From: a virus
Strand: one strand, 5' to 3'
Virus record (IMG/VR): IMGVR_UViG_3300032326_000166
Span: 1 to 41,101 of that record
Length of the DNA stretch: 41,101 bases
Part shown: one piece after another, positions 1 through 41,101 of the stretch
Numbering within the stretch: the first letter of the stretch is position 1
How the letters are laid out: the number at the start of each line of letters is the position of its first letter
Translations under genes and position numbers: made by a program
The notes under the pieces: generated by a model
Databases searched by the model: none
The model's input: only the letters and a program-made list of their open reading frames with translations
What the model was told of the DNA's origin: nothing

Positions 1-781
1 CAATGCCAGCACGTTTGCTAGCATACTTGGCCATCATTTCTCCGCTAGCAAAAATACTATCCAAATCATCGTCACTACGTATAAGAACGCAACTTGAGAA
101 TTGCTTAGTTGGAGTACCAAGGCCAGCCAATACAGGAGTGGCAAGAGTAAACAGGCCATCACTAGCCGCATTGTAGTACTCTTTGATGTAGCGCATTCTC
201 GCGCTGTTCGGTTCTTCTTTGTGAAATACAGTAGCGGCCGCGACCATGTATCTAACTTGCGGAGTTTCATAAATTTCCTTTGTAGCACGATTGCGTACCA
301 AATACTTTTCAATCAATTGTTCAATTGCAGCGTATCCGTACTCTTCATCTTTGTCATGCTGGAGCATTTCATTCATTCGGTTCCAGTCTTCTTCTGTATA
401 CCATTCAAGAAGCTCCGATGTGTAAAGACCTGTTGCTACATTCTTCTTTACAATTTCATACAAGTGTGGCACTTCGTAACTGCCGTAAACATCTTTACGT
501 AGCATACTTAGGCGTTGCTTGCCTGCCACGTATTGGTAGTTAGTGTGACCAACGTCAGGATTATTTTCTACATCGATAAGGTCTACAATAGCCCTTAGTG
601 TAATTTCGTCAATTTCTTTTGTAGTGATACCATCATAAAAGTGCGGCTGACTTTTGATTTCTATCATACTTTGACTGACATCTGCTATACCCTTACAAAC
701 TTTGGCAATTTGCGTTTGCCATTTTTCAATCATTAGGTATTCTTTTTTGCCGCTTCTTTTTATTACAGTTATGTTCGTCAT
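1..781 (-). CDS. nrdA: Ribonucleoside-diphosphate reductase large subunit, partial (C-terminal part outside window)
   Basis: Translation from the ATG at 781 runs 260 codons to the left edge without a stop, so the gene is cut by the window. The start MTNITVIKRSGKKEYL resembles the N-terminal ATP-cone region of class Ia NrdA. Near residue 231 stands FSSCVLIRSDDDLDSI, matching the region around the redox-active Cys225 of E. coli NrdA, followed by KRAG as in that enzyme. The product reduces ribonucleotides to deoxyribonucleotides for phage DNA synthesis; it should need a small subunit (NrdB), not seen here. It lies downstream of the tail-spike operon with a 65-nt leader holding a hairpin and a late-type box. 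Shine-Dalgarno is weak (GAG). Identity is firm; subclass is inferred. Confidence 0.96.
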   Translation of the reverse strand, partial: MTNITVIKRSGKKEYLMIEKWQTQIAKVCKGIADVSQSMIEIKSQPHFYDGITTKEIDEITLRAIVDLIDVENNPDVGHTNYQYVAGKQRLSMLRKDVYGSYEVPHLYEIVKKNVATGLYTSELLEWYTEEDWNRMNEMLQHDKDEEYGYAAIEQLIEKYLVRNRATKEIYETPQVRYMVAAATVFHKEEPNSARMRYIKEYYNAASDGLFTLATPVLAGLGTPTKQFSSCVLIRSDDDLDSIFASGEMMAKYASKRAGI

Positions 782-804
782 TGTTATTCTCAGTGTCTTG
801 TGTT

Positions 805-820
805 GCTAGACGATTCTAGC
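805..820 (-). other. Hairpin in the nrdA leader
   Basis: GCTAGA-CGAT-TCTAGC is a perfect 6-bp stem with a 4-nt loop lying 24-39 nt upstream of the nrdA start. No T-run follows on the minus strand, so it looks like an mRNA leader structure rather than an intrinsic terminator. Function unknown. Confidence 0.45.
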
Positions 821-843
821 CAAAATGCTTTTAATAGAAAACT

Positions 844-851
844 TATTTAGT
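844..851 (-). promoter_or_regulatory. Late-promoter-like box before nrdA
   Basis: Reads ACTAAATA on the minus strand, close to the T4 late box TATAAATA. It overlaps the end of the upstream gene and would give a leader of about 57 nt for nrdA. A reductase gene is usually early or middle in T4, so this box may be fortuitous. Confidence 0.35.
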
Positions 852-1281
852 GAAGTGGCGGCATCACATAAATCTTTAAGTCTGTCAGGGTTTTCGGTAG
901 TGTTTGAGCCGATATCCACCCATCTGAATCGTACCCATAGACCTTATCATCTAAGCAAAGCAAATAATACACTGTTTTAATGTTTTTGTCTAGTGCTATT
1001 TTTATCAATGGTGTACTATCTTTGTAATGACTAGTTAATTGAAGTGTATAACATACTGCCAAAATTATATTGAATGGGCAGTATTCATTTTCGTCTATTA
1101 ATTCCCATGCTGTAGGCCAAGTTGTTTGGTCATATGGGTCGGTGTATATTTTTACCTTTGGTACTTTTTGAAAGTAGTTGTGTACATCTTCCATTGGCAT
1201 AGAAGATGTTTCCAAACGTTGCCTAAAGTCGTACCAATCAGTTAATCTATGTTTAGATTTTCTATCTATATCTTTGAACAT
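847..1281 (-). CDS. Hypothetical protein downstream of tail spike
   Basis: A 144-residue soluble protein with no signal peptide or membrane segment. Start MFKDIDRKSKHRLTDWYDF; the middle has TAWELIDENEYCPFNIILAVCYTLQLT, quoted here only to mark a hydrophobic helix-like stretch. The ATG overlaps the stop of the spike gene (TAATG), so it is translationally coupled to it. Position suggests a role in spike assembly or head/tail accessory function, but no family is recognised and that is only a guess from context. Confidence 0.8.
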   Translation of the reverse strand: MFKDIDRKSKHRLTDWYDFRQRLETSSMPMEDVHNYFQKVPKVKIYTDPYDQTTWPTAWELIDENEYCPFNIILAVCYTLQLTSHYKDSTPLIKIALDKNIKTVYYLLCLDDKVYGYDSDGWISAQTLPKTLTDLKIYVMPPLH

Positions 1282-3200
1282 TAACTAAGTGCTGAGTATG
1301 AGTATGTGAATGTGTTAACATCACCAATGTTGTCATTGGTGTAGTTTACTACTACAGTTTTTACACTGCTAGTAGTAGTAACTTGAGCGCTGAATACCAC
1401 GCGGCTGTCTTCCGAAGGTGTGCCTACATATTCGTATTCGTCAACTAACTGAACAGTGCTGTTATTCTTATCAACTGCAATGTGTAGTTTTCCCTTACGC
1501 ATCTGTGTAAAGTTTGTGCTTTGAAATACATAGTCTACTTCGAATCCACTACTGGTGTTAAGCGGTAATCTAAAGGCTTGTACGCTGGTAGTTGCGTATA
1601 ACAAACTAATAGTTGTTGGCATATTTTGTTGTAGGTAGGCGCGACCTTCAATTTCAGGAATATATGCTTCAGCCCAATTGCCGGTAGCTAACTCAATTGC
1701 TCTATCAAAGCTATCTTGTAAACTGCTATTGCCTGCTGTGGTAAATTTAATTTGACCGTAAAGATTATTTGCGTTGCCGCCACCGTTGTTACCTACATCG
1801 ATATAAGTATTTGCCTGTGAACGGTTGCCGTAACCTTTGTCAACTAGAAATCCATATTGACTAATCGTGTCGAACAAACTGTTACTCACAGTGTTCTTAC
1901 GTGGGCCAGGCTCGCCGCTGGCTGTGCCTTCTCCAAATCCTATACCTTTCTGTAATGTCTTGAATACGCAGTCATCGAAGTGGTTATGTATGATGTTAGT
2001 ATTAGAATAGGCGCCGTAGGTAAATCCTTCTGCTTCTATGCCTATAAATTTATTTCGTTGTGTTGTTATTACTGAACTAGTTGCTTGTAGTTCCATGGCA
2101 ATACTGTTAGCAACTGTGCCGTCTGCGTGTACCCATGTACCGGATGTTCTTAAGTTTACGAACTCACTGTCCCTAACGTTAAGAATATAAAAAGATCTAA
2201 TACCGTCTACGTTAGTAGTGACACTAAAGTCTTTTAAAAGAACATCTCTAACTTGATTGTTGTAAGTAGTTGGGCTGGTATTTCTACTAAGCACAGTACT
2301 GGTGTTGTTTATAAATTCAAATACTGTAGTGGTATTAAACACAGGGTAATCGTAAAACCCTGTTTCGCTATTGCCCAATGTAATTGTTAAATCGTTTGCT
2401 GGAGTAGCACCGCCTAGGGCAGTGCCTAGTACTTTAATGACATCACCAACTGCGTAGCCACTGCCGCTGTTTAACACTCTAATTTGTGTGTTTGAAGTTT
2501 GGTAAGTTGAACTACCTGCGCTAGTTCTAGTTATGGCAAAGATTGCTCCGCTGCCTGTGCCTGTTACTGCTGTAGTTGCCACTGTTGGGTAACTAGCTGT
2601 AGCGCCAGATGCTACAGCAATCGCCACTCCCGGCGTCAATGCTTTACTTGTTCCAGCATCACTGATACCGCCTTTGACAAAATTAAAAACAGTATGGTTC
2701 TTACCTGATCCGATAAGTCTCACATAGCTGGGAATATACAATGTTCCTGTAATTCTATAAGTGCCCGGATCAAATTCAATAGCCACTCGATTTGAAGCTG
2801 TGGCTGTAATGTAAACACTGTTGATAGCGTTTTGTATTAATGCTGTTTGATCAACTGAGCTATCCAGTCCGCTGATGCCAAAACTGGCAGCATTTACTCT
2901 ACCTTCATCTAAACGCTGTTGTACAGTACGTTCAGTAACATTGCCGTTAAGCCCTGTTAGTATAGAAGTATCGGAGGGTTTGTATTTGTATTGATCTAAC
3001 AGATCCAGAATGTTATCGTGCTCTGTGAGAATTTTAGTATTTCCCACTAACGGTGCGCCTTCACTAACAGCGCCGTTACCCACGTATAATTCCTGCGTGT
3101 CAATGGCCCATGCCATTTCACCGCTGGCTAACTGTGGAAGACCCGATTCTAATCTCTTACCGCGTCTTAATTGAATTTTACTTATCTGGACAACAGCCAT
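1281..3200 (-). CDS. Tail spike / receptor-binding protein with beta-helix region
   Basis: A 639-residue virion protein. The first ~60 residues (MAVVQISKIQLRRG, then SGEMAWAIDTQELYVGNG) are the repeated N-terminal module seen on many phage tail fibres, including the major-tropism-determinant type, and probably attach it to the tail. From about residue 115 the sequence looks like a pectate-lyase-type right-handed beta-helix (FDPGTYRITGTLYIPSYVRL then many short beta rungs and N-ladder-like motifs), as in capsule- or LPS-degrading spikes. The C-terminal ~130 residues are probably a trimer tip. A strong SD (AGAGGA) and late box (3221-3228) precede it. Catalytic activity on polysaccharide is inferred from fold only. 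Confidence 0.88.
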   Translation of the reverse strand: MAVVQISKIQLRRGKRLESGLPQLASGEMAWAIDTQELYVGNGAVSEGAPLVGNTKILTEHDNILDLLDQYKYKPSDTSILTGLNGNVTERTVQQRLDEGRVNAASFGISGLDSSVDQTALIQNAINSVYITATASNRVAIEFDPGTYRITGTLYIPSYVRLIGSGKNHTVFNFVKGGISDAGTSKALTPGVAIAVASGATASYPTVATTAVTGTGSGAIFAITRTSAGSSTYQTSNTQIRVLNSGSGYAVGDVIKVLGTALGGATPANDLTITLGNSETGFYDYPVFNTTTVFEFINNTSTVLSRNTSPTTYNNQVRDVLLKDFSVTTNVDGIRSFYILNVRDSEFVNLRTSGTWVHADGTVANSIAMELQATSSVITTQRNKFIGIEAEGFTYGAYSNTNIIHNHFDDCVFKTLQKGIGFGEGTASGEPGPRKNTVSNSLFDTISQYGFLVDKGYGNRSQANTYIDVGNNGGGNANNLYGQIKFTTAGNSSLQDSFDRAIELATGNWAEAYIPEIEGRAYLQQNMPTTISLLYATTSVQAFRLPLNTSSGFEVDYVFQSTNFTQMRKGKLHIAVDKNNSTVQLVDEYEYVGTPSEDSRVVFSAQVTTTSSVKTVVVNYTNDNIGDVNTFTYSYSALS

Positions 3201-3220
3201 AATATATCCTCTTTATACGA

Positions 3221-3228
3221 TATTTAGC
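3221..3228 (-). promoter_or_regulatory. Late promoter box for tail spike
   Basis: GCTAAATA on the minus strand, 20 nt upstream of the spike start, leaving room for the SD AGAGGATA. It overlaps the last codons of the exonuclease-like gene. Confidence 0.55.
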
Positions 3229-3913
3229 TGTTTTCCTTGTAGTATTGTTCCACCCGCTTACACCATTCTTCGGTCCAGTAGTCGAAGTCCTTGGGCTCTA
3301 GTGTAAACTCTTGATATTCGTAGTCTTTGCTACACATTAGAATAACACCCTTGCGTATGTTAGTGCCGTGTACTTCATTGTGTGCCAATGCGTAGGCTGT
3401 TAGCTGTAGGAAGTAATCGCTAATGTATTCTAGTTTCTTGGGTTTGTTAGTCTGCTTAAAGTCTAGGATGCTTTCGTCGCCTGCGTGTACTCCTACACAG
3501 TCAGTAGTTCCCGCATATAGTTCTGGAAAGTACAAAGGCACTTCACTGCCCCATACTTCAGTAACATTCTTCATACCTTCAGCGATAACAATGGAGGCCA
3601 TCTTGTGGCTTTGTTGGCTAAAAGGATTTGTACCTGGATCGTTGATATTGCCCTGCTTGACAAAGTCCTCTAGGAACTTGTGCATCCGTGTTCCACGGTT
3701 GGCAGCTTCAGTGGTAATCTCTTGTGCCTTCTTTTCGCCTACTGCTTTTCTCCAGTTGGCTAACGCAATGCGTGATTCAGCAGGCTTAGTTTTATCCAGG
3801 ATAGTCGTAACACTAGGGACTTTATGTCCGTCGGGTGTTGCGTATAATCGCTTACCCTGAGACTCGTCCCTAGCTAGTTTGGTATATTGGTATCGTTCAA
3901 TTAGTAATGTCAT
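3224..3913 (-). CDS. PD-(D/E)XK superfamily exonuclease
   Basis: A 229-residue protein with the RecB/lambda-exonuclease-type core. Residues around 35-80 (PSVTTILDK, GTRMHKFLEDF) form the usual helical entry with the His/Glu motif. Then YAGTTDCVGVHAGDESILDFKQTNK supplies motif II Asp and motif III D-x-K (given only as positions ~132-157), followed by the QLTAYALA helix that carries the conserved Gln-x-x-x-Tyr. Such phage nucleases resect DNA ends in recombination or replication. It has its own sigma-70 promoter with the start codon 5 nt from the -10 box, so it is probably expressed early despite lying among late genes. Confidence 0.88.
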   Translation of the reverse strand: MTLLIERYQYTKLARDESQGKRLYATPDGHKVPSVTTILDKTKPAESRIALANWRKAVGEKKAQEITTEAANRGTRMHKFLEDFVKQGNINDPGTNPFSQQSHKMASIVIAEGMKNVTEVWGSEVPLYFPELYAGTTDCVGVHAGDESILDFKQTNKPKKLEYISDYFLQLTAYALAHNEVHGTNIRKGVILMCSKDYEYQEFTLEPKDFDYWTEEWCKRVEQYYKENS

Positions 3914-3918
3914 AGTAC

Positions 3919-3947
3919 ATTATATAGCACTATAACATTAAAGTCAA
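3919..3947 (-). promoter_or_regulatory. Sigma-70 promoter, leaderless, for the exonuclease
   Basis: Minus strand TTGACT (3947-3942), 17-nt spacer, TATAAT (3924-3919). Only 5 nt separate the -10 box from the ATG at 3913, so transcription should begin at or next to the start codon. Confidence 0.75.
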
Positions 3948-4255
3948 CCTACCATCTTGGCAGCTGCTCTTTTTGCGGCAGCATTTACACCTGCTTTGGC
4001 TTTATCCTTGTCGCCTGGCTGACCTGGTTCTTGTTTCTTAGCTTTGGTTTTGATAGTGATACCGTTTTCGTCGAAGTTGTCGACTAGCTCTTTTAAAGCA
4101 GGATTGGCGTCAAACTGTGCTTTGAATGCATCATAGTCAACTTCTTGTCCAGTTGTATTCTGCATCATTTTAGAAACGGCGGGCCACGAGAATTGAGCTG
4201 TAACGCCCTTACTGTCAGCACGACTTTGAAGATTAGAAAGGATGCGGATAATCAT
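3944..4255 (-). CDS. Probable C-terminal extension of prohead-core-like protein (frameshift-linked)
   Basis: Read from ATG 4255 this is 103 residues (MIIRILSNLQSRADSKGV...), with a charged Lys/Ala-rich tail (KKQEPGQPGDKDKAKAG). It has no good SD. The same frame is open upstream through ATA AAT GAA GAT GCG GAT to the A10 run at the end of the preceding gene, so a -1 ribosomal frameshift, or one extra A by transcriptional slippage, would fuse it to the 304-residue protein. It may therefore be the end of a longer core protein rather than a separate gene. No known family recognised. A one-base homopolymer error in the assembly would give the same picture. Confidence 0.72.
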   Translation of the reverse strand: MIIRILSNLQSRADSKGVTAQFSWPAVSKMMQNTTGQEVDYDAFKAQFDANPALKELVDNFDENGITIKTKAKKQEPGQPGDKDKAKAGVNAAAKRAAAKMVG

Positions 4256-4269
4256 ATCCGCATCTTCAT

Positions 4270-5184
4270 TTATTTTTTTTTTGAGCTTAAAATTGTGCCT
4301 AGCTTGCGGCTATATTGAATGCTTTCTCTTTTCATTCTGCCTGCGGCATCGGCGCCACCAGTTGCTGGTTCGCTTGCTCCGAATTCGTCTCCGCCTTCTT
4401 CAGGTGCTGACATAGTACTTGGCATTGCTGCGCCCATATCGCCTGTCGGTGCTGCGCCTGCTGCGCCCATAGGAGCTTCTTCGCCTGTTAGGATACTAAC
4501 TGCCTGTGCCAATGTTGTACGATGGCCTTCTAGGTTTGTATACAAATCTTCAAGAGCAGGTTTTACTTTATCACTGAACTGTTGGCTAACATCACTGCCC
4601 ATTTCGTCTCTTATAGAGTCGACTAACTCTAACATTGTTTCAGCTTTCATGCTGGATACATCTTCTAACCAACCAGTAACACGGTCAACCATGTCACGGG
4701 CGCTCATAATTAGAGCTGCCTTTTCTTCTTCGCCTTCTAGCAGTGTACGCTCGCTGAGTACAGCACGTAACACTTCCATGGCTTCGCCTACGCTTTCTTT
4801 CTTTGCCATCTTAGTGGCTGTGGCATGCATGACCTCTTCGCCTTTTTCACCATAACGCTTTTTAAATTCGCCTTTGGTTTTCTTCATGCCTTTGACATAC
4901 TTTTCTTTCTTGCCCTTTTCGTCGTCGCTTAGTGTACGCTCTTTGATAGCTTGACGGATAACATCAAGCATGGCACGATTCTTTTGATAGTCGTTATTTT
5001 CTAGTACGCTGTCAAAACTATTTGTTTTTTCAAAGCTACTGATTCTTTCTGACAGTTGTAATTGTACATTTTCTAGTTGTACGTCACTGAACTTGTCAAT
5101 GCTCAAGCGATAGCCAAATTTCTTTGCTAGGCTTTCATTTAGCTTTTCGCTAGTTACTTTATTCGATAATTCTCTGATTTGCAT
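4270..5184 (-). CDS. Prohead core / scaffold-like protein
   Basis: A 304-residue, highly charged, helix-rich protein. Residues ~90-125 are very Lys/Glu-rich (DDEKGKKEKYVKGMKK), the middle is coiled-coil-like, and residues ~235-280 are a Gly/Ala/Met linker (GAAGAAPTGDMGAAMPS). Composition and several [ILV]-x-E sites (for example LNE near residue 17, LLE in the middle) resemble T4-type core proteins that are degraded by the prohead protease; this is an inference, not a family match. It starts MQIRELSN, similar to other leader-bearing proteins in this window. SD AGGA and a GATAAATA late box precede it. It ends in three Lys codons inside an A10 run next to the TAA stop. Confidence 0.82.
   Translation of the reverse strand: MQIRELSNKVTSEKLNESLAKKFGYRLSIDKFSDVQLENVQLQLSERISSFEKTNSFDSVLENNDYQKNRAMLDVIRQAIKERTLSDDEKGKKEKYVKGMKKTKGEFKKRYGEKGEEVMHATATKMAKKESVGEAMEVLRAVLSERTLLEGEEEKAALIMSARDMVDRVTGWLEDVSSMKAETMLELVDSIRDEMGSDVSQQFSDKVKPALEDLYTNLEGHRTTLAQAVSILTGEEAPMGAAGAAPTGDMGAAMPSTMSAPEEGGDEFGASEPATGGADAAGRMKRESIQYSRKLGTILSSKKK
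4273..4282 (-). other. A10 slippery run joining two reading frames
   Basis: Ten consecutive A residues on the coding strand end the 304-codon gene (AAA AAA AAA TAA). A shift of -1 reads ATA AAT GAA GAT GCG GAT ATG and enters the next ORF in frame. It contains A-AAA-AAA heptamers of the dnaX type. Programmed frameshift, transcriptional slippage and sequencing error are all possible. Confidence 0.6.
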
Positions 5185-5212
5185 GTTAGCATCCTAAAAG
5201 ACTTGTTAATGT

Positions 5213-5220
5213 TATTTATC
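5213..5220 (-). promoter_or_regulatory. Late promoter box for core-like gene
   Basis: GATAAATA on the minus strand, 28 nt before the ATG at 5184, with SD AGGA between. One base from the T4 late consensus. Confidence 0.65.
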
Positions 5221-5650
5221 AAAACATGGCCTTAAACTTGGCCTCTATTTGGGATTTAGTTCGCTTGGCTCGTTCGCTAGTTAGTTCCCAACGCCATAAA
5301 GCCAAGTCTCGTTTGTCTAAATCCTTGTATGTTTTATATTTGTGTTTGAAAATTTCGGCATCAGTTGAATTTTGATGATAGTTGTTGTCTAAATCTTTAA
5401 CTTCGTTATAAGGTGTTAAACTATTAACGCTGTAGTACTTAGCTGCCATCAGGGCACAGGCCTTTAAATTAAATGTATCTATTAAATTTCCGCCTATCCT
5501 ATACAAACTATAGTTGCCTCTTTTATTCTGCTTGATTTTAAAGTTCTTATAGACTACACTGCCGTTGGCCATAACGGCAATAGGCAGTGTATTTTTAAAT
5601 TCTGCTTCTAAGTATTGTTCTAATCGTTCTGCTTGGCGTTTAAAATTCAT
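5219..5650 (-). CDS. Hypothetical phage protein
   Basis: A 143-residue basic, soluble protein. N-terminal half MNFKRQAERLEQYLEAEFKN then a beta-rich part (VYKNFKIKQNKRGNYSLYRI) and an Ala/Tyr helix; C-terminal half strongly charged (LALWRWELTSERAKRTKSQI). The ATG overlaps the end of the preceding small gene by 11 nt, so the two are co-translated. No recognised family; probably a virion or DNA-associated accessory protein of the late operon. Confidence 0.8.
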   Translation of the reverse strand: MNFKRQAERLEQYLEAEFKNTLPIAVMANGSVVYKNFKIKQNKRGNYSLYRIGGNLIDTFNLKACALMAAKYYSVNSLTPYNEVKDLDNNYHQNSTDAEIFKHKYKTYKDLDKRDLALWRWELTSERAKRTKSQIEAKFKAMF

Positions 5651-5840
5651 TTGCTATTACTCTAGGATTGTTTGTTCCTATCTTAATTACCAAACTTTTA
5701 CGTATCATACCCTCAATCGTGAAACGATCTCGTTCGTTAAAACTGTTAAGGTATACCATAGTGTTTAATCGCTCAAGCAAAGCTTCTTCTTCACGGCTAG
5801 TGAATATCTTGAAGTCGCTGATTAGTTCGTTAATTTTCAT
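5640..5840 (-). CDS. Small hypothetical protein
   Basis: A 66-residue protein, MKINELISDFKIFTSREEEA..., rich in charged residues with a predicted helix-turn-helix-like middle (LLERLNTMVYLNSFNERDRF). Its ATG overlaps the stop of the upstream Ala-rich protein (ATGA) and its end overlaps the next start, so it sits in a coupled string of late genes. The first residues (M-K-x-N-E-L) resemble the leader motif seen in neighbours but lack a clear [ILF]-x-E cut site. Function unknown. Confidence 0.75.
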   Translation of the reverse strand: MKINELISDFKIFTSREEEALLERLNTMVYLNSFNERDRFTIEGMIRKSLVIKIGTNNPRVIANEF

Positions 5841-7576
5841 CTTAGTTTAGCAATAGTTAACATCTTGTTAAGTTCTTCGTAAAACTGTCTATCTTCCGCT
5901 GTTTTTTTGTTAAGTGGATTAGTAGGATCTTGTCCTGCGGCAGCAGCTTTAGTAGGACCTTTTTGGCCCGCACCCGGTTGTGCCATTGCGGCAGAAGCAG
6001 CTTGACTATCTCTGGCAGCATTATAAGGAGCTGGTCGATTTGCACCAGGTCTAGCAGCCATCTGAGCAGCAGTTGGGCCACCTTGACCTCCACGTCCTCC
6101 GCCTGCTGTGCTAGGAGCAACGCCTTGTGGTAGTGGAACATTACCACTTACTGCTTTTGGAAATTGTTGCATTGCGGCTCGAGTTTGTGGTCCCATAATA
6201 CCGTCTGCTTTAATCTTCGCACCTGCAGCAATTAACTTATCCTGTAATGCTTTTATGTTAGGATCTGACTTACCTTTTGCTGGTGCTGCCGCTGGTGCCG
6301 CTGGACTTGCGGCTTGTTGTGCTGCTGGTGCCGCCGCGGTAGCTGTCTTCTCACCTGTTTCAGGATTCGTTCCATCTGGCATTGTTACATTTTGACCAGC
6401 TGCGTTAACACCGTTGGCTGCTTGAGTGGCAGCTGTCATTGCCGCTCCCATGTCGGCATCAGCTTGATCTGCACTGGCAGCATATTCTTTTTCTTTAGCT
6501 GCTTGTGCGTTAGCTTTCATGGCCGCTCCCATGTCAGCATCGTCTTGATCGGCTGCTGTTGGTGTACCAGCTAATTGTTTCATTCTAGCTAATTCTGCTG
6601 CCGCTTCTTCCCCTGGATTACCTGCGCCTGTTGCTGCACTAGTTGAATTTCCGCCAGCGGCGTTAGCTCTCATTGCGGCGCCCATTTCAGCATCATCATT
6701 GTCTGCTTGATTAGGATCAACTTTTTGTGCCGCTGGTGCTGCTGGTGCTGCCGCTGGACTTGCGGCTTGTTGTGCTGGTGCTGGTGCTGCCGCTGCTGGT
6801 GCTGCTGCCGCTGCTGGTGCTGCCGGTTTACCTTTGTTAGGTGCTCGTCCAAGAATTATTGGATCGTTAATATCTGGCTTGCCGCCACCGCGTGTTAACC
6901 ATTCTTGATCCTTCGGTGTTAGTGCTGCAAACTTGGCAGCATCTGCACCGGTATAAGGGTTTTCAAACAGTTGTTGTTCCATTAATCTATCAGCGGCTTT
7001 GTGTAAACCCGCAAGTCTTAACATTCTAATAGCTTCATTCATTTTTTCAATTCCTTCTGTAGTCGCTGGTTTAAAAACAGTTTCGCCAGGTTTAGGTTCA
7101 TCTGGTTTTTCTCCGCCGGCTGTTGGTGTTTTAGATAATACAAAACCTTTGCCAGTCGGATCGCGAGTTAAGCTGGCCTTAGGCGCAATAGTCTGTGTTC
7201 CGTCTTTGTTATCAATAGTGACTTTGTCACCTGTGGCGTTCATGATTTGACCTGGTGCGTCCATTTCTGACACACCTTGATCTACAGCTTTTGCTTTTGC
7301 CTCGTCTCTAGTACGACTGTAGCCTCGCGATATTGCTTCACGTTCCTGGTTAGGATATACAGATACTTTGAACATTTTGCCATCTTTTACCACGTACCAA
7401 TCAGTTGGATCTAAGTCGTGTCGTTCGTCGTTAGCGCCACCGTCATCTTGATATGCTTGTGATTGACGTTTGCCCATACCACTCACACTGCTGTCATAGT
7501 CACGTTGGTAAGCATCTCTGCGACTTCTGTAGCCTTCTACTGCGTCAATGTTTTCTTTTATTTGTCTAACTTTCAT
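5837..7576 (-). CDS. Ala/Pro-rich protein with peptidoglycan-binding domain and capsid-targeting-like leader
   Basis: A 579-residue protein. It begins MKVRQIKE-N, with an I-K-E site after which a T4 gp21-type protease could cut. Residues ~55-90 form a small beta domain (DPTDWYVVKDGKMFKVSVYP). The centre is a low-complexity Ala/Pro spacer with three copies of a [DE]-x-[ED]-M-G-A-A-M unit. A PG_binding_1-like domain follows near residues 440-475 (IKALQDKLIAAGAKIKADGI then MGPQTRAAMQQF). It ends in a short helix (FYEELNKMLTIAKLR). It may be packaged in the capsid or act on the cell wall at entry; both are inferences. ATG overlaps the preceding stop (ATGA). Confidence 0.85.
   Translation of the reverse strand: MKVRQIKENIDAVEGYRSRRDAYQRDYDSSVSGMGKRQSQAYQDDGGANDERHDLDPTDWYVVKDGKMFKVSVYPNQEREAISRGYSRTRDEAKAKAVDQGVSEMDAPGQIMNATGDKVTIDNKDGTQTIAPKASLTRDPTGKGFVLSKTPTAGGEKPDEPKPGETVFKPATTEGIEKMNEAIRMLRLAGLHKAADRLMEQQLFENPYTGADAAKFAALTPKDQEWLTRGGGKPDINDPIILGRAPNKGKPAAPAAAAAPAAAAPAPAQQAASPAAAPAAPAAQKVDPNQADNDDAEMGAAMRANAAGGNSTSAATGAGNPGEEAAAELARMKQLAGTPTAADQDDADMGAAMKANAQAAKEKEYAASADQADADMGAAMTAATQAANGVNAAGQNVTMPDGTNPETGEKTATAAAPAAQQAASPAAPAAAPAKGKSDPNIKALQDKLIAAGAKIKADGIMGPQTRAAMQQFPKAVSGNVPLPQGVAPSTAGGGRGGQGGPTAAQMAARPGANRPAPYNAARDSQAASAAMAQPGAGQKGPTKAAAAGQDPTNPLNKKTAEDRQFYEELNKMLTIAKLR
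6298..6777. repeat. 28-bp perfect direct repeat inside Ala/Pro-rich gene
   Basis: The same 28 bases occur at 6298-6325 and 6750-6777, encoding an A-Q-Q-A-A-S-P-A-A stretch in both places. They lie in a codon-repetitive Ala/Pro spacer and could support length change by recombination. Confidence 0.8.
6441..6694. repeat. Three degenerate 20-bp repeats encoding D-A-[DE]-M-G-A-A
   Basis: Copies at 6441-6460, 6522-6541 and 6675-6694 differ at a few third-codon positions. They encode the repeated M-G-A-A-M unit of the spacer between the N-terminal domain and the peptidoglycan-binding domain. Confidence 0.7.
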
Positions 7577-8289
7577 TTATGTTCTCCGAGGCTAAGAGCC
7601 TTGTCTTGTAATTTGTTAATGTGTTGCTGTAACTGCTGAATAAAACCTTTGGCTCTTAGCACTTTAAACGCAACGTTTTCAACACTGAATTCTCCGCCTT
7701 GTTCTAGCCCTGACTGACGTAGCTTTCTAATCTCTTGATACATCTCTTTTGCTTCGTCAATATCATCAGTGGTTAAAGCCTGCATAATCTTATTTAAGTA
7801 ATTTTCAACTTTGGCTTCAACATCCCCATCGTCTATCTTGATGGTGGCCATAGTGGGTTCACTGATCCACTTGTTGTCTAATACACTGTATATGCCCAAA
7901 CTATGATGCGTTTGGTCTTCTGGCTGTACATACACTTCTACATCAATGCCCTTGATCTTGATGTCGTGTACGTAATTATACTGATTTTTCTTGGCGTCGT
8001 AAAGTGGCTTTAGCAACAGTTCGCGCTCTTTGGGCACTGTCACTATGAGATGTAAATCTATATCACTTTGAGCTGTGTAACTGTAGGCAGCATTACTACC
8101 TGAAATGGTAACGTCCTTTAGCAGGAGTTCTGGAATGTCTATAAAATCTATAAAATGTCTAGCTATTTGTAACAACTTGTATCTAACTTGCGGTTTAATT
8201 ACAGAACCGTGCCATAGCAACGGGTTGAGTTCCTTGTGAAACTGAACAGCTGAATCCACTATGCCTTCTGTAAATTCTCTTAGATACAT
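7573..8289 (-). CDS. Nucleotidyltransferase-fold protein with leader
   Basis: A 238-residue protein with the pol-beta-type nucleotidyltransferase signature: ISGSNAAYSYTAQSDIDLHL near residues 63-83 gives the G-S motif and the D-x-D pair, and IDVEVYVQ about 35 residues later gives the third Asp. The rest is helical. Substrate is unknown; relatives include tRNA-modifying, antibiotic-modifying and MNT-type enzymes. It starts MYLREFTE-G, similar to the capsid-targeting leaders in this window, so it might be packaged and injected. The ATG follows the previous stop by 3 nt and its end overlaps the next start. All three catalytic Asp appear present. Confidence 0.85.
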   Translation of the reverse strand: MYLREFTEGIVDSAVQFHKELNPLLWHGSVIKPQVRYKLLQIARHFIDFIDIPELLLKDVTISGSNAAYSYTAQSDIDLHLIVTVPKERELLLKPLYDAKKNQYNYVHDIKIKGIDVEVYVQPEDQTHHSLGIYSVLDNKWISEPTMATIKIDDGDVEAKVENYLNKIMQALTTDDIDEAKEMYQEIRKLRQSGLEQGGEFSVENVAFKVLRAKGFIQQLQQHINKLQDKALSLGEHK

Positions 8290-8292
8290 ACA

Positions 8293-8598
8293 TTACTTTA
8301 AAAATTTAAGCACAGTGTCTGCGTGAGCCGCTGCCCAACTTACTACCACAGCGCCGCCGGCAATCATGTAAAGCCACTTTTGTTTCCATTTTTCTAAATC
8401 GGAAATTTTAGTTGCCAGTTCCGCATGTTGAGTACATGATGCTGAATACATTTCGTCTAGTTTACCTATAAGACTATCTCTAGTCTGGTCCAGACAATCA
8501 TGCATTTCTTTGACGTCCCCTTTAAGGTCGTCCATCTTTTCGTTTAAATTCTCTACCTTGGTTTCTACTATACCAAGGCGTTCTACTGTAGTTGCCAT
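8293..8598 (-). CDS. Coiled-coil protein with C-terminal membrane segment (XhlA/holin-like)
   Basis: A 101-residue protein with an amphipathic coiled coil over residues ~5-70 (VETKVENLNEKMDDLKGDVK) and a single hydrophobic segment near residues 75-95 (WLYMIAGGAVVVSWAAA). The arrangement resembles hemolysin XhlA-type phage membrane proteins that assist holins, or a membrane-anchored tail/lysis accessory. No catalytic motif. A late box lies upstream at 8683-8690 with a long leader and an SD (GGGAG). Role in lysis is inferred from topology only. Confidence 0.8.
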   Translation of the reverse strand: MATTVERLGIVETKVENLNEKMDDLKGDVKEMHDCLDQTRDSLIGKLDEMYSASCTQHAELATKISDLEKWKQKWLYMIAGGAVVVSWAAAHADTVLKFLK

Positions 8599-8682
8599 CG
8601 AGGGCGTCTCCCATTGCTTAGTTTGGCTGAATGCCGCTATTATAAGTTTGTATCAACGCCTATGTGCCTAATTATTATAGTA

Positions 8683-8690
8683 TATTTATT
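8683..8690 (-). promoter_or_regulatory. Late promoter box
   Basis: AATAAATA on the minus strand, 84 nt before the coiled-coil gene and overlapping the end of the gene above it. A TATAAT also lies just downstream without a convincing -35. Confidence 0.5.
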
Positions 8691-9087
8691 CGCGCAAGTG
8701 GAAAACAATATTCTTCCCTGGATCCTGGGTATTGAATACTCTATGCGTTTGGGTCATACTTTCCCCCAAATTACCGATATATGGCACTAAATGAAAGTCT
8801 TCTTTGAGAAACCCCAGGGCATCGTTGTCCACAGTATAATAGTCGCTTTCAGTTGTCCAATCAAAGCGCCATACTCTTAGTAGTTCGTCTGTACTAAATC
8901 CCACTAAGGATCCTTTAACTTCTAGCAATTGAGGACCACTGCTATAAAATATGTTTGAACGTAAACCCAGTGTATGTATCACTGTGTTGAAGTTTTGTTC
9001 TTGCTGCCAAAGTCGTTCTTTACTATGTTCATGACGATGTTGCCCAGTATGTGTTATATCAACAAGTGTATATAGTTTATAGTTCAT
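8686..9087 (-). CDS. Conserved-type phage hypothetical protein
   Basis: A 133-residue soluble protein starting MNYKLYTLVDITHTGQHRHE, with a His-rich loop, and a later acidic stretch (DNDALGFLKEDFHLVPYIGN). From memory, proteins beginning KLYTLVDITHTG are common in T4-like aquatic phages but have no assigned function; a search would be needed to confirm. Its late box ends only 4 nt before the ATG and there is no SD, so a leaderless message is likely. The start codon is supported because the conserved-looking N-terminus begins right there. Confidence 0.82.
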   Translation of the reverse strand: MNYKLYTLVDITHTGQHRHEHSKERLWQQEQNFNTVIHTLGLRSNIFYSSGPQLLEVKGSLVGFSTDELLRVWRFDWTTESDYYTVDNDALGFLKEDFHLVPYIGNLGESMTQTHRVFNTQDPGKNIVFHLRE

Positions 9088-9091
9088 GCTA

Positions 9092-9099
9092 TATTTAAT
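9092..9099 (-). promoter_or_regulatory. Late promoter box abutting start codon
   Basis: ATTAAATA on the minus strand with a 4-nt gap (TAGC) before the ATG at 9087. Predicts a leaderless or nearly leaderless mRNA. Confidence 0.55.
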
Positions 9100-9584
9100 T
9101 ACTGCCCTACTAAGCGTTCTAAGTTTGCGGCGATGCTTATTCTATACTCGTCAGCATTGCTGGGCATTACCTTATGTTCTAATATCCCTGGAAACATTAG
9201 CATTAGTCCAGGGTATGGAGTAAGCGAATATTCTACACCGTCTTTTCTAAAAACTATATTTCCAGAGTCATCAGGTACTTGTAAGTAGAATACACAAGCA
9301 TATCTTTTAAACTCATGTGTGTGCCATTCGTTCCAGTGATCGCGGCCGTTAATATTAACCCAAAATCTACGAGTAGTGGATTGACAGATACTTTCTACAT
9401 GTTCGCGTAATGCTTTTATCCAAGGCTCTTCTTGCGTAAACTTATCAGAGCGCCAACCGCCACGATTAGTCATCTGCCTGCTAGGATGATACTCTTTGAG
9501 TTTTAATACAAGGTCTATTAACTCGTCGGTAATCTTTATACTCTTTATGTGAATATCTAATAATTTTAAAGTTTGTTCGTCCAT
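9099..9584 (-). CDS. 2-oxoglutarate/Fe(II) oxygenase-like protein
   Basis: A 161-residue protein with the double-stranded beta-helix pattern of small phage 2OG-Fe(II) oxygenases. WHTHEFKRYACVFYLQVP near residues 90-107 gives the first His of the metal triad and the G/C-x-x-Y-L strand. PGLMLMFPGILEHKV carries the distal His, and YRISIAANL holds the Arg that would bind 2-oxoglutarate. The acidic ligand is not obvious: H-T-H-E replaces the usual H-x-D, as in the 2OG-FeII_Oxy_5-like subgroup. Such enzymes hydroxylate proteins or nucleobases in phages; the substrate is unknown here. A late box ends 4 nt before the ATG. Confidence 0.8.
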   Translation of the reverse strand: MDEQTLKLLDIHIKSIKITDELIDLVLKLKEYHPSRQMTNRGGWRSDKFTQEEPWIKALREHVESICQSTTRRFWVNINGRDHWNEWHTHEFKRYACVFYLQVPDDSGNIVFRKDGVEYSLTPYPGLMLMFPGILEHKVMPSNADEYRISIAANLERLVGQ

Positions 9585-9588
9585 CTAG

Positions 9589-9596
9589 TATTTAAT
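9589..9596 (-). promoter_or_regulatory. Late promoter box abutting start codon
   Basis: ATTAAATA on the minus strand, gap CTAG (4 nt), then ATG at 9584. Same geometry as the boxes at 9092, 24889 and 39662. Confidence 0.55.
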
Positions 9597-9602
9597 AGTC
9601 GT

Positions 9603-9628
9603 AAAAAAGCCCTAGTAAAAACTAGGGC
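9603..9628 (-). terminator. Intrinsic terminator after abundant virion-type gene
   Basis: Stem GCCCTAG / CTAGGGC with a 6-nt loop, followed on the minus strand by six T. It lies 25 nt after the stop at 9654. Confidence 0.9.
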
Positions 9629-9653
9629 CCCTTCCCATCCCGAGGAAGATTAA

Positions 9654-10115
9654 TTAGGCTACTGTAACACCTGTTAAGGCAACTTTAGTAACTTCAGCAG
9701 TACCGCCAATTGCAGCAACGATAGCTGCTTCAACGATACTGTATGTTACTGTACCTGTTACTGCATCACCAGTTGTTGCGCCAGGGTTTGTGTTGAAGTC
9801 TGGAGCTAGATAGCAGAATGTGCTGCCGCCTTCAACGATTGTATCGTACTCTGGTGCGAATACTGCGAATACTTCACTAGTAACTTGAATAGCACGAATA
9901 ACTCTAGACCATGCGCTGTCAGCAGCTTCTGGGCTGGCTGTCAGGTCTTCGGAAGTAACTGCAACTTTGAAAAGTTGTAGATTAGGTGTGCTGAACGTTA
10001 GCAATGGAGCACCATTAGCAACGCCTGTTAGGGCAGCGCCTGGGCTTGGTAAAACACGTAGGTAGTTTGCTGCGATGCTTACACCACCGCTGGTTTGTCC
10101 GATTAAACTTGGCAT
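9654..10115 (-). CDS. Abundant structural-type protein (possible capsid decoration protein)
   Basis: A 153-residue Ala/Thr/Val-rich beta protein (MPSLIGQTSGGVSIAANYLR) with few charged residues and no Cys-rich or catalytic motif. The gene stands alone: late box (10171-10178), a 5' leader hairpin, a near-perfect SD (GAGGAGAT) and its own terminator. This set-up is typical of a highly expressed virion component such as a head decoration or tail protein. It is not recognisable as T4 Soc or Hoc. The structural role is inferred from regulation and composition. Confidence 0.85.
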   Translation of the reverse strand: MPSLIGQTSGGVSIAANYLRVLPSPGAALTGVANGAPLLTFSTPNLQLFKVAVTSEDLTASPEAADSAWSRVIRAIQVTSEVFAVFAPEYDTIVEGGSTFCYLAPDFNTNPGATTGDAVTGTVTYSIVEAAIVAAIGGTAEVTKVALTGVTVA

Positions 10116-10144
10116 AATAATATCTCCTCTGATTTATGCTTTAA

Positions 10145-10159
10145 GCCACACTCTGTGGC
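10145..10159 (-). other. 5' leader hairpin of abundant late mRNA
   Basis: GCCACA-CTC-TGTGGC forms a 6-bp stem with a triloop. It would begin about 6 nt from the predicted transcript start, where it could protect the 5' end. Confidence 0.55.
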
Positions 10160-10170
10160 CTTTGTAATAT

Positions 10171-10178
10171 TATTTAGT
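10171..10178 (-). promoter_or_regulatory. Late promoter box for abundant protein
   Basis: ACTAAATA on the minus strand, about 55 nt before the ATG at 10115; its product would carry the hairpin at 10145-10159 and the strong SD. Confidence 0.55.
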
Positions 10179-10206
10179 TCAAACGGAAAAAACTAGCCCA
10201 AAAGGG

Positions 10207-11322
10207 TTACTTTTCGCGATTGTAACTTTGAGGATTCTGTAGGTGTTGAACCAGGACGGGCAGCAGATCAAAGTTGGCTAATCGGCTTCTAAAGCTGTTT
10301 AAGATGCGGTATGCCATTTGCTGTACGTCGCTGTCTAACGGATCGTGATAGCTTAACATACGGCGTATTTCTTTATACTCGTAGTTGTCTATGCTTAGTG
10401 CTTGTTCCAGCTGCATGAAAAAATAGTCGCCTCGGCCTGAGTTTCCGGGTAAGCTGTGTAGCCATCCGTTCAAGGCAGTTACTGGCAAGAATGTACGTTC
10501 TCTAGCCATCTTTGCTTGGCTGCTGCTGAATATCTTTTCGACACGATTGCTAGGCGCTGTAACAAAGAATATAAAGTTATGTAGATCCGTTGCGCTGGAT
10601 CTAAATTCAGTATACCCGCTATACTGTGCGGTTTGCCTAGCATAGTTTGCGGCAGCATCTTGGCCTTTCTTTAATCTGCTTAGGAACTCTAATGCCAATA
10701 CGCAAAGGTAAACAGATTCGCAAGCTTCTTTAAAGGTTATCTTTACATCCGCTTCATTTTGAATGATACGTGCTTCGTGTAACTCTTTGATAAAACTCAA
10801 CGACATACGAGACTCTGTTAAACCTATCTTAGCTGAAATCGCATTCCAGTTAATGATCTTCCATTGGTTGGCAAGATAACCCTTTTTGTCTGCTTGGTAG
10901 TCCAATGCCCACGCATGTTCCCACCAGTCTATCAACAGCACAATGTCTTTTTTAATCTGATGATTGACGATAGTTTTGATCTTTCCGTCCTTGGACAAAT
11001 AGACCCACCCACTGCCTTGTATAGCCATTGCCACTTTTTCAAACTCTTCTTTAAAATTACTGAACGATTTAAAATGTTCATTGATAAGTTCAGCAATAGG
11101 ACCTGTAGGATTATTACTACTTGAAGGGCTTTGAAATTGTGTAAAGTAGATGTTGTGTAGGAAAGCACCTGCTTCGTTAAAGTCTGCGTCGCCTTCGTTT
11201 TTGTTAAAACGTGTGACGTAACCACCATACAATTCATCATAATGGTAGTCTATAGTTTCCTTGCTCATACTAGGTTCTAGGTCATTGCGAGCATAGGGTA
11301 ACTTGGTATGTTCTAACTTCAT
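10207..11322 (-). CDS. Fe/Mn superoxide dismutase fused to an unknown C-terminal domain
   Basis: 371 residues from the ATG at 11322, which overlaps the preceding stop (ATGA). Residues 8-~165 follow Fe/Mn-SOD: LPYARNDLEPSMSKETIDYH, NPTGPI, QGSGWVYL, and DWWEHA. All four metal ligands are present (H27, H56, D132, H136), as is the active-site Tyr (Y35). The loop between the first two His is shorter than in E. coli SodB. H121 sits where Mn enzymes have Gln, as I recall for the M. tuberculosis enzyme; the second-shell His30 of SodB is replaced. About 200 further residues are helical and match nothing I know. It would convert superoxide to peroxide and oxygen. Metal choice and activity are inferred. 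Confidence 0.88.
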   Translation of the reverse strand: MKLEHTKLPYARNDLEPSMSKETIDYHYDELYGGYVTRFNKNEGDADFNEAGAFLHNIYFTQFQSPSSSNNPTGPIAELINEHFKSFSNFKEEFEKVAMAIQGSGWVYLSKDGKIKTIVNHQIKKDIVLLIDWWEHAWALDYQADKKGYLANQWKIINWNAISAKIGLTESRMSLSFIKELHEARIIQNEADVKITFKEACESVYLCVLALEFLSRLKKGQDAAANYARQTAQYSGYTEFRSSATDLHNFIFFVTAPSNRVEKIFSSSQAKMARERTFLPVTALNGWLHSLPGNSGRGDYFFMQLEQALSIDNYEYKEIRRMLSYHDPLDSDVQQMAYRILNSFRSRLANFDLLPVLVQHLQNPQSYNREK

Positions 11323-12470
11323 GTAGGTGTCCAACGCTTTCTAGGCACTAGCTTTACTTTACCAAACTGCTTAGATGCGTCAGGGTAACGAACTCGGCCT
11401 TCGCCGTTTGTGTCCCATATGTCTGCCTGTTGTCCAGCTTCCACTTGATCTATGACACTGTCTTTTAAGTTCATTATCTGTATGACTAGACTAAAGATAG
11501 CAGCCAAAGAATTTTTATTCATTTGCGCTAGTTCTTTGATTTTAGTCTGCTTGTTGGTACTGACCTTACTGGTAGTTAGCCAGTTGTAAAAATGCTCAGG
11601 GTTCATTGCGTCAAGCTGTTTGGCTTTGGCAGTTTGATTTACATAGGTATATAAAATATTTTTAAGATCACCTAGTCCCGCAGTGCCTTGTAGGAAGTTA
11701 TCAATCTGTGCGGCATGTTGATTTAGGTAGCTTTCAACACTGGCAATAGCATCAGTGTCCACTGCGGGAGTAGTGGAGTTGTATATAGGACCTTGTACAA
11801 TTAGTTCAGCTGTTTGATCAAACATACTAAAATCATCCATAGGTTCTTGTTCATCGTCGCTCATTCCAAACTCAGGAAAGAACGCATGTCCAACTACCAT
11901 AACTTGTGCTTGGCTAATACGTTTACCCAAGTCACTATCGCCTCTTACGTGATAACATGTCTTGCTCTTAGGATTAGGACAGAAGGTGTAAACACCCTGT
12001 TGATCTAGCTCTGGCTGCTTTAAGAACAAGCCGTCTGCGTACACAAAGCCCACGAAGTCACGTGGAGTTGCTCTATCAAATAATGGATACAACTCGGCAA
12101 ACTGGCGAGCAAATTGTTTACGGCCAGCTAGCTCTTCTGGAGTCTTTGCGCTGCCGCTTTTGTTAACAATAAAGTCTGCTAGCTCTTCTGGGCTAGTTGT
12201 CATGGCACCACGGCTCCATCCATTGTGTCCTGCTAGTACAAGTGGCCCGCCTTTCTCTGCTCGTCCCCAATAGATTTGAGGATTGCCGTCCCACTTCATA
12301 CGCAGGCTTTTAGCACCGTCTTCCGTTGCTAAATCTTTAATGTGACTTAATGCTTCTAGTGTGCCTTTGCTGCCATGGAAGAATACTAGATCTTCTAGGT
12401 GGTTAAATGCTCTGCCTAACTTTTTAGTTACGGCTGCTTCTGCTTCTTTTAGGAACTCTGTTGCTCTCAT
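11319..12470 (-). CDS. Ligase/adenylyltransferase-like protein with capsid-targeting-like leader
   Basis: A 383-residue protein starting MRATEFLKE-A, whose L-K-E matches the T4 gp21 cut rule. Near residue 58 it has RMKWDGNPQIYWGR, like motif I (K-x-D-G) of ATP-dependent nucleic-acid ligases; FVGFVYADGLFL could be motif III/IIIa. NGEGRVRYPDASKQFGKVKL near the C-terminus resembles motifs IV and V (E-G-x-V, then K-x-K). The spacing to motif IV is longer than in classical ligases, so this is a remote match. It follows a nucleotidyltransferase gene with ATGA overlap and precedes the SOD fusion. A packaged nucleic-acid-modifying enzyme is a reasonable hypothesis. Confidence 0.8.
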   Translation of the reverse strand: MRATEFLKEAEAAVTKKLGRAFNHLEDLVFFHGSKGTLEALSHIKDLATEDGAKSLRMKWDGNPQIYWGRAEKGGPLVLAGHNGWSRGAMTTSPEELADFIVNKSGSAKTPEELAGRKQFARQFAELYPLFDRATPRDFVGFVYADGLFLKQPELDQQGVYTFCPNPKSKTCYHVRGDSDLGKRISQAQVMVVGHAFFPEFGMSDDEQEPMDDFSMFDQTAELIVQGPIYNSTTPAVDTDAIASVESYLNQHAAQIDNFLQGTAGLGDLKNILYTYVNQTAKAKQLDAMNPEHFYNWLTTSKVSTNKQTKIKELAQMNKNSLAAIFSLVIQIMNLKDSVIDQVEAGQQADIWDTNGEGRVRYPDASKQFGKVKLVPRKRWTPT

Positions 12471-13261
12471 ATCTTGCTCAATATATTACGGAACCATTCG
12501 TTAACCGGAGGTGCGCTAGGAACTTGTGGAACAGGTGTTCGTTGAACCCAGTTCTTATCCTGTTGTGCTTGTGCCAACAGGGCTTTGCCTTGTTCGGCTG
12601 GCAGACTTGCCACAATAGCTTCCACACTGTCAATAGCATTGCCGTTAGGCACACCGACCAGTGCTTGTGCTATCTCATCCCAATCATCTGTTACTAGTTC
12701 GCCTTTCTTGTTGTCAGGTGTACGATTGTACAATCCTTCCCACGCACTGTAAACGTAGCCTTTTTGTTTAGCCAACATGGCCAACATCAACTGTTTGCTA
12801 ACACCTTTGTAAGGTGAACCTTTGGGTATCTTGTGCTGATGATAACGGGCAATCTTCTTGACTTTAAAGATTGTTTCTAAATCTACTTGGTAAGCATTCT
12901 CGCCGAATGGTACACGCACAAATACATTAACACCTGCCTGTGCTGTTTTAAATCCACGTTCTTCAAAGTAGCTGGCCAATGCCTTACGTGCCAGTTTTGC
13001 TTGTTCTTTAGGGTCTTGAGAAATCTTTGCTGTTTCGAAATGTGCGATAACATCTGCTAGTTCAACTTGTAGATCCAAGTCACCGCTCCACTCTTCAGGA
13101 CTCTTGTCAGGATCTGGTTCATAGGTACTGCCCACAGCTTCAGATGATAGGTTGATAGCAGATAATTGCTTGTCCACTATGGCTCTTACTTCGTCAACGA
13201 ACTTGGGATTAATTTTCCTAGTGTCTGGGAATATAGCGTTTTTGCTCTCACGGAGTATCAT
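12467..13261 (-). CDS. Nucleotidyltransferase-like protein
   Basis: 264 residues from ATG 13261 (MILRESKNAIFPD); an earlier ATG at 13327 would overlap the upstream gene by 80 nt and is less likely. Residues ~42-72 hold VGSTYEPDPDK and WSGDLDLQVELADV, i.e. the G-S and D-x-D elements of a pol-beta-type nucleotidyltransferase, and VPFGENAYQVDLETIF supplies a third Asp. The C-terminal part is helical with a Pro-rich end. It opens with L-R-E, similar to the leaders of neighbours. Its stop overlaps the ligase-like gene, so the two probably act together. Substrate unknown. Confidence 0.83.
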   Translation of the reverse strand: MILRESKNAIFPDTRKINPKFVDEVRAIVDKQLSAINLSSEAVGSTYEPDPDKSPEEWSGDLDLQVELADVIAHFETAKISQDPKEQAKLARKALASYFEERGFKTAQAGVNVFVRVPFGENAYQVDLETIFKVKKIARYHQHKIPKGSPYKGVSKQLMLAMLAKQKGYVYSAWEGLYNRTPDNKKGELVTDDWDEIAQALVGVPNGNAIDSVEAIVASLPAEQGKALLAQAQQDKNWVQRTPVPQVPSAPPVNEWFRNILSKI

Positions 13262-13508
13262 CTTTGTTTTCCTGTATTCGTTTGATGCCGCGTTTGAATT
13301 TAGCTGGTTCAGCAGTTCTAATAGCATTTAGAAAGCGGCGCTCTAATTCAGCCGCTGTTTCTAAATCGTAATTTTCACGTATCAACGTAAGCAGATTAAT
13401 AGCACTTTCAATCAAGTTAGTGCCACGACTTTCGATAACCATGTCTTTATTACGGTTAACGCCTAAGTCGCTAAGTTCTTGTAGTATTGACCTTGTGCTT
13501 TTTCTCAT
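13248..13508 (-). CDS. Conserved-type small phage protein
   Basis: An 86-residue helical, charged protein: MRKSTRSILQELSDLGVNRN, then SAINLLTLIRENYDLETAAE and FKRGIKRIQENKDD. No catalytic motif. It heads the operon that continues with the nucleotidyltransferase, ligase-like protein and SOD, overlapping the next start by 14 nt. I believe similar proteins occur in T4-like phages of aquatic bacteria but know no function. A late-type box lies 23 nt upstream. Confidence 0.82.
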   Translation of the reverse strand: MRKSTRSILQELSDLGVNRNKDMVIESRGTNLIESAINLLTLIRENYDLETAAELERRFLNAIRTAEPAKFKRGIKRIQENKDDTP

Positions 13509-13531
13509 TGTATTACAGCATCCCTTTGCTA

Positions 13532-13539
13532 TATTTACC
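13532..13539 (-). promoter_or_regulatory. Late promoter box for the 13.5-10.2 kb operon
   Basis: GGTAAATA on the minus strand, 23 nt before the ATG at 13508. It lies back to back with the plus-strand box at 13586. Confidence 0.5.
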
Positions 13540-13585
13540 GTTTTTAAAAGGTATACTGAGTTTTGTGCGACCGCACATTAGTCTG

Positions 13586-13593
13586 TATAAATA
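13586..13593 (+). promoter_or_regulatory. Consensus T4-type late promoter
   Basis: TATAAATA, an exact match to the T4 late box, 52 nt before the ATG at 13646. It opens the plus-strand island of late genes. Confidence 0.8.
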
Positions 13594-13645
13594 CTCAGTA
13601 GAAACCATGATATGGTTCTATACACACTTACACAAGGATTATAAC

Positions 13646-13822
13646 ATGAAAACGCTATCAAAGCAAATGATTAGGCTAATGGAACGCTTATCCGAAATGT
13701 TCCCAGGCTCATCATATCAAACTCGCTTAGACGCTTATCTAAGCACCAAAGGCATTACCGATGCCGCACAGTTGGAAAACTATGTCCGACAATTCAATTC
13801 TCAAAAGGAATCTTATCTATGA
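13646..13822 (+). CDS. Small late protein (possible DUF3563-like)
   Basis: 58 residues from the ATG at 13646, which has SD AAGGA; upstream in-frame codons precede the promoter and are not transcribed. Sequence MKTLSKQMIRLMERLSEMFP then SYQTRLDAYLSTKGITDAAQ and LENYVRQF. The D-x-Y-L-S...D-x-x-x-L-E-x-x-x-R pattern recalls short DUF3563 proteins of proteobacteria; this is a weak resemblance. Driven by a consensus late box, and overlapped by the next gene (ATGA). Confidence 0.82.
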   Translation: MKTLSKQMIRLMERLSEMFPGSSYQTRLDAYLSTKGITDAAQLENYVRQFNSQKESYL

Positions 13823-13938
13823 AAAACTTTATCAATATATTATATCAAATTGCCGTAAGTATTGGACAGGCCCGTGCTGCTGCTGCCATGGCTCGTGCAG
13901 GTATGTATGCTGAAGCTCAAGCACTAATGGCAAAATAA
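13819..13938 (+). CDS. 39-residue late protein
   Basis: MKNFINILYQIAVSIGQARA then AAAMARAGMYAEAQALMAK. A single amphipathic, Ala-rich helical protein with no transmembrane stretch strong enough to call. Its ATG overlaps the preceding stop (ATGA), so it is translationally coupled to the 58-residue protein. The ARAGMYAEAQALM end looks like a TPR-type helix. Too short to assign; the coupled arrangement and late promoter support it being real. Confidence 0.75.
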   Translation: MKNFINILYQIAVSIGQARAAAAMARAGMYAEAQALMAK

Positions 13939-13943
13939 ATTCC

Positions 13944-13951
13944 GATAAATA
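13944..13951 (+). promoter_or_regulatory. Late promoter box abutting lipase-like gene
   Basis: GATAAATA with only 5 nt (TTGGC) before the ATG at 13957. There is no SD, so a leaderless mRNA is predicted unless read-through from the 13586 promoter dominates. Confidence 0.6.
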
Positions 13952-13956
13952 TTGGC

Positions 13957-14532
13957 ATGAAATTAGTGTATATTCACGGTGCCAATGCTACTAGCGAAAG
14001 CTTCAACTATATTAGAGATAAACTGGGTCAGGGCATAGATATCAACTACGATAGTCGTAATGGATTTGAAAATAATCTAAAAGACATGTTAGTTGAGTTG
14101 AAAAATGTCAAAGACATAGCTTTTGTTGCTCACAGCTTGGGCGGCATATATGCGCTTCATATTGCCAATGCTATACCTGCTCAAGTATTAGGCGCTGTTA
14201 CTATTAGTACGCCCTACGGCGGAGCAGAAGTGGCAGACTATGCCAAATACTTTTTGCCGTTTAGCAGACTAATGCGCGACATTGGTCCAAGTAGTTGGGT
14301 TATGAAGCAAGCCCACAGTATTGATATACAACATCCATGGACCAATGTAGTTACAGTTAAGGGACAAAGTCCTTTTATGACTGAACCCAATGACGGTGTT
14401 GTTAGTATTGCTAGTCAACGACATCATGCTGATATGGAACTAGTAGAGTTAGAGTACAATCATTATGAAGTGGTGCTCAGCGACGCAGTTGTCAGCATCA
14501 TTAAAGAACGAATAAAAAAGTTTAAGAAATAA
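13957..14532 (+). CDS. Alpha/beta hydrolase (lipase/esterase-like)
   Basis: 191 residues beginning at the first beta strand, MKLVYIHGANATSESF, with the H-G oxyanion motif. AHSLGG near residue 61 is the nucleophile elbow (G/A-x-S-x-G). Asp in NDGVVSIASQ and His in the late part (YNHYEVVL) complete a plausible Ser-Asp-His triad. Length fits a minimal single-domain lipase/PGAP1-like hydrolase. No signal peptide. Substrate unknown; possible roles are lipid attack during lysis or a packaged esterase. The start is fixed by the fold, which has no room for a longer N-terminus. Confidence 0.88.
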   Translation: MKLVYIHGANATSESFNYIRDKLGQGIDINYDSRNGFENNLKDMLVELKNVKDIAFVAHSLGGIYALHIANAIPAQVLGAVTISTPYGGAEVADYAKYFLPFSRLMRDIGPSSWVMKQAHSIDIQHPWTNVVTVKGQSPFMTEPNDGVVSIASQRHHADMELVELEYNHYEVVLSDAVVSIIKERIKKFKK

Positions 14533-14542
14533 CTCGTATCAC

Positions 14543-14576
14543 TTTACATATAGTGATTGCGATAGTATAATAAATA
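14543..14576 (+). promoter_or_regulatory. Overlapping sigma-70 and late promoter
   Basis: TTTACA (14543-14548), 17-nt spacer, TATAAT (14566-14571), with a late box AATAAATA at 14569-14576 sharing bases. Both would start transcription at about 14578-14582, right at the hairpin that follows. Confidence 0.65.
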
Positions 14577-14580
14577 CATG

Positions 14581-14597
14581 GACAGCAAAATGCTGTC
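14581..14597 (+). other. 5'-terminal mRNA hairpin
   Basis: GACAGCA-AAA-TGCTGTC is a perfect 7-bp stem with a triloop at the predicted 5' end of the transcript, well upstream of the SD AGGAGA. Such 5' stems stabilise mRNAs; that role is inferred. Confidence 0.65.
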
Positions 14598-14628
14598 ACA
14601 TACAGACATTTACACACAGGAGATTATT

Positions 14629-14913
14629 ATGTCAAAATTTGAAACACCCAAGCTACCAGAAGTTAAATTTAATAAGAATGGCTACGAAATCCGTACAGAC
14701 ATTCTTGGCATGGCAAAGAGTCTAGTACAAGAAGACTTCCAGGCCAAGTTTGCTGGTTGGGAATTAACAGCCAAGCGTGATGAAAAGACAGGTCAACTAG
14801 TAAGCACAGTTGAAATGCCTACATTCCCTGGCTTGGATAAAGTATTAGAAACAGCTGAAAAGATGTACAGCTTTGTCAATCAAGGCGTTGCGTATCAAGC
14901 TGCTAAAAAATAA
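14629..14913 (+). CDS. Abundant small phage protein, conserved type
   Basis: 94 residues from ATG 14629 with a strong SD (CAGGAGATT). Sequence MSKFETPKLPEVKFNKNGYE, then IRTDILGMAKSLVQEDFQAK and a C-terminal helix (LDKVLETAEKMYSFVN). From memory, proteins with F-N-K-x-G-Y-E-I-R-T are common in T4-like cyanophages and pelagic phages with no known role. Monocistronic: dual promoter, 5' hairpin and own terminator indicate high expression, perhaps a virion or host-takeover protein. Confidence 0.87.
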   Translation: MSKFETPKLPEVKFNKNGYEIRTDILGMAKSLVQEDFQAKFAGWELTAKRDEKTGQLVSTVEMPTFPGLDKVLETAEKMYSFVNQGVAYQAAKK

Positions 14914-14944
14914 TTATATACGCTCCTAGAGCAATACTATAAAC

Positions 14945-14970
14945 AAAAAGGTGTCTTCGGACACCTTTTT
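14945..14970. terminator. Bidirectional terminator with UUCG loop
   Basis: AAAAAGGTGTC-TTCG-GACACCTTTTT. An A/T-flanked GC stem capped by a stable tetraloop serves the plus-strand gene ending at 14913 and the minus-strand gene ending at 14973. Confidence 0.93.
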
Positions 14971-14972
14971 TA

Positions 14973-15497
14973 TTACTTTATTCCTATCCAGGTAAGTCGT
15001 GTGTATCGTTCTTCTGGATCTTTAAGACGCATTCTGCTAAAATGTAGTGTCTTGTTCAATGGAAACAGCATTTTAAAATCAGGCATATCCCTTGTTTGTA
15101 GTGCTACTAGTGTACCTGCGGGTATACGTTTGAACCACTCATTGCCCTTAATATTATTACAACTGGTATTGATTACTAGACTTGGATTTTTATAGTTCAA
15201 ACGGTTAGCGTCACCCGTGAGCTGTTTTACCAAATGTGCTATATCAAAATGATCTGCTACTCGGGCTGCATCATCTACAACTTTAGGATCTATGTCCACG
15301 TTTAACAGTTGATTAAATTTGATTCCTTGATTAACCAACGCTGGTCCCATATTACCATACCAACTGCCCAAGTTGTAAATCTTATCATGCTGATCATATT
15401 TGAGCCGTTTAAGTTCTCTTGCCAGATGCAGTTTACTCATAAGCAAATCATCTGAACAACTTCCCTTTAACGTTAATGGGCTCGATTCTGATATCAT
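14973..15497 (-). CDS. SAM-dependent methyltransferase-like protein
   Basis: A 174-residue protein with a Rossmann-type SAM-binding pattern: KIYNLGSWYGNMGPALVNQG (motif I, D/N-x-G-x-W-x-G) near residues 38-58, then NQLLNVDIDPKVVD (acidic end of strand 2 at ~67-72), TGDANRL and SLVINTSCNN (strand 4). It lacks the usual D-P-P-Y of N6-adenine or N4-cytosine enzymes, having N-T-S-C-N-N instead. Substrate unknown. It ends at the shared terminator and follows the Cys-rich gene by 3 nt. Confidence 0.75.
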   Translation of the reverse strand: MISESSPLTLKGSCSDDLLMSKLHLARELKRLKYDQHDKIYNLGSWYGNMGPALVNQGIKFNQLLNVDIDPKVVDDAARVADHFDIAHLVKQLTGDANRLNYKNPSLVINTSCNNIKGNEWFKRIPAGTLVALQTRDMPDFKMLFPLNKTLHFSRMRLKDPEERYTRLTWIGIK

Positions 15498-15500
15498 AGG

Positions 15501-15932
15501 TTAGTCAGCAGATTTGTTTTTGTCTTTTTCGGTGATTGGTCCACCCGTGACCCATGCCTTACAACTACGTTCGCCTGCACACTTAAAGTGTAGGAAGTTA
15601 CAGTAGCCAAGGTCGGCCAAGTTGATACTGGCATTGGCATCTACGCCAGCCTCATCGCCTTTTATGCCTGTGCTGATACACGCTCTCATACTGTCGCTGA
15701 CATCGAATGCTGCACAGTTTCCACACAGCATAGTCTTAGCAGTGGCTGTGGACACATTAAACATCTTAGCGCTTTTAGTCCAATAGTCTTCAGCTTGCTC
15801 AGGATTAGCAGGACCGTAGTGATATTCATCTATGGCCTTCTGTCGATTCTTTAAGTTAACATCGATGTCGTGTGTGGCAATAGGACAGCCTTTGTTGGCT
15901 GCTTCTACAATGTTGATATACTTGCGATACAT
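15501..15932 (-). CDS. Cys-rich phage protein with leader (possible metal or Fe-S binding)
   Basis: A 143-residue protein. It starts MYRKYINIVE-A, where I-V-E fits the prohead-protease site. Cysteines lie in CPIATHDI, MLCGNCAAFD (C-x-x-C), RACIS, YCNFLHFKC and RSCKAW, a spacing that suggests a structural metal site or Fe-S cluster. In my memory this type is widely conserved among T4-like cyanophages and pelagic phages without a function. Its ATG overlaps the tail-fibre stop (TAATG). Confidence 0.82.
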   Translation of the reverse strand: MYRKYINIVEAANKGCPIATHDIDVNLKNRQKAIDEYHYGPANPEQAEDYWTKSAKMFNVSTATAKTMLCGNCAAFDVSDSMRACISTGIKGDEAGVDANASINLADLGYCNFLHFKCAGERSCKAWVTGGPITEKDKNKSAD

Positions 15933-17869
15933 TATAATAATCTCTCTGCTATGATGTTGTAGCCTGTTGTGCTACCGTTATCGCTACGCATAAATGTCAC
16001 ACGATAGATACGGCCTAGATTCTTATCCTGTAGTGTGACAGTGACAGTATCGCCTGCGGCGTTCATTGCGGCAAAAGAGTATAAACTAACCCAAGCATTG
16101 TTTGGCACTAGATTACCAGTGCTACCTGCTTGTCCCACAGCCTGTCCACTAATAGCGGCTACTGCTGTCCAAGCACTGTTCTTTGTCTGCCCAGATACAT
16201 TACTAATAATCTGTGGGTATATGCCGCCACTATTGCTTACACGGAAGCGATAGTCGTCAATAGTAAGTTCAGTGTCTATTGCTGAGTTCCAAGGTAGTCT
16301 ACCAAAGCTAGGAGTTCTTGCTGTTACTACTGCGTCAGGGTTGACGTTAAACGCTGTAGGACTCATTGTTAACACATTGGTAAACGAACTGCTACTACGG
16401 AACTGGAACTGTCCGTTAGTTGTTCCGCCAATACTAACGTCAAAATACATGTTGTTAAGGCCGTTGTATAGATTGCGAAGAGCACCTTCCCGCGGCAGTT
16501 GTAATGCTACACCACTGATGGCCGCATCTCCAGCAACGAACGCTGTTGCGGCATTACTTGTAACACCTGTTAGTGTGCCTACTGATGTTAGGCTACTTGA
16601 GACTACTGAACTGTTTAATGTCGTGCCAGTTAGTGTACCTGCGGCTGCTGTAACAGTAATAGCCGCAGAGCCGTCGAAGTCTACACCGTTGATAGCACGA
16701 GCTGTGGCTAGCTTAGTTGCTGTGCCAGCGTTGCCTGTGATGGTGCTGATTGTAACACTACCACCTAATGCTGTTGACGAACCGTTGATAGTTATACTAC
16801 TGTTGGCCAACTTGTTGTTGGCAATGCTACCTGCTAACATTGTGTTTGTAACTGTGCCGGTATCAGTTGTATAAACACCATTAGTTACTGTAGTCGCATT
16901 GCCGGTGTAGGCTGTTGTCTGTTGACTAGCATCTGGGAATGTAATCTTTGTTGTATCAAAAGTCCAACTGACTGTTGATCCCAATCCTGGTAATCCGCTG
17001 GTTAATGAAATACTAGCATTACCACTTGCGGCACTGATCGCTGTCCTAAACGGATCGCCTGGGGCAGGAGTCGAGTTGATCCAAATAACACTACCATCAA
17101 TGCTCACTCCACTAAGTGTTTGACTAGCACTAGCACGAGTAAAGTCTAGACTTGTTGTGCCAATGTAGGCACTAGAGTAGATAGTTGGCTTACTAGATAA
17201 GTCCGTATAACTACCTGAGAATAGCGTAGGCTTTCCTGATAGACTATCGTATGCTCCATCGAACAATGAGGGTTTATTAGTTAAGTCTGTATAACTTCCA
17301 CTAAACAACGTAGGCTTATTAGATAGATCGTTATAACTAATTGTGCCGATACTAGTTAGATAACCAGCACTAGCGTGATTGCCCCAACCATAGGCTGTGT
17401 CCCAATTTGTAATCTTTGTGTTGGTTACGTTGTAGGCTGCGTGTGCTACAAACACAGGATCAGTTTCTGTGTAACTTGATATAAACCCAGCACCGTTGGT
17501 TAACTGATTAGTGTTAGTAGGTATTGTTGGTTTATCTGTTAGATTAGTATAACTTGTAACTAATGTAGGTTTGTTTGTTAAGTCAGTATAACTGCCGCTG
17601 AATGGTGCGGCTACACTGATAACACCGTCAGTGATAGCGATGTTACTGCCAATCTTAACACCGCCTCTAACTGTTGCAGATGCAGTAGGTAATGTATAAT
17701 CACCGGCACCAGATCCTCCACCAACAATAACACCGCCAGGTGTTTCACCATCGCCTATTCTTATTGAGTTAGTACTAGAGTCGTACCAAAGACGGTCTTT
17801 CTCGCCTATGCGAGTTTCACCATCATCATAATTACGTCGTTGAGTTCGAAAGTCTTGCGTAAAAGCCAT
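15932..17869 (-). CDS. Tail fibre protein with Y-x-x-L-x-x-K-P-T repeats
   Basis: A 645-residue virion protein. N-terminal ~70 residues (NYDDGETRIGEKDRLWYDSS, then IRIGDGETPGG) are a fibre attachment module. About seven copies of a SGSYTDLTNKPTL-like unit follow between residues ~95 and 235, typical of long tail-fibre shafts. The C-terminal half is Gly/Ser/Thr-rich beta structure ending in a globular tip (VTFMRSDNGSTTGYNIIAER). It probably contacts the host surface. Late box GATAAATA and SD AGGG precede it. Confidence 0.88.
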   Translation of the reverse strand: MAFTQDFRTQRRNYDDGETRIGEKDRLWYDSSTNSIRIGDGETPGGVIVGGGSGAGDYTLPTASATVRGGVKIGSNIAITDGVISVAAPFSGSYTDLTNKPTLVTSYTNLTDKPTIPTNTNQLTNGAGFISSYTETDPVFVAHAAYNVTNTKITNWDTAYGWGNHASAGYLTSIGTISYNDLSNKPTLFSGSYTDLTNKPSLFDGAYDSLSGKPTLFSGSYTDLSSKPTIYSSAYIGTTSLDFTRASASQTLSGVSIDGSVIWINSTPAPGDPFRTAISAASGNASISLTSGLPGLGSTVSWTFDTTKITFPDASQQTTAYTGNATTVTNGVYTTDTGTVTNTMLAGSIANNKLANSSITINGSSTALGGSVTISTITGNAGTATKLATARAINGVDFDGSAAITVTAAAGTLTGTTLNSSVVSSSLTSVGTLTGVTSNAATAFVAGDAAISGVALQLPREGALRNLYNGLNNMYFDVSIGGTTNGQFQFRSSSSFTNVLTMSPTAFNVNPDAVVTARTPSFGRLPWNSAIDTELTIDDYRFRVSNSGGIYPQIISNVSGQTKNSAWTAVAAISGQAVGQAGSTGNLVPNNAWVSLYSFAAMNAAGDTVTVTLQDKNLGRIYRVTFMRSDNGSTTGYNIIAERLL

Positions 17870-17888
17870 TGAAATACCCTAGTTAGAG

Positions 17889-17896
17889 TATTTATC
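17889..17896 (-). promoter_or_regulatory. Late promoter box for tail fibre
   Basis: GATAAATA on the minus strand, 19 nt before the ATG at 17869; the SD AGGG lies between. Confidence 0.65.
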
Positions 17897-18173
17897 GGCT
17901 AATAAGTTGTTTGATTGCTTGTAGCAGACTGTCATCGGATGACTTATTTTCACTTCCAATGTTGTCATCTGCTGTAATTTTGTCAATTACTGGGCTGGAT
18001 TTACCCTGCTCTGCTTTGGATAGCTCTAGCTCTTGCTGTAATGGAGGAACCATTACAGGGTTTTGATCAAGCTCAGAATCATCAGATTCTTGTCCTGTGC
18101 TAATTTCAGGCTCGCCATCACCATTAATCTTAATGTTGATAGGAATATTAATAGTGAATTCTTTTGCTCTCAT
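17892..18173 (-). CDS. Small acidic hypothetical protein
   Basis: 93 residues, MRAKEFTINIPINIKINGDG, then a Ser/Asp/Glu-rich disordered middle (STGQESDDSELDQNP) and a short C-terminal helix (SLLQAIKQLISR). It shares the M-R-x-x-E-F opening of capsid-leader proteins here, but no [ILF]-x-E site follows. Its late box ends 7 nt from the start. Perhaps an internal head or tail accessory protein; unassigned. Confidence 0.75.
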   Translation of the reverse strand: MRAKEFTINIPINIKINGDGEPEISTGQESDDSELDQNPVMVPPLQQELELSKAEQGKSSPVIDKITADDNIGSENKSSDDSLLQAIKQLISR

Positions 18174-18180
18174 AGTGTTA

Positions 18181-18188
18181 TATTTACC
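18181..18188 (-). promoter_or_regulatory. Late promoter box
   Basis: GGTAAATA on the minus strand with 7 nt to the ATG at 18173; no SD visible between. Confidence 0.5.
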
Positions 18189-18193
18189 ACATA

Positions 18194-19801
18194 TTAGTTA
18201 TGTTCCTGCCAGTTTACTACACCCACAGCATCATCATTGTTGGTAGTGGCTATCGCTGCCAAACACCATATATCCGATACACCTGCTATAGTTCTGCCCA
18301 ACTGTTGACTAAAGTCTACTTCATTGTTGCTGACCTGTGCAGAACCACCTTTGTTAGATCCTACAAATATACCTTGTGCTATAACACTGCCGCCTGATAG
18401 TGCTGTGGCAGAGATGTCGTACTCCACTGTGCTGTCTGTGCCTGCACTGGTCCAGTCAGCATTGGTCAATGTGGGATTGAGAATAATGCGATAGACAAAG
18501 GCTGCTTGCTGTAATCCGTAAACATCAAATGCTGTGGGTATTACAATAGAGTCTAGGGCTGTTGATTTTAATCTTATACAAACTAGCGGCCTATACACTG
18601 TATTGCTGAGATCTTTTCCCGTCAGTGCTGTTCCTATAGCACGACTTTGACTACGGTTAGCATAACCGCCTTCTGATATAACTGTGGAGCAGATTGCTCG
18701 CATTGAGGCAGCAGGCCCTGTGCTAATCAATTCATATCGCACGGGCAAACTGGCGGTGGTCATGTAGACTCGGTCCAATATGTTGGCATGATGAAAGATA
18801 TGAGTTACAATAAACTGTCCGTTAATAACGAATCCACAACGAACTGACCCTACACCTAGCCATTCTATATCTGTCCAGAAGATTTGTGCTTTGGTTACAT
18901 CTAGTGTGATTCCGCTTAGATTATTCTGGCCGCCTAGTCCGGTTAATCGATCACCATTCCAACTTGCTCTCGGAATCTTTTCTGTAGTAGAATCTACTGA
19001 TCCTGCTGTATACTTTCTAATAACCAAGTTGATAGCTGTGCCATCTATTTCAAAGTAGATGCCGTTCTGTGCTCCAAAGTATCCAGCTCGTTGCGTGACT
19101 CCTGAAGTTGGAGTATTCATAACAAATGTCAACATGGTCAATAGACTCTTGCCAGGCTGATAGGAAAATACTTGTTTAGACTGGCGAACTGCCGATCCTG
19201 CTCCGGTGGCGTTCATTAGAATAGAACTTTCGTTAGGTAAGAAGGTCGAAGTGGCAGCACCCGTGTCTACTTGATCCCACTTAAATGTGTTGTCAAAGTA
19301 ACGAGTACCCCCATCAAACAAAGTGTAAGGGTTGCTTATACGCAACCGTCCAAATGCATCTGAAGCCGTTGATCCCAAAGTTACTGTGCTAGTGCCGGTT
19401 AGTGTAGCATTTACATTACCACTAATAGGTATAGGATTGCCACTATCGTTTTTAATCTCTACTTCTGGCATTGTGCCAATGTTAACAGTTCCATCTACTG
19501 TAAGGCTACCGTTGTTGTCTGTTACCGCTACAGGTTGATTTACTGTAACTGTGCCACCTATTGGCATATAAGGCACATCAAGTATGCCGCTGGTTCCTAC
19601 TTCTGTAACGTGAGTGTGAACGGGATCTTCAGGTGTACTAGTGACTGTTACAGTTCCAGGAATGGTAACATCACCAGTGATGGTAATGTCACCTTGTATG
19701 TTACTCAACACTCTAACTGCTGGATCACCGTTAGGCAAGTAATCCATAGCATGATGGAGATTGTTTAAGTTTGGATCTCGATTGTTATGTTGGTAAGACA
19801 T
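18194..19801 (-). CDS. Virion fibre or whisker-like structural protein
   Basis: A 535-residue beta-rich protein. Residues ~30-150 are repetitive Thr/Val/Gly beta strands (GDITITGDVTIPGTVTVTST), as in fibrous phage proteins. From ~165 a globular domain begins (FGRLRISNPYTLFDGGTRYF) and runs to the C-terminus with a lectin-like character (YFEIDGTAINLVIRKYTAGS). No enzyme motif. It lies between the ILEI-like gene and the acidic small gene, all fibre-related. Probably a tail or neck appendage; exact part unknown. Confidence 0.82.
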   Translation of the reverse strand: MSYQHNNRDPNLNNLHHAMDYLPNGDPAVRVLSNIQGDITITGDVTIPGTVTVTSTPEDPVHTHVTEVGTSGILDVPYMPIGGTVTVNQPVAVTDNNGSLTVDGTVNIGTMPEVEIKNDSGNPIPISGNVNATLTGTSTVTLGSTASDAFGRLRISNPYTLFDGGTRYFDNTFKWDQVDTGAATSTFLPNESSILMNATGAGSAVRQSKQVFSYQPGKSLLTMLTFVMNTPTSGVTQRAGYFGAQNGIYFEIDGTAINLVIRKYTAGSVDSTTEKIPRASWNGDRLTGLGGQNNLSGITLDVTKAQIFWTDIEWLGVGSVRCGFVINGQFIVTHIFHHANILDRVYMTTASLPVRYELISTGPAASMRAICSTVISEGGYANRSQSRAIGTALTGKDLSNTVYRPLVCIRLKSTALDSIVIPTAFDVYGLQQAAFVYRIILNPTLTNADWTSAGTDSTVEYDISATALSGGSVIAQGIFVGSNKGGSAQVSNNEVDFSQQLGRTIAGVSDIWCLAAIATTNNDDAVGVVNWQEHN

Positions 19802-19802
19802 A

Positions 19803-20471
19803 TTAAATCTTCACACCGATAAAAATCTGGCTTATTCTGTTTGCGGTCCACGTGTTAGTATTAGTCGATCCGTAGCCCGTATTGATTGCTGTACGAACTG
19901 CGGCGTTTAATGCTGATGCATCATAAACTACCAGCACTACAATGTTTCCACTTGGTACAGCATTTAATGCCGAAGCTAATGCTGTTAGGTTAGCAGTGTC
20001 AATATAGGTATCAAACTGCGTGGCTGGTACAACAACATCACCGTAACTGTCCAGCACTACCAAGTTGTGTCCGCGGCCTGGCGGGTTTGGTGTATCACCT
20101 TGACGTAGTACTTCGATATCGTTAACAACTACCCTAGCAGGCGGTGCTGGTATTGATACATCATACGATGACGATTCAGCGTAGATCTTATTGCCACTTA
20201 CATACTGTGTAGTTGAGATAGTTGCAGTTGTTCCAAACGCTTCATAGAATGTAAAAGGAGTAGTTGTGTTAATCCAAGGACGTCCTAGCTGTAGGCCACT
20301 TGTGTTAGGATTATCAATAACGCCGTTATCGTTATACTGTGTAGGCAACTGAGTAATATCGTAAGTTGCTCTAGCATACCCGTCAGTAGCCCTTTTGGCA
20401 GCAGCCAGGTCTAGTTTGGCTTTCTGTCGCAACTCTTTAGTTGCCAGTGTGGAGATTCCATTTAGTGCCAT
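19803..20471 (-). CDS. Fibre-associated protein with ILEI/PANDER-like domain
   Basis: A 222-residue protein. N-terminal ~45 residues are an Ala/Lys helix (LRQKAKLDLAAAKRATDGYA). From about residue 130 GRGHNLVVLDSYGDVV, FDTY, NIVVLVVYDASAL and a terminal IFIGVK follow the pattern of the ILEI/FAM3 beta-beta-alpha fold (R-G-x-N-V-V-x-L-D, F-D-T-Y, I-V-V-V-x-x-D-A). This fold is known from animal cytokine-like proteins and carbohydrate-linked domains. It suggests sugar or surface binding. SD AGGAG is strong. Assignment is by motif memory and needs a profile search. Confidence 0.8.
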   Translation of the reverse strand: MALNGISTLATKELRQKAKLDLAAAKRATDGYARATYDITQLPTQYNDNGVIDNPNTSGLQLGRPWINTTTPFTFYEAFGTTATISTTQYVSGNKIYAESSSYDVSIPAPPARVVVNDIEVLRQGDTPNPPGRGHNLVVLDSYGDVVVPATQFDTYIDTANLTALASALNAVPSGNIVVLVVYDASALNAAVRTAINTGYGSTNTNTWTANRISQIFIGVKI

Positions 20472-20472
20472 A

Positions 20473-20769
20473 TTAATACTCCTGTTGTCCAGGATGCTGA
20501 CTCGGATCTTTCACACGTAAGTCGTGTGGATGCTTAGGTCCGTTGACGCCGCCGCCAGCATGTATAGTCACACTGTCTATGTCAGCGTATTGTTCGTCAG
20601 GCTGATTAGCAAACTCTTGCTCGCGTTCGCTTGACACAAGATCCATAACTTGTTTAAAACGATTGACATCGTCTCCTTTACTCAAAGGACTCATTTGACC
20701 ATCAGTGGGTGTTTGATCCACTTGATCAATAATATCGGCAAAATGCCTTAATAAATCAGCTGCTCTCAT
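20473..20769 (-). CDS. Small hypothetical protein with MRAADLLRHF leader
   Basis: 98 residues. The N-terminal amphipathic helix (MRAADLLRHFADIIDQVDQT) resembles the leaders of other late genes here. The rest is polar and probably disordered (HAGGGVNGPKHPHDLRVKDP) with a His/Pro-rich end. No recognised family. Preceded by a late box on the minus strand, it heads the fibre operon. Confidence 0.75.
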   Translation of the reverse strand: MRAADLLRHFADIIDQVDQTPTDGQMSPLSKGDDVNRFKQVMDLVSSEREQEFANQPDEQYADIDSVTIHAGGGVNGPKHPHDLRVKDPSQHPGQQEY

Positions 20770-20788
20770 ATGTTTTTCCAGTATTAGA

Positions 20789-20796
20789 TATTTATC
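20789..20796 (-). promoter_or_regulatory. Late promoter box heading fibre operon
   Basis: GATAAATA on the minus strand, 19 nt before ATG 20769; it lies back to back with the plus-strand sigma-70 promoter at 20803. Confidence 0.65.
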
Positions 20797-20802
20797 GTAT
20801 AG

Positions 20803-20831
20803 TTGACATGCTTAACAAAAGACTATATAAT
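20803..20831 (+). promoter_or_regulatory. Consensus sigma-70 promoter, leaderless
   Basis: TTGACA (20803-20808), exactly 17 nt, TATAAT (20826-20831). The ATG at 20837 begins 5 nt later, so the predicted transcript start coincides with the start codon. Confidence 0.88.
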
Positions 20832-20836
20832 AGCTT

Positions 20837-21148
20837 ATGAGAATCAACCCTGGAGAAACATACGAAAGTTGGGCTAAAAGAGTCCAACAGTATGAGTACG
20901 GCTATGCGCTTCAGCAGGTTGCCAAAGGCGAAGATCTCAATTTGGTCATGGAAGCTATGGCCGCTCGCATACAACAAAAGTTATTACATCCAGTATTTCG
21001 AGCTCTTAGAGCAAGTCCTGGGGACACCTATGATCCAGTTGCTGCCAAGCTGGCCTACGAAAAAGCATACACGAACAGCGGCGGTGTTGCTGATCATGTA
21101 GTTGATGACTCAGACCATCTTGATCAGTTGGGTGACACCAAAGACTAG
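20837..21148 (+). CDS. Early protein with glutamyl-tRNA-reductase-dimerisation-like motif
   Basis: 103 residues: MRINPGETYESWAKRVQQYE, then MEAMAARIQQKLLHPVFRALR near residues 40-58 (given as positions with key residues K-L-L-H-P and A-L-R), then an acidic tail (VDDSDHLDQLG). The L-x-x-K-L-L-H-P-x-x-x-A-L-R pattern strongly resembles the C-terminal dimerisation helix of HemA (GluTR). Whether it binds host HemA or merely shares a helix is unknown. It is a lone plus-strand gene under a perfect host promoter, so probably expressed at once after infection. Its end overlaps the convergent gene by 39 bp. Confidence 0.85.
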   Translation: MRINPGETYESWAKRVQQYEYGYALQQVAKGEDLNLVMEAMAARIQQKLLHPVFRALRASPGDTYDPVAAKLAYEKAYTNSGGVADHVVDDSDHLDQLGDTKD

Positions 21149-21340
21149 CATCTGCTTAGATTCTAGGCTATCTGCTTCTGCTTCTAAAGCGTCCGTTCTA
21201 ACCAAGTCTTCCAATAAAGCTGTGTACTCATCTGTGCTTACTTGTCCTGCTTGATGTGCCGCTGCCAACTGTAAAGCATATTGAGCACGTTGAGCAGCTG
21301 GCGAGCTGCCTGCGGCTAATTCTTGTAATACTTGAGTCAT
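21110..21340 (-). CDS. Small helical hypothetical protein
   Basis: 76 residues, Ala/Leu/Gln-rich: MTQVLQELAAGSSPAAQRAQ, then a helical hairpin (YALQLAAAHQAGQVSTDEYT) and LIKMV end. The stop of the lipoprotein gene overlaps its ATG (TAATG) and the SD GGGAGA is strong. Its 3' end overlaps the convergent early gene. The Q-x-G-x-[VI]-[ST]-x-x-E-Y pattern resembles short helical hairpins in phage virion proteins; no function known. Confidence 0.75.
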   Translation of the reverse strand: MTQVLQELAAGSSPAAQRAQYALQLAAAHQAGQVSTDEYTALLEDLVRTDALEAEADSLESKQMLVFGVTQLIKMV

Positions 21341-21726
21341 TAGAATCTCCCTTGTACTGTTTTGGCTGCGATATCAGCTTGTTGTATCATTAGCTTCTTC
21401 TTGATGTCGCAATAGATAGCACTAACTGGTTGTGGCCTATCAGAGAACTCTTTAACAGTGGCTCGCATAGTGTCCAACAACTTGTTTACATCTTTGGTGT
21501 CTTTGCTTTCACTGTACAATTGAAACCATTGCAAGTTAGCTGTGATAGCTTTTAACTGTGCCGTTTGATCCTGTTTACAATCAAAGTTATGTGTTTGTTG
21601 TCTAAGATCCGTTACCACCTTTGCTTGGTTAACATCCCAGCGGCTGGGGATCCAATCTTTAACAGACTGAACTGTTGAACAACCTTGTAATAAAACTATC
21701 GCTGATAAAATTACAAGATGTTTCAT
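21340..21726 (-). CDS. Phage lipoprotein (possible outer spanin-like)
   Basis: 128 residues from ATG 21726. MKHLVILSAIVLLQGCSTVQ is a lipoprotein signal with lipobox L-L-Q-G-C, so the mature Cys would be lipidated and sorted to the outer membrane (Ser at +2). The rest is polar and helical, with two further Cys (NFDCKQDQ, AIYCDIKKK). It directly follows the thermonuclease gene and precedes a small helical protein. An outer-spanin role is possible, but no inner spanin partner is evident nearby; a superinfection-exclusion role is equally possible. Confidence 0.83.
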   Translation of the reverse strand: MKHLVILSAIVLLQGCSTVQSVKDWIPSRWDVNQAKVVTDLRQQTHNFDCKQDQTAQLKAITANLQWFQLYSESKDTKDVNKLLDTMRATVKEFSDRPQPVSAIYCDIKKKLMIQQADIAAKTVQGRF

Positions 21727-21727
21727 T

Positions 21728-22174
21728 TTAGTTACACCAGCTTTGTTTAGCTTCGCCGTAGTACTCACGAGCAAAGCCATTGGCAATCAATCCAGCACGT
21801 AGGCTCTGTCCGTTGATTAGGATATCACCTAGTACTCGTCCGCCAAACTTGTCCCAACCATACATGGTAACTTGAAACTTGCCGCCTTGTGCTGCTGCCT
21901 GTGCGATGGCATTTTTAGTAAACGCACTAGCGGCCTCACCACGTTGTGCTTCGCTTGGACATTGAGCACGGAATCCTTTTTCAGGAGTGTCCACTCCAAA
22001 CACACGAATGGCCAACTCTGGCTTGATCGGTGGCGGAAGGAATGGAGCTGCGATAACCACAGTATCACCGTCGCTGACACGCAGGATCTGTGCGTCATAG
22101 GTAACACCCTTAGGTGTCTTTTGAGCAAATGCCAGCAAAGGTACAGCCAGCAATAATAGTAAAAACTTCTTCAT
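21728..22174 (-). CDS. Secreted thermonuclease (SNase-like)
   Basis: 148 residues. A signal peptide (MKKFLLLLLAVPLLAFAQ) precedes the SNase domain: VSDGDTVVIAAP gives the metal-site Asp pair, RVFGVDTPE the catalytic Arg and Glu, and YGWDKFGGRVLGDI the second Arg (K-F-G-R in the family, here K-F-G-G-R). It would cut DNA or RNA in the periplasm, perhaps scavenging host or competing-phage DNA. SD AAGGA is good. The one-residue insertion in the K-[FY]-G-R motif is worth noting. Confidence 0.9.
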   Translation of the reverse strand: MKKFLLLLLAVPLLAFAQKTPKGVTYDAQILRVSDGDTVVIAAPFLPPPIKPELAIRVFGVDTPEKGFRAQCPSEAQRGEAASAFTKNAIAQAAAQGGKFQVTMYGWDKFGGRVLGDILINGQSLRAGLIANGFAREYYGEAKQSWCN

Positions 22175-22198
22175 AATAGTCCTTGATTAAACTACTAC

Positions 22199-22206
22199 TA
22201 TTTAGT
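22199..22206 (-). promoter_or_regulatory. Late-promoter-like box before thermonuclease
   Basis: ACTAAATA on the minus strand, 24 nt upstream of ATG 22174. Confidence 0.45.
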
Positions 22207-22209
22207 CGT

Positions 22210-22232
22210 AAAAATAGGAACCTAAGTTCCTA
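22210..22232 (-). terminator. Intrinsic terminator after pstS
   Basis: TAGGAAC-CTAA-GTTCCTA stem (7 bp) followed on the minus strand by five T. It isolates pstS from the thermonuclease unit. Just upstream, CTGCTGAC (22233-22240) and GTCAGCAG (22261-22268) form another 8-bp inverted repeat with a 20-nt loop. Confidence 0.75.
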
Positions 22233-22277
22233 CTGCTGACTACTTATCACATTATACGCCGTCAGCAGGCGAATATC

Positions 22278-23282
22278 TTATTTGATCTGTGTCCAGACAC
22301 GTTCACGGATCTGTTTTGTTAAACTGTCTGGTAATGCCACATAGTCTAAGTCTGCGGCATCTTTCTTACCATTCTTAAATGCCCAGTCAAAGAACTTTAG
22401 TACTTCATCGCTAGTGGCTTTGTTAGCAGGATTCTTATACATGATGATAAAACTTGCCGAACTTACTGGCCAAGCATTAGGGTTCTTTTGATCTACAATA
22501 CTTAATCCCATACCTGGTACACTGAACCAATCAGCACCATCTGCGGCTGCGGCAAATGTTACGTCATCTGGACTGACCCATCGTCCTGCTTTGTTTTGTA
22601 GTTGTAGAAATGTCATGTTGTTCTTTTTAACATAAGCATACTCTACATAACCAATCGAACCCTTGATTCTGTTCACATTGGCTGCAACACCTTCGTTGCC
22701 CTTGCCACCTACTGAACTAGCTGCCGGCCATTTAACTGCTGCGCCACGACCCACACGCTGTAGCCACTCAGGGCTTACGGTAGCAAGATAGTCTGTCCAG
22801 TTGAATGTTGTTCCACTACCATCAGCACGATGTACTACTGTGATTGCTTCATTAGGTAAATTCTTACCTGGATTCAATGCTGTTAATTTAGGATCATTCC
22901 ACTTGGAAATATTGCCCATAAACACTTCGGCCATAACTGGTCCTGTAATGCGTAGTTCACCTGGCTTAAAACCATCTAAGTTGACTACAGGCACTGTTCC
23001 ACCGATGATAGCAGGGAATTGAACCTGTCCCATCTTGTCTAAGTTCTCTCCGCTTACTGGTGCGTCTGTGGCACCAAAGTCCACTGTCTTGGCATTGATT
23101 TGACGGATACCACCTGATGATCCAATACTTTGATAGTTCATGCCTGTGCCTGTGGCTTTTTTGTAGGCTTCAGCCCACTTGGCATAGATTGGGAATGGGA
23201 AGGTAGCACCTGCCCCTGTGATGTCTGCGGCTTGTGCTGAAATTGACACAGCAGCCAATAAAATTGTTAGTAGTTTTTTCAC
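22278..23282 (-). CDS. pstS: Periplasmic phosphate-binding protein
   Basis: 334 residues from a GTG start with strong SD AAGGAG. Signal peptide MKKLLTILLAAVSISAQA ends at A-D. Typical PstS segments follow: GAGATFPFPIYAKWAEAY, SIGSSGGIRQI (phosphate loop), DFGATDAPVS, RADGSGTT and GKGNEGV. All phosphate-contact motifs look intact and length equals cellular PstS, so it should feed the host Pst transporter under phosphate starvation, as known for marine cyanophages. The close match to proteobacterial PstS suggests a Gram-negative host. It stands alone with its own Pho-box promoter and terminator. Confidence 0.97.
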   Translation of the reverse strand: MKKLLTILLAAVSISAQAADITGAGATFPFPIYAKWAEAYKKATGTGMNYQSIGSSGGIRQINAKTVDFGATDAPVSGENLDKMGQVQFPAIIGGTVPVVNLDGFKPGELRITGPVMAEVFMGNISKWNDPKLTALNPGKNLPNEAITVVHRADGSGTTFNWTDYLATVSPEWLQRVGRGAAVKWPAASSVGGKGNEGVAANVNRIKGSIGYVEYAYVKKNNMTFLQLQNKAGRWVSPDDVTFAAAADGADWFSVPGMGLSIVDQKNPNAWPVSSASFIIMYKNPANKATSDEVLKFFDWAFKNGKKDAADLDYVALPDSLTKQIRERVWTQIK

Positions 23283-23315
23283 GTAAGTCTCCTTGTGTGT
23301 TAGTTCTTACACAAT

Positions 23316-23350
23316 TATTTAAACACAAAGAGATTACAATAAGATTACAA
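23316..23350 (-). promoter_or_regulatory. Pho box and -10 of pstS
   Basis: Minus strand TTGTAAT-CTTA-TTGTAAT (23350-23333) has the 7-4-7 layout of a PhoB site (CTGTCAT-N4-CTGTCAT). A -10-like TAAATA (23321-23316) starts 11 nt later, as in PhoB-dependent promoters lacking a -35. The same bases contain a late-type TTTAAATA. Confidence 0.7.
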
Positions 23351-23352
23351 AA

Positions 23353-23772
23353 TTAAAAACTATTATTGAACCAGCCTATCTTCTTGCCTTGAGCAATACG
23401 CTTGTCATATTCTTCCAGACTGCTGGGATAGCGCCATGCCCATACAGCAACCATGGCCATAAAGATGCCTGTGTAAATAACACCTTTAATTGGCACACTG
23501 CCAAAGTACATTATTGCTAGACTAACACTCATACTGGCCAACATAAAGAACTTTAGTTTCAAAGGAAACACACGCTTCTGTCCCCAGTTGGTTATAAAAG
23601 GACCAAACGTTTTATGATTCATAATCCATGCGTGCATACGGGGACTGCTTTTGGCAAAGCAATAGGCCGCAAACACCACAAAAGGACTATAGGGGATGCC
23701 AGGTGTGACAACCCCTATATAGGCAAAACCTAAACTAATAAAACCTAAGATTTTCCAAAAAAACTGTTTCAA
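23353..23772 (-). CDS. DUF454 (YbaN-like) inner-membrane protein
   Basis: 139 residues from TTG at 23772, which overlaps the HNH stop (TTGA) and sits 8 nt from SD GGAG; an upstream TTG at 23790 is the other option. ILGFISLGFAYIGVVTPGIP, then FVVFAAYCFAKSSPRMHAWI and FGPFI are the DUF454 hallmarks (G-x-x-x-P-G-[IL]-P, A-x-x-C-F-A-[RK]-S-S-P-R). Two more membrane segments follow near residues 80-115. Cellular members are widespread with no settled function. A copy on a phage is unusual. Confidence 0.85.
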   Translation of the reverse strand: MKQFFWKILGFISLGFAYIGVVTPGIPYSPFVVFAAYCFAKSSPRMHAWIMNHKTFGPFITNWGQKRVFPLKLKFFMLASMSVSLAIMYFGSVPIKGVIYTGIFMAMVAVWAWRYPSSLEEYDKRIAQGKKIGWFNNSF

Positions 23773-24281
23773 GCTAAGTACTCCAACCAACTTTCGTGTT
23801 TGACGTTGAATGGCAACTTCTTACGCTTGTTGACCAGTTCATAGAAGTCTGGCTTGTATGGCTTGTATCTAGGCTTCATCTTGGTACTTGCGCCTTTGTT
23901 GGCGTTACAAGTTCCGCAAGCCGTAACAGTATTATCAAAGGTAGTTTTACCGCCTTTGCTGGTGGGCATAACGTGGTCCAACGTACAGTCTTTCTTCTGT
24001 AAGTGTTTTTCACAGTAGGCACAGATGTACGAGTCACGGAGATACACGTTGCTTCTAGAGAATCTAACAGTAGTCTTGGCCTTCATGTAGTCTTTCAACA
24101 TGATGATGCTAGGCACAGGAGTTTCCCAATTAGCACTGTGTACGATCCAATCGTCGTGCCAAGCTAGTACATGGGCCTTATCTAAGACCATGTATCTAAT
24201 GGCTTCCTGCCAGTCTACTGTAGAAATTGGCAGAAAGCTGACTGGTGCGCCATCGGCGTTGAGTACGAGCGTGTCTGACAT
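23769..24281 (-). CDS. HNH endonuclease
   Basis: 170 residues. A ~70-residue N-terminal domain (MSDTLVLNADGAPVSFLPIS) of the type often fused to HNH modules precedes VYLRDSYICAYCEKHL (first C-x-x-C). LDHVMPTSKGGKTTFDN carries the catalytic D-H and N, and TACGTCNANKG the second C-x-x-C. All zinc and catalytic residues are present. It may be a homing-type or packaging-linked nuclease. It has a sigma-70 promoter and an SD GGAT. Confidence 0.92.
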   Translation of the reverse strand: MSDTLVLNADGAPVSFLPISTVDWQEAIRYMVLDKAHVLAWHDDWIVHSANWETPVPSIIMLKDYMKAKTTVRFSRSNVYLRDSYICAYCEKHLQKKDCTLDHVMPTSKGGKTTFDNTVTACGTCNANKGASTKMKPRYKPYKPDFYELVNKRKKLPFNVKHESWLEYLA

Positions 24282-24314
24282 TTTGAATATCCATTAAGTT
24301 GTTGCGAATACTGT

Positions 24315-24343
24315 ATTATACAGTCTTCTTTGTATTTAATCAA
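24315..24343 (-). promoter_or_regulatory. Sigma-70 promoter for HNH gene
   Basis: TTGATT (24343-24338), 17 nt, TATAAT (24320-24315) on the minus strand, overlapping the end of the AlgH-like gene. Leader about 27 nt. Confidence 0.8.
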
Positions 24344-24884
24344 GTATTGATTGTGCGAATTCGGATCCTGAATGCTCAATTGCTTCGGTCCATTGTGTTT
24401 GGCTGTCCAAACCAAATACTATTTCATGATTGGCTGTAGCTATTAGCCAACTGCTGTCGTGTCTATAGGGAGGATTACCCTGTAGTTCATTTTCCAATTG
24501 GCCGGCTGTCCAACCGCACAGCCCTACAAACATACGCCAACGTTTTGGCACATTTCCCATGGCCAAATTGGTTAATATATCAGCACTTGAACTCAAACTG
24601 AAATGCTCATTCACTCTCAGTGTATTACTACAACTCCATTCACTGCTATGTAGCATAGTTAATGCTTTAACATTAACCGGGCCGCCCACATGAACAAAGC
24701 CTTTGACGTCTAAGTTAACATTGTGCTGACTAGCAAACTCTGATATAGACATTTGGCTAGGCTTGTTAAGCACTAATCCCACTGCTCCGCGGGCATGGTG
24801 TTCTGTTAAAAATATAGTAGATTTTTCCCAGAAGCTGCCACGTACTTTAGGAGGCGCGATTAATAAATTACCTGTTAGGTTCAT
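24336..24884 (-). CDS. UPF0301 / YqgE-AlgH family protein
   Basis: 182 residues, full family length. MNLTGNLLIAPPKVRGSFWE matches the family start (N-x-F-L-I-A-x-P), followed by GAVGLVLNKPS, VHVGGPV, RMFVGLCGWTAGQLENEL and WLIA, all diagnostic. Cellular homologues are conserved across proteobacteria; AlgH was linked to alginate regulation but its biochemistry is unclear. The start codon has a late box 4 nt before it and no SD. Probably acquired from a host. Confidence 0.93.
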   Translation of the reverse strand: MNLTGNLLIAPPKVRGSFWEKSTIFLTEHHARGAVGLVLNKPSQMSISEFASQHNVNLDVKGFVHVGGPVNVKALTMLHSSEWSCSNTLRVNEHFSLSSSADILTNLAMGNVPKRWRMFVGLCGWTAGQLENELQGNPPYRHDSSWLIATANHEIVFGLDSQTQWTEAIEHSGSEFAQSILD

Positions 24885-24888
24885 GAAA

Positions 24889-24896
24889 TATTTAAC
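24889..24896 (-). promoter_or_regulatory. Late promoter box abutting AlgH-like start
   Basis: GTTAAATA on the minus strand, gap TTTC (4 nt), then ATG 24884. Confidence 0.55.
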
Positions 24897-24904
24897 TTTT
24901 TAGT

Positions 24905-26314
24905 TTAAGCAGAGAACACACTCTGACCTTTTACTTCGCCGCCTCTTGCTAGCAGTTTATCTCTATAACTGATAGAGCTTCTGCCTTTGTATGCGGCATC
25001 AATGTTAGAAGTAAAATTAACAATGTTCTTTGGAACACTTGGTAGTACAGTCGTCGCTGCGTTTGCTATCTGGTTAAGTCGAACAATAGGCAGACTACTT
25101 AATCTACTAGCGCCTCTTCCTGTAGGACCTGTAACAGGCTCAAACTGGAATGGTGCTTCGACTACACTCATTACTGTGTCGCCCCAAGTTCCCTTGTTAA
25201 CACGATTTAAAATAGCAGCCATTACCCAACCAAGTCCTTCGACTGATCCTTCTTCAGCGCCTGTAACTTTAATTAAAGCTGTCCATTCTTCGTCAGACAT
25301 CTTTCTACCGAGATATTTTTCAGCAGACTTTCTTGCTTCTTGAACCTTAGGATCATCACTCTTTAACAACTCGCCAACATCACCAGTTCCAGAACTAGCT
25401 AGTCTGCTTGGTTTCACATCAGCGGTAGTACTCTTTGTTATCTTCTTGGCCACTTCTGGTTTAGACTTTAATATCGCATTTAGTTTTCCAACTGTTTCAG
25501 GTCCAGGATCGCCATCAACTGTTAAGTTGTTGTCACGTTGAAACTTTTCAACGGCTGCTCGTGTCTCTGGACCACGGATACCGTCTGCTCCATGTTTAGG
25601 CAACGGATAACCCAGTGCCATTAGTGCCTGTTGTACATCTCTAACGGCAGGACTACGGCGACTAGTTGGTACATCTAATACTAGAGCAGTTGGACTAGCA
25701 CCTTGACCCTGTTTGTCTTTAGTTGCTGGGGCGCCAGGTGTAGCACCAGCAGGACCGAGTGTGATACCAGCTTTGGCTTTAACTTGGTTAGCAACATCTT
25801 TATACACGCCCATTGTGGCATGAACACCGTCTGTTAATGGTTTGCCATTAATATCAATAATTTCAACATCGATAGCAGCTTTGATAGCATCTCTAACTTC
25901 TTCTTGATAGTCGCCGCCGTAATATTTGGCTAGGCCTGCACCGCGTCCAGGGCCGTTTGGAAACAGCATAAAAATTACAGTGGCGCCTTGCGCCTGTACT
26001 TTGTTAACTACATTGGCAACATTGGCAGCAATATCTTTAGCTGGTCTTAAAGGTCTTTTACCTTGGCTGTCCATATGAGCACGAGCAGCATTAGCGGTGT
26101 CATTTGCGCCTTGCGAAACCAATACTGTAGCACCCTTTGGCACTTTAGCAATATTTGCCAACATGGCGCTATCAGTACTACTTCTACCGCCTATGGCTAA
26201 GTTAGTCCAATCTTTGCCACCTGCTGTAGCCACAGCTACAGCATGACTGTCACCTATAGTATAAAACTTAGCAGCGTCTTCTTTAAGAACTACCTTGAAT
26301 TCGTTGAATCTCAT
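24905..26314 (-). CDS. Three-domain hydrolase: SGNH esterase + peptidoglycan-binding + SleB-type cell-wall hydrolase
   Basis: 469 residues. Leader MRFNEFKVVLKE-D with an L-K-E site. Residues 16-~185: SGNH hydrolase with YTIGDSHAVAV (block I), AIGGRSS (II), VSQGANDTAN (III) and TDGVHATMG (V, D-x-x-H). Residues ~215-285: PG_binding_1 (SPAVRDVQQALMALGYPLPK, GPETRAAVEKFQRDN). Residues ~335-440: SleB/Hydrolase_2-like (WTALIKVTGAEEGSVEGLGW, AILNRV, FQFEP), with the probable catalytic Glu in GAEEGS. It could deacetylate and cut peptidoglycan. The leader suggests packaging or virion association. ATGA overlap with the upstream small gene. Confidence 0.87.
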   Translation of the reverse strand: MRFNEFKVVLKEDAAKFYTIGDSHAVAVATAGGKDWTNLAIGGRSSTDSAMLANIAKVPKGATVLVSQGANDTANAARAHMDSQGKRPLRPAKDIAANVANVVNKVQAQGATVIFMLFPNGPGRGAGLAKYYGGDYQEEVRDAIKAAIDVEIIDINGKPLTDGVHATMGVYKDVANQVKAKAGITLGPAGATPGAPATKDKQGQGASPTALVLDVPTSRRSPAVRDVQQALMALGYPLPKHGADGIRGPETRAAVEKFQRDNNLTVDGDPGPETVGKLNAILKSKPEVAKKITKSTTADVKPSRLASSGTGDVGELLKSDDPKVQEARKSAEKYLGRKMSDEEWTALIKVTGAEEGSVEGLGWVMAAILNRVNKGTWGDTVMSVVEAPFQFEPVTGPTGRGASRLSSLPIVRLNQIANAATTVLPSVPKNIVNFTSNIDAAYKGRSSISYRDKLLARGGEVKGQSVFSA

Positions 26315-26562
26315 TGGCCTTTCCTTGTGCCGTAATCTGGCAAAGGTCCACCGTAGGCTTTCCCTTTAATCTTTTTGCCGCCAACAGTAATGCGGACACT
26401 GCTTTTGCCATGTCCTATCAAATGGCTTTTGTTGCCTTCGCGGGATCTCCAGCCTTGGCTTTTACAGCTGGCAAGATTGCTAGCACCTAAATCTGCGTTA
26501 GATCTAGCACTTTTACATAGTTCTTCGCTGGCTTTTTCTGTTATTATATCACGGACTTTCAT
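26311..26562 (-). CDS. Small basic protein with capsid-targeting-like leader
   Basis: 83 residues. MKVRDIITE-K fits the leader pattern (I-T-E cut site). The remainder is basic and Gly/Lys/Ser-rich (KSQGWRSREGNKSHLIGHGK, GGKKIKGKAYGG) with two Cys, suggesting a DNA-binding internal protein, much as T4 internal proteins are small and basic. No family match. Late box 5 nt before the ATG; its stop overlaps the three-domain hydrolase start. Confidence 0.8.
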   Translation of the reverse strand: MKVRDIITEKASEELCKSARSNADLGASNLASCKSQGWRSREGNKSHLIGHGKSSVRITVGGKKIKGKAYGGPLPDYGTRKGQ

Positions 26563-26567
26563 GTATG

Positions 26568-26575
26568 TATTTATT
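26568..26575 (-). promoter_or_regulatory. Late promoter box abutting start
   Basis: AATAAATA on the minus strand with CATAC (5 nt) before ATG 26562; it overlaps the stop of the epimerase gene. Confidence 0.6.
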
Positions 26576-27395
26576 AGCTTTCAAGATCAAGCCATTCATA
26601 TACATTTAGCCAAGGCCGTTTACCTATAGTTTCTTTTAGATGTTTAAGATCCGCACAGGTTTTGCTACGAAAACGTTGTAGTTCTTGTTGCGGAACTGGC
26701 TCATATTCAAGCTCTACACCTTCTTGTTCCGCGATGTATTCGGCAATATCTAGAAACGAGTGCGGGAGTCCGCTACCCACATTCCAGATGCCGCTACCAT
26801 TAACAGTGGTCATAAAGTCCGTGTGTAGTTTACATACATCGCCCACCCATGTCCAATCTCTGTAGACATGTTCGGCATTTTCCCATACAGTGATCTTGCC
26901 TTCTTTACGTGCTTGTTGGCGCCACTTGTAGATAGCATTGGCACGACGGCCGCGTAGGTGCATCCACTTGCCGTAGACATTGAAGTAACGAAAGCCCTGG
27001 ACCATGATAGTGGGCTGTTGCTGAAATACCCAGCGGTCAAATAGATACTTGCTCCAAGCATACGGAGTTTGTGGATGACAAGGAGCAAACTCACTAAAGT
27101 CTTTGGTTTGTCCGTAGACTGTGCTACTGCTGGCATACTGTAAGTTTACACCATTGTACTGACAGGCAGTGAATAGCTCTTGACTGAATTCAAAGTTTTG
27201 TTTTAGTACAAGGTCAACGTCTGTATTGGAAACGTCTGCTATTGCTCCAAGATGTACAACCCAGTCGTAAGGTTTGACATCAGGAAAGTCGTTGTGAATC
27301 CATTCCCATCCTGTTACATCATGTCCTTGCTGATGTAACCAACTCATCATGTTGCGGCCAATAAATCCTTCATGGCCCGTTACTAAGATTTTCAT
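26574..27395 (-). CDS. NAD-dependent epimerase (HldD-like short-chain family)
   Basis: 273 residues, extended SDR. MKILVTGHEGFIGRNM gives the G-x-x-G-x-x-G dinucleotide site, VVHLGAIADVSNTD the second motif, YASSSTVYG the catalytic Ser, and YAWSKYLFD the Y-x-x-x-K pair. RYFNVYGKWM and RDWTWVGDV match ADP-heptose 6-epimerase-type enzymes. It would remodel a nucleotide sugar, perhaps changing LPS during infection. Its ATG overlaps the methyltransferase stop (ATGA). Substrate is inferred. Confidence 0.9.
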   Translation of the reverse strand: MKILVTGHEGFIGRNMMSWLHQQGHDVTGWEWIHNDFPDVKPYDWVVHLGAIADVSNTDVDLVLKQNFEFSQELFTACQYNGVNLQYASSSTVYGQTKDFSEFAPCHPQTPYAWSKYLFDRWVFQQQPTIMVQGFRYFNVYGKWMHLRGRRANAIYKWRQQARKEGKITVWENAEHVYRDWTWVGDVCKLHTDFMTTVNGSGIWNVGSGLPHSFLDIAEYIAEQEGVELEYEPVPQQELQRFRSKTCADLKHLKETIGKRPWLNVYEWLDLES

Positions 27396-28303
27396 ACTGT
27401 TGTAAACAATGCTTTAGGTAGTGCTACCTTTTTTACTTTCGGTTGTTTGATCGCAGGTGTAGGCGTGTAATTCATAATAAGAATTTCTGTGCCTTTGCTT
27501 TTAGTTTTGTAATCTTTGTTGTTGCCGCTTCTAGTTGCGGCACTGCGATAGACACTTTGTCTATGCCAAGTAAACTTATCTTCTGGATAGAATACTTTTA
27601 GGTCATCAAAGTCGTAATAGCTAAGAGCAAACTTGCCTTTGATATTGGCCAGTGTGTTGGCTAGTTCCTCGTGCTTCTCTCTAGGAAAGTCTTTACTGTA
27701 ATAGAACTCCATATTGTAGTAAGGAGGATCAACATAAAAGAATGTGTCAGGACTGTCATACTTCTTAATCAGGTCAATACAGTCCATTTGTTCAACACCT
27801 GTAATCTCTTTAAGTCTATCTGTAATAGTGTCGTTGGCTAACTTCTTACGTAGTGTATCGTACTTGCTGGGATACTTGCCTCCAGCTTTAGTTTCGGTAA
27901 AGTAAGGAACATTAGTTGTGCTTAGTGGTGTACCTGCGAACACTTGTGTTTGTAGATACAAATACTTTACAGCCAAGTCGATGTCACCTAGTGTAACCTT
28001 AGTCCAATCCAATTGACCAAACAGTTCCTGTTGGTATTGTCGATACAATGCGACATCACTCTTAGGCGTAGCAGTCATCTTGGCCAGTACTGCCGCAGGG
28101 TCTGTTCTTAAACATTCGTAAACATTAGCCAACAGGGGATTAAAGTCATTATAGACTCTAGTTGTAGCTGTTGCTACTTTTGGACTCTTTACACTGACCC
28201 ATCCTGCTCCACCAAACACTTCAACAAACGTGCCGAACTGATGTGGGAACAATGGATCCATCCAACCTACATGATGCGCTTTGCCGCCGATATATGGAAA
28301 CAT
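27392..28303 (-). CDS. D12-class N6-adenine DNA methyltransferase
   Basis: 303 residues. PYIGGK at the N-terminus and FVEVFGGAGWVS (residues ~26-37) form the SAM site; FFYVDPPYYN is the catalytic D-P-P-Y motif, in Dam-class order. SYYDFDDL and the C-terminal KGTEILIMNY fit Dam-family ends. A basic tail (KQPKVKKVALPKALF) is extra. It lies 9 nt after a PD-(D/E)XK gene, so it may be the modification half of a restriction-modification pair, or protect phage DNA from host enzymes. Recognition sequence cannot be read. Confidence 0.94.
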   Translation of the reverse strand: MFPYIGGKAHHVGWMDPLFPHQFGTFVEVFGGAGWVSVKSPKVATATTRVYNDFNPLLANVYECLRTDPAAVLAKMTATPKSDVALYRQYQQELFGQLDWTKVTLGDIDLAVKYLYLQTQVFAGTPLSTTNVPYFTETKAGGKYPSKYDTLRKKLANDTITDRLKEITGVEQMDCIDLIKKYDSPDTFFYVDPPYYNMEFYYSKDFPREKHEELANTLANIKGKFALSYYDFDDLKVFYPEDKFTWHRQSVYRSAATRSGNNKDYKTKSKGTEILIMNYTPTPAIKQPKVKKVALPKALFTTV

Positions 28304-28312
28304 AATTTTGCC

Positions 28313-29149
28313 TTATTTAATAAATGCGTTGCCTATAAAAACATTGAAGCAGGCTGTAGCGCCTCCTTGACAGATGTTCTTCCAAGTTACACTAAATCGA
28401 ATTACATCCTTACCATTAGCATTGTAAAACTTAATACTCTGACCCGATGCCGCAATCTTGGCGATTGTTCTATCCATGTCAGCAAAGTTGTAAAACTCAA
28501 CAGTTTGATAATCAGTTTCGAAATGTTGTACTACACAGTAGGATATATCTTGCTTAGGTGTTTCAGCACCTGTTACATTTAGAATACGTCCCACTAAACT
28601 ATTTACTTCTGTAAGATAGTTGTTCAATTCTTTAGCCGCATATTGTGCGTAGGCTGTTTGGCCGGGCTTAGTGATGTTGGCTATTTGAGTATGTACATCG
28701 CCTTTTCTTGGAAACTTCCTAAGCTCAGTACAATAGTCTGTAGCGGTCTTAAGTTTGCGTCCAATTAAGGATTCTATAAGTGAGTAGCGTTGTAGCTTGT
28801 AAGACTCTTCAAACTCTAGATAAGGCAGTATGTTTTTAGACACACTTTTATAAAAAGTCTTGGCTCCAAGGTTCTTGGCTGTGCCACTACCGCCAGTCTT
28901 ACTCATCTTGAGTTCAACTCGTTCTTTACGACCACTAGCCAATATCACATGAACATCGCCAGGGTCTTTGTAGTTATTGCCACCGCTCCATTCAGCACGG
29001 ACTAGCGGATCGTTAGGATTGTCTGCGGCTATCTTATTTCGAATGCCGTCGACAATCTGTTGTATGTGTACAGATACTGGCAGACCATTAAGTCCATCAG
29101 TAACTGCTAGTTCGGCTTCTTCAGCCCAGTCTCTTTCGTGTTTGCCCAT
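28313..29149 (-). CDS. Putative restriction endonuclease-like PD-(D/E)XK protein
   Basis: 278 residues. Around residues 60-81: Y-K-D-P-G-D65, thirteen residues, then V-E79-L-K81, a classic P-D-(x)n-E-x-K nuclease core with a beta hairpin between. Upstream helices contain a conserved-looking E53-W-S-G-G. The C-terminal 200 residues match nothing known to me, as expected for restriction enzymes. It is followed at 9 nt by the D12 methyltransferase. A consensus promoter sits 7 nt before its ATG. The nuclease core is visible; restriction activity is inferred from the pairing. Confidence 0.78.
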   Translation of the reverse strand: MGKHERDWAEEAELAVTDGLNGLPVSVHIQQIVDGIRNKIAADNPNDPLVRAEWSGGNNYKDPGDVHVILASGRKERVELKMSKTGGSGTAKNLGAKTFYKSVSKNILPYLEFEESYKLQRYSLIESLIGRKLKTATDYCTELRKFPRKGDVHTQIANITKPGQTAYAQYAAKELNNYLTEVNSLVGRILNVTGAETPKQDISYCVVQHFETDYQTVEFYNFADMDRTIAKIAASGQSIKFYNANGKDVIRFSVTWKNICQGGATACFNVFIGNAFIK

Positions 29150-29156
29150 AGTAACT

Positions 29157-29184
29157 ATTATACAATAAATTTGTAATTTGTCAA
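29157..29184 (-). promoter_or_regulatory. Sigma-70 promoter, leaderless, for PD-(D/E)XK and methyltransferase genes
   Basis: TTGACA (29184-29179), 16-nt spacer, TATAAT (29162-29157) on the minus strand; 7 nt then ATG 29149. No SD. Confidence 0.82.
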
Positions 29185-29585
29185 CTATCTGCTTCTACAA
29201 GATAAGTCTGCGTTAGCTTTTCAATGTCATGTTCAAACAACTTGGTAACACCTTCAGGTATGACAATGTCAAGCCCTAGTCCTTTAATTGTAGCTTCTAC
29301 TTCGGTAAACAATTCAGTATAGGAAAGATTCTTTACCCATTCGGTATAACCTCTTGTGCGGCCAGCCATGTTGTGTCTAAATTTAATTTTAAGCAGTCTT
29401 TCTAGTTCACGTACTTCTTGTTCAGTACCAACCCACACTTGTTCAAAACGTTCTTCATATGTTGGACCATATGTGTTTTGATATGTACCAAGTCGGCTAC
29501 CAATATGTTTAAGAGCACTGATGCCAATCTTATAGGCAGTATTGCCTAAAGGACTGCCTTTAATATAAAATACGTAGTCTATCAT
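29181..29585 (-). CDS. GIY-YIG / T5orf172-like protein
   Basis: 134 residues from ATG 29585 (TGATG overlap with the ParB-like stop); a GTG one codon earlier is possible. YVFYIKGSPLGNTAYKIGIS holds the spaced Y-x-x-Y-I and Y-K-I-G motifs of the MUG113/T5orf172 branch, with SRLGTYQNT carrying the Arg and LERLLKIKF and TEWV the later helix and Glu. These are DNA-binding or nicking modules in phages. Co-transcribed with the ParB-like gene. Confidence 0.82.
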   Translation of the reverse strand: MIDYVFYIKGSPLGNTAYKIGISALKHIGSRLGTYQNTYGPTYEERFEQVWVGTEQEVRELERLLKIKFRHNMAGRTRGYTEWVKNLSYTELFTEVEATIKGLGLDIVIPEGVTKLFEHDIEKLTQTYLVEADS

Positions 29586-30670
29586 CACTTGACCTTAAAT
29601 TGAAGTTCTGGTGTGTACAGTGTGACTTTACCTACGTGTTTGTTATAAGTATGTACAAAACCACAGGTAACAATCAAGTCGTCGCCTGCGCTGCCGTAAG
29701 GATGAGCACGTTCGTAACAGGCCTTGTATCCTTCGTGCGTAAACTTACTAAGTTTGTAAGTGTTCTTAAGTGCTGTTCCAAGGTCATCGAAGAACTGTTG
29801 ATCCAGTGTGACTTTGGCTTTTTCGCATTTGTGAAAGAAGTTAGCCAAACCAATCATAGTAGCACCGTAGACTTGTTCCAAAGGCCAAGTGGCAGTATGG
29901 AAGTCTAACGCTAAATCTAAGTAGCGACCTTTATTTTTAGTGCTGTCAAACAGTTCGTATGAACCCCACAGATTAGGATAGTGACTGATGTTGCCAGGGT
30001 CTTTGGCAATGCGTACTGCCCTACAGTTATTAGCTGTCAAAATGTTGTCTACAGCAATAGCGGCAGGGTCGCCGTAACTTACTTTAATAGTGAACGCATC
30101 GTAACCAGAAACACCTTTCTTGTGTGTAAGGTTAATGCTAAGGAATGCTTCGCCTGCGATTCTCATAAGATACTTACGAGCTTCCATGGGATCCTTTTTA
30201 ATCATGTCAGCAGGTGCGCGAAGAACAAAACAAGGAGCATGTGTCCATCCTTGTCGGCTAATTGCTCTAGCAGTATGATGTCCGTCGAATGGACAAATCA
30301 TTCCTGTTACAGGATCTTCCATAGCTAGGATAACACTAATTTTTCTAGCGTCAAATTCAAATTCGATTCCGTAAATATGTGCTGGGATTAAGTCTCGTTG
30401 GATCTCGCTAAGGATACCGAACTGACTCATCAGTTCCCATCCTAATTCAAGTGTGTAGCCTTTGGTGGCTCTTGGATCGACAGTGTTTGGAGTAACTGGG
30501 CTTGAACCAATGATAGCGTTGTTTAGATCTTCAATGTCTTTCCACGGAATGACTCCATGTGTGAAGTTCTTGCTCATTGTACGCATATCGATAAAACCTG
30601 GTTTGGCGTCGAATGCGATTTTATACTTGCCCAACAGTCGTGTTAGGGCACGTTGATTTTTGATTTTCAT
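29585..30670 (-). CDS. ParB/Srx-like domain protein
   Basis: 361 residues. ICPFDGHHTARAISRQGW near residues 125-143 resembles the ParB/sulfiredoxin-type motif (D-G-x-H-R), here D-G-H-H-T-A-R. The flanking VILAMEDPVTG and APCFVL are the surrounding strands. The rest (SINLTHKKGVSGYDAFTIKV, then a helical C-terminal half) is not assigned. Such phage proteins may bind or nick DNA or hydrolyse nucleotides. Sigma-70 promoter ~60 nt upstream; heads a two-gene unit with the GIY-YIG protein. Confidence 0.78.
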   Translation of the reverse strand: MKIKNQRALTRLLGKYKIAFDAKPGFIDMRTMSKNFTHGVIPWKDIEDLNNAIIGSSPVTPNTVDPRATKGYTLELGWELMSQFGILSEIQRDLIPAHIYGIEFEFDARKISVILAMEDPVTGMICPFDGHHTARAISRQGWTHAPCFVLRAPADMIKKDPMEARKYLMRIAGEAFLSINLTHKKGVSGYDAFTIKVSYGDPAAIAVDNILTANNCRAVRIAKDPGNISHYPNLWGSYELFDSTKNKGRYLDLALDFHTATWPLEQVYGATMIGLANFFHKCEKAKVTLDQQFFDDLGTALKNTYKLSKFTHEGYKACYERAHPYGSAGDDLIVTCGFVHTYNKHVGKVTLYTPELQFKVK

Positions 30671-30729
30671 AAATTTTTCCTATAAGTTTGAGTTAGCAAC
30701 ACGAACCGTAGTCCATCTCGCATATGGCT

Positions 30730-30758
30730 ATTATACGGTCTATAGGAATTTTAGTCAA
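30730..30758 (-). promoter_or_regulatory. Sigma-70 promoter for ParB-like gene
   Basis: TTGACT (30758-30753), 17 nt, TATAAT (30735-30730) on the minus strand. It begins immediately after the terminator of the HTH gene. Confidence 0.85.
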
Positions 30759-30759
30759 C

Positions 30760-30784
30760 AAAAAAGGCTACCTAAGTAGCCTTT
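30760..30784 (-). terminator. Intrinsic terminator after HTH gene
   Basis: AAAGGCTAC-CTAA-GTAGCCTTT stem followed on the minus strand by a T-run (T6). It lies 20 nt after the stop at 30804 and directly before the next promoter. Confidence 0.9.
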
Positions 30785-30803
30785 GATTATCAAACTTTAA
30801 CGA

Positions 30804-31076
30804 TTAAAGTGTGATACCCATTTGCTTGGCTTTGTAGCCAAGAGCAACGATTTCACGGCTTGGCTTGCCCATTTCATATTCAGTAACTTTAACACCGTTA
30901 CCAGCAACACGGCTCTTGGCATAAACTGCGTAACCATTGTGACGGATACGGCTAGCTTCTGCGGCAATGTTCTTGATACCAAAACGCTTGGTTGCGTCTG
31001 ATTGGGTAACCTTCTCGCCATTGTACAATGCGTCGAAAAGTTTGAATGTCTTAGTTTCTTTGTTAATGAATTTCAT
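30804..31076 (-). CDS. Small helix-turn-helix protein
   Basis: 90 residues. TFKLFDALYNGEKVTQSDAT, then KRFGIKNIAAEASRIRHNGY form a winged-HTH-like DNA-binding unit (L-x-x-G-x-x-[VL]-T-x-x-x-A-x-x-R-F-G-I...I-x-x-[LI]-R-x-x-G-Y). YEMGKPSREIVALGYKAKQM is the wing and tail. Monocistronic with promoter and terminator; an inverted repeat in its leader could be an operator or RNA hairpin for autoregulation. Similar small HTH proteins are common in T4-like phages; target unknown. Confidence 0.85.
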   Translation of the reverse strand: MKFINKETKTFKLFDALYNGEKVTQSDATKRFGIKNIAAEASRIRHNGYAVYAKSRVAGNGVKVTEYEMGKPSREIVALGYKAKQMGITL

Positions 31077-31096
31077 GTTTAAGTTTCCTTGTTAGT

Positions 31097-31115
31097 GTTA
31101 GCTTTACTCGCTAAC
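31097..31115 (-). promoter_or_regulatory. Inverted repeat in HTH gene leader
   Basis: GTTAGC-N7-GCTAAC. It lies just downstream of the predicted transcript start, so it may be an operator for the HTH protein or a 5' mRNA hairpin. Confidence 0.5.
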
Positions 31116-31123
31116 GTTCTACT

Positions 31124-31152
31124 AGTATAAACTATACACAATAGCAAATCAA
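31124..31152 (-). promoter_or_regulatory. Sigma-70 promoter for HTH gene
   Basis: TTGATT (31152-31147), 17 nt, TATACT (31129-31124) on the minus strand. Confidence 0.75.
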
Positions 31153-31170
31153 GCAAAACGGTAAAATAGT

Positions 31171-31530
31171 TTAGATTTTAACACCCAAAGCATCGGCTTC
31201 TTCTTTAGACATGTGTCCTTTGAAGTTAGTATAGGGGAATCGTTTTTTGACTATTTCCAAGGCTTCTTGTAACGTAGTGCCCTGAGCAAGGAATTCATTT
31301 GTGTCAGCATTAAACAAATAAAGCACGTTGGCATGACGTTCAACTCTAAGTGGTGTAGCACCTGCTTCGTCTGCTTCTTCTGCCATCAAGTCTTCTCGTT
31401 TGTATTTTTCCAGTAGTTTGATTACACCATCTGGATTACTCAATAGTCTAGCTATCAATCTGTAATTGGCAAACCAATAGCCCAGCATGAAGCCGCCAAA
31501 CCACAACAATAATACTTCAATAATATCCAC
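31171..31530 (-). CDS. Membrane-anchored phage protein
   Basis: 119 residues from a GTG start with SD AAGGA. VLLLWFGGFMLGYWFANYRL (residues ~5-25) is a single N-terminal membrane segment. The cytoplasmic or periplasmic rest has a small beta-alpha domain (RHANVLYLFNADTNEFLAQG then TLQEALEIVKKRFP) of the kind seen in short phage early proteins. Overlaps the upstream gene by 14 nt. Function unknown. Confidence 0.8.
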   Translation of the reverse strand: MDIIEVLLLWFGGFMLGYWFANYRLIARLLSNPDGVIKLLEKYKREDLMAEEADEAGATPLRVERHANVLYLFNADTNEFLAQGTTLQEALEIVKKRFPYTNFKGHMSKEEADALGVKI

Positions 31531-31708
31531 TGTTTATGTCCTTAACAAAACGATTGATGAATGCTTCAATTAAACAATTATACTGTCTATCTGAGCCGTA
31601 GCGATTATAATGGACCCAAGTACCTCGTTGGTCAACTACGATGTCGTTGACTACGAAATGACTACCTTCTCTGGTAGTCCACTTTGATCCTATTGTAACT
31701 TGTTCCAT
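31517..31708 (-). CDS. Small phage protein, G-S-x-W...W-V-H-Y type
   Basis: 63 residues: MEQVTIGSKWTTREGSHFVV, then DQRGTWVHYNRYGSDRQYNC and EAFINRFV. The small beta fold with G-S-K-W near the start and E-A-F-x-x-R-F at the end is, from memory, a recurrent T4-like phage type without a function. Preceded by a sigma-70 promoter and SD AAGGA. Its stop lies inside the next gene's start region. Confidence 0.8.
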   Translation of the reverse strand: MEQVTIGSKWTTREGSHFVVNDIVVDQRGTWVHYNRYGSDRQYNCLIEAFINRFVKDINSGYY

Positions 31709-31728
31709 AATTGTCCTTTTCAGTATTT

Positions 31729-31757
31729 ATTTTACTGTCAATTCTATACTATGTCAA
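31729..31757 (-). promoter_or_regulatory. Sigma-70 promoter with overlapping late-type box
   Basis: TTGACA (31757-31752), 17 nt, TAAAAT (31734-31729) on the minus strand; AAATAAATA overlaps the -10. The -35 overlaps the last codons of the upstream gene. Confidence 0.7.
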
Positions 31758-32008
31758 TGTCCGTTGCCCCATTTTAGCTGCCAAAATGTATAATCTCTAG
31801 CAGTCAGTTTGGCAACAATGACGTACTCATAACCGTAAAGACTGATGTTCATATTGCGGCGCCACTCGGGTTGATCTACGGCATGACTCATGACCCATTG
31901 CCCCATTTCGCTTTGTTCCCACTCGTATAAAGGTTGTGCGGCATAGAGATCTGGGTCGTCGACATCGCCCATCTTAAAACGGTGTACGACTACAGTCTTA
32001 ACTTCCAC
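31754..32008 (-). CDS. L-[RK]-W family small protein (long form of motif)
   Basis: 84 residues if started at GTG 32008; an ATG at 32131 would overlap the upstream gene by 116 nt and lacks an SD. VDDPDLYAAQPLYEWEQSEM, then WRRNMNISLYGYEYVIVAKL and the end RDYTFWQLKWGNGH. The D-Y-x-x-F/W-x-L-K-W ending matches the C-terminal motif of the small-protein string upstream. It closes the operon that begins at 36599. The start is uncertain. Confidence 0.7.
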   Translation of the reverse strand: MEVKTVVVHRFKMGDVDDPDLYAAQPLYEWEQSEMGQWVMSHAVDQPEWRRNMNISLYGYEYVIVAKLTARDYTFWQLKWGNGH

Positions 32009-32015
32009 AACTTTA

Positions 32016-32381
32016 TCATGGACTAGATTGAACTGATTCGGGTAAGTTTTCTGTAGACTCAACCAATCTCTTGAAGGTTTCGAAATTGCCTCTAGCTTTG
32101 CCGAGTCCTGGGTATTTTTTACATAACTCATCTAGTTGTTGTTCCTCTGCCATTTTCCTTTTTGCCCAATCTAAGATAGCCTGAGCTTCTACATTTAGTT
32201 CAACCGTGGCATAACTCGACTCTAGTTGTTTCCACATGTTACCATCATTGATTTCGATACAGTTCATGTTGCCATTGTATCGCATCATGCCTGAACCTAC
32301 TGCACCTGGGCTGATGTAAGGATTACTTGGACTGCCGCCACTTACTGTAATATACCGACTAGGTGTTATTCCTTTAATCAT
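32016..32381 (-). CDS. Conserved-type phage protein
   Basis: 121 residues: MIKGITPSRYITVSGGSPSN, then GSGMMRYNGNMNCIEINDGN and MWKQL, followed by a helical C-terminal half (AQAILDWAKRKMAEEQQLDE). The N-terminal part resembles fibre-type I-E-[IV]-[FN]-D-G-x-x-W modules of cyanophage and pelagic phage proteins, as I recall them. It lies among L-R-W proteins but lacks their ending. SD GGGGA overlaps the preceding stop. Role unknown, possibly virion-linked though in an early-type operon. Confidence 0.8.
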   Translation of the reverse strand: MIKGITPSRYITVSGGSPSNPYISPGAVGSGMMRYNGNMNCIEINDGNMWKQLESSYATVELNVEAQAILDWAKRKMAEEQQLDELCKKYPGLGKARGNFETFKRLVESTENLPESVQSSP

Positions 32382-32382
32382 A

Positions 32383-32553
32383 TCATCCCCAATGTAATAA
32401 AAATAATGTTGCGTCTCTGTCTTTGGTAAACTCTACCTGTGCCAATGCTTTGAGTTTCCAACGACTGCCTGGAGGTCCAAATGTTTTAGACAACCAATCA
32501 ATTGCTTTGCGAGTTTCGTAGGTACGAATATTTGTCAAATCTACAACTTTCAT
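32383..32553 (-). CDS. L-[RK]-W family small protein
   Basis: 56 residues from ATG 32553 (ATGA overlap). MKVVDLTNIRTYETRKAIDW, LSKTFGPPGSRWKLKALAQV, then EFTKDRDATLFLLHWG. It has the complete minimal unit: W-[LC]-x-x-x-F-G-x-x-G-x-x-W, a strand, then F-x-x-x-x-D-A-x-x-F-x-L-x-W. Being the shortest, it probably defines the core domain. Function unknown. Confidence 0.78.
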   Translation of the reverse strand: MKVVDLTNIRTYETRKAIDWLSKTFGPPGSRWKLKALAQVEFTKDRDATLFLLHWG

Positions 32554-32768
32554 TCCTCGCCACTCCACCGTAGAATAAACCAATCTCGTTGACTAGCTTT
32601 ACGAAAACTAAACAGTCTCTCAGTCATACGCATACCTTTACCAAACTCGCTGTTACACCAATCTTCCATTTCTTTTAATCGCTCTTCGGAAATAGTCTCA
32701 TCTTCATCTGCTTCAATAACTATACCAGGAAGTCTAAACATTCCCACTTCACATGTTTTCATTTTCAT
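32550..32768 (-). CDS. L-[RK]-W family small protein
   Basis: 72 residues. MKMKTCEVGMFRLPGIVIEA, then EDWCNSEFGKGMRMTERLFS and FRKASQRDWFILRWSGEE. W-C-x-x-x-F-G-x-G and the W-F-I-L-R-W ending place it in the tandem family. The DNA encoding L-R-W-S (CTA CGG TGG AGT) lies a few bases before the next ATG and can serve as its ribosome site. The ATG overlaps the stop above (ATGA). Confidence 0.8.
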   Translation of the reverse strand: MKMKTCEVGMFRLPGIVIEADEDETISEERLKEMEDWCNSEFGKGMRMTERLFSFRKASQRDWFILRWSGEE

Positions 32769-33160
32769 CGTGCTAACTCCAATAACATCTGATAGTTGCG
32801 GTATGCTTTTTCCACTGCGGGATTTCGACTACGAACGACGCTGTCTTCACGTTCTCGCTGCCATACTCGTTTGCCTTCTTCAGCATCTTTTTGAAGGTAC
32901 TTCATGTGTTCTTGCTCTGCTATTAATCTTTTTAGATTATCACTGGTTAAGTGTATGGACTTCATAGGCACTACTTGAGTTTCTATGTTGTATGGTTCTC
33001 GGCCGTCCCATTTATAGTAAGGCATTTGTCTTACATAATGACGATATTCTTTACTGTCTTCGATACGGCATTCAAACTTGTTCTGAAAGTATTCTTCACT
33101 GTTATGCTCGTCTTTCAAAAAATACGGATGTTGTAGATAATCTTTGTAGTTGTAGGCCAT
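32765..33160 (-). CDS. Hypothetical protein inside the L-[RK]-W string
   Basis: 131 residues from ATG 33160, which overlaps the previous stop (TAATG) and has SD AAGGTGG encoded by the L-R-W codons upstream. MAYNYKDYLQHPYFLKDEHN, aromatic and charged, then a helical C-terminal half (LKRLIAEQEHMKYLQKDAEE). It lacks the family ending (LLELAR instead), so it is an unrelated insertion in the string or has lost the motif. Unassigned. Confidence 0.78.
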   Translation of the reverse strand: MAYNYKDYLQHPYFLKDEHNSEEYFQNKFECRIEDSKEYRHYVRQMPYYKWDGREPYNIETQVVPMKSIHLTSDNLKRLIAEQEHMKYLQKDAEEGKRVWQREREDSVVRSRNPAVEKAYRNYQMLLELAR

Positions 33161-33384
33161 TAGTTCCACCTTAGTATAAACCAAGTATAATGTCTTGCGT
33201 GTTTAAAAGCAAATGTGGTATTGCCAAACATACTGTGTATTGTCCAGTCGGGCAAGCCTGTCCAGTCTTTAGGGCAGGGCTCGCCTATCCATTTGCCTTC
33301 ACCTATAGTGTCACGACACCACTGTTCCATAATGCCGTTAAGATGATATCGTGTATTATTAAACGTTATTCGATTGTTGTTCAC
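33160..33384 (-). CDS. L-[RK]-W family small protein
   Basis: 74 residues from GTG 33384, which overlaps the previous stop (TAGTG); an ATG at 33393 is the alternative. NNRITFNNTRYHLNGIMEQW, CRDTIGEGKWIGEPCPKDW, then FAFKHARHYTWFILRWN. It carries W-C-x-x-x-I-G-x-G-x-W and the full ending. Its last codons (CTA AGG TGG AAC TAATG) overlap the next gene's ribosome site and start. Confidence 0.77.
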   Translation of the reverse strand: MNNNRITFNNTRYHLNGIMEQWCRDTIGEGKWIGEPCPKDWTGLPDWTIHSMFGNTTFAFKHARHYTWFILRWN

Positions 33385-33734
33385 TAGTTCCATTTTAGTA
33401 TAAACCAATCACGATCTTTTTGTTCTTTAAACCAAAACTTACGATTGTTCATGTACCATCGCTTTAGTGGCTCGGGTGTTAGATTCTTAGTCTCACTCCA
33501 TATACTACCAGTTTCACCAAACGTATCCAAGCACCATACTTCCATGTCTAACCAGTTGCCGCCTTCGGGCTGTACTGTATAGTATCTACTGCCATAGACT
33601 GTGCCTTCGGAGCAGATTAATGCTTCAACAGGACGTTGTTGTATGTCGTCTATAAGCCGTTGGTAGGCGTTACGGCCTTTGTTTGTGTATTGATTTACCA
33701 TAGCTTCAAATGCTTCTTGCTCGTGATTGGTCAT
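33384..33734 (-). CDS. L-[RK]-W family protein, extended N-terminus
   Basis: 116 residues from ATG 33734 (ATGA overlap). A helical N-terminal ~45 residues (MTNHEQEAFEAMVNQYTNKG) precede the family unit: LDMEVWCLDTFGETGSIWSE, a basic loop, then FWFKEQKDRDWFILKWN. Largest clear member of the string. Function unknown; the extra helix may be a separate interaction surface. Confidence 0.8.
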   Translation of the reverse strand: MTNHEQEAFEAMVNQYTNKGRNAYQRLIDDIQQRPVEALICSEGTVYGSRYYTVQPEGGNWLDMEVWCLDTFGETGSIWSETKNLTPEPLKRWYMNNRKFWFKEQKDRDWFILKWN

Positions 33735-33985
33735 GACCATTTGAGTTTGAATAGCATTGCATGTTTGTCTTCTTTGAACACAAACTTCTTGCCGTACTTG
33801 CCTAAACTGGCTTCCCAAGATCCTTTGGGAAATGTTTTAGCACACCAAGCTCGCACTTCTTTGTACTGTGCCATTTCGCCCCATTCGCCGCCATTGCTTT
33901 CAAAGAGGTTATACAAGTTAGTCCGTGACACTTCGACTACTTGCCAGTTGTGTTGTCTTACAAGTTTTCTCAATCGTGTTTTCAT
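33731..33985 (-). CDS. L-[RK]-W family small protein
   Basis: 84 residues. MKTRLRKLVRQHNWQVVEVS, then VRAWCAKTFPKGSWEASLGK and FVFKEDKHAMLFKLKWS. It has W-C-x-x-x-F-P-x-G-x-W and the ending. The basic N-terminus is unlike other members. SD AAGGA lies in the end of the gene above, and its ATG overlaps that gene's stop. Confidence 0.82.
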   Translation of the reverse strand: MKTRLRKLVRQHNWQVVEVSRTNLYNLFESNGGEWGEMAQYKEVRAWCAKTFPKGSWEASLGKYGKKFVFKEDKHAMLFKLKWS

Positions 33986-34302
33986 TTAAATCCTTCTTCA
34001 AGATGCTGTTTGGCAAAGCTGTATGTTTTGTTTTCTATAATGTATTCACTAAAGGCAATGCGAAACATGTAAGCTGCCTTGCGACTTTCAAACTGAATAA
34101 GCGGAGTTTCAGGGCTGTCTCCTCTATCGACTCTCAAGGCGGAGCTTTCATAGTAGTTGTGTATAATGTGCCAGCGTTCAAAAGGTCCGTCTAACGGATA
34201 GTTACCGCACCAGTCATACATGTCATCAGTAATCTTCTTGACTAAGAATCGATAGGTAAAGTCCGGAAGGTTGTTGCCTCCGCCGCTGTAAAAGTATTCC
34301 AT
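33982..34302 (-). CDS. Diverged L-[RK]-W family protein
   Basis: 106 residues from ATG 34302 (TAATG overlap; SD AGGTGGAG encoded by the upstream L-R-W-S). MEYFYSGGGNNLPDFTYRFL, MYDWCGNYPLDGPFERW, then IQFESRKAAYMFRIAFSEYI with a C-terminal extension of ~20 residues. The F-x-x-R-K-A-A-x-M-F-R-I-A-F segment is a degenerate copy of the ending, with A-F in place of R-W, so this is a diverged member. Confidence 0.78.
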   Translation of the reverse strand: MEYFYSGGGNNLPDFTYRFLVKKITDDMYDWCGNYPLDGPFERWHIIHNYYESSALRVDRGDSPETPLIQFESRKAAYMFRIAFSEYIIENKTYSFAKQHLEEGFK

Positions 34303-34598
34303 TAACTCCACCTTAATGTAAACCACATGGCATCTTTAGGATCTTTAAACACCCATTGGCCGTTTAACAATTTGTAATCGCTCTTGGCATTGATGTGAAT
34401 CCATTCTGCTGTTTCACTGTACCACTCTCCATTACTCAACCGAGTCAGTGGTGGTTCAAACGCCGGGTTCATGGTAGTCACTGTCCAGCCTTCCTTAGTT
34501 AATACATCAATCATAAGGTCATCTAATAATTCTTTATCTATTGCTCGGGCTATCTCTGATGACGCCCGTTCTAGCATTTGATTTTCTAGTGTTGTCAT
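34302..34598 (-). CDS. L-[RK]-W family protein
   Basis: 98 residues from ATG 34598 (ATGA overlap); MVM two codons upstream is an alternative. MTTLENQMLERASSEIARAI, VTTMNPAFEPPLTRLSNGEW, then WVFKDPKDAMWFTLRWS. The D-A-M-W-F-T-L-R-W-S ending is the clearest of all. Its L-R-W-S codons (TTA AGG TGG AGT) form the next gene's Shine-Dalgarno. Confidence 0.82.
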   Translation of the reverse strand: MTTLENQMLERASSEIARAIDKELLDDLMIDVLTKEGWTVTTMNPAFEPPLTRLSNGEWYSETAEWIHINAKSDYKLLNGQWVFKDPKDAMWFTLRWS

Positions 34599-34816
34599 GA
34601 CCATTTTAAAGCAAATAATGTGGCGTACTTTTCTGTGTAAAAGGTAAACACAGTATGTCTATCCGTAACTGAATGTCCAGTGATAGGATCAAAGGTTGCT
34701 TGCCTATAAGCAAAGTCAAAGTCAACACCCTGTGTCAAACCTTGATCCCTTAATGAACGCACTATGTTCATAACATCGTCTGCTTTTCTATTTAGAATAA
34801 CAATGTCAACTGCCAA
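34595..34816 (-). CDS. L-[RK]-W family small protein, first of the string
   Basis: 73 residues from TTG 34816 with AGGA about 9 nt upstream; the start is the least certain part. VDIVILNRKADDVMNIVRSL, GVDFDFAYRQATF, then TVFTFYTEKYATLFALKWS. The beta-alpha-beta start and F-T-F-Y-x-E-K-x-A-T-x-F-A-L-K-W ending suggest a small alpha/beta domain for the family. Overlaps the gene above by 11 nt. Confidence 0.72.
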   Translation of the reverse strand: MAVDIVILNRKADDVMNIVRSLRDQGLTQGVDFDFAYRQATFDPITGHSVTDRHTVFTFYTEKYATLFALKWS

Positions 34817-35270
34817 CCGTGTGATCCTGCGTGAGTTGACAAACTAATTGAAAACGTTCAAATGCTCTACGCACATTTGGATTCTGTAATAGCTGTTCAG
34901 CTTCCGCCATCATGGCCTTTACACCTTCCTCGGCAATTTCTCTAGCACTGGGAATCTCAACGTAGTAACGTTCGTCACCAAAGGCCTTGGCCAAGTTTTC
35001 CCAAGCCTTGCGTTGTTTCTCAGTGATAGGCTTTTTGTGCGGGCGCATCTCACTGGCCTTGACCACAGCCTTACTGATTACATCTTCAGCAACACGGCCA
35101 GCCGCAATCATGGCAGCATAGTTTGGCTCAATGTTAAATCTTCGACTGGTACCGCCTGGATAGCACATGACAAGGTGATTGCCTTTGGGAAAGCTATCCA
35201 TGTAGGTGCTGTCATATTCCGCAACAGGTTTATATCTGCGTCCAACTTTTTCGTAATAGATTTTTTTCAT
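34806..35270 (-). CDS. Conserved-type phage protein
   Basis: 154 residues: MKKIYYEKVGRRYKPVAEYD, then GNHLVMCYPGGTSRRFNIEP and a helical half (ITEKQRKAWENLAKAFGDER). From memory the YYEKVGRRY...PKGNHLVMCYPGG pattern is common in T4-like phages of aquatic bacteria without an assigned role. No membrane or catalytic motif. It follows the peptidase gene in the operon by 8 nt. Confidence 0.82.
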   Translation of the reverse strand: MKKIYYEKVGRRYKPVAEYDSTYMDSFPKGNHLVMCYPGGTSRRFNIEPNYAAMIAAGRVAEDVISKAVVKASEMRPHKKPITEKQRKAWENLAKAFGDERYYVEIPSAREIAEEGVKAMMAEAEQLLQNPNVRRAFERFQLVCQLTQDHTVGS

Positions 35271-35278
35271 ACTTCATG

Positions 35279-36046
35279 TTAATAGAGTTTACCCATGATA
35301 TGATTATACATTATGTATTTGACTTTGTCAAGCCTGGCCTGTTTAGTTTGATAGCCTAAAACCACAATGTAGTGTGTTTGGCCCAGTTCTTCTACCACCA
35401 TACTGACACACCAACCTGCAGGAGTAGTCAAACCAGTCTTACTGATTTGAATATTTTTGAATTCAGTAAGTACAATCCTGTTGGTATTGTTAAAGGCTAT
35501 CTCTGTGGTTCGCTTTTTGTTTTCCGTTATGACACTGCTATGAGTTCTAGTGCTGATATCTTTAATAATGTCAACTCTGTGTACCTGCTCAAGAAGGTTA
35601 ACCAAATCCCTTGCAGTACTTACATTATTATTACTGAGCCCACTAGCATCTTCAAAACGAGTATGTGTCATGCCCAATTGACTGGCTCTAGTGTTCATGG
35701 CCGCAATGAAGGCTGTTCTGCCTCCAGGATAATCATGTGCTAGACTTTCAGCGGCACTGTTATCACTGCGTACTAACATGGCTGTTAGCAATTCCAGTCT
35801 AGTGTAGGTACGTTTGGGCAACACAGTAGTCCATCGATTGATCAGCTGTGTTCTACTTTCCAAACTCAATCCAGACTCCACAGCTACCAAAGCAGTCATT
35901 AACTTGGTAATGCTGGCAATGGGCCTAACTCGGTCAGTATTTTGATTAACCAAGGCAGTGTGTTTGCTTTGATTAAAAACGAAAACACTGGGTTCTGCGT
36001 GAACAGACCCGGTGATGAGGGCTAAAAATAATATTAAATAACGCAT
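35279..36046 (-). CDS. Exported S11-type D-Ala-D-Ala peptidase (PBP7-like)
   Basis: 255 residues. Signal peptide MRYLILFLALITGSVHA is followed by the serine peptidase: S45-I-T-K48 (S-x-x-K), RSDNSAAE (S-x-N) and ISKTGLT (K-T-G), all intact and well spaced. It resembles PBP7/PbpG endopeptidases, which cut cross-links or terminal D-Ala in periplasmic peptidoglycan; length is slightly short of PbpG. In an early-type operon it may alter the wall before lysis or block other phages. Close to host enzymes, probably acquired. Confidence 0.93.
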   Translation of the reverse strand: MRYLILFLALITGSVHAEPSVFVFNQSKHTALVNQNTDRVRPIASITKLMTALVAVESGLSLESRTQLINRWTTVLPKRTYTRLELLTAMLVRSDNSAAESLAHDYPGGRTAFIAAMNTRASQLGMTHTRFEDASGLSNNNVSTARDLVNLLEQVHRVDIIKDISTRTHSSVITENKKRTTEIAFNNTNRIVLTEFKNIQISKTGLTTPAGWCVSMVVEELGQTHYIVVLGYQTKQARLDKVKYIMYNHIMGKLY

Positions 36047-36053
36047 AGGTTAT

Positions 36054-36599
36054 TTAACCAATATATTCGTCGTAATCCTCTGAGAATTTACCTAGATTGT
36101 GATCCGCAATGGCCTTGACCAGTGCTCGTTCTACAAACTGATTGAAGGTAATGTCCATGTCATGTGCCATCTTCATGTACTGTAGTAGATCTTCGTCTGA
36201 GAAGTCAACTGGCACCTGTACACGGGTATCGTAGTCTTCGTGATTGAAGATTGCTTCTGCTTTTTCAAGCCAGTCGTCATCTGTTTCCAAATCCACGTAG
36301 TCAACATCGTCCCATGCTTGGCTCATCCAACTGGCACGTTGTTTGGCTTCTTGTGTATATGCTTCAAGATAGTCAGGGTTGATCCTGCGATAGGCACGTT
36401 GATTGGCATAGTCATGTGCCTGTACTTCGTACACAGTCTGTGTTTTGTTGTCAAAGATAACAGTAAAGCTGGCGCCTTCTTGTTCGCCGTCCCAGCTGTC
36501 TAATGTATAGGCATCATTGCCATAGCACTGCCAGCCATAGTTGCTACCTTCCGTAATTCGGTAGTTAACCAATTCCATCCATTCTTTCAATGAGATCAT
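36054..36599 (-). CDS. Conserved-type phage protein with leader-like start and ribbon-helix-helix-like end
   Basis: 181 residues. MISLKEWMELVNYRITE-G contains an I-T-E site near residue 17. GWQCYGNDAYTLDSWDGEQE and TQTVYEVQAHDYANQRAYR form a central domain. The C-terminus (VQVPVDFSDEDLLQYMKMAH, then DITFNQFVERALVKAI) has the strand-helix-helix of ribbon-helix-helix DNA-binding proteins. First gene of the operon from the TTGACA/TATAAT promoter. SD AAGGAA. Function unknown, perhaps a regulator. Confidence 0.83.
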   Translation of the reverse strand: MISLKEWMELVNYRITEGSNYGWQCYGNDAYTLDSWDGEQEGASFTVIFDNKTQTVYEVQAHDYANQRAYRRINPDYLEAYTQEAKQRASWMSQAWDDVDYVDLETDDDWLEKAEAIFNHEDYDTRVQVPVDFSDEDLLQYMKMAHDMDITFNQFVERALVKAIADHNLGKFSEDYDEYIG

Positions 36600-36655
36600 G
36601 TTGTTTCCTTAAAAGGTTATTATAGTGACATTTCAGTAATGCCCTCAGTGAAATA

Positions 36656-36684
36656 ATTATACTATACAAGCGTGGGCTTGTCAA
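36656..36684 (-). promoter_or_regulatory. Consensus sigma-70 promoter of the 36.6-31.7 kb operon
   Basis: TTGACA (36684-36679), 17 nt, TATAAT (36661-36656) on the minus strand. It lies inside the last codons of the radical SAM gene. Leader about 50 nt with a weak inverted repeat (ATTTCA...TGAAAT). Confidence 0.88.
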
Positions 36685-37810
36685 CGTCTAGATTCCATAT
36701 TAGTTCGTAAGATGACACCATTTTTAAAAAATTCAAATTTCGTTCTGCTGATATTTTTGTTATTTGATCTTTTAGTGTTGACCAATTATCAGTTGGGCGT
36801 TCCAATAATCTGTTAATTGATACTTTATAAGGATTTGGTATAAAGTTATTAGTTACATATTCTGAGTTTAATGTTGTAAATTTAGAAATTAAATTCATTT
36901 TAACAGAAGTTGGCAACACTGACAATTGCTGCCAATGAGGCCATCGAATCCAATCCCATTCCATTTTCCATACGGGAAAATCTCTAGCCATAAATTTAAC
37001 AAAATCTTCAAGTTCAAAAATGTTTACAGCATTGACAACATGGTGAACAATGGGTACAATGTTTTTGTAATTGCTCCACCAAGATTCATATAATTTCATA
37101 TTATCAACTACTTGGGAGAATTTACTTGGCCATCTATACCAGTCGTTAGTGGAGTACAATCCATCCAAGCTGACGCACAAATGAACAGTCTTACAGGATT
37201 CGATTAACGTCTTTAGTTCTTCATTAGGTAATACAGTGCCGTTGGTAGTGATGTGTAATTTAATGCTTGGTAAATTTAGATTTTTTAACAAGTCAATAAA
37301 TCGTTTTTGTTCCATAAACGGCTCACCGCCAATGATTTTTAACTCAGTTAAGTTAGATAAATCCCAATGATCAAAGTTGAAGGCATTTTCAGTTACGCCA
37401 GATTTGGCGGCTCTCCCTGCTATTACATCTTCACTGTACCATTTACTGGAAAAGTAACTGTTACAATGAACACAGGCTAGATTACATAAATTGCTCAAGG
37501 CAACTTCTAATTGCTCCAAGGGCTCTATTTCATTTTTAATGGGAACAAACTTTGAAAGACTACGCTGGCGCAGACTTGTTAACCCGCTATTTTCATCTCG
37601 ATAACAACTGTTACATCCTTCTACAGGCTGTCCCGCCAACATATCTGATCTTAGTTTAACCCAGTGTTCGCTGTTACGTGGATCAGCACTGTGTACAAAT
37701 GTGTCAGGATCGGAAAGGTTAGGGTACCTACAACAGGGTATGGTGGCACCGTTGGGTCGTATGGCAGCTGATCGCCAAGGGTAAGCGCAAATAGTTTTTT
37801 TTGAAAGCAT
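36662..37810 (-). CDS. Radical SAM protein with N-terminal SPASM/twitch-like Cys motif
   Basis: 382 residues. TICAYPWRSAAIRPNGATIP then CCRY gives an N-terminal C...P-N-G-x-x-x-P-C-C auxiliary cluster motif, with ENGCNSCY-like C-x-x-C (EGCNSCYRDE) following. The radical SAM motif is LCNLACVHCNS (C-x3-C-x2-C) near residues 107-114; LKIIGGEPFM is the G-G-E-P SAM-binding motif. It probably modifies a peptide or protein; no precursor gene is evident. The gene is visibly more A+T-rich than the genes to its right, hinting at separate origin. Last of its operon. Confidence 0.9.
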   Translation of the reverse strand: MLSKKTICAYPWRSAAIRPNGATIPCCRYPNLSDPDTFVHSADPRNSEHWVKLRSDMLAGQPVEGCNSCYRDENSGLTSLRQRSLSKFVPIKNEIEPLEQLEVALSNLCNLACVHCNSYFSSKWYSEDVIAGRAAKSGVTENAFNFDHWDLSNLTELKIIGGEPFMEQKRFIDLLKNLNLPSIKLHITTNGTVLPNEELKTLIESCKTVHLCVSLDGLYSTNDWYRWPSKFSQVVDNMKLYESWWSNYKNIVPIVHHVVNAVNIFELEDFVKFMARDFPVWKMEWDWIRWPHWQQLSVLPTSVKMNLISKFTTLNSEYVTNNFIPNPYKVSINRLLERPTDNWSTLKDQITKISAERNLNFLKMVSSYELIWNLDVDKPTLV

Positions 37811-37813
37811 TAA

Positions 37814-38125
37814 CTATTTTATCAATTCTTTTTCTTTTACAGTTACAAAAACTCGTTCACCCAAGCGTCTAATGGCATCCGCTAACTCTTGTGGTTGTTC
37901 CTTACTATAGGCCACTAGCGCCGCTTGATCAAGCTCGCTCCACACCGTCCATATTTCAGGCCTACGTTGTGGGTTGGCCTTGGCCCGCATAATCAAGTAG
38001 TGTACAGGCAGTCGTGGGGCGGGCCTGCCTCCCAGGGTGGCCCACATTTCTCGCTTGTCCCAGTCGCTGAGGTTTTCAATACACTCAAAACCCAAGGTGT
38101 CCCAATAGACTATATAGAGGTTCAT
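37814..38125 (-). CDS. Small hypothetical protein
   Basis: 103 residues: MNLYIVYWDTLGFECIENLS, DWDKREMWATLGGRPAPRLP, then a helical tail (DAIRRLGERVFVTVKEKELI). The L-x-x-Y-x-x-x-W-D-T-L-G-F-E opening looks like a small beta domain that recurs in phages. Its ATG overlaps the upstream stop (ATGA). No function assigned. Confidence 0.8.
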   Translation of the reverse strand: MNLYIVYWDTLGFECIENLSDWDKREMWATLGGRPAPRLPVHYLIMRAKANPQRRPEIWTVWSELDQAALVAYSKEQPQELADAIRRLGERVFVTVKEKELIK

Positions 38126-38361
38126 CTACGTAGCCCCTTGATGTCTTTGTATGTAGCCCTGATATAGCTGACCCATTCCGAGCCAATCTTCATGGGTAGA
38201 TCCAAATGGATGCTGACCCTGGGCCCCTCTAGTTCACTAACCATGTTGTCTGTATAGGCTGTGCCCACGTAGGGTATGCCCTGATATACACCCTCTACCC
38301 TATCGCCAAACTGATATCGGGGCAGGGGCCTATTGGCTTGAAAGTATTCACTTAGTGTCAT
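38122..38361 (-). CDS. Small hypothetical protein
   Basis: 79 residues: MTLSEYFQANRPLPRYQFGD, RVEGVYQGIPYVGTAYTDNM, then VSIHLDLPMKIGSEWVSYIR. A beta-barrel-like G-D-R-V-x-G-x-x-x-G-x-P-x-x-G pattern suggests a small KOW- or SH3-like fold. Overlaps both neighbours. Unassigned. Confidence 0.8.
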   Translation of the reverse strand: MTLSEYFQANRPLPRYQFGDRVEGVYQGIPYVGTAYTDNMVSELEGPRVSIHLDLPMKIGSEWVSYIRATYKDIKGLRR

Positions 38362-38503
38362 GACGTTTCCATAAAAATTTAAGGGTTAGCCCATCAATGA
38401 CACCCCGTTTGAAGGCTGTGTCAGGAGCCCAACGTACATAGGCCCATGTGATGCCCTGGGCCACACCCAAGATGTAGATTAACGCAATTTCAAATTCAGT
38501 CAT
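38348..38503 (-). CDS. 51-residue membrane protein
   Basis: MTEFEIALIYILGVAQGITW, AYVRWAPDTAFKRGVIDGLT, LKFLWKRHDTK. The first ~22 residues form one membrane segment, followed by a basic tail (K-R-G-x-x-D-G-L-T-L-K-F-L-W). SD GGAGG (8 nt upstream) is strong and it overlaps the genes on both sides, filling what would otherwise be a 134-nt gap. Type recurs in T4-like phages by my recollection; function unknown. Confidence 0.78.
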   Translation of the reverse strand: MTEFEIALIYILGVAQGITWAYVRWAPDTAFKRGVIDGLTLKFLWKRHDTK

Positions 38504-38702
38504 AGCTGCCTCCACAGTCCATACGCCATGGACATTGGCTTAGTATAGTAGTTGAACAGTCATCCTCGCCAAAACACACAGGTGCCTCTGTGCCACGACG
38601 ACTGCGTATTTCAGCCAGGATGATAGTTCTAAATTCATGCTGACCCATGCCCTTATTGGCTAGAGCGCATTCTTGATCCAATAGTTCTTGTATAGTGGCC
38701 AT
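38496..38702 (-). CDS. Small Cys-containing protein
   Basis: 68 residues: MATIQELLDQECALANKGMG, QHEFRTIILAEIRSRRGTEA, then four Cys in a short C-terminal stretch (PVCFGEDDC, LSQCPWRMDCGG). The four cysteines could bind a metal. SD AAGG precedes. Overlaps the 51-codon gene by 8 nt. No family known. Confidence 0.75.
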   Translation of the reverse strand: MATIQELLDQECALANKGMGQHEFRTIILAEIRSRRGTEAPVCFGEDDCSTTILSQCPWRMDCGGSYD

Positions 38703-38703
38703 G

Positions 38704-38937
38704 TTATGCCTTAGTGTTGGTTAACAAGTACCAAGTTAGGTCCGGCCCCTCTACACGCACAAAGCGAGCACTTTCAGTGGTATAGGTGGCCCAGTCATAC
38801 TCAGCCCAAGCTACCTTGACCTTTTTGGGAGTGAGCTTGATAACCTGTGCCAAACGAAATTCACGACTGTGCTGTGCCATCATAATAACCCTATCACCCA
38901 CAGCCAAAGGTCTGCCCAAAAAATCTTTGTGTGTCAT
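38704..38937 (-). CDS. Small beta-barrel-like protein
   Basis: 77 residues: MTHKDFLGRPLAVGDRVIMM, AQVIKLTPKKVKVAWAEYDW, then a short C-terminus. The F-L-G-R-P-L-x-V-G-D-x-V and V-x-x-x-T-P-x-K-V-x-V pattern suits a KOW-type small barrel. Its ATG overlaps the stop of the 41-codon gene. Recurs in T4-like phages by recollection; function unknown. Confidence 0.8.
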   Translation of the reverse strand: MTHKDFLGRPLAVGDRVIMMAQHSREFRLAQVIKLTPKKVKVAWAEYDWATYTTESARFVRVEGPDLTWYLLTNTKA

Positions 38938-39059
38938 TGTGTAATCCTATAGCCTACAAACCATAAATCAATGCGTACAAACCAACGATGCTTATTTTGG
39001 CCCAGGGCCAAGCGAGCCATGCGATAGCCCGGTATCATGGGGATGCGGGTCACTGTCAT
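38934..39059 (-). CDS. 41-residue protein
   Basis: MTVTRIPMIPGYRMARLALG, QNKHRWFVRIDLWFVGYRIT, Q. Its ATG overlaps the SWIM-protein stop (ATGA) and its stop overlaps the next ATG (CAATGA), so both ends are coupled, and it fills the 118-nt gap between called genes. Basic and aromatic, R-I-P-G-Y-R near the start. No function known. Confidence 0.75.
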   Translation of the reverse strand: MTVTRIPMIPGYRMARLALGQNKHRWFVRIDLWFVGYRITQ

Positions 39060-39400
39060 GTGAGCTCCTTGACATGCTTACACACACCCCTAAAGGTGTA
39101 GCCCTGGCAGGTACACGATCCCTCATCCAAATTGATGATATAGGTTTTACCCCCACTACCAGCTACTTCACGGGTATTGACAGGTGTGAGCACACGTAGG
39201 CTAGACCCAAAAGGATCTGTGTTGACAGCTTGAAAACGACGCCCTGTACGGCTGAACTTGATGGGCTTCTTGAACCAAAATGGCTCTGTAGTGCCCGCAC
39301 GTATATAGGCCAAAAAGCTATCGCCATCAATCAAATAGACATGATTGACTGCTGTACCTTCCGCCCACGCTGTGGTTTCTCTAAATGCCTGTGCTGTCAT
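39056..39400 (-). CDS. SWIM-type zinc-finger protein
   Basis: 114 residues from ATG 39400; a TTG at 39412 overlapping the previous stop is possible. The end, YIINLDEGSCTCQGYTFRGV, CKHVKEL, is a SWIM finger (C-x-C-x(n)-C-x-H) that binds zinc and usually DNA or protein partners. The N-terminal part (VNHVYLIDGDSFLAYIRAGT, FWFKKPIKFSRTGRRF) is a small beta domain. Likely a DNA-linked early protein. Confidence 0.85.
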   Translation of the reverse strand: MTAQAFRETTAWAEGTAVNHVYLIDGDSFLAYIRAGTTEPFWFKKPIKFSRTGRRFQAVNTDPFGSSLRVLTPVNTREVAGSGGKTYIINLDEGSCTCQGYTFRGVCKHVKELT

Positions 39401-39408
39401 AATAGCTT

Positions 39409-39624
39409 TCAATAACAGTTGTTGCGAATGTCAATGCCCTGTCGGCATAACGAATTTCTACGCTGTGCTTCATGCTCAAAGTTGGGTATTTGTTGCCATG
39501 TTTCCCCGCAACGAATGCAGGGATCATAGCTTTTATAACCCAAGGAGGACTTTTTGATTGAGTAGTAGTCCACGGATCCACACCCAGTTAAAAAGACAAC
39601 AGCAGTAATAAACAAGTATCTCAT
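39409..39624 (-). CDS. Small lipoprotein
   Basis: 71 residues from ATG 39624. MRYLFITAVVFLTGCGSVDY has lipobox L-T-G-C with Gly at +2, so the mature protein is lipidated at Cys16 (+2 Gly favours the outer membrane). The mature part holds four more Cys (DPCIRCGETW, LCRQGIDIRNNCY). It is the first gene after a consensus host promoter with the ATG 6 nt from the -10 box, so an early surface protein, possibly for superinfection exclusion, is a reasonable guess. Confidence 0.82.
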   Translation of the reverse strand: MRYLFITAVVFLTGCGSVDYYSIKKSSLGYKSYDPCIRCGETWQQIPNFEHEAQRRNSLCRQGIDIRNNCY

Positions 39625-39630
39625 GCGTAT

Positions 39631-39659
39631 ATTATACACATACAATGATGGTTTGTCAA
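39631..39659 (-). promoter_or_regulatory. Consensus sigma-70 promoter, leaderless
   Basis: TTGACA (39659-39654), 17 nt, TATAAT (39636-39631) on the minus strand; 6 nt then ATG 39624. It should drive the minus-strand genes down to 36662. Confidence 0.88.
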
Positions 39660-39661
39660 GC

Positions 39662-39669
39662 ATTAAATA
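39662..39669 (+). promoter_or_regulatory. Late-type box abutting plus-strand start
   Basis: ATTAAATA, gap TGGT (4 nt), then ATG 39674. Same layout as 9092, 9589 and 24889. Confidence 0.5.
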
Positions 39670-39673
39670 TGGT

Positions 39674-39847
39674 ATGAGCAACCAAAAGAGAGATGATGAA
39701 GTCAAGGGCTATCTGTTCAAAATATTGAACACAGAGGGCAGAATATACACTTTGGGCTTGCTCATGGGCATATTGGTACGCTTGTGCCGTAACGACTACA
39801 ACCTATATCAAGAACTCCGACGCCGCAGTGAAGACATCAATAAATGA
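39674..39847 (+). CDS. Small plus-strand protein
   Basis: 57 residues from ATG 39674; earlier in-frame codons lie in the divergent promoter. MSNQKRDDEVKGYLFKILNT, EGRIYTLGLLMGILVRLCRN, DYNLYQELRRRSEDINK. The R-x-Y-T-L-G-x-L-x-G-x-L-x-R-L helix is a short phage motif I have seen before without a function. It converges on the next gene with an 11-bp overlap. Confidence 0.72.
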   Translation: MSNQKRDDEVKGYLFKILNTEGRIYTLGLLMGILVRLCRNDYNLYQELRRRSEDINK

Positions 39848-40040
39848 CTAGATGGTCGCTGTAACGTAATAAGAGCCAAGTTATAGCTCTACAGGGCTCA
39901 CACTCAATACGCCAAGTCCAATAGCTGTCTCCCACATAGACATAGGGGCCAGGACACATAGTAATTGAATTAACTTGACAATAATGATAGATTTCATCAA
40001 TAACGGGATTGTTACTGGCAACAGTTACACATATACGCAT
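39837..40040 (-). CDS. Small protein with L-[RK]-W-like ending
   Basis: 67 residues: MRICVTVASNNPVIDEIYHY, CQVNSITMCPGPYVYVGDSY, then WTWRIECEPCRAITWLLLRY. C-x-x-[RD]-A-x-x-W-L-L-L-R-Y corresponds to the F/D-A-x-x-F-x-L-R-W ending of the tandem family at 31.7-34.8 kb, so it may be a detached member. Late-type box 8 nt upstream. No SD. Confidence 0.7.
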   Translation of the reverse strand: MRICVTVASNNPVIDEIYHYCQVNSITMCPGPYVYVGDSYWTWRIECEPCRAITWLLLRYSDHLVIY

Positions 40041-40820
40041 AGTAATAGTATTTACAAATAGACCCCGCTGCGAGCAAGTTCAAACGTACACAGTAGTAAT
40101 CTATATAGTAGCAATTCATATAGTGTAGAGAACTCACGTAGTAGTGATCCGTATAGTGTGAAGATACACGGAGTACACGCTTGAACACACTGAGGCTGCG
40201 AAGCAGCCAGCGTGAAAAAGCGTTTTTGAGCACCCTAGCACACAGTCAAGCACAATATACACTATATAGAAAAGACCCCGCTGTGAGGTTTTGACTAAAA
40301 CTACACTATACGCACAGAGACCCCGCTGCGCGGTCTAGGGTAGACACACTATATACGGGAAGAGACCCCGCTGCGAGCAAGTAGCGTAGTGGCACTGTGA
40401 GAGTATTTGAACTATGCCTCTCTGTCCCACCCTTGACCAAAATCTTCAACGCTATGCCACGGTATCCTGATTCTTGATTCTGACGCATATTCTAGAATCA
40501 CTCACACAATTTCACACTTTATCACACTTTTCAACACTTTTTAGTCTGATCGACCGCACTCGTTGACTCTATACGCAAGGTGACCTTATTCTAGATACAC
40601 TATAATTCACTATAGACAACTATAATTCACCATAATTCACTCTAGAGCACGGTGTCCGCTGTGTTCAACTGCCTTATACAGTAGTCAACCGCCGCACACA
40701 GTGAATCACTATATAGACTATTCACACTGTGGTCACTATATAGATCTTTCACACTATATAGAATACTCACGCACACTGTGATATATACACTATACACTTT
40801 CAACTCATGGAACACACTAT
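40041..40820. other. Gene-poor, repeat-rich region (candidate replication origin or regulatory region)
   Basis: About 780 bp without a convincing gene. It holds four copies of GACCCCGCTG[CT]G, many copies of CACTATATAG and CACTATA-type words in both directions, an inverted repeat (GGCTGC-GAA-GCAGCC at 40193-40207) and AAAAAGCGTTTTT just after it. Short reading frames here are Tyr-rich or otherwise unlike proteins. It leads into the DnaA-box cluster after one small ORF. Confidence 0.6.
40061..40382 (+). repeat. GACCCCGCTGCG direct repeats
   Basis: Copies at 40061-40079 and 40364-40382 are identical over 19 nt (GACCCCGCTGCGAGCAAGT). Shorter copies lie at 40274-40287 (with CTGTGAG) and 40319-40330; the latter is part of an AGACC...GGTCT inverted repeat. 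Most are preceded by A[AG]A. Confidence 0.85.
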
Positions 40821-40823
40821 ATG
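40260..40823 (+). repeat. CACTATATAG repeat set
   Basis: Exact copies at 40260-40269, 40707-40716, 40734-40743 and 40752-40761; near copies at 40347-40356 (ending AC) and 40815-40823 (ending ATG, the start of the last ORF). The three clustered copies start 27 and 18 nt apart. Related CACTATA words occur around 40600-40640 and inverted TATAGTG words around 40100-40165. Confidence 0.8.
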
Positions 40824-41033
40824 AAATTCGAAAGCCTTGCTCACTTGACTTACAGCACTCATCAGGTATTCTTATCAAGGGAACTAGAGAGGGGCCATAT
40901 ACACTGTTTCAAGTACGATCAACGCCAATGTGATTATCAAGTATTTGAGCCGAGGGAATGGGACGCGGGCAGTCATTATGTTCTCGAGGCGCTTCCCAAA
41001 TGGCAGTGGGGATTCGTAGAGGATTCAGAGTAA
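40821..41033 (+). CDS. Small hypothetical protein between repeats and DnaA boxes
   Basis: 70 residues: MKFESLAHLTYSTHQVFLSR, HIHCFKYDQRQCDYQVFEPR, then YVLEALPKWQWGFVEDSE. Ordered amino-acid composition supports it over the other frames here, but there is no good SD and the ATG is inside a CACTATATG repeat. It ends 4 nt before the first DnaA box. No family recognised. Confidence 0.6.
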   Translation: MKFESLAHLTYSTHQVFLSRELERGHIHCFKYDQRQCDYQVFEPREWDAGSHYVLEALPKWQWGFVEDSE

Positions 41034-41037
41034 TCTA

Positions 41038-41101
41038 TGTGGATAACTGTGTGGATAATAGTTGTCCACAGGTTATTCAAGAGTTATTCACATGTGGACA
41101 A
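41038..41101. other. Cluster of five DnaA-box-like 9-mers (candidate origin)
   Basis: TGTGGATAA at 41038 and 41050 (each the complement of TTATCCACA), TTGTCCACA at 41062, TTATTCACA at 41084, TGTGGACAA at 41093. Three match TTAT[CT]CACA exactly and two differ at one base. The outer 41062 and 41093 copies are inverted. The cluster continues to the window edge and may extend beyond it. Confidence 0.72.

Follow-up and report, generated by a model that had tools for sequence, protein, structure and literature searches.

In bacterial oriC, the left and right DnaA boxes are oppositely oriented. DnaA boxes are also part of some phage replicons, as in oriR of P1, where boxes for the host DnaA occur together with the phage initiator RepA and its iterons. 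The origins of phage T4 have no DnaA boxes and are built from phage middle promoters and R-loops. Among the other multi-box sites of Escherichia coli, datA combines two consensus boxes with four that have one misfit and includes an IHF site needed for ATP hydrolysis, and the three boxes of DARS span about 70 bp (PMC5835720). DnaA boxes have been predicted by Ori-Finder in Pseudomonas phage PseuGes_254 (PMC11512268), and a survey of huge phages took the replication mode from GC skew, leaving DnaA unmentioned (PMC7162821). In the open-access literature that we searched, no paper treating DnaA boxes and jumbo phages together was found.

The locus considered here lies at the right end of a 41,101-nt viral contig (IMG/VR record IMGVR_UViG_3300032326_000166), the whole of which is referred to below as the window, and it recurs in related contigs. 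Like an E. coli-type oriC, it gathers 9-mer DnaA boxes within about 150 bp, sets left and right boxes against each other, and is present in a single copy per genome. Unlike oriC, it has more strict boxes, 11-bp steps, and a predicted early phage promoter as its neighbor; no AT-rich unwinding element was found beside it, and no dnaA gene in the phage contigs. It resembles datA and DARS in being an intergenic multi-box site, but with 7 to 8 strict boxes. With P1 oriR it shares the presence of DnaA boxes in a phage replicon, but no initiator gene or iterons were recognized beside it: the genes next to the array gave no Pfam match besides a GIY-YIG nuclease, and no iterons were seen in the array-bearing loci that were read. 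The likeness to T4 origins lies in the T4-like phage and in a promoter, here of the sigma70 type and combined with a DnaA array, that is directed through the proposed start. Nine cultured jumbo phages (Phosso, Atu_ph07, 121Q, Vibrio 2.275.O, SCTP-2, GAP32, XbC2, XaC1, and RaK2) belong to the same T4-like lineage by their DNA polymerase (41 to 47% identity), yet none has a box cluster; each has 13 to 33 scattered boxes, and a search for the array locus in cultured phages by DNA similarity returned only a 28-bp match at chance level.

The window contains six strict boxes (TTRTYCACA), five of which fall within 64 bp at positions 41038 to 41101. The first-pass annotation had described these as three TTAT[CT]CACA and two TTGTCCACA sites, and all five were located. 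Boxes 1 (41038–41046) and 2 (41050–41058), both exact matches reading TTATCCACA, are on the minus strand; the position of the first is shared with the related contigs L002, L003, and L004, and the second reads TTATCCACA in L002 and TTGTCCACA in L003 and L004. Box 3 (TTGTCCACA, 41062–41070) and box 4 (TTATTCACA, 41084–41092) are on the plus strand, and both have TTATCCACA as their counterpart in L003 and L004. Between them, at an 11-bp step, is a degenerate copy on the same strand (TTATTCAAG, 41073–41081), the L044 counterpart of which is the one-mismatch copy TTATTCAAA. Box 5 (TTGTCCACA, 41093–41101, minus strand) directly abuts box 4, giving the inverted pair that had been claimed, and ends with the contig. 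The intervals, earlier given as 12 to 31 nt, are in fact 12, 12, 22, and 9 nt from start to start, or 12, 12, 11, 11, and 9 when the degenerate sixth copy in the 22-nt gap is included. Such a cluster is far above chance expectation; none of 300 first-order Markov sequences of the length of the window exceeded 2 boxes per 64 bp. Immediately to the left, an ORF of 70 amino acids (40821–41033, plus strand) stops 4 bp before the array; it is 90 to 94% identical in three relatives and has no match in Pfam or PHROG. Left of this ORF, about 760 bp (40060–40820) contain few plausible genes and many CACTATATAG-like and GACCCCGCTG repeats. Because the window is the complete IMG/VR record, the array is cut by the contig end. 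Contig ends within 0 to 2 kb of the array are common (the window, G012, G014, G015, and several short loci) and resemble assembly breaks.

A search with the 70-aa ORF recovered L002, L003, and L004, of which L003 is part of a 383-kb contig. In each of the three, the array runs on beyond the point corresponding to the window edge, with 7 to 8 strict boxes in about 130 to 140 bp. L002 matches the window almost perfectly, with 100% identity for the radical-SAM protein; past the edge it has about 86 bp more of the array, with three strict boxes and one degenerate box, followed by a promoter element that reads leftward. The full array has eight strict boxes and two one-mismatch copies in L002 and L044, and seven strict boxes in L003 and L042. 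The GIY-YIG gene to the right of the array led to 30 loci, of which ten different ones have 4 to 8 strict or near-strict boxes 200 to 1150 bp upstream, so that this position of the array is shared by at least ten different GIY-YIG loci. Likewise, of 23 viral contigs with the promoter leader pattern, 20 have 3 to 8 boxes within 200 bp, in 14 distinct layouts. Absence of the boxes from close relatives had been named as the observation that would overturn the first-pass proposal; they are kept in L002, L003, L004, and further contigs. On the 383-kb contig, 7 of the 20 strict boxes lie at 86760–86889 (130 bp) and there is no second cluster, and a single cluster is likewise seen in eight further contigs. 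In most layouts, the two half-arrays are oppositely oriented, with an order that differs from relative to relative (++++---- in L081, --++-++ in L086). On viral contigs that appear unrelated to the array clade (L139, L144, and L200, with genes for portal protein, terminase, or primase/helicase) and on L149, L156, and L109, there are 8 to 11 DnaA-like boxes per 200 bp; with up to 11 boxes on unrelated viral contigs, DnaA arrays in phages extend beyond this clade.

The bases of the boxes themselves are maintained by selection across the relatives. When boxes were set on one array and scored in its sister, 37 of 497 box columns differed (7.4%) against 156 of 535 spacer columns (29%), so that box bases are about four times slower to change, an effect size that is approximate since the pairs are non-independent and the aligner favors matching boxes. 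The nearly identical pair of the window and L044 has 0 changes in 45 box bases and 3 in 19 spacer bases. Changes within boxes fall mostly at positions 3 and 5, the known variable positions of DnaA boxes.

To the right of the array is the sequence CGCCGTCCACCCCCACTATGTTCGAACATG...ATTATA...GTCAA, which on the other strand is TTGACA-N17-TATAAT, matched at 11 to 12 of 12 positions in 17 distinct sequences and reading leftward into the array. A TGTTCGAACA palindrome follows TATAAT, near the expected start site. By its sequence, the element is a conserved, predicted promoter of the sigma70 type that would fire into the array. The nearest box lies 32, 33, 43, 53, 54, or 65 bp from the promoter leader, i.e., at 32 + 11k (±1) bp in 14 of 14 layouts; the simulated p-value for this 11-bp phasing is only indicative because the layouts share ancestry. 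A leader peptide (MFEHSGGGRR) encoded by the leftward element was considered and rejected, its length ranging from 13 to 57 aa and its ATG being gone in L076. A further observation concerns L003:6471-8789, where a series of perfect or near-perfect TTGACA-N17/18-TATAAT elements precedes small rightward genes; this is probably an early region for the host RNA polymerase. In L057, L061, L063, L066, and L080, a conserved imperfect palindrome (GTTAGTTAGCGCCAACTAAC) occupies the interval from the array position to the leader element.

The promoter element is conserved more widely than the array, and several relatives have the former and no boxes. At the place of the array, L063 (3120-3440) has four ACCGGTnnnnACCGGT units with a 10-bp step beside the same kind of leader element, and L075, L082, and L088 have TTTGTCAACCAGGTT-like repeats. 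These other repeats at the same place suggest a replaceable binding-site module beside a fixed promoter. The tree of the GIY-YIG proteins needs three gains or losses of the array, two of them forced by well-supported branches. The fuller proposition, that a clade of T4-like jumbo phages initiates via host DnaA at a promoter-coupled, oriC-like array which sisters have swapped for other modules such as ACCGGTnnnnACCGGT, is doubtful, though possible.

Genes of the 383-kb relative specify a gp43-family polymerase, with 47% identity to that of Sinorhizobium phage Phosso and 45% to that of Atu_ph07, as well as a tail sheath, a DnaB-like helicase, an SbcC-like protein, a ligase, and a ribonucleotide reductase. 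This gene set bears out the T4-like affinity assumed at first pass, and from it the window is taken as a fragment of a T4-like jumbo phage. The array probably sits in the early-gene regulatory region of a family of such phages, all uncultured. The same relative has a full-length 631-aa protein (L013:7855-9750, minus strand) with 64 to 67% identity to annotated chaperone DnaK. In the window, a PstS-like phosphate-binding protein (22278–23282, minus strand) shares up to 81 to 82% identity with sequences from Limnohabitans and other members of the Comamonadaceae, which points to a freshwater member of the Burkholderiales as the host, a single gene indicating a donor and being no proof of a host. 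In Limnohabitans, the region upstream of minC (L303:2140-2365) has a three-box DnaA cluster in the same -,-,+ order as the phage array, a TAGTAGG repeat, and an AT-rich stretch, making it a candidate for the chromosomal origin; dnaA is on another contig than this cluster.

That the locus is a conserved, predicted DnaA-binding array is well supported. DnaA domains III and IV were not detected in the phage contigs searched; this speaks against a phage-encoded DnaA as the ligand and leaves the host DnaA as the likely one. The recurrence of the array at one place in many relatives, under selection, makes it very probable that these phages recruit or capture the host protein. We infer, with a probability of roughly 0.45, that the first rounds of phage replication depend on the array as an origin or a site of helicase loading that requires host DnaA, with DnaA binding, duplex opening, and initiation taking place there. 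Early after infection, host DnaA would bind the phased, mostly opposed half-arrays to form an oriC-like complex; transcription from the adjoining leftward sigma70-type promoter into the array might then, with the DnaA complex, open the duplex for loading of a replicative helicase, either the host DnaB or the DnaB-like helicase of the phage. The array would serve as the start site of the first rounds only, with the gp43-type replisome of the phage taking over afterwards. The origin reading is favored by the opposed half-arrays, their single copy between divergent gene sets, the coupling to a promoter, and the position of the skew minimum, and also by the conservation of the array at its locus, the constraint on box bases, and the 11-bp phasing in all layouts, as well as by the failure to find a phage DnaA in an element that encodes its own polymerase and DnaB-like helicase.

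The skew itself has to be read with care. The detrended cumulative GC skew of the 383-kb contig has its minimum at 86,589, about 170 bp from the array at 86,760–86,889, and the skew rises across the array in 7 of 8 other contigs, the remaining one extending just 177 bp to the right. However, genes switch direction at the minimum, the array lying between leftward and rightward genes. In the GC-skew check proposed at first pass, the skew does change near the array, but it was discarded as independent proof of an origin since it tracks gene direction. The AT-rich unwinding element that had been anticipated to the right of the boxes was absent when looked for in the 383-kb relative, where no stretch up to 200 bp from the array is AT-rich or unusually unstable (61% AT, compared with 59% genome-wide). 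These two points, the relatives with the promoter element and no boxes, and the nine cultured jumbo phages with no cluster weaken the case for an origin. Of the earlier proposal that the phage recruits or titrates host DnaA at an origin, the host-DnaA part is supported by the conserved array and the failure to detect a phage DnaA, and an origin is the more probable of the two proposed roles, although at less than even odds.

Titration is the strongest of the alternatives, though an unlikely one. Here the array would be a sink for host DnaA, acting by titration or by datA-like inactivation; host initiation would stop while the phage relies on its own replisome, the effect growing with phage copy number. 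Several high-affinity boxes, as expected of a datA-like site, are predicted from the consensus matches of the array, which is denser than E. coli datA (PMC5835720). The failure to find an unwinding element agrees with such a sink, and an occurrence in some lineages only would fit an accessory host-takeover trait. However, one array per genome with 7 to 10 sites would have little effect before the phage has multiplied, and a sink does not need a fixed promoter phase, which is nevertheless kept in every layout. Alternatively, bound DnaA would time expression according to the DnaA level, either from the leftward promoter, through a road-block or attenuation within the first 200 nt, or from the rightward early promoters. 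In keeping with this, the array is downstream of, and phased with, a strictly conserved promoter; the wider conservation of the promoter and the other repeat arrays that occupy the site in some relatives likewise agree with a switch of this kind. We nonetheless consider it improbable: no gene was recognized in the first kilobase of the leftward transcript, and, to our knowledge, known DnaA-controlled promoters use fewer than the 7 to 10 boxes seen here.

Action at the RNA level has very little to commend it. The boxes occur in both orientations and are predicted to be transcribed, such that the leftward transcript could fold into hairpins of inverted copies, with the resemblance to DnaA boxes being secondary; on one strand, wobble pairs would indeed survive the A-to-G and C-to-T changes seen at positions 3 and 5. 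But the number and orientation order of the units vary freely (as in L081 and L086), which argues against a conserved pairing scheme, the unit fits the DnaA consensus at all nine positions, and Rfam gave no match. Finally, a host oriC joined to a phage contig by misassembly, which the location of the array exactly at the contig end might have suggested, is ruled out for practical purposes by intact relatives, because the same junction is found inside independent contigs, including the 383-kb one, with phage-like genes on either side, and the promoter leader pattern has zero exact matches in genome_contigs.

More generally, a conserved and constrained array of this kind identifies a site and a host factor, along with a mechanism that can be tested. 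If host DnaA acts there as proposed, it would link a T4-like phage to the control of initiation in its host.
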